38,774 nt of DNA. It comes from a virus. The notes beneath the pieces are model-generated. The model saw only the letters and a program-made list of their open reading frames with translations. It was not told the origin of the DNA and did no database searches. Shown here piece by piece: positions 1-38,774 of the stretch. A program made the translations under genes and the position numbers. The stretch lies in IMG/VR virus record IMGVR_UViG_3300020428_002788, positions 1 to 38,774 of that record; one strand, given 5' to 3'. Numbering within the stretch: the first letter of the stretch is position 1; the number at the start of each line of letters is the position of its first letter.

Positions 1-86
1 GAATATGTATCAATCATATGCTTGATTCTATTCTCATACCAAACATCATACTTAGCACCGGTTCGTACTAATATAATTCTAGTCAA
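1..86 (-). CDS. Partial gene, N-terminus of possible glycosyltransferase
   Basis: The minus strand from about position 86 to the window edge stays open for 28 codons. It would start at a TTG that overlaps the stop of the upstream minus-strand gene (TTGACTAG). The translation begins TRIILVRTGAKYDVWYEN. The hydrophobic start followed by a YDVWYEN-type stretch recalls the openings of the two glycosyltransferases further upstream on the same strand, which begin KRIIYS. The tight overlap suits the compact minus-strand gene string here. The gene is cut by the window edge, so neither family nor function can be established. The start codon is a guess. Confidence 0.4.
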   Translation of the reverse strand, partial: MTRIILVRTGAKYDVWYENRIKHMIDTY

Positions 87-594
87 GGCTGTACTCGAAA
101 TTTTGGCAAGTTTCAGATTTGTTAATAAGCTTTGCACCATTTCTAGTATGAAATTTAGTAGCCATTTCAGTTAGTGGACTTAAAGTTACAAGTCTTTTTA
201 TAGAAATTGTTTCTTTTGCTAAAGCTGCTAATTCATTAACAATAGTTCTTCCGGCGCCAGGTTTATTGCTCCATACTGTATATGCTATCACAATAGATCT
301 TTCGGTAAACCGTTCCCGTATTTCATTCATTGTTCTACCACACCCAATACAAACATCATTTTCGTCAAGCGTGCAAACTCCTATACAAGGAGAATCTTCT
401 ATTCTATAAAGTTCTAGTTCCTCTTCGCTAGTTGGGACTTCTTTACAATGACATACACAAATAACTGCTGATAAATCATCAAGCACATATACTTGTTTTC
501 CAGAACCTAGCTTTTCCAAATGTGGTCTAACAGGGTCGTTCTTAAGAATTTCTAATTCGTTTTCTCTAATTAATCTAACCAAAACTATACTCAA
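79..594 (-). CDS. GNAT-like protein with embedded DUF1289 Cys4 motif
   Basis: A 171-aa protein. The flanking parts, residues 1-62 and about 100-168, resemble a GNAT-like protein common in marine T4-like phages: EVPTSEEELELY, then YTVWSNKPGAGR and VTLSPLTEMATKFH-RNGA near the end. Between them, residues 68-93 carry a DUF1289-type motif, SPCIGVCTLDEN...CIGCGRT, with Cys70, Cys74, Cys82 and Cys85 (C-x3-C-x7-C-x2-C). DUF1289 proteins are small, mainly proteobacterial and predicted to bind metal or Fe-S. The first strands and the acetyl-CoA loop region (PGAGR, 112-116) of the GNAT part are therefore separated by a metal-binding insert. The predicted start is TTG and overlaps the upstream glycosyltransferase gene by 20 bp. 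The substrate is unknown. The DUF1289 match is strong; the GNAT call is moderate. Confidence 0.65.
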   Translation of the reverse strand: MSIVLVRLIRENELEILKNDPVRPHLEKLGSGKQVYVLDDLSAVICVCHCKEVPTSEEELELYRIEDSPCIGVCTLDENDVCIGCGRTMNEIRERFTERSIVIAYTVWSNKPGAGRTIVNELAALAKETISIKRLVTLSPLTEMATKFHTRNGAKLINKSETCQNFEYSLD

Positions 595-1384
595 AATTTT
601 TATTTACGTGGTGAATTAAATGTGCAATCACGGTATGATCCGGCATACCCGGCCTTCTCTTGTCCAGTATATAATTCCATGCATCTCCTGTATCGCGATG
701 AGGCACACCATACTTTTCAACAATATATGTTATGAACACTTCGTTGTTATAACAAAAATATTTTGAAATCTCTTCAGGATACAGGCTATCTTCTTTTGCT
801 TTATCCAATGTATCCTTACATTCTTGTAGTCTTTCTTCAAAAGACAAATTCTTTATGACTTCCTTTCCTGCTGTCACTACTCCCGTATTGTACAGGATAG
901 GACTTGTGTCTTTATCTTCCAGCTGTAGCATTGCATTCTTTGCGCAAGTTTTAACATACACGTTCCTCTCATCAAATGCATCATTGTCAAATAAGAATTG
1001 TAATCTTTCACCTCTTACCTGACCAACATAATTTCTTTCTAATGATAGAGCATTAATCTTGCTGAGATCTAATTCCTCAAATACATTTTTATGTGTGTTA
1101 GGAACCACATCAAAATCAAGATAGCATACTTCATCGTATCCTTCTTTCACAAAGTCTTGTAAAGCAATGAGCTTTTCCAAGTTAACGTCTACATAATCTC
1201 GTATCTCTGTATTGATTAAGATATAATCAGCCTTGCATTTTTCAGCATATACTTTCTGTAAAGATTCCAGATGTTCTTTATATGCTTCATACTTTGATCT
1301 CTTATCATCAGGTGCAGACGAATGCTCCTTGAGATCATTCGTATAGATGCTGTATATTATTCTCTTTGCACCATGATTCGACAA
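575..1384 (-). CDS. Glycosyltransferase, GT-A type with DxD motif
   Basis: A 269-aa protein that looks like a nucleotide-sugar-dependent glycosyltransferase of GT8-like type. It opens KRIIYSIY, and YDEVCYLDFDVVP carries the DxD motif (Asp90, Asp92) that binds the metal and sugar nucleotide. Later segments are ILYNTGVV and YNNEVFITYIVEKYGVP, and it ends in a histidine-rich strand (VIAHLIHHVNKNFEY). It is clearly paralogous to the next gene upstream on the same strand, matching in the opening, the DxD block, the NTG block and the C-terminus. The likely start is TTG, because no in-frame ATG lies near the conserved opening. It overlaps its paralogue by 50 bp. The acceptor (phage DNA, virion protein or host envelope) cannot be told. 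Confidence 0.7.
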   Translation of the reverse strand: MSNHGAKRIIYSIYTNDLKEHSSAPDDKRSKYEAYKEHLESLQKVYAEKCKADYILINTEIRDYVDVNLEKLIALQDFVKEGYDEVCYLDFDVVPNTHKNVFEELDLSKINALSLERNYVGQVRGERLQFLFDNDAFDERNVYVKTCAKNAMLQLEDKDTSPILYNTGVVTAGKEVIKNLSFEERLQECKDTLDKAKEDSLYPEEISKYFCYNNEVFITYIVEKYGVPHRDTGDAWNYILDKRRPGMPDHTVIAHLIHHVNKNFEYSFG

Positions 1385-2249
1385 AGTTAAACCTCTTATT
1401 CACGATATGTATTATTTTGGCCTCTTTTTGAATATGACCAGTCTTATCAAAAAACATATGCCAATCATTATCTAGTAGTTGAGTAGGAACTTTATTGAGC
1501 ATTGTCTTATATCCCCAAATAGTTTCATTATCCCAACCAAACATTGACCTCACATAATCAGGCCACATCCCATTATCATCTTCTTTCAACTCGTCCATCA
1601 TATTCATAACATAATCAAAGTCATCAAAATAATTAAGACGGTTCAGATGTTCTCTATTTATTCCTATGATTCCAGTGTTAAACACCTGTGAGTAATCACC
1701 ATCAATTCCATCGTATAAAACCATGGCTCTTTGATTCCAATACTTTGCTGTAGGAGATCTATTAGAGGCTTTACCGAACTTTTTTCTTTGTCTTTCATCA
1801 AATAATATATGTTCTAAAAATTGAACAGCTCTATCTGTACTTGTCTTTATGGCCACTCCATCATTTAGATTCCAAGCATCAAAGAAATTGTCAGTAGTTA
1901 CTGGAACAGCATCAAAATCTAGATAAAGAATCTCATCATATTCTTCAGCTAACTCATATAACAAATGTAACTTATAAAAGTTTACTATATTATATCCAGT
2001 TATCTGAGGATATTTATCTTGAAACCATGCTTGATAATCTAAGTACTTTTGATCAGCTATAAATAGTTTATAGTCAACGCCTATTTTATTAGCATATCGT
2101 TGATGTGCCTTTGTAAGCCAAGGTGACCACTCTTGAAATAGAAGTTTAGTTCTTTCTGTTTTGGGAAGAGTATCACCAGAATATGGCGGTTGGTAGTCCA
2201 ACATTTTTTGTGGAATATCAATGTATAGACTGTATATAATTCTTTTCAT
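1335..2249 (-). CDS. Glycosyltransferase, GT-A type with DxD motif (paralogue)
   Basis: About 304 aa from the chosen ATG; an in-frame ATG five codons further upstream (2264) is also possible. I prefer 2249 because MKRIIYSLY then matches the opening of the downstream paralogue. YDEILYLDFDAVP holds the DxD pair (Asp111, Asp113). VFNTGIIGINRE and MFGWDNETIWGY match the paralogue's NTG and NNE blocks, and the end (AKIIHIVNKRFNFV) matches its end. It is longer than the paralogue because of extra residues around YAN...YKLFIADQKYLDYQ and before the NTG block. It is divergent from the methyltransferase-like gene, with only 13 bp between the preferred starts. The family is fairly certain; the donor and acceptor are not. 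Confidence 0.7.
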   Translation of the reverse strand: MKRIIYSLYIDIPQKMLDYQPPYSGDTLPKTERTKLLFQEWSPWLTKAHQRYANKIGVDYKLFIADQKYLDYQAWFQDKYPQITGYNIVNFYKLHLLYELAEEYDEILYLDFDAVPVTTDNFFDAWNLNDGVAIKTSTDRAVQFLEHILFDERQRKKFGKASNRSPTAKYWNQRAMVLYDGIDGDYSQVFNTGIIGINREHLNRLNYFDDFDYVMNMMDELKEDDNGMWPDYVRSMFGWDNETIWGYKTMLNKVPTQLLDNDWHMFFDKTGHIQKEAKIIHIVNKRFNFVESWCKENNIQHLYE

Positions 2250-2262
2250 GGATGTATTTATC

Positions 2263-2856
2263 ATGCTTTATAATTATCATAATTTGCTAGATGTAATTGA
2301 TTATAGTAGCGAAGCAAGTCCTGATCATGTAAGACCATTAATTAGACATCTTACAAATGAGCAACTTGAAAGTAAAAAATGGGTGTGTGATGAACTTGAA
2401 AGTTACATACACGCTATAGATGACCCTAATGTTTTAGTACTTGCTGGGTGGTTTGGGTTATTAGCACAAATGATTCGTAAAAGGTTTGATGCTAAAGTTA
2501 CATCAATTGATGTAGATCCTATGTGTGCTAAGTTTGGTAGGATGCTTTATGATAAAGATATCACATTTAAGCATAAAGCAATAGAAGACTTTGGGCATCG
2601 TGATACCAGAAGTCATAATATAATTATATGTACATCGTGTGAACACGTATCAGATGAGGTTCTTCGTAATTTCCTTTCTTTAAGAGAACTTGGAACTTTA
2701 ATAATACTTCAATCTAATAACTATTATATACCAGAACACATCAATTGTAAAGGAAAAAATGAAGATTTTGTAAAAAGTTTGCCATTAAGAAAAGTATTAT
2801 ATAATGAAACAATGTCTTTTGAAAGATATGACAGGTACATGGTCGTAGGATTATAA
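2263..2856 (+). CDS. SAM-dependent methyltransferase-like protein
   Basis: About 197 aa from ATG 2263; an in-frame ATG at 2248 is the alternative. VLVLAGWFGLLAQMI (residues 57-71) looks like motif I of a class I methyltransferase (usual consensus hhDhGxGxG, here with AGWFG), followed by KVTSIDVDP (78-86), where the acidic residue would bind the SAM ribose. The next strands, HNIIICTSCEHVSDE and LGTLIILQSNNYY, fit motifs IV to VI of a Rossmann methyltransferase. The glycine-rich loop is degenerate, so activity is uncertain. The stop codon overlaps a late promoter that serves the next gene. The substrate is unknown. Confidence 0.55.
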   Translation: MLYNYHNLLDVIDYSSEASPDHVRPLIRHLTNEQLESKKWVCDELESYIHAIDDPNVLVLAGWFGLLAQMIRKRFDAKVTSIDVDPMCAKFGRMLYDKDITFKHKAIEDFGHRDTRSHNIIICTSCEHVSDEVLRNFLSLRELGTLIILQSNNYYIPEHINCKGKNEDFVKSLPLRKVLYNETMSFERYDRYMVVGL

Positions 2857-2859
2857 ATA
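2852..2859 (+). promoter_or_regulatory. T4-type late promoter TATAAATA
   Basis: An exact match to the T4 late promoter -10 consensus, 32 bp upstream of the first virion gene at 2891. It overlaps the stop codon of the upstream gene. In T4 such sites are read by host polymerase with gp55 and the gp45 clamp. Confidence 0.8.
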
Positions 2860-2890
2860 GATCAGAAGGAACTTTATTCAGAGATAGGTC

Positions 2891-3250
2891 ATGGCACAAT
2901 ACGAAGAATTACAAATAGATCAAGGTACAAACGTATCTGTTAATTTAGAACTAACAGACACTACAGGTACCATAAAAAACTTGACTGGATATACCGTTAA
3001 ATCAGGAATAAAAAAGACATATAACACAAAAGATTCAGATGCGACTTTGTTTACTGCAACTGTTACATCTCCTTCTACGGCGGGAAAGGTTAATTTAGCT
3101 TTGACTAATATACAAACCAATACCACTAATATGCCTGCAGGAAGATATGTTTATGATGTAGAGTTAACAAAGCTTGATAGCAATAATAATTCCATAATTG
3201 AAAGAATTCTTGAAGGTATAGTAACGGTAAAACCACAAGTCACACCTTAG
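2891..3250 (+). CDS. Small virion/baseplate-type protein with beta fold
   Basis: A 119-aa protein. The sequence reads as a beta-sandwich: DQGTNVSVNLELTDTTGT, LTGYTVKSGIKK, AGRYVYDVELT, then ILEGIVTVKP. This 'tdttGtikdLtGyt' pattern resembles the N-terminal domain of phage baseplate upper proteins (BppU-like), which attach receptor-binding parts to the tail. It follows a late promoter and sits 10 bp before a giant fibre gene, so it is probably a virion structural or attachment protein. The family call rests on pattern only. Confidence 0.55.
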   Translation: MAQYEELQIDQGTNVSVNLELTDTTGTIKNLTGYTVKSGIKKTYNTKDSDATLFTATVTSPSTAGKVNLALTNIQTNTTNMPAGRYVYDVELTKLDSNNNSIIERILEGIVTVKPQVTP

Positions 3251-3260
3251 GAGTTATTTA

Positions 3261-6200
3261 ATGGCAACAAAGGTTATAGTAGGCGACAAGACTATTGTCA
3301 AAAAAATTGTCGTCGGCGTACCTCAAACACAAAATATTGCTGCGACTGGTCTTATATCGACGTTAGGAGATGTCGATGGTGTTGTCAATAGAAGTGACGG
3401 TGATTTTTTAAGATATGATTCCACTGCTGGTAAGTGGAAAAATGTCCCAATCAAAACAGCAATTGCCGAAAATTTAAGTATAACCAATGTATCTAATGTT
3501 GGTGGTACCTTAGTATTTGATTCTGCGGGTGGAGGTGTATTTACATACACTGGTCCAACTGCGACACAAATAAGACAACATTATAGTGCTTTCTCACAAA
3601 ATAATGATCTTACTTACGATTCTACCAAAGGTAAGTTTAGCTTTAATGACTCCGATTTTGCAAGGACAGATCGTAGAGACATTTATCATAGAGGCTTAAA
3701 ACTTCCAACTGCTCAACATATTAGTTTTAAAGATTCTTCTACTACCATAAAAGAATCTGCTGGCGATTTCGAACTACGAAATAAGTCAGGCAATATTAAT
3801 ATTTTACCTAATGACGGTCAATCTCTTGTTGTAAAATCAGATAGCAATGGTTCACTTATTATTAATGCCAGTGATTCGGGTGGAGTACAACTTTATCATT
3901 CTAATGGCGTTGAAAGATTTACTACAACAGATTCCGGCGTTAGAATTAAAGGCGATTTTATTGTTGACTCTAATTCAGTTATCAATGGAACGCTTTATGT
4001 TAAACAAGCTACCACATTAAATAGTACTCTTGTTGTTGAAGATTCTGCTCATATTAAAGATGGGCTAACAGTTGATTCTGATCTTAAAGTAAAAGGTAAC
4101 TTAATTGTTAGTGGAACACTCACAAGTTCTATTACTCCTGCAAATGTTAGAGAACATTTTAGTGCAGGCGGTGATCTTACTTATGATTCTTCTACTGGTA
4201 AGTTTTCATTTGATGTTGAATCTGTTTATACAAAAGCAAACTTTGATTCTGATTTAGGATTAGCAAACACTGGTCAATTACCAGAAGGAAGCAATCTATA
4301 TTTTACTACCGCCCGCGCGCGGCAGTCAATTTCTGTTACAGACAATGGGGGTGATGGTTCTCTTTCATATGATAGCGGAACTGGAATCGTATCATACACT
4401 GGACCTAGTGCTGCAGAAGCACGACTTCATATTTCTGTTAATGATGTTGGCGGTGATGGAAGTCTTTCTTATAATAATACTTCAGGTGTTATAACATACA
4501 CTGGTCCTAGTGCTTCCGAAGTAAGAGCACATTTTAGTGCTGGTGCAAGTTTAACTTATGATGCTGGAACAGGACAATTTACTACAAATCAAGCACTTGA
4601 TTCAAATAGTAATGTTACATTTAATCAAGTAAGAGGTCCTGCAGAATTCATTATTGATCCAGCCGCAGTAGGCGATAACACTGGAACAGTTAAGATCCTA
4701 GGTAACTTACAAGTTGAAGGTTCTCAAACAGTTATTAATTCTACAGCTGTAAGTATTAATGATAAGAATATTATACTTGCCGATAGCGCAGCTGATAGTT
4801 CAGCATTACATGGCGCAGGTATTACAGTTGGTGGATCTAATATCACTAATAAGCCAGCGTTTACTTACTCGCATGCTGATAAAAGATTTGTATTTAATAG
4901 AAATATTCAAGCGGATAGTTTTTATGGTAATGTTACAGGTAACGTTACTGGTCAAGTAAGTGATATTTCAAATCACACTACTGATGCTTTATCAGAAGGA
5001 TCTACAAATCAATATTATACTGAAACAAGAGTTAATACAGTATTCGGTAAAAGAACAACTGATTCGCTTTCAGAAGGATCTACAAATCAGTATTATACTG
5101 ATGCTCGAGCAAGAGCTGCTGTAAGTGTAAATGACACAACCGGTGATGGATCATTAAGTTATAATAATGGAACAGGCGTATTCACATTTGTTGGTGTAAG
5201 TGCTGCTGAAGCAAGAGCACACTTTTCTACTGATTCTACATTATCTTATGATAGTGCAACTGGTAAATTTGGATTAGCAGATACGACTGTTATCCCAGGT
5301 ACGTATGGATCAAGTTCTTTAATACCTATCATAAAAGTTGATGGACGAGGTATTGTTGATAGCATTAGTACATTGGCAGTTGCTGGTGTAACTGGGTTAA
5401 CATATGATTCTTCTAGCGGAAAATTAGAAATCACAACATCAGCAGGTACAACATTTGCTGATAGTATAACTTTAGGCCCATTCACAACTACAGATTTAGT
5501 TGAAGGAACTAATCAATACTTTACAGTTGAAAGAGCACAAGATGCTTTAGGTCCTTCGTTTGTTCATTCTAATCATACTAATATAACTGCTACTTATGAC
5601 GATGCTTCTGGTGAAATAAGAATAGCAGCCGCTCAACAATTTAATGATTCAGACGCAAGACATGCGCTTACAGTTGTAGATTCTGGAGGATATGGACATC
5701 TTAATTATAATCAAACTGCAGGATTATTACAATACAAAGGTGTTACTTCCACTGAAATAAAATCTTTATTTTCTGCAACAGGAACAGGATTCACGTATGA
5801 TAGTGCATCTGGCCAATTTACATTTTCACCTGCAGCAACTTATAATAAAGCCAGATTTGATTCTGACTTTAACTTAACCTCTACAGATTCTTTATCTGAA
5901 GGAAGTAATAACCTATATTTTACAGAGTCAAGAGTCAATACTGTTTTCGGAAAAAGAACAACAGATTCATTATCCGAAGGAACTACGAATAAATACTATA
6001 CAGACACTAGAGCAAGAAATGCACTAACAGTTATTGATTCAGGAGGTGATGGAAGACTTACGTATGTTGCTTCTACAGGAAGGTTAACATATAAAGGTCA
6101 AAATGATTCTGAGTTTTTTCAGCATCTTGAAGATAATGGAGCTAGCTTAGGCGAATTAACATATGACTCTTCTAATAAGTTTAAAGTCACTTCTGCCTTT

Positions 6201-6365
6201 TTTACCAGTAAAGCAACCGCTGGAACATTATCTACTGACTCAGATAAGATTCTTATTTTAGATGCAACTGATAATACTCTTAAACAAGCAGGAGTTCAAC
6301 AGCTTGCGACGGCTGCAGCAGGGGTAGGAAATACAGCTAAGTTATTAGCATTTATTGGATTATAA
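3261..6365 (+). CDS. Long repetitive tail-fibre-like structural protein
   Basis: A 1034-aa protein with no cysteine. The N-terminus (MATKVIVGDKTIVKKIVVG) may attach to the virion. The rest is built from imperfect repeats with signatures such as TDSLSEGSTNQYYT, VNTVFGKRTTDS, DGSLSYNNGTG, YTGPSAAEAR-HFS and LTYDSSTGKF. This repeat style is characteristic of large structural proteins in marine T4-like phages and suggests a trimeric beta-structured shaft. Aspartate-serine pairs (DS) are extremely frequent and may bind ions. The gene lies between a small baseplate-type gene and a late promoter that overlaps its own stop. A virion fibre role is likely; the receptor is unknown. Confidence 0.75.
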   Translation: MATKVIVGDKTIVKKIVVGVPQTQNIAATGLISTLGDVDGVVNRSDGDFLRYDSTAGKWKNVPIKTAIAENLSITNVSNVGGTLVFDSAGGGVFTYTGPTATQIRQHYSAFSQNNDLTYDSTKGKFSFNDSDFARTDRRDIYHRGLKLPTAQHISFKDSSTTIKESAGDFELRNKSGNINILPNDGQSLVVKSDSNGSLIINASDSGGVQLYHSNGVERFTTTDSGVRIKGDFIVDSNSVINGTLYVKQATTLNSTLVVEDSAHIKDGLTVDSDLKVKGNLIVSGTLTSSITPANVREHFSAGGDLTYDSSTGKFSFDVESVYTKANFDSDLGLANTGQLPEGSNLYFTTARARQSISVTDNGGDGSLSYDSGTGIVSYTGPSAAEARLHISVNDVGGDGSLSYNNTSGVITYTGPSASEVRAHFSAGASLTYDAGTGQFTTNQALDSNSNVTFNQVRGPAEFIIDPAAVGDNTGTVKILGNLQVEGSQTVINSTAVSINDKNIILADSAADSSALHGAGITVGGSNITNKPAFTYSHADKRFVFNRNIQADSFYGNVTGNVTGQVSDISNHTTDALSEGSTNQYYTETRVNTVFGKRTTDSLSEGSTNQYYTDARARAAVSVNDTTGDGSLSYNNGTGVFTFVGVSAAEARAHFSTDSTLSYDSATGKFGLADTTVIPGTYGSSSLIPIIKVDGRGIVDSISTLAVAGVTGLTYDSSSGKLEITTSAGTTFADSITLGPFTTTDLVEGTNQYFTVERAQDALGPSFVHSNHTNITATYDDASGEIRIAAAQQFNDSDARHALTVVDSGGYGHLNYNQTAGLLQYKGVTSTEIKSLFSATGTGFTYDSASGQFTFSPAATYNKARFDSDFNLTSTDSLSEGSNNLYFTESRVNTVFGKRTTDSLSEGTTNKYYTDTRARNALTVIDSGGDGRLTYVASTGRLTYKGQNDSEFFQHLEDNGASLGELTYDSSNKFKVTSAFFTSKATAGTLSTDSDKILILDATDNTLKQAGVQQLATAAAGVGNTAKLLAFIGL
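4979..5107 (+). repeat. Fibre-gene repeat block, copy 1
   Basis: Encodes TDALSEGSTNQYYTETR, VNTVFGKRTTDS and LSEGSTNQYYTDAR. Within the block the 'gaaggatctacaaatca' run occurs twice. The whole block is duplicated at 5881-6018 with mostly synonymous changes. Confidence 0.7.
5881..6018 (+). repeat. Fibre-gene repeat block, copy 2
   Basis: Encodes TDSLSEGSNNLYFTESR, VNTVFGKRTTDS and LSEGTTNKYYTDTR, the same order as the block at 4979-5107. The protein match is closer than the DNA match, so the repeat is old and kept by selection on structure. Confidence 0.7.
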
Positions 6366-6368
6366 ATA
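6361..6368 (+). promoter_or_regulatory. T4-type late promoter TATAAATA (distal of a pair)
   Basis: An exact consensus that overlaps the fibre gene's stop codon. It is 28 bp upstream of a second identical site at 6389. Confidence 0.7.
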
Positions 6369-6388
6369 AGAATGAAAAAGAAAAATTA

Positions 6389-6396
6389 TATAAATA
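6389..6396 (+). promoter_or_regulatory. T4-type late promoter TATAAATA (proximal of a pair)
   Basis: An exact consensus 28 bp upstream of the ATG at 6424, which is normal T4 late-promoter spacing. It is the likely main promoter for the 6424-11131 genes. Confidence 0.75.
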
Positions 6397-6423
6397 AAGT
6401 AAAATACCTTAAGTGGATATGAT

Positions 6424-6750
6424 ATGGCAGCCAGTTTTCAACAAGGTCTAACAGCAAATGCTGGGACTACAGAAGCAACAATATATACGGCTCCAGTTGG
6501 AACTCATCTTTTAATAGGTGTGATTGCCACGAACATTTATGGTTCTACTTTAGGGGTGACTGTTAAGTTAGTGAGAAGTGCTACAGAATATTATATTGCA
6601 TATGATAAAAGAATTGATGCTAATAAAACAGAGGATTTGTTAATGGGAACTAAGCTTTCCTTGACTAATGGCGATTTAATCAAGGTGAGTTCAACGGCTG
6701 ATAATGCATTTACCGTAATAGCCACAGTAACACAGGACGTTTTAACCTAA
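6424..6750 (+). CDS. Small virion protein, probable beta-sandwich
   Basis: A 108-aa protein that reads as one beta domain: QGLTANAGTTEATIYTAPVGTH, then IGVIATNIYG, TVKLVRSATEYYIAYDKRI, and TKLSLTNGDLIKVSST. Proteins of this look are common small structural components in marine T4-like phages, usually next to fibre genes. It is first behind two tandem late promoters, and its stop overlaps the start of the next gene (TAATG). No enzymatic motif is visible. A structural role is inferred from context and fold pattern. Confidence 0.55.
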   Translation: MAASFQQGLTANAGTTEATIYTAPVGTHLLIGVIATNIYGSTLGVTVKLVRSATEYYIAYDKRIDANKTEDLLMGTKLSLTNGDLIKVSSTADNAFTVIATVTQDVLT

Positions 6751-7001
6751 TGATTGCTATACATAAAAGTTTAGATACTATTGACAATATACACGATAAA
6801 ACCTTTTATGGTTTAAGAACAGATTCAACAAGTAATTTGTCTGTAGATGTTATGAAATCAAATGACAGTAGTCCAATCGTCCTTCCAGACTCAGCGTATG
6901 CTAAAGATCCCGATGGATATAGACAGTATTTTTGGGCTAAAGATGCAATTACGTTTCGAATGAACACTAACACAGGACATCTGGAGATGGTTATTCTATG
7001 A
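6750..7001 (+). CDS. Small protein of unknown function in fibre operon
   Basis: An 83-aa protein translationally coupled on both sides: its ATG overlaps the preceding stop, and its stop overlaps the next ATG by 4 bp. It contains HDKTFYGLRTDSTSNLSVDV and ends ITFRMNTNTGHLEMVIL. The end could be a short beta hairpin of the sort used in virion adaptor proteins. I do not recognise the family. Context suggests a structural or assembly role with the 1377-aa protein that follows. Confidence 0.5.
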   Translation: MIAIHKSLDTIDNIHDKTFYGLRTDSTSNLSVDVMKSNDSSPIVLPDSAYAKDPDGYRQYFWAKDAITFRMNTNTGHLEMVIL

Positions 7002-10000
7002 CACAAGTAATCGATTTAGGAAAACTTAGGTTCTATTTTGCCGGTCAATACGCAAATAGTACAACCTACGAACAAAACGATGTAGTTAAATATGGCGGTA
7101 ACGTCTATGTCTACATTTACTCACTTAAAACTAGCGGAAATGCTCCCACTAATACAACCTATTGGAGGTTGATGATTGAGGGATTCTCATTTGACGGAAG
7201 ATGGGATTCTACTTCAACATTTAATATTGGTGACGGTGTAGCATACGGTGGTAAAGTTTTTGTAGCAGTAAAACAAAGTACGAATATTAAACCAACTGGA
7301 AGAGATTCATATTGGTCAACCTTTGCAGATGGTATTCAGTGGGAAGGCGATTACGGGACCGATTCATCTTATCAGAAAAACGATATTGTTAGATATGGAG
7401 GATCAACCTATATTGCAAAAGGTGATACAGCCGGAAATCTTCCAAGTAATGCTACATATTGGGATCAATTTGTCGAAGGTATTTCCTATCAAGCCGTTTA
7501 TAATAATGCAACCGCATATAAGAAAGATCATGTAGTTGCTTATGGTGCAAATCTTTATAAAGCAAAAACAGAAACCACAGGAAATATACCAACTAGCACA
7601 GCACATTGGGATCTTTACGTAGGCGGTACACAATTTAGAGGTGGATTCGATTCTTCTTCATCATACTTTCCTAATGATCTTGTAAGTAGAGGTGGTAATC
7701 TTTATAGAGCAAGAGTTGCAATATCAGGCACAGCACCTAATGCAGATTCAGATGCTAATTATAAAGTAGTAGTTTCCGGATTTCAATTTGATAGCGATTG
7801 GAGTTCAACAAAAGTATATGCACCAGGAACAACTGTAAGATTTGGTGGAAGTTTATGGAAATCTATTTCATCAGGTAAAAACCTTGAGCCACCTACTAAT
7901 GCCACATACTGGACAAAAATTGTTCCGGGATTTAAATTTAAAGGCGATTGGGCAACATCAACTGCTTATCAAGTTGATGATGTTGTAAGACATGGTGGTA
8001 ATTCATATATTGCAGTAACATCTCATGCTTCAACAACCTTTAAAGCAAATGAAACTTCTGGATATTGGACAAAATTTAACTCAGGAATTCGATTTAGAGG
8101 CGCATATGCTGGCGCAGCTAATTATAATAAAGATGATATTGTTACATCAAGCACATCTGCATATATTGTAGATAGTGATTATACTTCAACTGGAAACTTT
8201 GCAAATGATTTGGCTGCAGGTAAGTTTTCAATATTTGCTGCTGGGGATGCTTCAACTGGATTTCCAACAATTGCTGCTGGTGATGTAGGTAAGGTAATTG
8301 CTGTTAATAGTGCAGCAGGAGCTTATGAACTATCTTGGCCTGATGATGCATTAAATAATTTCTTTGTTTCGAAAGATCAAGGAACGGATGATTCTAATCA
8401 CGGTAGATCTAAAAACGCACCATTTAAAACCATACGGTTTGCATTAAATTATATTAATGCTAATACTACTGACGATTCTGCAGCTCACTTAGAAATTTCT
8501 GAAGGAAAATACGAAGAAATTCTTCCAATGACAGTTCCTCCTATGGTTTCTATTAGAGGTCAAGGATTACGTAATACTGAAATTGCTCCTGCAACAGGAT
8601 ATGATTCTGCTCTTAGTATGTTCTATCTTAATAATGGTAATCTTCTTGAAGGATTGCTTTTCACAGGTATGACAGGTGGACCAAATGGAATCTTATTTGA
8701 TTCAGCTGAGCCAGATAATTTAGAAGCTGCTTATGATTCTGATGCTACGTACCCAGGATCAGGTCATGCTGCTCGAACAATTAAAGGTGCATTCTTAAGA
8801 TTAGATCCTACTAGAAGAATTGCTACAAAATCGCCATACATTAAACACTGTTCAGCATTTTCAACTGGAGGAATTGGTGCAATTATTGATGGTAAACATC
8901 TATCAACCGATTCAACGACAATTGGTTCAATGGTGTTCCATGCATTTACTCAGATTCATTCAGATGGTATAGGATTCTGGTGTAGAAGAAATGGTAAATC
9001 AGAGATTGTTTCATGCTTCACTTACTATTGTAAATTTGGATATGCTTCAACAAAAGGTGGACAAATTAGAGCACTGAATGGAAATAACTCTTATGGAACT
9101 TATGGTGCTATAGGAGAAGGATTTGATTCAAGTGAAACTCCTGTAACAGGAAATGTTAGAGGAAATCAATTAACTTTTGTAGATGGATCTATTACTAATG
9201 GCGAATTTGAAAAGAACGATATTATTCAAACGCCAAGTAGATACGAAACACGCACACTTTCCAATATAACAAAAGGTGCTGTTGCACAATTCCAATTTAA
9301 ATCAGCACACAATCTTGTAGATAAAGATAGAATTAAAATCAATTCAATAAGTCCTGCTGGATGGGCCGCAAGTGTTACAGAAAATCAAGAATTATATGTA
9401 ACAAGAAATGATTCATTTAATGTTAGTGCGTATACAGATTCTTCAAGATCTATAGGTTATAACAGCTCAGCATTTGCTTCAGCTAGTACAAGCGCAGTAA
9501 CTATACAAGATCTTGTTCGTGCAAATCCAATGAGATTAACTGTTCTATCACATAACTTTGATAGCTTTAGTCTTGTAAAAATAACAGGTGTTGGTGGCAC
9601 AACACAAGCAAATGATAAGTATTATGTTGTTGACAGTAATACGTCAACTACCCTTAGATTAAAATCAGCAGAAAATAGTTATATAACAGTTACGGGCGAT
9701 TCAACTGGATATGCTTTATCAGGTAAATTCAGAGATACAACAACATCTCTTGTAAAAACTGGTGATAGCGCCATTAATGTTTGGAGAGGTTCAAGATACT
9801 ACTTTGTACAAGATAGTGCAGTAGCAAGAAATCCAATGTATATCACAACTGCAGATTCAAATAGTTGGATTATGAATACATTTGCAAGTGAATATACAAC
9901 TTCAGCATTTGGAAGAACAATTGGAAACTCAAGAGCAACGGGCGATTCAGATGGTACTGAAAATAGAAAACCACAAAACGCACGTACTTTAAAAGTTACA

Positions 10001-11131
10001 TTTGATTCAAATGCACCATCAACTCTTTACTTAGCATCTGGAAAATCAAAAGCTAACTTTAGACAAATTAATATAATTAATCCTCCATCGGTTGATGCTA
10101 CTAGTTATAGCGCATACACTTCTGGCGGAACAGTTACAATGGTAGATTCTGGTCTTGAACTTGATTCTGCTAAAATTGAAAAAGTAGGAACATCTGCGAC
10201 AGTAATCAACTCGCAAAATGCAATACAGATGTTGATTATTGATCAAATTAAAGGTTCTGGATTTAGAGGTGGTGATTCAATTGCTGAGTCTGGTGGAACA
10301 GTATTTGCCAAATTAAAAGCAGTTGATCCAGTTACTAACAACACAGGATTTACTTTAGCATTTAAAGGATTTTCAGCTAAGCCTAAAACAGGTGGTTCAT
10401 TAAGTTATGTGACTACTAACGGATTGGCTACTGATTCTGGATATGACTCAAACTCATACGTTATCCAATCAGTTACAGATTTTGAGTCAGCTGGTGGAAC
10501 ATGTGTCATTGTGTTTACTTCACAAAAAGATGGAACACTAACAAGAAGATGGGCATATGATAGCCAACCAGTAAAACTTAGATATAATTATTCGCAGGTC
10601 AGATTGACTGGCCACGATTTCTTAAACATCGGCTTTGGTAATAAAACTCAAACCAATTACCCTGGAACGCCAAGCGGCGCATTAGCTCAAGGTAATGAGG
10701 TTATTGAAAAAAATACTGGCCGTGTATACTTTGTCTCCACTGACCAAGATGGTAATTTTAGAGTAGGTAACTACTTCCGGATTGATCAGGCGACCGGTAG
10801 AGCAACTCTTGATGCTTCTGCCTTTGACCTTGCAGGTCTAACTTCATTAAGACTTGGTTCCATTGGAGCTAAACTTGGTGAAACTATTAATGAATTTTCA
10901 TCAGATGGATCACTTGCTGGAAATTCAAATATAGCTGTTCCGACTGAACAGGCCGTTAAGACTTATGTCGACGGTCAAATTGTGGCTAATGTGACTAAGT
11001 CATTACCAACCAGTGCACAAACTGGAGGGATAGCAACGGAACAATTTATTGGATTTGATATTGGAAGATTCGGCAGAGACGACGAATTTCTCAGTCTTCA
11101 ATCCGCAAAACAACTTAGAAACAAAACTTAG
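6998..11131 (+). CDS. Giant structural protein with CBM5/12-like repeats and beta-helix
   Basis: A 1377-aa protein. Residues about 14-410 hold eight repeats of about 53 aa in the pattern F.G.y...t.Y...DvV.ygg..Y.a.......P.....YW, which resembles the chitin-binding CBM5/12 fold. Residues about 453-720 look like a right-handed beta-helix of pectin-lyase type: KDQGTDDSNHGRSKNAPFKT, then ISEGKYEEILPM and VSIRGQG. The C-terminal part carries FVSTDQDGNFRVG and VPTEQAVKTYVDGQI, a signature typical of T4-like marine phage fibres. The whole architecture fits a baseplate-linked fibre or tailspike that contacts surface polysaccharide. No catalytic residues can be assigned. It has only five cysteines, unlike the following genes. 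Confidence 0.7.
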   Translation: MTQVIDLGKLRFYFAGQYANSTTYEQNDVVKYGGNVYVYIYSLKTSGNAPTNTTYWRLMIEGFSFDGRWDSTSTFNIGDGVAYGGKVFVAVKQSTNIKPTGRDSYWSTFADGIQWEGDYGTDSSYQKNDIVRYGGSTYIAKGDTAGNLPSNATYWDQFVEGISYQAVYNNATAYKKDHVVAYGANLYKAKTETTGNIPTSTAHWDLYVGGTQFRGGFDSSSSYFPNDLVSRGGNLYRARVAISGTAPNADSDANYKVVVSGFQFDSDWSSTKVYAPGTTVRFGGSLWKSISSGKNLEPPTNATYWTKIVPGFKFKGDWATSTAYQVDDVVRHGGNSYIAVTSHASTTFKANETSGYWTKFNSGIRFRGAYAGAANYNKDDIVTSSTSAYIVDSDYTSTGNFANDLAAGKFSIFAAGDASTGFPTIAAGDVGKVIAVNSAAGAYELSWPDDALNNFFVSKDQGTDDSNHGRSKNAPFKTIRFALNYINANTTDDSAAHLEISEGKYEEILPMTVPPMVSIRGQGLRNTEIAPATGYDSALSMFYLNNGNLLEGLLFTGMTGGPNGILFDSAEPDNLEAAYDSDATYPGSGHAARTIKGAFLRLDPTRRIATKSPYIKHCSAFSTGGIGAIIDGKHLSTDSTTIGSMVFHAFTQIHSDGIGFWCRRNGKSEIVSCFTYYCKFGYASTKGGQIRALNGNNSYGTYGAIGEGFDSSETPVTGNVRGNQLTFVDGSITNGEFEKNDIIQTPSRYETRTLSNITKGAVAQFQFKSAHNLVDKDRIKINSISPAGWAASVTENQELYVTRNDSFNVSAYTDSSRSIGYNSSAFASASTSAVTIQDLVRANPMRLTVLSHNFDSFSLVKITGVGGTTQANDKYYVVDSNTSTTLRLKSAENSYITVTGDSTGYALSGKFRDTTTSLVKTGDSAINVWRGSRYYFVQDSAVARNPMYITTADSNSWIMNTFASEYTTSAFGRTIGNSRATGDSDGTENRKPQNARTLKVTFDSNAPSTLYLASGKSKANFRQINIINPPSVDATSYSAYTSGGTVTMVDSGLELDSAKIEKVGTSATVINSQNAIQMLIIDQIKGSGFRGGDSIAESGGTVFAKLKAVDPVTNNTGFTLAFKGFSAKPKTGGSLSYVTTNGLATDSGYDSNSYVIQSVTDFESAGGTCVIVFTSQKDGTLTRRWAYDSQPVKLRYNYSQVRLTGHDFLNIGFGNKTQTNYPGTPSGALAQGNEVIEKNTGRVYFVSTDQDGNFRVGNYFRIDQATGRATLDASAFDLAGLTSLRLGSIGAKLGETINEFSSDGSLAGNSNIAVPTEQAVKTYVDGQIVANVTKSLPTSAQTGGIATEQFIGFDIGRFGRDDEFLSLQSAKQLRNKT
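7037..8230 (+). repeat. Eight tandem CBM5/12-like repeats within CDS
   Basis: Each unit is about 53 codons. It begins with an F/W/Y-x-G-x-Y/W strand, then S-x-Y-x2-x-D-x-V, Y/H-GG-x-x-Y and P-x8-YW. The last unit (FRGAYAGAANYNKDDIV) is degenerate. The DNA repeats are diverged. Confidence 0.65.
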
Positions 11132-11143
11132 GAGTAAAAAATT

Positions 11144-11569
11144 ATGGCGACTGTAGATACAGTAAAAACCGCGCTGGTCAACAAGCTTGAAACTTCGATT
11201 GCCTCCTCAACACCGGAACAATTAGCTTATATTGCAAAAGCAGTAAATTCAATTGAGCCACCTATTGCTTGGGAATCGAAAGACAGCAATTTCACCGCGA
11301 CGAACTATAGAGGATATTTTATAAATACAACTAACGGACAAGTAATTATTACCATGCCGTCAGTCTCGGGAAACACTGTTGGAGATGGAAGAGTTAACGT
11401 CGTTGACGTTAAACAAAATTTCCAAACAAATCACGTTCTCCTAAGACCAAATGGCACAGATAAGATTCTTGGTCAAGACAGTGATATTATTGTCGACACC
11501 ATGGGATCAGCACTTCAAATGGTATGGTCAGGAGCAACAGACGGCTGGCAATTCTTAGTCCAAGGTTAA
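11144..11569 (+). CDS. Fibre-tip-type domain protein
   Basis: A 141-aa protein. Residues 1-35 look helical (VDTVKTALVNKLETSIASST). The rest matches a domain often found at the ends of marine phage fibres: FTATNYRGYFINTT, VIITMPS, GDGRVNVVDVKQNFQTNHVLLRPNG, then ALQMVWSGATDGWQFL. Here it is a free-standing protein between the 1377-aa structural protein and the Cys-rich array, so it may cap or connect fibres. It has a good ribosome site (AGGAG). Moderately confident that it is a virion component. Confidence 0.6.
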   Translation: MATVDTVKTALVNKLETSIASSTPEQLAYIAKAVNSIEPPIAWESKDSNFTATNYRGYFINTTNGQVIITMPSVSGNTVGDGRVNVVDVKQNFQTNHVLLRPNGTDKILGQDSDIIVDTMGSALQMVWSGATDGWQFLVQG

Positions 11570-11589
11570 TTCAATAGAAGGAGCTGAGA

Positions 11590-12543
11590 ATGGCTAAGTA
11601 TTTAAAAGATAAGATCAGATATGGTCTTCAAGACGATATGATGTATGAAGGTTGGTGTTCGTGGGAAATGAGCCACATGGTTCAAAACGTGTATACAACT
11701 GACAATTGCGGATATAATCGTCATAGAACACATTGGTGCGTTCCATTTGGTGTTGGTTGTGCTATGTTTGAAATTTGGGGTGGCGGAGGCTATGGAACAG
11801 GTACTGAATGTTGTTCTGTATCAACTCCTCATGGATCCGGCGCTTACTCTAAGAAAACAATACCAGTATTTGGCGGAGAATGTTATTTTATACATGTAGG
11901 ATATTCTCATTGCTGCCAATCAGGCAGAGGAACAAAAAATGCTTCTGGCGGAAATAGAGAAAGAGCGAGAGACACTTACGTTATAGGTAGAGGACTATCA
12001 AACTTTTGTGCTGAAGTCGGCTACAGCGGTGTGAATTTGTGTAATTTTAAAAATCAATTCGATTCAGCAAGCGCTCCAGCTGCTGGAGGAGCATTTAAAA
12101 GAACATCTACTAATACAACTATGACAGGCGATTCAGCATCGTACTATTGTCAATACACTGCATTAGATTCAGGATGTGCTAAAGCGTATGGTGGAGACTA
12201 TATGACTCATGGACTTCCTGGGTTTATTATGCTTCCAGCTGATTCAAATCATACATTTGCAAATGCGGCTAATCATCCATGTGCTTATAAAGTTGGTGTA
12301 CCATACCCAGGTGGAGTTTTTGGATGTAAAGCAGGACATTTAGTACATTTCTTTTGTTCTGGTGCCGGTCTTGGTGGACACGATGTTCAAAACAATGCTA
12401 TTATGGGTGCTGGATTTGGTTGTGCATGTAATGCTAACTTCTTAGAAGCTGGATGGGGCATGGCAGGTAGTTGGAGTGACGGAAGTAGTTGTTGTTGCTC
12501 AGGACCAGCAAGACCCGGTAAAGTGAGAATCACTTACAGATAA
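11590..12543 (+). CDS. Cysteine- and glycine-rich adhesin-like protein A1
   Basis: A 317-aa protein with 21 cysteines (6.6%). The N-terminal 60 residues are followed by CAMFEIWGGGGYGTG, a CC pair, and GSGAYSKKT, a glycine-rich beta pattern found in phage fibre-tip proteins. A central stretch reads NFCAEVGYSG, and a PYPGGVFGCKAGH region follows. The C-terminus ends CCCSGPARPGKVRITYR. It is the first of four consecutive genes sharing this layout and is closest to A2 at 15265. The ribosome site is GAAGGAG. By context it is probably a virion adhesin. Whether the cysteines form disulfides or bind metal is unknown. I know no named family for it. Confidence 0.6.
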   Translation: MAKYLKDKIRYGLQDDMMYEGWCSWEMSHMVQNVYTTDNCGYNRHRTHWCVPFGVGCAMFEIWGGGGYGTGTECCSVSTPHGSGAYSKKTIPVFGGECYFIHVGYSHCCQSGRGTKNASGGNRERARDTYVIGRGLSNFCAEVGYSGVNLCNFKNQFDSASAPAAGGAFKRTSTNTTMTGDSASYYCQYTALDSGCAKAYGGDYMTHGLPGFIMLPADSNHTFANAANHPCAYKVGVPYPGGVFGCKAGHLVHFFCSGAGLGGHDVQNNAIMGAGFGCACNANFLEAGWGMAGSWSDGSSCCCSGPARPGKVRITYR

Positions 12544-12555
12544 AGGAATTTAAAT

Positions 12556-13920
12556 ATGGCTAAGCATATATCGCATTTTTCACCAGGGAATCAGGATTAT
12601 CAAGCAACGAATGACTGGTGTGAATTTATGGCATTAGATCAGACTTGCTCGCCGGCAAGTCACCGAGATGCACAATATGGAAATGCATGTAATAGATTCT
12701 GTATGCCTACCGGATTTGGCATGAATAACGATAGAAAAAAGTGTAATAGAGAAGCCAGAGTTGTAAAATATGGAATAAAATCTGGTGGTGGAGGAGCTTG
12801 GGGAAGCTGCTGTTGTATGTGGGGAGACCCAGCTGGAGGAGGAGCTTATATTCAAGGATGTCTTCCATCCGTTCCCGGTGAAGTATATTGCTATGTAGTA
12901 GCAATGGGCGCATGTTGTACGCCGGCGGATCATACATACGGATGCTTTTCTGGATTATGGTCACCAACACATTTTAATTGTGGCACGTGTGTTATGGGCG
13001 GCTATTGCGGTTCTAGTTCATGCTACTATAGTTATTGTTGTCAAGACCAAACAAATAATGCCGATTATAATAAAGTTTATTTAGGAGGTACTGCATACGA
13101 TTCAGCTGACATTCATAATGCAACAACTGGTCGAACACTTACTTCATGCGCCGGTACTCATGCAATTCTAAGACACGCAGGCCATACAATATATAAAGCC
13201 AATTGTGTATGCGGTACATATCGACCCGGTATGACTAATAGTACAGGCACATGTGTCCGAGGTATGGGATATGAAATAGGTTTACAACCTTCTTGGCGCG
13301 GTTTAAGTGATCCAGTTGACGATTGGAATCATATTCCGTATGGTGGGCATTGTTTTCCACATTGGCATAATAGGGCTAGTGATAAACCTAATAGAGAAAA
13401 TAAAACTACAGCTGGATTCCAATGTAATTATCAAAGAAATTTTAAAGCTCATACCTCAAATCATCAATCGCACGCATGTTCAACAGGATGTTGTTCTGCC
13501 GAAGGCGAATGTGTAATGAGATTATGTTCTATGTATGTATTTCATAGAGGTTTTACTATAACAGATTGTCACTATGGGTGTTCTGACTGGGATTGTAATA
13601 CAAGACCATATTCAAATAGCGGTGAAGGCGAATTTAATAGAGGAACTGGGCATGCTACAACTGGTCCAAACTGGAGACACTTTCCATATATAAATGCGTC
13701 AAGGGCGTGTGGTGGATTTAACTGGACCGGGTGGTATCAATGTGCTTGGGGTATGGGAGATGGTGGTCATTGTGAATATGGACCTCACTTTGATGGAATA
13801 GGTGGAGTGCCAGCAAACGTATGTGGCGGACCATGTTGTTGTGGTGGTCCTCCTGTTAGAGGCCATGTTATTTTAAAATATAGAAATACTAACGAAGCTG
13901 CATCCGGAAGGGAGTTATAA
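12556..13920 (+). CDS. Cysteine- and glycine-rich adhesin-like protein B1
   Basis: A 454-aa protein with 40 cysteines (8.8%), an extreme share for a phage protein. The N-terminal part has DYQATNDWCEFMALDQTC, then SGGGGAWGSCCC and GGGAYIQGC, then many CC, CxC and CxxC pairs (GACC, CVCG, STGCC). The end has CGGFNWTGWYQCAWG and CGGPCCCGGPPVRGHVILKYR. It is closely paralogous to B2, the next gene, and shares the glycine block and triple-Cys tail with A1 and A2. Its stop overlaps the start of B2 (TAATG). No signal peptide is seen. Probably an adhesin or fibre-tip protein. Confidence 0.6.
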   Translation: MAKHISHFSPGNQDYQATNDWCEFMALDQTCSPASHRDAQYGNACNRFCMPTGFGMNNDRKKCNREARVVKYGIKSGGGGAWGSCCCMWGDPAGGGAYIQGCLPSVPGEVYCYVVAMGACCTPADHTYGCFSGLWSPTHFNCGTCVMGGYCGSSSCYYSYCCQDQTNNADYNKVYLGGTAYDSADIHNATTGRTLTSCAGTHAILRHAGHTIYKANCVCGTYRPGMTNSTGTCVRGMGYEIGLQPSWRGLSDPVDDWNHIPYGGHCFPHWHNRASDKPNRENKTTAGFQCNYQRNFKAHTSNHQSHACSTGCCSAEGECVMRLCSMYVFHRGFTITDCHYGCSDWDCNTRPYSNSGEGEFNRGTGHATTGPNWRHFPYINASRACGGFNWTGWYQCAWGMGDGGHCEYGPHFDGIGGVPANVCGGPCCCGGPPVRGHVILKYRNTNEAASGREL

Positions 13921-15230
13921 TGGCAAGACATTTATCAAATTATTTGAGTGGCTATCAAGACTATGCATCTGTTCCTGATTGGTGTGAATTTATTAATCTT
14001 GAAAATAGATGTGAAGGCGGAAGTTATTACGAAGTTATTTATGGATCAAGCTGTAGTAGATGGTGCGCTCCATTATCAGATGCAGGAAGAAAATTAGCAG
14101 GCAAAGGAAAAAACTTTTCAAAAAAACCTGGGATTCCAGCTTCAGGAAATGGTGATGATGGTAAAAGATACGAAGGATATGCTGCAGTAGAAATTCAATC
14201 TACTGGCGGATGGGGCGGTGGCGGATGTTGTTGTACACAACCTTCTTCAGGCGGAGGCCAAGGAATATGGGTAAAAGAATGTCATAAAATGTACCCAGGC
14301 TATTTTGCGTGTTTTGTAACACCTCACCCTGGATGTTGTAGAACTGATATAAATGGGTGTCATGGATGTTGGTCTTTATATAGAAATCAAGCAGAAGCCC
14401 AATCAATGTGTGCTGAAGGCGGTTGGTGTGGAGGAACACACTGTTTTTCAATGTACTGTTGCGTAGACCAAACTTTTAATAGTGCACAATGGTGTACAGG
14501 AAATGATTGCGCAGCTGGATCTCAAGTTCCAAAATATGGAGCTCCAAGTGATCCCGCAGCAGGCGCCGGATATCATATTAATAATGGTGCACAAATTCAT
14601 ACTATATTCTTTAGATCTTGTCAAAACAACATAGGCAATTGTGCTAAAGAAGGATTTAACTCTGAACGAGCTCATGGAAGAATGCCATGGTTAGCTAATC
14701 CTACAGATAATGTAGGTGGAAATAGCATTCCATGTGGTGTGATGTGTCAAGAGCAAAAAACTTGGAATAATAGGTATAAAGGTTGGAACGGTAATGAAAC
14801 AAGCCTAGGCGAGCATTGTGGTGCAGCAGCACATTGCCAAAGATATCACACAACTGCTAGAGCATACGAACATGCTTGGGGATCTGCAGGTTGGACTGGA
14901 AGAGAATGTTTTGCAGGATGTATCGGTGAAAATTGCGGTGTAAAAATTATTGTAGGTGCTCCCGGAAGGGCTGGAAACATAGGAACCCAAACTAGAAAAG
15001 TAAGTGGAAATTCATGGGAAATAGTGCCTTTTATTAATAGTGCAAATACTTGCGGTGGGTTTGAACATATTCGCTGGCATATGTGTGCATGGGGAAATGT
15101 CGGTGACGTTGGTTGCCAACAAAATATAAGAGATGCTGGAAGAGGTGGTATACCAACAGCAGTATGCGGACAACCTTGTTGTTGCGGTGGTCAGCCGGGA
15201 CCGGGTGTAACTTTAATTAGATATAGATAA
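13920..15230 (+). CDS. Cysteine- and glycine-rich adhesin-like protein B2
   Basis: A 436-aa protein with 36 cysteines (8.3%), a paralogue of B1. Shared blocks include YQDYASVPDWCEF, WGGGGCCC, GGWCGGTHC-x4-CC-x-DQT, CGGFEHIRWHMCAWG and GGIPTAVCGQPCCCGGQPGPGVTLIRYR. Between these anchors the two proteins differ greatly. B2 has an extra lysine/glycine-rich stretch near residues 60-85 that B1 lacks. Conserved frame with divergent loops is what one expects of receptor-binding proteins under diversifying selection. It is translationally coupled to B1 and followed 9 bp later by a late promoter. Confidence 0.6.
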   Translation: MARHLSNYLSGYQDYASVPDWCEFINLENRCEGGSYYEVIYGSSCSRWCAPLSDAGRKLAGKGKNFSKKPGIPASGNGDDGKRYEGYAAVEIQSTGGWGGGGCCCTQPSSGGGQGIWVKECHKMYPGYFACFVTPHPGCCRTDINGCHGCWSLYRNQAEAQSMCAEGGWCGGTHCFSMYCCVDQTFNSAQWCTGNDCAAGSQVPKYGAPSDPAAGAGYHINNGAQIHTIFFRSCQNNIGNCAKEGFNSERAHGRMPWLANPTDNVGGNSIPCGVMCQEQKTWNNRYKGWNGNETSLGEHCGAAAHCQRYHTTARAYEHAWGSAGWTGRECFAGCIGENCGVKIIVGAPGRAGNIGTQTRKVSGNSWEIVPFINSANTCGGFEHIRWHMCAWGNVGDVGCQQNIRDAGRGGIPTAVCGQPCCCGGQPGPGVTLIRYR

Positions 15231-15239
15231 TACGTTTTG

Positions 15240-15247
15240 TATAAATA
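15240..15247 (+). promoter_or_regulatory. T4-type late promoter TATAAATA
   Basis: An exact consensus in the 34-bp gap between B2 and A2, 18 bp upstream of the ATG at 15265. It gives the last adhesin gene its own late transcript. Confidence 0.75.
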
Positions 15248-15264
15248 GATTATAGAGGATAAAA

Positions 15265-16203
15265 ATGGCAAAGAACTTAAGAACTTTATTACCCGTTACC
15301 GATATGGCCGTTGGTCGAATGAAAGGTTCGTCGCTTTTTTGGAAGCCCGGGCCTGAAGGCTGGGAGTCCGGTGGTGCTAGAAAATGTAGTACATATAATG
15401 CTAATTCCGCTACAAGATCAATTGACAGATTTCATTGGGCTGTTCCTGCAGATACTAGAATAGCTACTTTTGAAATTTGGGGTGGCGGAGGAAGCGGCGG
15501 TGGTGCTTGGTGTTGCCAACAAGGTATTCCCGGAGGTTCAGGAGCTTATGCAAGAAAAACTGTTAAAGTAAATGCAAATGATACATATGTATTTTGTACT
15601 TGTACAGCAGTTCATTGTTGTTATGCAACTCAAAACAATCACAGTTGTGGTAAAAGAGGCGGAAAAACTTACGTTGTAGGTAATGGATTAAATAACTTTT
15701 GTGCAGAAGGTGGAAATGCTGGATTAGCATGTTGCTTTTTCTTTAGCTCATATAGACATAACGAATATATGTATATGTGTGATCTAGTTGGAAGATCTAT
15801 TGGAGATTCTGATAATGATGTTCATAATAGAGCATGTTTTTATGGAACTAATCATGGGACAAGAGGTGTGTATGGATGGGCTCAAACGGGCTGTTGTGGT
15901 TCTGATTATGGATCAGATGCACACATTTGCGCAATGAAAACAGGAGTTCCTTTCCCAGGTGGTTTATTTATGTGGGGTAGAGCACTAAGAGGCGGAGTTG
16001 TTCATAAAGGATTATCATACGGATGTTCATGTTACTATGATATTCATGACGGATGTTCTGGAAGATCAGCACATAGTACAATTGGCGGAGGTTGGTATGC
16101 AAGGCTTCCCGGAGAAGGAGGAACTACTGCTATGGTTCAAGGCGGACCGTGCTGTTGCGGATCACAAGGGGCCTATGGGGCTGTAAGAGTAACTTGGGAG
16201 TAA
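15265..16203 (+). CDS. Cysteine- and glycine-rich adhesin-like protein A2
   Basis: A 312-aa protein with 22 cysteines (7.1%), a paralogue of A1. Shared blocks are TFEIWGGGGSGGG with a CC pair, PGGSGAYARKT, TYVVGNGLNNFCAEGGNAG, GVPFPGGLF and the tail GGPCCCGSQGAYGAVRVTWE. The N-terminus (NLRTLLPVTDMAVGRMKGSS) differs from A1. It has its own late promoter and a GAGG ribosome site. The gene 3 bp downstream may serve it. Probably a virion adhesin; biochemical function unproven. Confidence 0.6.
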   Translation: MAKNLRTLLPVTDMAVGRMKGSSLFWKPGPEGWESGGARKCSTYNANSATRSIDRFHWAVPADTRIATFEIWGGGGSGGGAWCCQQGIPGGSGAYARKTVKVNANDTYVFCTCTAVHCCYATQNNHSCGKRGGKTYVVGNGLNNFCAEGGNAGLACCFFFSSYRHNEYMYMCDLVGRSIGDSDNDVHNRACFYGTNHGTRGVYGWAQTGCCGSDYGSDAHICAMKTGVPFPGGLFMWGRALRGGVVHKGLSYGCSCYYDIHDGCSGRSAHSTIGGGWYARLPGEGGTTAMVQGGPCCCGSQGAYGAVRVTWE

Positions 16204-16206
16204 TAA

Positions 16207-16935
16207 ATGATTAAGACTACAAAACAATTTACATATAAACTACCTGATGATTATACTCTTCAAACAAATGAAGCAGATTCTTCAGGAACTTGGACATACA
16301 AAGGCCCAAGATATTACGCATGTTATATAAATTCCGGTGGATTTGTTGATACATTTTCGCAAATTTCAGAACCAGAAGACTTAGTAGATAGATCTTCTAG
16401 TGATGATAATATTGCAGCAAATTTTGTTGTTGACGCTAACACTAGTCAAGGCGCTTTACTTGCTTCTATATTTGTTGGAAATCCAGATTCAGATACATCT
16501 GATTCGTCAGTGTTTCCTCATATTTCAATACCAACTCCAAATGGAACAGTTTATAAAAGACCTCATCCAACGCAACCCGATCATACATATGAAAAAAACA
16601 AAATTAAATATGATTTAAATAATGACAAATGGAATGAACCATTTCCTTGGTTTAAACCGTTTATGAAATGGGAAGGAATTGAAGGATGGGTCAAAACTTC
16701 TCGAAAGCTATTTGAAGAAACTCAGGCCGATAGTGCAGGATGGAATGCTTTAACAACTGCTAAGAAAAAAGAATGGACTGATTGGGATAGTGATATGGCA
16801 AACGCTATTAAAAATTATAAAGCTGCAGGATTAAAGCCACACCATATTGTGATTATAGATCCTCCGGGCGTAAGAGATGATGTTTATGATCCTAGCAAAC
16901 CAACACATGATAGTAACGGCAATCCCGTAACATAA
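16207..16935 (+). CDS. Unknown protein after adhesin array, possible fibre-assembly factor
   Basis: A 242-aa protein starting 3 bp after the A2 stop. It opens MIKTTKQFTYKLPDDYTLQT, contains WTYKGPRYYACYINSGGF, and has a central acidic and serine-rich stretch (PEDLVDRSSSDDN). The C-terminal half is tryptophan-rich: NDKWNEPFPWFKPFMKWEGIEG, then a helical region ending AIKNYKAAGLKPHHIVIIDPP. It has a single cysteine, unlike its upstream neighbours. I do not recognise the family. In many phages a chaperone or tail-fibre assembly gene directly follows the receptor-binding gene, so an assembly role is a context-only guess. Confidence 0.5.
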   Translation: MIKTTKQFTYKLPDDYTLQTNEADSSGTWTYKGPRYYACYINSGGFVDTFSQISEPEDLVDRSSSDDNIAANFVVDANTSQGALLASIFVGNPDSDTSDSSVFPHISIPTPNGTVYKRPHPTQPDHTYEKNKIKYDLNNDKWNEPFPWFKPFMKWEGIEGWVKTSRKLFEETQADSAGWNALTTAKKKEWTDWDSDMANAIKNYKAAGLKPHHIVIIDPPGVRDDVYDPSKPTHDSNGNPVT

Positions 16936-16960
16936 AAATACTTTATATATAATTTTACAG

Positions 16961-16989
16961 TTTACAACATAATAAAAATGTTGTATAAT
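16961..16989 (+). promoter_or_regulatory. Sigma70-like promoter TTTACA-N17-TATAAT
   Basis: TTTACA at 16961-16966 and TATAAT at 16984-16989 are separated by exactly 17 bp, an optimal host-type promoter. It stands 35 bp upstream of the GTG at 17024 in the 88-bp gap before the accessory operon. It differs from the late promoters of the virion genes and suggests early transcription by unmodified host polymerase. Confidence 0.65.
16964..16984. repeat. 7-bp inverted repeat inside promoter (operator-like)
   Basis: ACAACAT (16964-16970) and ATGTTGT (16978-16984) are perfect inverted repeats separated by 7 bp. They run from the -35 box to the first base of the -10 box. The size and place suit a dimeric repressor site; a weak hairpin is the alternative. 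Confidence 0.5.
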
Positions 16990-17023
16990 ATTAATATACA
17001 ATTTACACGTGAGGTGCAATACA

Positions 17024-17977
17024 GTGGAAAAAAGATCTTCAGCATTTTTTATGAATGGTGGGGCAGGAAGAGTTCTTAGCTCAATACCCGCATTCGAAAT
17101 TTACGAAAAAGAAAATCCAGATGATGATTTTATCATTGTTTGTGAAGGCGGCATGGAAATGCTTGCTGGTCATCCTACTCTTCATAAGAGATGCTTTGAC
17201 AATTGGCATAAAGATCTCTTTGAAAAATACATCAAACACAGACATTGTATTACTTTAGAACCATATAGAATATGGGAATACTATAATCAAAAAGCTTCTA
17301 TTACCCAAGCATTTGATATTCAAATGTCAAATAAAGGCGTAAGAGATCTTGGTGATCCTACTATCTATTTAAGTTCTATTGAATCCGCAGAAGGTTATAA
17401 TATCATAAAAGATGTGAAAGAAAAATCTGCAAAACAACGTGTTATAGCAATGCAACCTTATGGAAGAAGTTCACAAAGAGTAGGTGAAGAATTAATTGAT
17501 GTAGGTGGAAGATCTTTTAGAACTCAAGATGTAGTAAAGATTGTTAAAAAACTACAACAAAAATATGCTATAATTATGATGACAGAGCACCCTGCTGATT
17601 TTCAAAAAATGGGATGTCCTGATCCAGTAGCCCAACCAGAAGGTGCGCCGTTAAGGATATGGGGTGGAATTATTAAAGCTGCAGATTGTTTTCTTGGATG
17701 CGATAGTGTTGGACAACACATGGCCTATGCTTTAGGGACTCCTGCTGTAGTTTGTATTGGAGCTACGTTTCAAGAAAATATCAGTTATCCAGATAGTAAA
17801 AAGTTTCAAGTTCTTGATTTAGGAGGCGATAAACGAGTTTACGATCCAATTCGTATTTCAATGGAAGATGAAAAAATGCGTACCAACGATGGCATTATGT
17901 CTTTATCTGATGCTGCAGTAAATGAAATTGTAAAAGAGATAGATACAATAGTATCTAATAACCTTAGAGGAAAATAA
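17024..17977 (+). CDS. GT9-like glycosyltransferase (heptosyltransferase-type)
   Basis: About 317 aa from GTG 17024, chosen because GAGGT lies 8 nt upstream; an in-frame GTG at 17009 precedes that ribosome site and is unlikely. The opening FFMNGGAGRVLSSIPAFEIYEK fits the glycine loop of GT-B enzymes. Residues 220-239, ADCFLGCDSVGQHMAYALGTP, match the C-terminal signature of GT9 (LPS heptosyltransferase family), where the Asp in G-x-DS-G and the following His/Met-Ala region bind ADP-heptose. The next strand is VVCIGATFQ. It is first in a coupled operon with the carbamoyltransferase and dioxygenase, next to genes for ADP-heptose synthesis. A heptosyltransferase role is a well-supported inference; other NDP-sugars are possible. 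Confidence 0.6.
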   Translation: MEKRSSAFFMNGGAGRVLSSIPAFEIYEKENPDDDFIIVCEGGMEMLAGHPTLHKRCFDNWHKDLFEKYIKHRHCITLEPYRIWEYYNQKASITQAFDIQMSNKGVRDLGDPTIYLSSIESAEGYNIIKDVKEKSAKQRVIAMQPYGRSSQRVGEELIDVGGRSFRTQDVVKIVKKLQQKYAIIMMTEHPADFQKMGCPDPVAQPEGAPLRIWGGIIKAADCFLGCDSVGQHMAYALGTPAVVCIGATFQENISYPDSKKFQVLDLGGDKRVYDPIRISMEDEKMRTNDGIMSLSDAAVNEIVKEIDTIVSNNLRGK

Positions 17978-19854
17978 TGACTGAAGAAATTAATATGACG
18001 CCCGATATTCCACAACGAGATCTTTGGATTGCAGGAGTTTCAAGAGGACATAATTCTTGTGTTTGCTTATTGAAAAATGGTGAAGTTGTTTTTGCTATTG
18101 AAGAAGAAAGACTTACTCGTCGAAAATATGATGGAGCACCATTAGCTGCATTGAATATGATTTTTGATTATACTAAAAAATTAGATTATTTAGTTCTTGT
18201 ACATACTCAAGGGTTAGAAGTCGGAGGCCACCTTGAATTTACGGGTGAAGATGTATATACTGGATGGGCAAGAAAAATGGGATTGATTGATGATAGTGCT
18301 CAATGGTCACAAGATGGTCATCCTCAAATTATTGAAATATCGGATAGACATCATAAAATGCATGCAGCGTGTGCTTTTTATAGATCTGGGTTTGAAGACG
18401 CAGTAGCTCTTATTGCAGATGGCGCCGGTTCTATGCTTCCATATCATGACCAAATGAGAGGTCAAAGATCAGTATGGGAATATGAAACTATTATGGAATG
18501 CTCATATCCTGCAATATTTAAAACTAGGTATAAGCACGTTGGATGCGCTGATCCAATATTTCCAAGATGGGATCCTAAAGTTGATGGTGAATTTTGTGGA
18601 GAGCCGGGAAATGAAATTTCTATAATGAACGATGATAGAGGTGGAATCACTAAAACATACGAAGCAGTTACTCAATATTTAGGGTGGCAACCTATTGAAG
18701 CAGGTAAAACTATGGGGTTGTTTCCTTATGGAATCGAGAATGGTACACTTCCTCCATTTTTTGACGAATGGTCAAAAATGCCGGGTTCTTTTAATAGAAA
18801 CGTATTTATGCCAAATACCCCTAATGGAGCTTTCGTGAATACTGGTTTTTATGAACAGTTTCAAACAAGTGAAGAAGAAATGGAAGCTGCTAAAGGCGAT
18901 TTTACTAAATTGCAAGTTGGTAGAGATGTCGCATTTAAGGTGCAAAAAGAAACGCAGCGCGAAATGATTAAGCTTATTAAACACGCAGTAGAAATGACAG
19001 GAAAAACAAATGTTGTTATTTCCGGTGGATATGCTCTTAATTGTGTTGCTAATTATGAATATCTTGATGCATTAAAAGAAGAAGGCATTACGATATATGT
19101 CGAACCAGTATCAAGTGACGCAGGAACTGCAATTGGCGGTGCGCTATTTCAACACTATGCGTTAACAAACGAAGACACTATTAGAGATTATGGAAAAACT
19201 CTTTACTTAGGACCCGAATATAATATTGATCATAAAAAAGTTCAAGATGTTTTGCCTGAGAATGGTGTGGTTGTAGACACAGATGATGATGAAGTTGTTG
19301 AACTTTTAACGCAAAAAAATATTGTTTGTGTGTGGCAAGGTAGATCAGAAAACGGTCCTCGCGCGCTCGGGAATAGAAGTATATTATTTGATCCAACGTT
19401 TGCAGACGGAAAGGATTACGTTAATGCAATTAAAAGGCGTGAATATTTTAGGCCGTTTGCAGGAAGTATTTTAGAAGAAGATGTTCATGATTGGTTTGAT
19501 TTAAGAGGAATGGAAAGATCTTCACATATGATGTATGCTGTTAATTGTCAACCTGGGATTGAAGAAAAAATTCCTAGCATTATTCATATAGATGGATCTT
19601 GTAGAATACAAACTGTAAATAAAGAAGAAAATCCTCTTTATCACCAGCTTATTAGTAAGTTTAAAGAAAAAACTGGCGTTCCAATTGTATTTAATACTAG
19701 CTTTAACTTAGGTGGAGAACCTCTTGTTGAAACATTAGAAGATGCAATAAGAACTCTTGAAAACTCTGATCTTGAATACCTTTACTTGCCTGAGCTTAAG
19801 CTAATGATTAATATACCAAATGCAAATGAGGATGCTAGTGGTGAAATATTATGA
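17977..19854 (+). CDS. NodU/TobZ-family O-carbamoyltransferase, full length
   Basis: A 625-aa protein, normal length for this family. The N-terminal Kae1-like (ASKHA) domain has VSRGHNSCVCLL-NGEVVFAIEEERLTRRK, the metal-binding HHKMHA (His125, His126, His129), ADGAGS (147-152) and SGGYALN (349-355). The C-terminal domain carries the hallmark GRSENGPRALGNRS (455-468), REYFRPFAGSIL and VFNTSFNLGGEP. TobZ-type enzymes use carbamoyl phosphate and ATP to make carbamoyl-AMP, then move the carbamoyl group to a hydroxyl of a sugar or small molecule. Its ATG overlaps the preceding stop (TAATG), and its 3' end overlaps the dioxygenase start. With heptose genes nearby, a heptose acceptor is attractive; a nucleotide acceptor is the main alternative. 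Confidence 0.9.
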   Translation: MTEEINMTPDIPQRDLWIAGVSRGHNSCVCLLKNGEVVFAIEEERLTRRKYDGAPLAALNMIFDYTKKLDYLVLVHTQGLEVGGHLEFTGEDVYTGWARKMGLIDDSAQWSQDGHPQIIEISDRHHKMHAACAFYRSGFEDAVALIADGAGSMLPYHDQMRGQRSVWEYETIMECSYPAIFKTRYKHVGCADPIFPRWDPKVDGEFCGEPGNEISIMNDDRGGITKTYEAVTQYLGWQPIEAGKTMGLFPYGIENGTLPPFFDEWSKMPGSFNRNVFMPNTPNGAFVNTGFYEQFQTSEEEMEAAKGDFTKLQVGRDVAFKVQKETQREMIKLIKHAVEMTGKTNVVISGGYALNCVANYEYLDALKEEGITIYVEPVSSDAGTAIGGALFQHYALTNEDTIRDYGKTLYLGPEYNIDHKKVQDVLPENGVVVDTDDDEVVELLTQKNIVCVWQGRSENGPRALGNRSILFDPTFADGKDYVNAIKRREYFRPFAGSILEEDVHDWFDLRGMERSSHMMYAVNCQPGIEEKIPSIIHIDGSCRIQTVNKEENPLYHQLISKFKEKTGVPIVFNTSFNLGGEPLVETLEDAIRTLENSDLEYLYLPELKLMINIPNANEDASGEIL

Positions 19855-20453
19855 TGTGGTTAATAAATCCCGAAGAGCAATCGGCATATAGCTGGGGATT
19901 TAATAATGCTTTAACAGATGAAGGTTGGAAGTCTTTAAACGACTATATTGCTGCTAATCCAACATCAAAGGCAGAGATATTAAATCCACAAGTTGACGAC
20001 AAAGCTTTTAAAGAAAAAGAAGTTCGTGATACTGATATAACGTGGATTAGCAGTGAAAATGAAATTTCAAAACCGTTGTATTTTAATATAGGAAAACTCG
20101 CTGAAGAGGCAAATAACGTTTTTTTTAACTATAATTTGTCAATGGTTGAAACGCTTCAGTATTCAGTATATAATGCTCCGACTGGTCATTATGATTGGCA
20201 TATAGATGCTATGCACAAAGGCCAACATGGACTTACGCGAAAAATTTCGTTTAGTATTGGATTAAATGATCCTAGTGAATATGAAGGCGGTGAATTAATT
20301 ATTGGTGCGCCAGGAATGTATGAAACTTCACACAAATTAGAAAAAAATCAAATTGTATTTTTTAATTCAATAGTAACTCATAAAGTTACACCTGTAACCA
20401 AAGGAGTTAGAAAATCTCTTGTTGGTTGGATTAAAGGTCCAAATTTCGTTTAA
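19851..20453 (+). CDS. 2-oxoglutarate/Fe(II)-dependent dioxygenase
   Basis: A 200-aa protein with the prolyl-4-hydroxylase-like double-stranded beta-helix. Iron ligands are His117 and Asp119 in YDWHIDA and His177 in THKVTPV. Arg187, ten residues later (KGVRKSL), would bind the 2-oxoglutarate carboxylate. Between them sit LTRKISFSIGLND and YEGGELI, as in PKHD-type hydroxylases. ATGA overlap couples it to the carbamoyltransferase, and its stop overlaps the convergent phosphatase gene by 4 bp. It is probably a hydroxylase acting in the same pathway, for instance making or editing the hydroxyl that is carbamoylated. The substrate cannot be read from sequence. Confidence 0.85.
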   Translation: MMWLINPEEQSAYSWGFNNALTDEGWKSLNDYIAANPTSKAEILNPQVDDKAFKEKEVRDTDITWISSENEISKPLYFNIGKLAEEANNVFFNYNLSMVETLQYSVYNAPTGHYDWHIDAMHKGQHGLTRKISFSIGLNDPSEYEGGELIIGAPGMYETSHKLEKNQIVFFNSIVTHKVTPVTKGVRKSLVGWIKGPNFV

Positions 20454-21091
20454 AGAGTTTCTGCAAAATCAAGTAATGATTCGAATACTTTTGTACGTCT
20501 TTTTAATGCTTTGTTTGCAAAGCTGTTCAACTTTTTTAGGTCGGATATGTCCGACTGAACAAGGATCGGTGATATGCCAGCTTTCATTGCCATTTTAGCA
20601 TCCATTACTTGATCACCTATATAATATCCATTTTTATATGGGACTTTAAATTCATCTCTCATTCTTTTTAGCATACCCGTATTTGGTTTTCCAAATATGT
20701 CGTGCTTATTATTTCCTTCATTATAAAGAACACAGTCAATACTTGGGCAGCCATGGTTTCCAAGCAATTCTATAACATACATGTTTCCTTCTTCAACTTC
20801 TTCATGAGTAATTGTTTTGTTAGATAATCCGGGTTGATCGCAAATCATTGCAATTTTATGGCCTTTACGTCTTATCATAGCAATTGCTTTAAATGCATCT
20901 ATAATAGGAATAGCGTTTTCTTTTCTTATTGGCTCACCATTAGTTTCAAACAAAACACCATCTCTATCAAATGCAACCATTGGCTTAGAATATTTTGCCA
21001 TACGTTGCTCGTGTGTTAAGTTTGAATCTTCACTAAGATTCTCTTGAGGTTGAGGGTCTGCTTTCACAGACCCCCACATATTATAACTCAT
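20450..21091 (-). CDS. gmhB: HAD phosphatase, GmhB-like heptose-bisphosphatase
   Basis: A 213-aa protein. HAD motif I is FDRDGV (nucleophile Asp42, acid Asp44), motif II lies at ICDQPG, motif III is Lys135 in GKPNTGM, and motif IV is IGDQVMDAKMA (Asp160, Asp164). KPNTGML recalls the KPxPGM signature of D,D-heptose-1,7-bisphosphate phosphatase and of the HisB phosphatase. The zinc-binding cysteine loop of typical GmhB is missing: only NNKHDIFGKP stands where a CxC pair is expected. A 35-residue N-terminal extension is unusual. It is last in the minus-strand heptose operon and overlaps the epimerase gene by 11 bp, with GGAGG upstream. The family is secure, the substrate inferred from context. 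Confidence 0.7.
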   Translation of the reverse strand: MSYNMWGSVKADPQPQENLSEDSNLTHEQRMAKYSKPMVAFDRDGVLFETNGEPIRKENAIPIIDAFKAIAMIRRKGHKIAMICDQPGLSNKTITHEEVEEGNMYVIELLGNHGCPSIDCVLYNEGNNKHDIFGKPNTGMLKRMRDEFKVPYKNGYYIGDQVMDAKMAMKAGISPILVQSDISDLKKLNSFANKALKRRTKVFESLLDFAETL

Positions 21092-21902
21092 AATTTATGT
21101 AATCCTCCACTGGAAACCAATTCATTTTTACAGTACTATTTAACTTATTAAGATTAGCTTTAGTATATTCTTGATATTGGTTTTTTAAGTTATCAGGCAT
21201 AGGAATTCTATTCACATTGCTTTCATACTTTTCAGCAATCATAATTGCAATTTCTTCAAATGAAGTAGCTACTCCTGTACCAGCATTCCAAATGCCACTT
21301 TCATTTACATCTAACATTCTATAATGTAGTTCACAAATGTCTCCTACAAACACAAAGTCTCTTTTAAAATTTTCAGAGCCTTCAAAAATATCAATTTCAT
21401 GTTTCCAAACTGCTTCATGAAAAAACTTACTTATGGGAGAAGCTTGGTCTTTTTTGTGATCTTCATGTGGACCATATACATTAAAGTAGCGAAACCCTTG
21501 AACTCTACTTATTGGAGACTGTGATTCAACATATCTATCAAACAAGTATTTGCTTGTTGCATAATAATTTAAAGGCTCTTTAGCTCCATCTTCTGTAGAG
21601 TTTTTATTATGGCCATACACAGAAGCAGATGATGCGTATTGTAACATGATATGTTTGTCTTGGCATTCATCATACAACCTTTTACTAAAATCATAATTTC
21701 TTTCTAAGATATGTTTTATATCGCTACACGTGGTATCTGTTTCTGCGCCTAAATGAATGACTGTGTGCATTCCTTTTAGATTAGGAAAATGATCGTCATT
21801 ATCGTAATATTCAAATCCAGTTACGTCGTGACCTTTAGACTTCAAAAAGGTCATCATGTTCTGACCGATGAACCCCTTGTGACCTGTGATTAGAATGTTC
21901 AT
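21081..21902 (-). CDS. hldD: NAD-dependent epimerase, HldD-like (ADP-heptose 6-epimerase)
   Basis: A 273-aa extended short-chain dehydrogenase. The NAD(P)-binding loop is ITGHKGFIG (5-13). HLGAETDTT (50-58) is the block found in ADP-L-glycero-D-manno-heptose 6-epimerase. Catalytic residues fit S-A-S-V-Y-G (92-97) and Y114-x3-K118. FNVYGPHEDHKKDQASPISKF and RDFVFVGDI complete the substrate domain. HldD converts ADP-D,D-heptose to ADP-L,D-heptose, the donor for LPS heptosyltransferases. It is shorter than the roughly 310-aa bacterial enzyme. The start has GAGGG upstream. Its 5' end overlaps the kinase gene by 68 bp. Function is supported by motifs and by four neighbouring heptose genes. Confidence 0.8.
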   Translation of the reverse strand: MNILITGHKGFIGQNMMTFLKSKGHDVTGFEYYDNDDHFPNLKGMHTVIHLGAETDTTCSDIKHILERNYDFSKRLYDECQDKHIMLQYASSASVYGHNKNSTEDGAKEPLNYYATSKYLFDRYVESQSPISRVQGFRYFNVYGPHEDHKKDQASPISKFFHEAVWKHEIDIFEGSENFKRDFVFVGDICELHYRMLDVNESGIWNAGTGVATSFEEIAIMIAEKYESNVNRIPMPDNLKNQYQEYTKANLNKLNSTVKMNWFPVEDYINYEL

Positions 21903-22767
21903 TTTCTATTACCCTCTTTATTTCTTTATCTAACTCGTCATTGTCTAGACAAGTCGTGCCTTGGTGTTTTACAGCTTGCCCAGCCATTGTGTTTGCTACA
22001 ATGATTGATTGATACATATGCATATTCATAAAGCAACACAACGCTAATGCTGCGGTGAAAGTATCTCCTGCTCCTGTTACGTCATAAACTTCTGTTTCAA
22101 TTGCAGGATAATGCTCTATATAATCTCCTACATATACGACTCCTTCTGGTCCAAGTGTCACTAAAAAGTGTTCTACATTTAATTCGTCCCGCGCGCGACG
22201 CGCTTCTACGAGAACTTGTTTAGGATTTAATTCTTTTCCTGTCCATTCTTCAAATTCTTTTTTATTTGGTTTTAATACCCACGCTCCTCGATATTCTTCA
22301 AGAGGTTTTTTAGGATCTACAATACATCGTTTAGCTTTTTGTATTATAGTTTGTGGGTTTTTTATAGTTCCTTTATTATAGTCTGATAATACAACAAGAT
22401 CATAAGGATTATCAATTTCAAATTGATCTTCTACAATCGTTTCTTTAATTGGCTTTTCATGGTCTATTCTTGACATTAAATATTGGTTAGACATAATTCT
22501 TGTTTTATGAGGCATAACTTCTGTGTATTCAAGCTTTCCTTCTACCTTTAACGTTTCGAATATATAGTTATGGATATGATCTTTATAACCATGCAAAAGA
22601 ACATCATTGGTAGCTGCGCGAATGTTAGTGAATACATTTCCTGCACCGCCTAAAGACGATCTTTTGTTAATTAAATTGACAATTGGTACTGGCGCTTCTG
22701 GCGATAAACGGTTTACGTTTCCAGTCCAATATTCGTCAATGATAAGATCTCCTATAACATGAATCAA
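21835..22767 (-). CDS. hldE: HldE kinase domain (heptose 7-phosphate kinase), PfkB family
   Basis: A 310-aa protein matching the N-terminal half of bifunctional HldE. VIGDLIIDEYWTGNVNRLSPEAPVP is an almost exact version of the HldE opening (split here as residues 4-28). SLGGAGNV, LSDYNKG (127-133) and TGAGDTFTAAL (231-241, base Asp235) are the ribokinase-family substrate, linker and ATP motifs. It would make heptose-1,7-bisphosphate from heptose-7-phosphate. The start is TTG, chosen because GGAGG lies 7 nt upstream; the nearby ATG is out of frame. The nucleotidyltransferase half is a separate gene about 2.5 kb away (25286-25681), with the bilin genes and two others between. It overlaps hldD by 68 bp. 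Confidence 0.85.
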   Translation of the reverse strand: MIHVIGDLIIDEYWTGNVNRLSPEAPVPIVNLINKRSSLGGAGNVFTNIRAATNDVLLHGYKDHIHNYIFETLKVEGKLEYTEVMPHKTRIMSNQYLMSRIDHEKPIKETIVEDQFEIDNPYDLVVLSDYNKGTIKNPQTIIQKAKRCIVDPKKPLEEYRGAWVLKPNKKEFEEWTGKELNPKQVLVEARRARDELNVEHFLVTLGPEGVVYVGDYIEHYPAIETEVYDVTGAGDTFTAALALCCFMNMHMYQSIIVANTMAGQAVKHQGTTCLDNDELDKEIKRVIENEHSNHRSQGVHRSEHDDLFEV

Positions 22768-22773
22768 ATTTAA

Positions 22774-22786
22774 TCCTCCGAGGTGA
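22774..22786. promoter_or_regulatory. Back-to-back Shine-Dalgarno sites of divergent genes
   Basis: In TCCTCCGAGGTGA, CCTCC is the minus-strand GGAGG for the kinase TTG at 22767, and GAGGTGA serves the heme oxygenase ATG at 22789. Only 21 bp separate the two coding regions, leaving no room for promoters between them. Confidence 0.7.
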
Positions 22787-22788
22787 TT

Positions 22789-23373
22789 ATGAATAACTTA
22801 AAACAACTTACTAACGATATTCACAGAAAGGCTGAAAATAGCCCTTGGGCAAAGCTTTTAATAAGCGGTGATATGACACCAGAACAATACGGTACATATT
22901 TATGGAACCAATTGGCTGTTTATGAAGCATTAGAAAACCGCGCTCTTGAAAAAAAGGTACTTAGTGCGACTTTGGCAAAAAGATTGAGAAGGGTACATTA
23001 TATTAATGATGATATTAACTACTATCCTAAAATTTGGAAAAAATTTCCAGCTACATTTGAGTACATTGAGTATTGCAAAAAGATTCAACCTGATCAAATT
23101 TGGGCTCACATTTATGTAAGACATTTTGGTGATATGTTTGGTGGCAATATGATTAAAGAAAAATTGCCTAAACCAAAACCACAAATTGATCATATGCCTC
23201 CTTCTGAACTTAAATATCCGGGACAAATGTATTATTATTTTGAAAATAAAAGTGAAATTATTACTGAAGTGAGATCTCAATTAAATGACTCCATGGTTGA
23301 TGAATGTATTTATTGCTTTGAAAGTGCAACTAAACTTTTCAATAATTTAGAAAAACATTACAATGTTTCATAA
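22789..23373 (+). CDS. ho1: Heme oxygenase (HO-1 type)
   Basis: About 194 aa from ATG 22789, with GAGGT 4 nt upstream; the GTG at 22783 lies inside the ribosome site. LTNDIHRKAEN places His12 as the proximal heme ligand, as in the THxxAEN motif of bacterial and cyanobacterial heme oxygenases. HIYVRHFGDMFGGN (G114-N120) corresponds to the distal-helix GDLSGGQ motif. The length is close to the 200-240 aa of the family. It opens heme to biliverdin IXalpha, CO and iron, using reduced ferredoxin. The next gene overlaps by 11 bp and encodes a bilin reductase that would use the biliverdin directly. The pair sits antisense within the heptose operon. Confidence 0.88.
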   Translation: MNNLKQLTNDIHRKAENSPWAKLLISGDMTPEQYGTYLWNQLAVYEALENRALEKKVLSATLAKRLRRVHYINDDINYYPKIWKKFPATFEYIEYCKKIQPDQIWAHIYVRHFGDMFGGNMIKEKLPKPKPQIDHMPPSELKYPGQMYYYFENKSEIITEVRSQLNDSMVDECIYCFESATKLFNNLEKHYNVS

Positions 23374-24013
23374 ACTTGTTCCATTCGCTGATAAGATGCA
23401 AGAAATAATTACAAATGCATCTGTTGGTATAAAATACCATGACTTCCCATGGCCAGCAATAACTCTCGAAGGAGACGGCTGGAGGAAAGCTGATATTGAT
23501 GTTCTCGATATGCGAGAAACTAAAAAGCTTTGGATGATGCATGTTTGCATTTATCCGCATTTTGATGATCCTTCTCCCATTTTTGGATGGGATATAATAT
23601 CAGGCCCTAAAAAAATTACAGGCGCTTTTCATGATTGTTCTCCTATTGAACCTTCTCATTCTATTATAACACAGTTTGGGCAGAATGTAAAGGACTTTAT
23701 TCCATCTAAGAAAAGAGAACTTCCACCATGGGCTAAAGCGATATTTAGCGAAAATATGATCGCCGCGAGTAATATCCGGACTGATGAAGAGCTCGATAAA
23801 CTTCTAGAGGTAGTGTTGTCAAATTTAACTTTCTTTCTCGACAATGTCGGTTTGAGTAGAGATTTTCAATCAGATTATAAAGATAAACATAATTTTTATT
23901 GTAAAATGCAAAAGGAAAATCCTCATACACCTAGAGTTATGGAAAGCTTAGGTGTCGACCCCGATCTCGTTAGGAGATATATCGAAACCTGTCTTTTTCC
24001 CGAAGTAAGCTAA
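23363..24013 (+). CDS. pcyX: Ferredoxin-dependent bilin reductase, PcyX/PcyA lineage
   Basis: A 216-aa protein. Lining it up by eye with PcyA, WMMHVCIYP-x4-PSPIFGWDIISGP matches the PcyA block LHCVMFP...LFGCDIVAGP. His60 falls on PcyA His88, and Asp77 on the catalytic Asp105 with the same 17-residue spacing. RELPPWAKAIFSE matches the PcyA RELPPWGEIFSE block. The PcyA Glu76 position falls in an ambiguous stretch (DIDVLDMRE) and may not be conserved, as would suit a four-electron reductase making phycoerythrobilin rather than phycocyanobilin. PcyX enzymes of this lineage were described from uncultured oceanic phages. Translation is probably coupled to ho1. The last 66 bp overlap the convergent carbamoyltransferase-like gene. 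The family is firm; the product is inferred. Confidence 0.85.
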   Translation: MFHKLVPFADKMQEIITNASVGIKYHDFPWPAITLEGDGWRKADIDVLDMRETKKLWMMHVCIYPHFDDPSPIFGWDIISGPKKITGAFHDCSPIEPSHSIITQFGQNVKDFIPSKKRELPPWAKAIFSENMIAASNIRTDEELDKLLEVVLSNLTFFLDNVGLSRDFQSDYKDKHNFYCKMQKENPHTPRVMESLGVDPDLVRRYIETCLFPEVS

Positions 24014-24889
24014 TACACAAGATTTTGCAGATCCACCATCACCAGGATTATCTGGTACCCATAACTTAAATCCAGCATCTTGTATTTTTAACCTCACTCC
24101 TCTATTAAAGGCACATCCTCCAGATAAAATTACATTTTTGCATTTTAATTTTTTTGTCCAATGCTTTACGACTTTTAATACCATTTCTTCAAAAAGATAT
24201 TGAGTTGAAGAAGCTATTTCAACTTGGTTATAATGTTCATAATCTCCGCCGGCACCCTTATGCAAATTGTATGAAAACACTGGTCGCCATGGATCATTAC
24301 TAATAATTAAATTGTCTTCTAATTCTTTAAGTAATCTAACATTTGTCATTCCAATACTACCAAGAGATTCGAATGCCGCTTCATCTTTTTGAGGCTTCAT
24401 ACCAGCCTCTTTAACCATTGAGCTATAAAATAATCCTAAGCTATCAGGATATCGTTGTGAACCCATTTTATATAGGTTATCTTTAACACCATGCCAAACT
24501 GATGTGCAATCCCATTCACCAATGCTATCAATAACAACTATTACTGCGTCATTCCATTCAGATTGATAGTAATGTGCTGCATGAGCTTTGTGATGTTGTA
24601 CATATGTCCACTTAGTATTAAGTCCTAAATCTTTAAGATATTTGCTAACGTTATTTCTACTAAATGGTTTAGATTGTCTGGCCCATAATTGCCTAAGAGC
24701 TTTTGTGTAAGGGTTTTCGTACCATACTACTAAGTCTGGACGATAATTTTTACTTACAGAAATAAAATCTCTTTTAAGTAATTTATGATGAGTCTTATCG
24801 CGCGTATAAGCTTCATATATTAATCTGTGGTCGTCCCAAACGGTGAGACTTGCATCATGCCCCTTACCTGACATGCCCCAAATTATCAT
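23948..24889 (-). CDS. Short carbamoyltransferase-like protein (Kae1-like domain only)
   Basis: A 313-aa protein resembling only the N-terminal ASKHA/Kae1-like half of NodU/TobZ carbamoyltransferases. It has IIWGMSGKGHDASLTVW, HHKAHA (His99, His100, His103), VIDSIGEWD, LGLFYSSMVKEAG, KDEAAFESLGS, SGGCAFNRG and PDNPGDGGSAKS. The roughly 230-residue C-terminal YrdC-like part that makes carbamoyl-AMP, with its GRSE-GPRALG motif, is absent, and no frameshifted remnant follows it. Metal and nucleotide motifs look intact, so decay is unlikely. It may take carbamoyl-AMP made by the full-length enzyme at 17977 or have another ATP-dependent transfer role. TAATG couples it to the cupin gene. Confidence 0.75.
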   Translation of the reverse strand: MIIWGMSGKGHDASLTVWDDHRLIYEAYTRDKTHHKLLKRDFISVSKNYRPDLVVWYENPYTKALRQLWARQSKPFSRNNVSKYLKDLGLNTKWTYVQHHKAHAAHYYQSEWNDAVIVVIDSIGEWDCTSVWHGVKDNLYKMGSQRYPDSLGLFYSSMVKEAGMKPQKDEAAFESLGSIGMTNVRLLKELEDNLIISNDPWRPVFSYNLHKGAGGDYEHYNQVEIASSTQYLFEEMVLKVVKHWTKKLKCKNVILSGGCAFNRGVRLKIQDAGFKLWVPDNPGDGGSAKSCVLAYFGKKTGFDISPNEIGVDT

Positions 24890-25299
24890 TAGTTATTTCC
24901 TTTATAAGGTTGTGACCCTGGTACCTCATCTATAACTGTGTTTTTTTGTGAATCACCTTTACCAACTCTAAAATTATCTTCAACTGAATCTGGCGTTGAT
25001 ACTTCGAGGATAGTTCCTTCTGTAGCACAAATTAATTTATGAGGCTCACCGGGCGTATTAACTATAACTGCTCCTGCTTGTACAGTTCTTGCTGTCTTTG
25101 TAGCATTATCAGTATTTATTTTTTGTACAACGAATTCACCACCTAACACATACCACGTTTCATGTTTTTTAATATGGAAATGCATTGACATTTCTTTGCC
25201 GGGTTTCATTTTAAGAAGCTTTCCGCAATACATATCATTTGTTGCAAAAATAACTTCTTCTCCCCAACCTTTTTTCACTCTTCCTTCAAGTCTTGCCAT
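24889..25299 (-). CDS. Cupin, mannose-6-phosphate isomerase type II-like
   Basis: A 136-aa single-domain cupin. GWGEEVIFAT and MKPGKEMSMHFHIKKHETWYVL give the metal ligands His40, His42 and Glu47, and PGEPHKL gives His87. The W-G-x-E start and the K-H-E-T-W-Y-V-L pattern are those of type II phosphomannose isomerase or sugar-nucleotide cupin domains. It overlaps the nucleotidyltransferase gene by 14 bp and is coupled to the carbamoyltransferase-like gene. In this operon it could isomerise a sugar phosphate, perhaps upstream of heptose synthesis in place of the missing GmhA, but cupins are versatile and this is speculative. GGAG precedes the ATG at good spacing. Confidence 0.75.
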   Translation of the reverse strand: MARLEGRVKKGWGEEVIFATNDMYCGKLLKMKPGKEMSMHFHIKKHETWYVLGGEFVVQKINTDNATKTARTVQAGAVIVNTPGEPHKLICATEGTILEVSTPDSVEDNFRVGKGDSQKNTVIDEVPGSQPYKGNN

Positions 25300-25681
25300 T
25301 TATAAACTCCAATATTTTGCTTGACGATTCAGATGGATATAAGTCCAGTATTTTAATCATAGCATATTCTTTTCCTACAACATACTCTGGTTCATAATCA
25401 CCACCTTTAGTTATATATGTAGGTTTTACTTTCTTTATTAATTCAATAGGCGTATCTTCATTAAATATAATAACTTCATCTACACATCTCAATGATTCTA
25501 AAACTTTTTTTCGATTATGCTCTGAATGAAACGGTTTTCTTTTAATTCGTTCCATAGAAGCATCTGAATTAAGTCCTACAATTAGTTTTCCACCTTGACA
25601 TATCCTTTTAGATTCTTCTAAATAATCAATGTGACCAGCGTGAATGATGTCGAAACATCCATTTGTAAAAACTGTTATCAC
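25286..25681 (-). CDS. hldE: HldE nucleotidyltransferase domain (ADP-heptose synthase)
   Basis: A 131-aa protein matching the C-terminal half of bifunctional HldE (RfaE2). TNGCFDIIHAGHIDYLEES contains the HxGH nucleotide-binding motif (His14-His17). GLNSDASMERIKR, FNEDTPIELIKKVKPTYITKGGDY and the final SSSKIL complete the fold. It would adenylylate heptose-1-phosphate to ADP-heptose. The start is GTG, with GGAG about 7 nt upstream. It is the first gene of the minus-strand operon, divergent from gp13. A glycerol-3-phosphate cytidylyltransferase is the nearest alternative, but the kinase, phosphatase and epimerase in the same island favour heptose. Confidence 0.85.
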   Translation of the reverse strand: MITVFTNGCFDIIHAGHIDYLEESKRICQGGKLIVGLNSDASMERIKRKPFHSEHNRKKVLESLRCVDEVIIFNEDTPIELIKKVKPTYITKGGDYEPEYVVGKEYAMIKILDLYPSESSSKILEFINGKT

Positions 25682-25704
25682 TTATCTCCTCACTTTCTTT
25701 TTAT

Positions 25705-25712
25705 TATAAATA
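25705..25712 (+). promoter_or_regulatory. T4-type late promoter TATAAATA
   Basis: An exact consensus 37 bp upstream of gp13, in the 67-bp divergent gap. The complementary strand at 25708-25703 reads TATAAT, a possible -10 box for the minus-strand heptose operon, though its best -35 candidate (TTGAAT) is only 14 bp away. Confidence 0.75.
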
Positions 25713-25748
25713 GTACCATAGAATTCAACATTTGTACAGGAAAAAATT

Positions 25749-26504
25749 ATGGCTGCTCCATCTTCTAGACAGACTTTAATTGATTATTGCCTCCGAAGGC
25801 TTGGTGCCCCTGTAATTGAAATTAATGTCGATAATGATCAACTAGAAGAAAGAATAGATGATGCTTTACAAGTTTATCAAGAGTTTCATTCTGATTCTAC
25901 TATTAAAACATATCTGAAGCATCAAGTTACTGCATCTGATATATCTAATAAGTATATATCTATTTCTTCTGATATAGTTTTCGTATCGCGATTATTTCAA
26001 TTAAGTTCATCATTCAATGCATCAAGAAACTTTTTTGACATAAAATATCAGATGATGTTAACTGACATTGCTGACATGCAAAACTTCGCTGGTGATTTAG
26101 CTTATTATGAACAGATGCAACAATATTTATCTTTACTTGACACTAAGCTAAATGGTCATCCATTAGTCAATTTTTCGAGGCATCAGAATAGATTATACAT
26201 TTTTGGTGATATGAACGATGGAGATATTATAGAAAACGAATATATTGTAGCAGAAGTTTATCAAACAATTAACCCCGATACACATACTTCAGTATATAAT
26301 GATATGTGGTTAAAAGAATACTCAACTGCAATAATTAAACAACAGTGGGGTTCTAATTTAATTAAGTTTGAAGGCATGCAATTACCCGGCGGTGTTACAC
26401 TAAACGGTAGACAAATATATGATGACGCGACACAAGATATAGAACGACTTATGGAAAGGATCAGATTGGAGCAAGAATTACCGCCTGATTTCTTTGTTGG
26501 TTGA
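25749..26504 (+). CDS. 13: Neck protein gp13
   Basis: A 251-aa protein with the look of T4-family gp13: MAAPSSRQTLIDYCLRRLGAPVIEINVDNDQLEERIDDALQ split as an N-terminal helical block, then YQEFHSDST and MWLKEYSTAIIKQQWG near residues 185-200, and a helical C-terminus (DATQDIERLMERIRLEQ). T4 gp13 (309 aa) is a neck component that, with gp14, closes the packaged head and prepares tail joining. Gene order is decisive: gp14, gp15, gp16 and gp17 follow on the same strand. It has a late promoter and AGGA ribosome site. Confidence 0.85.
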   Translation: MAAPSSRQTLIDYCLRRLGAPVIEINVDNDQLEERIDDALQVYQEFHSDSTIKTYLKHQVTASDISNKYISISSDIVFVSRLFQLSSSFNASRNFFDIKYQMMLTDIADMQNFAGDLAYYEQMQQYLSLLDTKLNGHPLVNFSRHQNRLYIFGDMNDGDIIENEYIVAEVYQTINPDTHTSVYNDMWLKEYSTAIIKQQWGSNLIKFEGMQLPGGVTLNGRQIYDDATQDIERLMERIRLEQELPPDFFVG

Positions 26505-26719
26505 CGCATGTTTTTTTACTCATATTGATCGTAGGAGGTCAAACAGTATCAAAGGATATGTTATTCTATGATGTTGAAAGATGTAATTATTTTGCATCAC
26601 AATTAGTTAAAAGGTACGGAAATTATACGGGTTACGGAAGTGTACCAAAGGATAATAAAGCTACTGCATATTGCGAACCCAGATATGTAGATACAAAAAA
26701 ATCGAGAGTTTATCAGTAA
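26501..26719 (+). CDS. Small protein between gp13 and gp14, hydrophobic N-terminus
   Basis: About 72 aa from a TTG overlapping the gp13 stop; the exact start is uncertain, since a nearby ATG is out of frame and closes at once. The N-terminus VFLLILIVGG could be a short membrane segment or signal-like stretch. The rest contains FYDVERCNYFASQLVKRYG and AYCEPRYVD with two cysteines. Its stop overlaps the gp14 ATG (TAATG). Small genes of this type occur at this locus in marine T4-like phages. No function is known. Confidence 0.55.
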   Translation: MTHVFLLILIVGGQTVSKDMLFYDVERCNYFASQLVKRYGNYTGYGSVPKDNKATAYCEPRYVDTKKSRVYQ

Positions 26720-27642
26720 TGGCCAAAAATTTATATTTTAGCGATGCAGTAACATCAGAGCAAAGAATGTATGAAAATATTGTCATAGAATCTTTGAAGA
26801 TGTATGGCCAAGATGTGTATTACTTACCGAGAGAAGTCATAAGTGAAGATAATATTTTAGGAGAAGATATAGAATCACGATTTGGAAGTTCTCATAAAAT
26901 CGAAATGTATATTGAAAATGCAGATGCGTTTGAAGGTGAAGGAGATTTGTTTACAAAATTCGGTGTTGAAATACGAGATGAAGCTACGTTCGTAGTTTCA
27001 CGTAGAAGATGGAGATCAGTAGTTGGACAAATAGCTGCTTCTACAATAAGGATTCCGCGAGTAGAAACCGAAGACAATCCTAAATCTGGCGATTTAATTT
27101 ATTTGCCTTTAACAAAATCTCTTTTTGAAATTGGCCACGTTGAGCATGAACAACCATTTTATCAACTTGCAAATCTACCAGTTTTTAAAATGAGATGTAA
27201 CTTATTTGAATATTCAGGCCAAGATCTTGATACTGGAGTTACAGACATTGATTCACTTGAAAAAGATGACACATATCAAGTTGTTCTTACATTGGCTAAT
27301 ATCACAAAACCATCATCGCTTGATTTCCAAATGGGCGAAATAGTTAAACAAACAACTTCATCTGGTGTAGAGATAACTGGAGAGCTTATAAATTATAATA
27401 CAACAACAAATCAAATAACAGTAAATAGAATTGGCACTAGTGATGGTAAAATACATCCATTCTTCGTATCTTCTGATAATGCTCGAAGAATTAGAGGAGA
27501 AACAACGAATGCTGAAGCTGATATAAGTGTATTCTTAGAAGATAACAAGATTTCTGAAACTGAACAAAATAGCATTTTCTCGACTGAAGGAACTGGCTTT
27601 ATTGACTTCTCAGAAAATAACCCGTTTGGAGATCCTGAATAA
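26719..27642 (+). CDS. 14: Neck protein gp14
   Basis: 307 aa from ATG 26719, which overlaps the upstream stop; an upstream in-frame extension is not needed. The gp14 family block MYENIVIESLKMYGQDVYYLPRE (opening as residues 15-37) is conserved, followed by YIENADAFEGEGDLFTKFG and RRRWRSVVG. T4 gp14 (256 aa) is a neck component acting with gp13 to complete the filled head. The larger size comes from a beta-rich C-terminal part with an acidic end. It is coupled to the next gene by TAATG. Confidence 0.9.
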   Translation: MAKNLYFSDAVTSEQRMYENIVIESLKMYGQDVYYLPREVISEDNILGEDIESRFGSSHKIEMYIENADAFEGEGDLFTKFGVEIRDEATFVVSRRRWRSVVGQIAASTIRIPRVETEDNPKSGDLIYLPLTKSLFEIGHVEHEQPFYQLANLPVFKMRCNLFEYSGQDLDTGVTDIDSLEKDDTYQVVLTLANITKPSSLDFQMGEIVKQTTSSGVEITGELINYNTTTNQITVNRIGTSDGKIHPFFVSSDNARRIRGETTNAEADISVFLEDNKISETEQNSIFSTEGTGFIDFSENNPFGDPE

Positions 27643-27890
27643 TGGCAGAAATATTTGACTTTGGCTTTACGGCCGTAAATGAAGACGAGTTAGAAGTAAC
27701 TCAAACAATGCACACTATGGCCAGTGAGGCAAAAGGTGCTCAACAAAAATTGGAAGAACTATACAATGCAATTACGCCATTATTAAATAATTTAAAATTG
27801 AATCCTGAAAAAGAATATATTAAGTGGCCAAATAGATTAGAAAAAGTAGAATCATTTGAGGACCACATACAAAAGATTTATAGAGGCTAG
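27642..27890 (+). CDS. Small conserved protein between gp14 and gp15
   Basis: An 82-aa, acidic and largely helical protein: FGFTAVNEDELEVTQ, then a coiled-coil-like EAKGAQQKLEELYNAITPLL, and KEYIKWPNRLEKVESFEDHI. The KEYI-WPNR block is one I associate with the same position in other marine T4-like phages, so it is probably a conserved core gene absent from coliphage T4. It overlaps gp14 and ends 2 bp before gp15. Function unknown; a virion or assembly role is likely. Confidence 0.65.
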   Translation: MAEIFDFGFTAVNEDELEVTQTMHTMASEAKGAQQKLEELYNAITPLLNNLKLNPEKEYIKWPNRLEKVESFEDHIQKIYRG

Positions 27891-27892
27891 AT

Positions 27893-28699
27893 ATGTTTGG
27901 CAATCATTATTATCATGCTAGAATTCGAAAAGCTGTTGCAAGCTTTGGAAGAATATTTAATGACATATACGTCATAAGAAAAAAATCAGACGGAACTGTT
28001 TTACAAACATTAAAAGTTCCAATCGCGTACGCGCCGCGGGCGAAGTATCTTGAAAGAATTAGAGAAAATCAATCTTTAGCAGATGACACAAAGGTTGCTA
28101 TAAAACTACCTAGGCTTTCATTTGAAATCACTGGTATAAATTATGATGCACAAAGACAATTACCAAAAGTAAATAACTTTGCTCAACAAACAACAACTAA
28201 TTCCACAACAAGCAGAACTAAATTTAATGTGTCTGTGCCGTATATTATGAATTTCAATTTATCAGCATTTGCAACTACACAAGATGATGCATTGCAAATT
28301 GTTGAACAGATTTTACCATATTTCGCACCGCAATATAATATAACAATAAAGCCGTTTTCAAGTTATGCTACTATAAAAGAAGATGTTCCTTTGATATTAA
28401 CAGGTGTAAGTTTAGAAAATCAATATGAAGGTGACATGGCTTCAAGGACAGTAATACAATATAGTATGGATTTTGAAATGCACGTATTTTTTTATGGGCC
28501 AGTTGCAGATCAGGATATTATTACAAAAGCAGATATGAAATATTTCAATATGGGGGCAGGATTGCAAGATTCTGACCTTGCATTAGAAAGACAAACTATA
28601 ACACCAAATCCTAGCAATATAATTGCTGATAGTGATTTTGGATTTAATGAAGTGATAAAATTGGCGAGTGATAGTGATGGCGAAGCAATTGCAACGTGA
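27893..28699 (+). CDS. 15: Tail sheath stabiliser and completion protein gp15
   Basis: A 268-aa protein, very near the 272 aa of T4 gp15. Conserved features are MFGNHYYHARIRKAVASFG, IRKKSDGTVLQTLKVPIAYAP, KLPRLSFEITGINYDAQRQ and YSMDFEMHVFFYGP. gp15 forms the hexameric ring at the top of the tail that locks the sheath and joins tail to neck. Position between gp14 and gp16 confirms it. An unusual GC-rich codon run encodes AYAPRA at about 28024-28041. Confidence 0.92.
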   Translation: MFGNHYYHARIRKAVASFGRIFNDIYVIRKKSDGTVLQTLKVPIAYAPRAKYLERIRENQSLADDTKVAIKLPRLSFEITGINYDAQRQLPKVNNFAQQTTTNSTTSRTKFNVSVPYIMNFNLSAFATTQDDALQIVEQILPYFAPQYNITIKPFSSYATIKEDVPLILTGVSLENQYEGDMASRTVIQYSMDFEMHVFFYGPVADQDIITKADMKYFNMGAGLQDSDLALERQTITPNPSNIIADSDFGFNEVIKLASDSDGEAIAT

Positions 28700-29042
28700 T
28701 TCAGATAATTTACAAATAGATTACGAATACACTAGAGATAATCTAAGAGAATTAATTGAAAAAGGAAAAGACAGTCTCGATTTAGCAATGAGAATTGCTG
28801 AAGAGACAGAGCATCCTAGAGCTATTGAGGTGTTAGGGCAAATGTTACGAAGCGTAACAGATACTAATGATAAGCTCATGGATTTAAATAAAAAGAAAGC
28901 TGATGTCGAAGAAGGTTCTAAAAAAGTAACTAATAATAATTTGTTTATTGGATCTACTACAGAATTACAACGTATATTAAAACAAAATAAAAAGGAAGAG
29001 CAACTTATTGATGTAACTCCTAAGGAAAAAGATAGTGGCTAG
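28677..29042 (+). CDS. 16: Small terminase subunit gp16
   Basis: 121 aa from ATG 28677; the GTGs at 28668 and 28674 are less likely starts. The protein is helical, with YTRDNLRELIEKGKDSLDLAM, RAIEVLGQMLRSVTDTNDKLMDL and TELQRILKQNK, as in T4-like small terminases that form rings and regulate packaging. It overlaps gp15 by 23 bp and gp17 by 8 bp. T4 gp16 is 164 aa, so this is a shorter version typical of marine relatives. Confidence 0.88.
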   Translation: MAKQLQRDSDNLQIDYEYTRDNLRELIEKGKDSLDLAMRIAEETEHPRAIEVLGQMLRSVTDTNDKLMDLNKKKADVEEGSKKVTNNNLFIGSTTELQRILKQNKKEEQLIDVTPKEKDSG

Positions 29043-30633
29043 AACTACTTCCGAATCATATTTAGGAAACGTAAATGTAAAAAAAGATGGTATACAACAA
29101 GAATGGACTGAAGGTTCATTACTTGAGTACCAAAAGTGTTATAACAATCCTGTATATTTTGCCGAAAATCATTTAAAAATTGTTTCACTTGATGAAGGAT
29201 TAGTTCCATTCGAATTATATCCATATCAAGAGAAAATGTTTAATCACTTTACTGATAACCGATTTAGCATTGTTTTAGCGTGTCGTCAATCAGGTAAATC
29301 AATATCTGTGTGCGCATATTTGTTGTGGTATGTACTCTTTAACCCAGAAAAAACAGTTGCAATCCTTGCGAACAAAGGTGCCGTGGCACGTGAAATGTTA
29401 TCGAGGGTTACGCTTATGTTGGAAAACATACCGTTCTTCCTCCAACCGGGATGCCGAGCGCTTAATAAAGGTTCATTGGAGTTCTCTAATAATTCACGGA
29501 TTATTGCTAGTGCTACTAGTGGTTCTTCAATCCGTGGCTTATCTGTTAGCTTACTCTATCTCGACGAATTCGCATTTGTAGAAAAGGCTGCTGAATTTTA
29601 TACGTCAACATATCCTGTGATATCAGCAGGTGAAGATACGAAAGTTATAATAACGTCTACTGCAAATGGATTAGGAAACGTATTTCATAAAATATGGGAA
29701 GGTGCTAATCAACAAACTAATGAATTTAAACCAATGAGAGTTGATTGGGGTGACGTCCCAGGCAGAGATGACAAATGGAAAGCTACTACTATAGCAAACA
29801 CCAGTCAATTACAATTTGATCAAGAATTTGGGAATACATTCTTTGGTACTGGTGACACACTAATTAATGCAGAAACACTTCTATCACTAAGAGCTTCACA
29901 CCATCAACATTATCTTGAAGGTGGAGATGTATTAATATATGAAGAAGCTTATAAGAATCATGACTATGTCATGACGGTGGATGTGAGTAAGGGAAGAGGT
30001 CAGGACTATTCTACTTTTAATTTGATCGATATTAGCGTTCGCCCGTTTAAACAGGTTGCTGTGTATCGCAATAACACTATCTCTCCTTTACTCTTCCCCA
30101 ATATTATCTATAAGTATGCGAAATCTTATAATGATGCTTATGTAATTATTGAAGCTAATGATCAGGGAGGGATTGTTTGTACTGGATTATATTATGATTT
30201 AGAATATGAAAATGTACATGTAAGATCTGCTCTTAAAGCTGATCAAATTGGCGTAGAAATGAATAGAAAAGTAAAAAGAATTGGGTGCTCTGCACTTAAA
30301 GATTTGCTTGAAAATAAAAAATTAGATATCACTGATGAAAACACAATCCTTGAAATATCAACCTTTGTATCAAAAGGAGTATCATTTGAAGCATCTACTG
30401 GAAACCACGATGACTTAGTTATGAATTTAGTGATGTTTGGTTACTTTATATCTACACAATACTTTTCTGATATGACAGATATTAATATTAAACAGCTTAT
30501 GTTTAAACATAAAATGAAACAAATTGAAGATGACATTGTTCCATTTGGACATATTGATGATGGGGAATACCATATTGAAGGACCTACTGAAGAAAGACCT
30601 TGGGCCCTTGACCATAAAGATCAAAACTTTTAA
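29035..30633 (+). CDS. 17: Large terminase subunit gp17 (packaging ATPase/nuclease)
   Basis: 532 aa from GTG 29035, with AAGGA about 8 nt upstream. The ATPase domain has Walker A CRQSGKSI (83-90), Walker B LLYLDE (173-178) and the coupling motif STANG (208-212). The nuclease domain has Asp316 in MTVDVSKGRGQDYST, EANDQGG, and HDDLVMN near the C-terminus, a typical RNase H-fold acidic set. It pumps DNA into the prohead and cuts headfuls. T4 gp17 is 610 aa. The 3' end abuts a tiny membrane-protein gene. Confidence 0.95.
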   Translation: MARTTSESYLGNVNVKKDGIQQEWTEGSLLEYQKCYNNPVYFAENHLKIVSLDEGLVPFELYPYQEKMFNHFTDNRFSIVLACRQSGKSISVCAYLLWYVLFNPEKTVAILANKGAVAREMLSRVTLMLENIPFFLQPGCRALNKGSLEFSNNSRIIASATSGSSIRGLSVSLLYLDEFAFVEKAAEFYTSTYPVISAGEDTKVIITSTANGLGNVFHKIWEGANQQTNEFKPMRVDWGDVPGRDDKWKATTIANTSQLQFDQEFGNTFFGTGDTLINAETLLSLRASHHQHYLEGGDVLIYEEAYKNHDYVMTVDVSKGRGQDYSTFNLIDISVRPFKQVAVYRNNTISPLLFPNIIYKYAKSYNDAYVIIEANDQGGIVCTGLYYDLEYENVHVRSALKADQIGVEMNRKVKRIGCSALKDLLENKKLDITDENTILEISTFVSKGVSFEASTGNHDDLVMNLVMFGYFISTQYFSDMTDINIKQLMFKHKMKQIEDDIVPFGHIDDGEYHIEGPTEERPWALDHKDQNF

Positions 30634-30732
30634 ATGATTCCAGAAGCACTTATAATTGCTCTTTCCATGTTTGGAATTGCAGCAATAATCATTATTGCCG
30701 TAATTATCATCGTTCTCAATATGAAAGTCTAA
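30634..30732 (+). CDS. Tiny single-span membrane protein between gp17 and gp18
   Basis: A 32-aa ORF starting directly after the gp17 stop (TAAATG). After MIPEAL, nearly all residues to VLN are hydrophobic (IIALSMFGIAAIIIIAVIIIVL), then MKV ends it. This is one clear transmembrane helix with a single lysine on the C-terminal side. Synonymous-looking variety of Ile codons and the snug fit between gp17 and the gp18 promoter argue that it is a real gene. Function unknown; holin-like or lysis-timing roles are possible but unsupported. Confidence 0.55.
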   Translation: MIPEALIIALSMFGIAAIIIIAVIIIVLNMKV

Positions 30733-30743
30733 ATCAAGTTATT

Positions 30744-30751
30744 TATAAATA
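30744..30751 (+). promoter_or_regulatory. T4-type late promoter TATAAATA
   Basis: An exact consensus 64 bp upstream of gp18. It lies in a perfect 12-bp palindrome, TATTTATAAATA (30740-30751), so the complementary strand carries the same motif. Only the + direction leads into a gene start. Confidence 0.75.
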
Positions 30752-30815
30752 GTTTTGAGTGAAAAGTAAACGTATTATGCAAACCATATAATTAATAACT
30801 CGAGAGGAAGAAGAT

Positions 30816-32582
30816 ATGGCATTTTCAGAGTCTCCTGCAATTACCGTTCGAGAAATTGACCTATCAGGCGTAGTGCCTAGTGTATCATCTTCAACGGGAG
30901 CAATAGCAGGTAATTTTAGCTGGGGACCCGTCTTAAAACCTATTAAAGTTGATAATGAAGCAACTTTAGTTGATAGGTTTGGAACTCCAGACACGACAAA
31001 TACTTTCGATTTCCATAGTGCAGCATACTTTCTAAAATATACGAACGCTCTGCAGGTAGTTCGTGTTGTAGATAGTAACGGAAAAAACGCGTACAATGGA
31101 TTTCGTTCGGGATTTGGTGGCGGAAACGCACCACTAATCCGGGATTTAGACCACTTTAATACAATTTCAGCGGCTCAAGATTCCGATGGCAGAAACTTCA
31201 TTGCAAAATATGCTGGCGCTTTAGGCAACAGTCTTGAAATACAGATTTGTCCATTTAGCACTGGCGATAGTGATTTTGACACATGGTCTTATAGAGGCAA
31301 CTTTGACGCAGCACCCGGAACATCAGAATTTGCTACTAAAGCAAAAGCATCTAATGATGAAGTCCACGTTGCAGTCTTAGATAAAAACGGAGCTTTTACA
31401 GGAACCAAAAATACAGTCCTTGAAACTTTTTCATTCTTATCATTAGGTTCGAATGCAAAAAGTAACGATGGAACTTCAAATTACATTAAAGATGTAATTA
31501 ATAGTAGGTCAGAATACGTATGGCACGCTGGATTTGATTCCGACTTTAGTAAAGCAATTGCTGGTTCTAAAGCTGCAGCAGGAACTCAAATTGATTCAGG
31601 CGATAATTTCGCACTTCAAGCTAGCCTTATGGATGTTCATTCTTATAAACTTGATTCCGGAGCAAATTCAACCTTTGTTGGAACAGGCGGACTAGGAAAG
31701 TTCTTGGAAGGATACACTAAGTTCAACGATAAGGATACGATCCAAGTTGACTTTTTGATTGCACCGAGAGCATCTACTAGAACAAGTTCAACGACTGTTA
31801 CTAATAATCTTGTAGCAATTGCACAGACTACCAGAAAAGACTGTGTTGTTGTAACGTCTCCTCCAGTAGCAGATGTTATTACAACCACTTCACCAGTTAC
31901 GAATACCGTAGCTGCGGCTAATACTTACACATCTTCAAGTTATCTCATTGTAGATAATAACTTTTTGAAGATTTATGATAAGTATAATGATCAGTACATT
32001 TTTATTCCAGCTGCTTCTTCAACAGCGGGTATTATGGCTAATACTGATTTTGTTGCTGCTCCTTGGTTTTCACCGGCTGGTCCAAGAAGAGGTCAATACT
32101 TAGGTATTACTGCACTTGCTTATACACCTACTAAATCAGAAAGAGACACACTTTATAAGGCAGGCATCAATCCAATTGCTAACTTGCCCGGACAAGGTGT
32201 ATTGCTTTTCGGTGATAAGACAAAACTTGCGAGACCTTCTGCATTTGACAGAATCAACGTAAGAAGACTGTTCCTTGTCATTGAAAGAGCGATTGCTCTT
32301 GCTGCTCGAAACGTAATGTTCGAATTTAACGATGAATTTACAAGAGCAGAATTTGTTGGTGTGGTTGAACCTTTCCTTAGGGAAATTAAAGGTAGACGCG
32401 GTATCACAGATTTCAGAGTGGTATGCGACGAAACCAATAACACAGCAGCAGTCATCGATCGCAATGAATTCATTGCGAATATTTTAATCAAACCTGCGAG
32501 ATCCATCAACTTCGTAACACTCAACTTTGTTGCAGTGAGAACCGGCGTTGACTTTGAGGAAATCGCTGGAATCGGATTCTAA
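30816..32582 (+). CDS. 18: Tail sheath protein gp18
   Basis: A 588-aa protein (T4 gp18 is 659). The N-terminus, ESPAITVREIDLSGVVPSVSSS and AGNFSWGPV, is the standard sheath opening, followed by ATLVDRFGTP and AAYFLKYTNALQVVRVVD. The conserved C-terminal domain has FVAAPWFSPAGPRRG, GINPIANLPGQGVLLFGDKT, RRLFLVIERAIA and EFVGVVEPFLREIKGRRG. It polymerises around the tail tube and contracts on infection. It has a strong GAGAGGAAG ribosome site. Shorter than T4, mainly in the outer domains. Confidence 0.95.
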   Translation: MAFSESPAITVREIDLSGVVPSVSSSTGAIAGNFSWGPVLKPIKVDNEATLVDRFGTPDTTNTFDFHSAAYFLKYTNALQVVRVVDSNGKNAYNGFRSGFGGGNAPLIRDLDHFNTISAAQDSDGRNFIAKYAGALGNSLEIQICPFSTGDSDFDTWSYRGNFDAAPGTSEFATKAKASNDEVHVAVLDKNGAFTGTKNTVLETFSFLSLGSNAKSNDGTSNYIKDVINSRSEYVWHAGFDSDFSKAIAGSKAAAGTQIDSGDNFALQASLMDVHSYKLDSGANSTFVGTGGLGKFLEGYTKFNDKDTIQVDFLIAPRASTRTSSTTVTNNLVAIAQTTRKDCVVVTSPPVADVITTTSPVTNTVAAANTYTSSSYLIVDNNFLKIYDKYNDQYIFIPAASSTAGIMANTDFVAAPWFSPAGPRRGQYLGITALAYTPTKSERDTLYKAGINPIANLPGQGVLLFGDKTKLARPSAFDRINVRRLFLVIERAIALAARNVMFEFNDEFTRAEFVGVVEPFLREIKGRRGITDFRVVCDETNNTAAVIDRNEFIANILIKPARSINFVTLNFVAVRTGVDFEEIAGIGF

Positions 32583-32592
32583 GGAGGAGTAA

Positions 32593-33120
32593 ATGGCAGT
32601 TCTAGGAGTTGACGATTTTAAATCGAAAATCCGAGGTGGTGGTGCACGACCTAATCTATTTAAGTGCACAATAAACTTCCCAGGTTATGCCGAAGGTGAC
32701 GTTGAGGTGACTTCGTTTTTGTGTAAAGCGGCTCAATTGCCCGCATCAATAATTGCACCAATTGTTGTTCCTTTTAGAGGAAGACAATTGCAAATTGCTG
32801 GTGATAGGACATTTGAACCATGGACCATTACTATTATTAATGACACAGACTTTGTCATTAGAGATTCCATGGAAAGATGGATGAATGGTATTGGTGCACA
32901 TACACAAAATACTGGCTTGGTTTCAATGACTGATTATTCTACTGACTTGTTAGTAGATCAGTTAAATAAAAACGGTGATACGATTAAGCAATATAAACTA
33001 ACTGGTTGTTTTCCAACTAACGTTAGTGCTATCGATCTCTCATATGAGACGAATGATGCTATCGAAGAATTCACTGTTGAATTCCAAGTTCAATATTGGA
33101 CTTCAAACAGCACCACTTAA
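32593..33120 (+). CDS. 19: Tail tube protein gp19
   Basis: A 175-aa protein (T4 gp19 is 163). GARPNLFKCTINFPG, SFLCKAAQLPASIIAPIVVPFRGRQL and TFEPWTITIINDTDFVIRDSMERW are typical of the T4-family inner tube protein, which stacks in hexameric rings inside the sheath. It follows gp18 by 10 bp with GGAGG upstream. A hairpin terminator follows its stop. Confidence 0.95.
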   Translation: MAVLGVDDFKSKIRGGGARPNLFKCTINFPGYAEGDVEVTSFLCKAAQLPASIIAPIVVPFRGRQLQIAGDRTFEPWTITIINDTDFVIRDSMERWMNGIGAHTQNTGLVSMTDYSTDLLVDQLNKNGDTIKQYKLTGCFPTNVSAIDLSYETNDAIEEFTVEFQVQYWTSNSTT

Positions 33121-33126
33121 GAAGCA

Positions 33127-33134
33127 TATAAATT
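33127..33134 (+). promoter_or_regulatory. Possible late promoter variant TATAAATT
   Basis: One mismatch from the late consensus, abutting the terminator stem and 44 bp upstream of gp20. Transcripts starting about 10 bp downstream would begin inside the hairpin and so escape it. Confidence 0.3.
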
Positions 33135-33166
33135 ATAGGGAGAGGGATAAACTCTCTCCCTATTTT
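33135..33166 (+). terminator. Hairpin terminator after gp19
   Basis: ATAGGGAGAG (33135-33144) pairs perfectly with CTCTCCCTAT (33154-33163). The stem extends inward by a G-U and a G-C pair to a five-base loop, and the 3' arm runs into TTTT. The short U-tract suggests partial termination. Confidence 0.75.
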
Positions 33167-33178
33167 AAGAGGTAGACT

Positions 33179-34717
33179 ATGGCAGAAGAAAATCCGGGTG
33201 GAGTAAAGATTTTTGGTTTTGAAATCAAGCGAGCTAAAACTCAAGATAAACTAAAATCTATAGTTCCGCCACAAGACGAAGATGGCGCAGGATTTGTCAC
33301 TGCTGCAGGGACTCACTTTGGTCAATATTTGAATTTAGATGGTGATGATACTAAAGATAATCACCAATTGATTATGAAGTATAGAGGCATTGCAGCACAT
33401 CCAGAAGTGGATGCGGCAATCGAAGATCTTACAAATGAAGCAGTTATAGTTTCAGAAAAAGAAAAGCCTGTTTCTTTGATATTAGATAATGTACCTGTAT
33501 CAAAAGCAATAAAAAATAAAATAACAGAAGAATTCTCGAATGTTGTCGCCATGCTCAATTTTACTGAGAGTGGTCAAGACTTATTCAGACAATGGTATAT
33601 TGATGGAAGACTATACCATCACTTAGTCGTAGATGATGCAAATCTCAAAGCAGGCATTAAAGAAGTAAGACCTATTGATTCGGCTAAAATTAGAAAAGTT
33701 AAACAAGTTAAAAAGAAAAAAGATCCTAAAACTGGTGCATCTTTAATTGAAAAGGTGGATGAGTTTTATATCTTTCAAGAAAAGCCTGGGTCACAGGCAC
33801 AAGGATTAAAGCTTTCGGCAGATGCGATAAGTTATGTCACATCGGGTCTTTTAGATCCTTCCAGAAAAAAAGTTCTTTCTCATTTGCATAAGGCTTTAAA
33901 GCCAGTAAATCAATTGAGAATGATGGAAGATTCATTAGTCATTTATCGCCTGTCCCGCGCGCCCGAGCGAAGAATTTTTTATATAGACGTAGGTAACTTG
34001 CCTCGAGGAAAGGCTGAACAATATCTTAAAGATATTATGGCTCGTTATCGTAATAAACTCGTTTATGATGCAGACACTGGTCAACTTAAAGATGATAGAA
34101 AGCATATGTCTATGCTTGAAGATTTTTGGTTGCCACGTAGAGAAGGTGGAAGAGGAACAGAAATTTCTACCTTGCCAGGAGGTGAAAATCTTGGTCAAAT
34201 TGAAGACATAATTTATTTTCAAAAAAGATTATATCGTTCATTAAATGTTCCTTTAAATAGGCTTGAACAAGAGTCACCATCATTTGCTATTGGTAGATCT
34301 ACAGAAATCAATCGCGATGAGTTAAAATTTCAAAAGTTTATCGATCGTTTAAGAATGAGATTTTCTCATCTTTTCCTTGAAATTTTACGTAAACAATTAC
34401 TTATGAAAGGCATTGTAACCGAAGAGGATTGGAATGCTTGGAAAAATGACATTATGGTTAACTATCTAAGGGATAACCATTTTGCTGAGCTTAAAAATAT
34501 GGAAATCATGAGAGAAAGGCTACAGGCGTTGAACGACATAAATGATTATGTATCTAGACCCGATGAAGATGGCTATTTCTCCAAAGAATGGGTAATGAAG
34601 AATGTATTACAATTCACTGACGACGACATTAAGACTATGGGAGTTGACCCTGATGAGCCACCTGAGTCTGGCGATGAGCCACAAGACGATTCCGAAGCAC
34701 CACCCCCTGAAGCTTAG
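33179..34717 (+). CDS. 20: Portal protein gp20
   Basis: A 512-aa protein (T4 gp20 is 524). Diagnostic blocks are IMKYRGIAAHPEVDAAIEDLTNEA, SGQDLFRQWYIDGRLYHHLVV, VIYRLSRAPERRIFYIDVGNLP, AEQYLKDIMARYRNKLVYDA and MLEDFWLPRREGGRGTEISTLPGG (each part of longer conserved runs). The dodecameric portal is the DNA entry and exit channel and the nucleation point of the prohead. The acidic, proline-rich C-terminus (DPDEPPESGDEPQDDSEAPPP) is a common ending in marine relatives. GAGG precedes the start. Confidence 0.95.
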   Translation: MAEENPGGVKIFGFEIKRAKTQDKLKSIVPPQDEDGAGFVTAAGTHFGQYLNLDGDDTKDNHQLIMKYRGIAAHPEVDAAIEDLTNEAVIVSEKEKPVSLILDNVPVSKAIKNKITEEFSNVVAMLNFTESGQDLFRQWYIDGRLYHHLVVDDANLKAGIKEVRPIDSAKIRKVKQVKKKKDPKTGASLIEKVDEFYIFQEKPGSQAQGLKLSADAISYVTSGLLDPSRKKVLSHLHKALKPVNQLRMMEDSLVIYRLSRAPERRIFYIDVGNLPRGKAEQYLKDIMARYRNKLVYDADTGQLKDDRKHMSMLEDFWLPRREGGRGTEISTLPGGENLGQIEDIIYFQKRLYRSLNVPLNRLEQESPSFAIGRSTEINRDELKFQKFIDRLRMRFSHLFLEILRKQLLMKGIVTEEDWNAWKNDIMVNYLRDNHFAELKNMEIMRERLQALNDINDYVSRPDEDGYFSKEWVMKNVLQFTDDDIKTMGVDPDEPPESGDEPQDDSEAPPPEA

Positions 34718-34748
34718 AGAACCATTCCAACCATTAATAAAAGCCTAT

Positions 34749-34871
34749 ATGGCTGCGATTGAAGAGTCAGGAAAAAAGACTGACAGACAGTGTTATGACG
34801 AGTTAGTGGAGAAAGTATGCAATTTAAAAGAAAACATAAAGAAAGCGGAGGAACAGTACTATGAGCCTTGA
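34749..34871 (+). CDS. Small helical protein after portal gene
   Basis: 40 aa from ATG 34749: MAAIEESGKKTDRQCYDELVEKVC continues into a charged helix ending KAEEQYYEP. An in-frame ATG at 34674 inside gp20 would give 65 aa but lacks a clear ribosome site. The stop overlaps the next gene by 11 bp, and that gene's GGAGG lies inside this one, suggesting coupling. Not recognised; it may be a small prohead component. The ribosome site is weak, so the call is tentative. Confidence 0.4.
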   Translation: MAAIEESGKKTDRQCYDELVEKVCNLKENIKKAEEQYYEP

Positions 34872-35049
34872 TCCAAATTATTTAGATATCTTACATTTAG
34901 CTGATAAACATATAAAAGATAAGCCTGCTACTAAGTGCTTATGTGGAAAAGAAGGATGCGATGGTACTAATTGTCAATGCGGTACTGATTGTGGTTGTGA
35001 AACCTCACAAGAGCAAGATCTTAAGAATATGGGAGTAGCACCAATATAA
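34861..35049 (+). CDS. Small cysteine-rich, metallothionein-like protein
   Basis: A 62-aa protein with seven cysteines within 21 residues: Cys26, 28, 33, 38, 40, 44 and 46 in CLC-x4-C-x4-CQC-x3-CGC. Dense CxC pairs without aromatic residues between them are the mark of metallothioneins and other multi-zinc clusters. The N-terminal 20 residues are a helix-like stretch (DPNYLDILHLADKHIKDK). GGAGG lies at good distance from the ATG. It sits between portal and prohead-core genes. It may bind Zn or Cu during infection or be a zinc-stabilised head protein; neither can be shown here. Confidence 0.65.
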   Translation: MSLDPNYLDILHLADKHIKDKPATKCLCGKEGCDGTNCQCGTDCGCETSQEQDLKNMGVAPI

Positions 35050-35076
35050 CTAATCATGAGTTGAAAACTAATTTTT

Positions 35077-35084
35077 TATAAATA
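35077..35084 (+). promoter_or_regulatory. T4-type late promoter TATAAATA
   Basis: An exact consensus 22 bp upstream of the prohead-core gene at 35106; probably drives the gp67-gp68-gp21-gp22-gp23 transcript. Confidence 0.8.
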
Positions 35085-35105
35085 ATATCAAAAGGAATAT
35101 AGAGT

Positions 35106-35432
35106 ATGGATTTAACAACATTTATTCAAAACGTTAACGGAAAAGATTTTGCTAAGGCACAAGTCATTTTCGATGATATGATGAATGCTAAAGTAACTAA
35201 TGCTTTGGATAAAGAAAAAGTGAAATTAGCAGGACAAATTTTTAATGGTGATCCTGAGGAAAAAGATGACGGACTACCAAGCGACGTTGAACCAGAAGAG
35301 ATTGCAGATACTGAAGAAGAGGATAACGAAGACGAGGGAACGTCTGACGGAAGTGATTCTGAAGAGGAATCAGGAGAGGAAGAATCCGAATCAGAAGATG
35401 AAGTAGAAGATGAAAAAGTTCAAGCAGCTTAG
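35106..35432 (+). CDS. 67: Prohead core protein gp67-like
   Basis: A 108-aa protein. The N-terminal half is helical (LTTFIQNVNGKDFAKAQVIFDDMM, then KVTNALDKEKVKLAGQIF). Residues about 57-105 are almost all Glu, Asp and Ser, one of the most acidic stretches in the window. T4 gp67 (80 aa) is likewise a short acidic internal core protein that is processed by gp21. Position after the portal and before gp21 supports the name. Sequence conservation in this family is low, so the call leans on context and charge. Confidence 0.75.
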   Translation: MDLTTFIQNVNGKDFAKAQVIFDDMMNAKVTNALDKEKVKLAGQIFNGDPEEKDDGLPSDVEPEEIADTEEEDNEDEGTSDGSDSEEESGEEESESEDEVEDEKVQAA

Positions 35433-35625
35433 AGAAGCTAAGAAAAAAGGAATGCCACCCGGAGATCATGTTTATGATAAAAAAATTAGTGGGGTGGAAG
35501 TAATGGTTCATAAAGAAAAAGGCAAATTTGTTTTATACATCGATGGCGACAAACTCGATGATTTTCCAAATTTAAACACCGCCAAAAAAGCTGGTGATGA
35601 ATTTGTGAAACAAGCAAAGGGATAA
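35410..35625 (+). CDS. 68: Prohead core protein gp68-like
   Basis: A 71-aa lysine-rich protein overlapping gp67 by 23 bp. It opens MKKFKQLREAKKKGMPPGDHVYDKK, then KEKGKFVLYIDGDKLDDFPN and a C-terminal helix. T4 gp68 (141 aa) is a basic prohead core protein at exactly this place, between gp67 and gp21; this one is half the size. The middle reads like a small beta fold. Assigned mostly from position and basic charge. Confidence 0.65.
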   Translation: MKKFKQLREAKKKGMPPGDHVYDKKISGVEVMVHKEKGKFVLYIDGDKLDDFPNLNTAKKAGDEFVKQAKG

Positions 35626-35628
35626 TAA

Positions 35629-36291
35629 ATGAAACTTATAAGCGAATACGTAGAAAACGAGCTTAAAGCTACGATCACTGAAGACAAAGAGAGTGGCAAA
35701 AAGAAGTATGTCATCGAAGGCGTATTTGCACAAGCGGAAGAAAAGAATAGAAACGGACGTATGTATCCAAAGCCGATTATGGAAAAGGCTGTAAATAAAT
35801 ACGTTACGGAACAAGTTAAATCTAAAAGAGCAGTTGGAGAATTAAACCACCCTGACGGGCCGACTGTTAATTTAGACAAGGTTTCACACATAATTACTGA
35901 CATGCGTTTTGAAGGTAATAATGTTGTGGGAAAGGCATCTATATTGCCAACTCCAATGGGGAAAATTGTAGAAGGTTTACTTGACGGAGGAGTTCAATTG
36001 GGTGTTTCAACTCGTGGAATGGGTAGCCTGCAGAAACAAGGAGACATGATGGTCGTCAAAGACGATTATATTCTTAATACGGTTGACATCGTACAAGATC
36101 CATCAGCACCACAAGCATTCGTTAATGGAATTATGGAAGGTGTCGAATGGGTATGGAATAATGGAATCCTAGAATCTCAGGTCATTGAAAAGATAGAGAC
36201 TGAAATTAAACAAGCGTCGAAAAGTAATCGCCCAGCGATTCAGCAGCGTGAGTTCAAGAATTTCCTCTCGTTACTCAAACAATCTTTATAA
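35629..36291 (+). CDS. 21: Prohead core protease gp21
   Basis: A 220-aa protein (T4 gp21 is 212). The likely catalytic pair of this herpesvirus-assemblin-like serine protease is His74 in GELNHPDGP and Ser127 in LGVSTRGMGS. EKNRNGRMYPKPI and MRFEGNNVVGKASIL are also family blocks. It cleaves scaffold, capsid and core proteins after Glu during head maturation. It starts 3 bp after gp68. Confidence 0.95.
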   Translation: MKLISEYVENELKATITEDKESGKKKYVIEGVFAQAEEKNRNGRMYPKPIMEKAVNKYVTEQVKSKRAVGELNHPDGPTVNLDKVSHIITDMRFEGNNVVGKASILPTPMGKIVEGLLDGGVQLGVSTRGMGSLQKQGDMMVVKDDYILNTVDIVQDPSAPQAFVNGIMEGVEWVWNNGILESQVIEKIETEIKQASKSNRPAIQQREFKNFLSLLKQSL

Positions 36292-36302
36292 GGGAGAATC
36301 GT

Positions 36303-37364
36303 ATGTCTGACGATCAAATACAAAACGATCTGGAAGAAGTAATCGATCCCAAAGCTGACGAGAACGAAGCAATGGAGGAGAAAGCTACTTTCGATCCTGC
36401 TAATGCTGCCGATCAGGCAGTTGCGCAAAATCAAAAGGCTGATGACGCTGCACCAAAAGCAACGCCACCAAAGACTAAGGCTGGTATGGTCAATGCGATG
36501 TATCAGAAAATTAATTCCATGAAGAAAGATCATCTTTCTGCCAACTATGGCAAAATTATGTCCGACATTGAAGACATGATGAAAGGTGAAGGATCTCACG
36601 GTAAAAAATCTGTTATGTCTCAAAAGACATCTATGAAAGATAGCTATGATTTCGAAGAAGATCTTAATGCTCTTGTCGAAAGTGAAGCAACTCTTTCTGA
36701 TGAATTTAAGTCTAAGGCTGCGACAATTTTTGATGTTGCAATTAAGTCTAAAATTTCTGAAGAAGTAGAAACTTTAGAAGAAAACTATCGCAATGAACTT
36801 GATGAAGCCATGGAAACTCAAAAGAAGGAAATGGTTGAAAAAGTTGATAGCTACCTAAACTATGTGGTTGAACAATGGATGGAAGATAATAAAGTTGCCA
36901 TTCAAACTGGTCTCAGAACTGAAATTGCTGAAGGTTTCATGAACAATCTTAAAGATTTGTTTAAGGAGTCTTATATTGAAGTACCTGAGGAAAAAGTTGA
37001 CCTAGTTGACGACCTTGCCGAGCAAGTTGCTGAGTTGGAAGAAAAACTCAATAAGCAAACCGAGCAGGCAATTCAAACCTCTGAGGAGCTGGAAAATTAT
37101 AAGCGTGAATCGATTATTCGTGAAGCTGCTGCTGATTTAGCAGAAACTCAGGTTGAAAAGCTTAAAAAGCTAACCGATGAAATTGACTTCGATGCAGAAA
37201 CATTTGCTGATAAAGTAAAAACTGTTAAAGAACAATATTTCAAATCTGACAAGTCTCAGGACGTTGTTGTAGAAGTTGATGAAACCGACGAAGACGGTGT
37301 TGTTGAAGCTACTACTGATGTCATGAACACCTACTTAACTGCAATCCGTAAATCTGCAAAATAA
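36303..37364 (+). CDS. 22: Prohead scaffold protein gp22
   Basis: A 353-aa protein (T4 gp22 is 269), rich in Glu, Lys and Ala and strongly helical: ADENEAMEEKATFD, then long coiled-coil runs such as LAEQVAELEEKLNKQTEQAIQ. FMNNLKDLFKESYIEVPEEKVDL is a block found in T4-like scaffolds. It forms the inner core of the prohead and is degraded by gp21. Immediately upstream of gp23 with AGGGAG before the ATG. Confidence 0.92.
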   Translation: MSDDQIQNDLEEVIDPKADENEAMEEKATFDPANAADQAVAQNQKADDAAPKATPPKTKAGMVNAMYQKINSMKKDHLSANYGKIMSDIEDMMKGEGSHGKKSVMSQKTSMKDSYDFEEDLNALVESEATLSDEFKSKAATIFDVAIKSKISEEVETLEENYRNELDEAMETQKKEMVEKVDSYLNYVVEQWMEDNKVAIQTGLRTEIAEGFMNNLKDLFKESYIEVPEEKVDLVDDLAEQVAELEEKLNKQTEQAIQTSEELENYKRESIIREAAADLAETQVEKLKKLTDEIDFDAETFADKVKTVKEQYFKSDKSQDVVVEVDETDEDGVVEATTDVMNTYLTAIRKSAK

Positions 37365-37376
37365 AGGGAGGACCCA

Positions 37377-38708
37377 ATGCAACAGTCTTACGATAAATTA
37401 ATTGAAAAGTGGGCTCCGGTTCTTAACGAAGAATCTGCGGGCAAGATCACTGATCACCACAAGAAAGCAGTTACTGCTGCTGTTCTTGAAAACCAAGAAA
37501 TGGCTCTACGCGAAGAGCGTGGCCAAGCGAACTACCTCGAAGAGGCAACTGGAGCTCCTGCTAACGCAATCGGCTCTGCTTCTAATTGGGATCCGGTTCT
37601 TATTTCACTAGTACGAAGAGCTATGCCTAATCTCATGGCTTATGACGTTGCTGGTGTTCAGCCAATGACAGGACCAACTGGTCTTATCTTTGCAATGAAG
37701 TCGAGATATCAAGGTGGATCTACTTCCAACCGTGAAGCTCTCTTCAATGAAGCTGAAACTAAGTTCTCCGGTGACTCTGGTGGAACTCATGACTCTGACA
37801 ACGCGTCAGGTCTTAACGTAACCAATGCTAACAGCCCAAATACAATCGACTCTGATAGACTTACGAATATCATGGCCGGTGGTATGCCTACTGATAAGGC
37901 TGAAGCTCTTGGTTCAACTGCTGGTTCTGTTTTCCAAGAAATGGGATTCACTATTGAGAAAGCTACTGTGACTGCAAAGTCTAGAGCTCTTAAAGCTGAA
38001 TACTCCATGGAATTGGCGCAGGATCTTAAAGCTATCCATGGTTTGGATGCTGAAACTGAATTGGCGAATATTCTTTCTACTGAAATTCTTGCTGAAATTA
38101 ACCGTGAGGTTATTAGAACTATCAACTCTCAGGCTAAAACTGGTGCTCTTCAAGCAAACACTGCCGTTAATGGTGTGTTTAACTTGACCTCAGATGCTGA
38201 TGGTAGATGGTCAGTTGAGAAGTTCAAAGGTCTGATTGTTCAGATCGAAAGAGAAGCCAATATCATTGCAAAAGAGACACGTAGAGGTAAAGGTAACTTC
38301 ATCGTTACTTCTTCTGATGTAGCTTCTGCTCTTGCAGCTTCCGGAATGTTGGACTATACTCCTGCAATGTCAACCAACTTAAATGTTGATGACACAGGTA
38401 GTACTTTTGCCGGCACACTTAACGGACGCACAAAGGTTTACATTGATCCTTATGCGAACGTTGATTATTGTACTGTAGGTTATAAAGGAACAAACGCATA
38501 TGATGCTGGATTGTTCTATTGTCCTTACGTACCTCTTACAATGGTAAGAGCGGTTGGTGAAAACACATTCCAACCAAAAATTGGATTCAAAACCAGATAT
38601 GGTATGGCTTCCAATCCTTTCGTTGGCACTTCGCCATCAGACGGACTAGCTTCTGTTAAGACTAACACTTATTACAGAATTTTCCGCGTAGACAATATCC
38701 TTGCTTAA
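37377..38708 (+). CDS. 23: Major capsid protein gp23
   Basis: A 443-aa protein (T4 gp23 is 521). The N-terminal 50-60 residues are a helical delta peptide; LEEA around Glu56 is a plausible gp21 cleavage site. The HK97-fold body has SNWDPVLISLVRRAMPNLMAYD, VAGVQPMTGPTGLIFAM, AEYSMELAQDLKAIHGLDAE and the C-terminal YYRIFRVDNILA. The reduced size suggests a missing or small insertion domain, as in marine T4-like phages. GGGAGG precedes the start, and a strong terminator follows. Confidence 0.97.
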   Translation: MQQSYDKLIEKWAPVLNEESAGKITDHHKKAVTAAVLENQEMALREERGQANYLEEATGAPANAIGSASNWDPVLISLVRRAMPNLMAYDVAGVQPMTGPTGLIFAMKSRYQGGSTSNREALFNEAETKFSGDSGGTHDSDNASGLNVTNANSPNTIDSDRLTNIMAGGMPTDKAEALGSTAGSVFQEMGFTIEKATVTAKSRALKAEYSMELAQDLKAIHGLDAETELANILSTEILAEINREVIRTINSQAKTGALQANTAVNGVFNLTSDADGRWSVEKFKGLIVQIEREANIIAKETRRGKGNFIVTSSDVASALAASGMLDYTPAMSTNLNVDDTGSTFAGTLNGRTKVYIDPYANVDYCTVGYKGTNAYDAGLFYCPYVPLTMVRAVGENTFQPKIGFKTRYGMASNPFVGTSPSDGLASVKTNTYYRIFRVDNILA

Positions 38709-38731
38709 TAATTAAGGATAGTCTAAACCTT

Positions 38732-38760
38732 AAGGGGAGGCTTCGGCCTCCCTTTTTTTT
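38732..38760 (+). terminator. Rho-independent terminator after gp23
   Basis: GGGAGGC (38735-38741), loop TTCG, GCCTCCC (38746-38752) and a run of eight T. The loop is closed by C-G, giving the extra-stable cUUCGg tetraloop. Outer G-U and A-U pairs lengthen the stem to about 10 bp. Confidence 0.92.
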
Positions 38761-38774
38761 ATGGAAATTTATAT

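Follow-up and report, generated by a model that had tools for sequence, protein, structure and literature searches.

The window analyzed here, meaning the whole stretch of DNA under study, is a 38.8-kb virus record that carries terminase, sheath, portal, and major head genes. An array of four cysteine-rich genes (A1, B1, B2, and A2) and its immediate surroundings comprise the following features:

6998..11131, plus strand: tail fiber protein (1,377 aa, 5 Cys; PHROG 9851 tail fiber, E = 1e-198)
11144..11569, plus strand: small conserved protein with baseplate/tail-type similarity (141 aa, no Cys)
11320..11327, plus strand: TATAAATA, T4-type late-promoter-like site (exact match, inside the gene before A1)
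11590..12543, plus strand: A1, cysteine-rich tip-like protein, first slot (317 aa, 21 Cys, 6.6%)
12556..13920, plus strand: B1, cysteine-rich tip-like protein, middle slot (454 aa, 40 Cys, 8.8%)
13920..15230, plus strand: B2, cysteine-rich tip-like protein, second middle copy (436 aa, 36 Cys, 8.3%)
15240..15247, plus strand: TATAAATA, late-promoter-like site (exact match, just upstream of A2)
15265..16203, plus strand: A2, cysteine-rich tip-like protein, last slot (312 aa, 22 Cys, 7.1%)
16207..16935, plus strand: putative tail fiber assembly chaperone, PHROG 9740 (242 aa, 1 Cys)

The four adjacent genes at 11590-16203 encode 1,519 residues with 119 cysteines, and our recount agrees exactly with the figures of an earlier model-made annotation of this DNA (here, the sequence-only reading). 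The rest of the window contains 86 cysteines in 10,813 residues (0.8%; 33 other ORFs examined), and at this background rate the chance of finding at least 119 in the array is about 1e-75. The low cysteine content that the same reading had remarked on in the neighbors is also borne out (0.36% in the upstream fiber, zero in the small gene before A1), as are the GGGG motif and the CCC tail near the C terminus, both present in all four array proteins. Total glycine is 14 to 18%. The genes are closely spaced on the plus strand, each is preceded by a Shine-Dalgarno-like sequence, and the start of B2 shares one base with the stop of B1. The window holds 10 exact TATAAATA sites against 5.3 expected, 9 of them on the plus strand, a count reached in 2 of 100 shuffles; the sites at 11320 and 15240 may be chance occurrences, and the enrichment is no evidence of function.

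The small protein at 11144..11569, which is 77 to 79% identical to its relatives, has weak matches to PHROG 9648 (tail) and PHROG 958 (baseplate wedge) and a match to PF07880 T4_gp9_10_N below the cutoff (E = 0.008); it could be an adaptor between fiber and tips. The N-terminal part of the upstream fiber (6998-11131) contains CBM_5/12 repeats (PF02839 CBM_5_12, E = 9.9e-16). Beyond the cassette, positions 17009-20453 encode a PHROG 8954 protein, then a carbamoyltransferase of the Nol-like type and a 2OG-Fe(II) oxygenase; a PHROG 8954 counterpart and the carbamoyltransferase, which may modify surface sugars, occupy the same place in S-CAM1, S-CAM3, P-SSM2, and close contigs.

Scanning viral contigs with an alignment of the A proteins yielded 78 loci, which together with loci from single-protein searches, annotated phages, and the window itself made 85 sets, many of them near-duplicates. 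Homologous arrays occur in the 84 other loci, each with two to six cysteine-rich ORFs unless the contig ends within the array. Cysteine makes up 5.7 to 13% of the family ORFs (median, 9.3%), the lower bound being set by our gathering cutoff of >5% Cys, and none of the examined loci contained a low-cysteine ORF with a WGGG-type core. Cultured carriers are S-CAM1, S-CAM3, P-SSM2, P-SSM5, S-SSM7 (three proteins, 10.6 to 11.5% Cys), S-SSM6a, and Sf-FS3. The PHROG 4205 profile is matched by A1 (E = 2.2e-32), A2 (E = 7.9e-39), and all 128 A-type proteins; B1 and B2 had no match in the PHROG profile search. Outside the window, members of the B family turned up in just three other contigs, whose B proteins align with B1; the cultured phages searched had none. 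No window protein reached the cutoff of PF21722 Gly_rich_2; A1, B2, and A2 had no Pfam match at all, and the single match of B1 was weak and unrelated. Among 128 family members, 54 match PF21722 at E ≤ 0.1, and two S-SSM7 proteins score above the curated cutoff. Sequence searches for solved structures related to A or B returned none.

The homologs in S-CAM1, S-CAM3, and P-SSM2 are annotated only as hypothetical, and a search of the available literature library on cysteine-rich cyanophage fiber proteins found no report. A search of cellular genomes recovered the family in one contig, assigned to a Euryarchaeota MAG (PAOW01000006); positions 217-2930 hold two cysteine-rich genes, a partner-like gene, and a carbamoyltransferase. 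It carries the same phage cassette and is probably a misbinned phage contig. The family is real, widespread, and so far unannotated.

The unit is not confined to the four genes. It reaches at least to the gene at 16207-16935, an extension that the sequence-only reading overlooked: members of this family sit next to the array in 80 of 85 loci, and in the remaining five the contig runs out inside the array or shortly beyond it. In P-SSM2 and in two contig loci (L044 and L072), the partner gene lies between, or alternates with, the cysteine-rich genes. The window partner protein itself has no Pfam match, whereas 7 of 25 aligned partner homologs match PF16778 Phage_tail_APC at E ≤ 0.1 (best, 1.8e-12); two of three homologs tested singly exceed the PF16778 cutoff, as does the S-SSM7 gene, and others match tail fiber assembly PHROGs. 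These relatives, together with its position, point to the 16207-16935 product as a putative chaperone.

Within the window, A1 and A2 are 29% identical (E = 6e-18) and B1 and B2 are 30% identical (E = 4e-38), while A and B have only the N-terminal half in common (profile comparison, 99.3% probability, 142 columns). The order A-B-B-A had been interpreted as a mirrored duplication, and our tree overturns this for A: because A1 and A2 fall in separate deep clades, each orthologous across phages and forming its own clade over four contigs with full support (A1, 100/100), the array order is not a mirror. Related six-gene arrays (L011 to L013) instead repeat as A1-B-A2-A1-B-A2; slots 1 and 4, 2 and 5, and 3 and 6 cluster, with moderate support at the inner forks and one group open, which fits a doubled A1-B-A2 unit. 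Copies in P-SSM2, L044, and L072 cluster within each phage, so either the arrays were apparently multiplied repeatedly or their copies are homogenized. In line with the diversification that the sequence-only reading proposed, the B genes diverge much more than neighboring genes: between the window and locus L002, B genes are 34 to 36% identical and the partner gene 44% identical, compared with 69 to 79% for three neighboring genes. Close pairs from three-gene arrays have dN/dS mostly between 0.05 and 0.35, indicating strong constraint on these proteins, and showed no gene-wide positive selection.

Conservation of the cysteines among close homologs, on which the sequence-only reading depended, is high. 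Across 40 independent close pairs (70 to 97% identity), 98.1% of cysteines are kept, making cysteine the most conserved residue; the figure is 95.9% for glycine and 88.6% for all residues together. In the whole alignments of both A and B, the columns holding cysteine likewise rank first in conservation, though alignment scoring favors cysteine and the close pairs are the safer test. Adjacent CC pairs are strongly enriched (z = 28), as is CxC, while CxxC is not (z = −1.3), a pattern that fits disulfide-rich loops better than common zinc-ribbon sites. Counts of cysteines showed no parity signal for disulfides in 162 proteins (87 even, 75 odd), a difference of a single cysteine often separates close relatives (17 of 40 pairs), and a co-loss test gave no overall signal of paired losses; A2 residues 157/222 and 118/133 provide a hint of pairing, with three co-changes each. 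Given the odd counts, single-cysteine differences, and unpaired losses, the aligned sequences suggest that not all cysteines sit in conserved within-chain disulfides, leaving room for bonds between chains or for some free cysteines. A search of six phage records recovered no thioredoxin; glutaredoxins are common, yet they are expected for ribonucleotide reduction.

Structure prediction used single chains. The A2 model (mean pLDDT, 74; pTM, 0.78; 119 sequences) has the Pam3 fiber 7ypx as its first match (Z = 16.4, rmsd 3.1, 192 aligned; Foldseek E = 1.9e-5), well above the next rows, which are the Bxb1 tail tip (Z = 11.8) and the glycine-rich domains of ALK/LTK (Z about 8 to 9). In a viral model library, the best matches are the S-CAM3 and P-SSM2 homologs, followed by glycine-rich-domain proteins. 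A2 is accordingly predicted to be a TNF-like sandwich with glycine-rich loops, a fold of the Pam3 gp24 type, in agreement with the adhesin-like character first proposed from the sequence. The B2 model is poor (pLDDT, 50), and its best match is again the Pam3 fiber (Z = 10.9, rmsd 7.3, 177 aligned), so that B may share this fold.

Because of the A2 fold match, the PF21722 matches, and the adjoining chaperone-type gene, we consider it likely that the array encodes fiber-tip adhesins accompanied by a chaperone and that the family is a cysteine-rich variant of a known fiber-tip fold, a function we infer from fold and synteny. On this view, a T4-like marine phage would use the four genes to make paralogous, probably distal, tail fiber tips, whose folding the chaperone-like 16207-16935 product would assist. 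Each would consist of a conserved N-terminal segment and a TNF-like beta-sandwich with glycine-rich loops at one end, where they could contact the host surface; placement in the virion and receptor binding are inferred from these resemblances, and no proteome was found that shows the array proteins in a virion. Relative to known glycine-rich tips, much of the glycine is gone and cysteine is abundant. The most likely role of these cysteines would be to staple the loops through disulfides inside each subunit, and perhaps from one subunit to another, with bonds that arise or are finished once the cell has lysed. Taken alone, we give this disulfide step roughly even chances.

An extension of the fiber-tip reading would make the array a set of different subunits of hetero-oligomeric TNF-like tips, covalently locked by inter-subunit disulfides, with B as an exchangeable, fast-evolving subunit, as opposed to the usual homotrimer. 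The period-three six-gene arrays (A1-B-A2 twice) would suit such a tip, as would the fact that no untruncated locus has just one such gene, but the existence of two-gene arrays speaks against a fixed A1-B-A2 triplet, and we regard the proposal as unlikely.

The main alternative retains fiber-tip proteins and assigns their cysteines to metal binding (zinc, copper, or iron-sulfur) with no disulfides. The abundance of cysteine along with some histidine (5.1% in B1), the enrichment of both CC and CxC, and the tolerance of single-cysteine changes all suit this alternative, and the long-fiber tips of T4 bind iron. Nevertheless, the CxxC spacing typical of many zinc and iron-sulfur sites shows no enrichment, and substitutions are spread over many residues; metal binding without disulfides appears to us a minority prospect. 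It is similarly improbable that the array proteins are made in the infected cell and act outside the virion, for example as folding helpers like T4 gp38. In its favor, two related glycine-rich proteins of Syn9, gp38 and gp39, carry the annotation tail fiber assembly, six family members match a PHROG of that name, and sequenced relatives are only hypothetical; against this, the predicted structure is that of a fiber tip, unlike known chaperones, and a separate chaperone-type gene is present. Free cysteines that react with host surface thiols or disulfides at adsorption would agree with the missing parity and co-loss signals, but this idea has no positive evidence in its favor, and oxygenated seawater would presumably tend to oxidize free thiols; we consider it very unlikely. 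A composition artifact or misread frames can be dismissed, given the chance of about 1e-75 for the cysteine count, the conservation across 84 other loci, and the dN/dS of close family relatives, which lies far below 1 and supports coding.

In many marine T4-like phages, two to six related genes with a predicted fiber-tip fold and unusually high cysteine content stand in a row. They occur in many viral contigs as well as in cultured phages of Synechococcus and Prochlorococcus, under the label hypothetical. Should they prove to be fiber tips, they would probably help determine the host range of ocean phages. That cysteine is the most conserved residue of proteins made in a reducing cytoplasm raises the question of whether these are disulfide-rich or metal-rich receptor binders, and of where they mature.

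Known systems offer several points of comparison. The extracellular glycine-rich (TG) domain of ALK/LTK combines TNF-like and glycine-rich folds as A2 does (Z about 8 to 9), and since these are animal receptors the likeness is one of fold only. The adhesin gp38 of Salmonella phage S16 bears glycine-rich receptor-binding loops on the fiber tip and resembles the array by description (PMC9608196); it is absent from the structural matches listed. In Syn9, the glycine-rich proteins gp36, gp38, and gp39 hold the same position as the array, after the tail fiber gene; gp38 and gp39 match PF21722, and gp36 has the EIWG core in common along with CYGC and CSGC loops. Unlike the array proteins, all three contain 0.8 to 2.5% Cys and 22 to 35% Gly. 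Syn9 gp39 (11150-12328 of the Syn9 locus) resembles a doubled glycine-rich region of gp38, its two copies linked via a segment in another frame.

Pam3 gp24 forms a trimer. It has a helical docking domain at the N terminus, a TNF-like domain, and a domain rich in glycine, whose variable distal loops are proposed to bind the receptor (PMC9608196). Together with its chaperone gp25 (PDB 7YPX, 7YFW; PMC9608196), it resembles the array in its TNF-like sandwich with a glycine-rich end, its GGGG core, and an assembly-type gene immediately downstream of the tip gene, and like Syn9 gp38 it also matches PF21722. It differs in being a single gene rather than an array and in composition, with 1 Cys and 22.5% Gly over the whole protein, compared to 7 to 9% Cys and 14 to 18% Gly in the array; its glycine-rich domain reaches 39% Gly, while the array proteins all keep the GGGG core at their lower total. 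No sequence relation was found between gp25 and the window partner gene, and the long docking helix of gp24 is missing from the A2 model and the array proteins. Two P-SSM2 proteins (11782-12852 and 13581-14648 of the P-SSM2 locus) have longer N termini with a coiled-coil-like look reminiscent of that helix. The PHROG 4205 and 35878 proteins of S-CAM1, S-CAM3, and P-SSM2 (T4-GC 299 and 301) form arrays of three or two genes in which no B family was found, unlike the window, and share with it homologous sequence, a cysteine content of 8 to 11.6%, and the same gene order.
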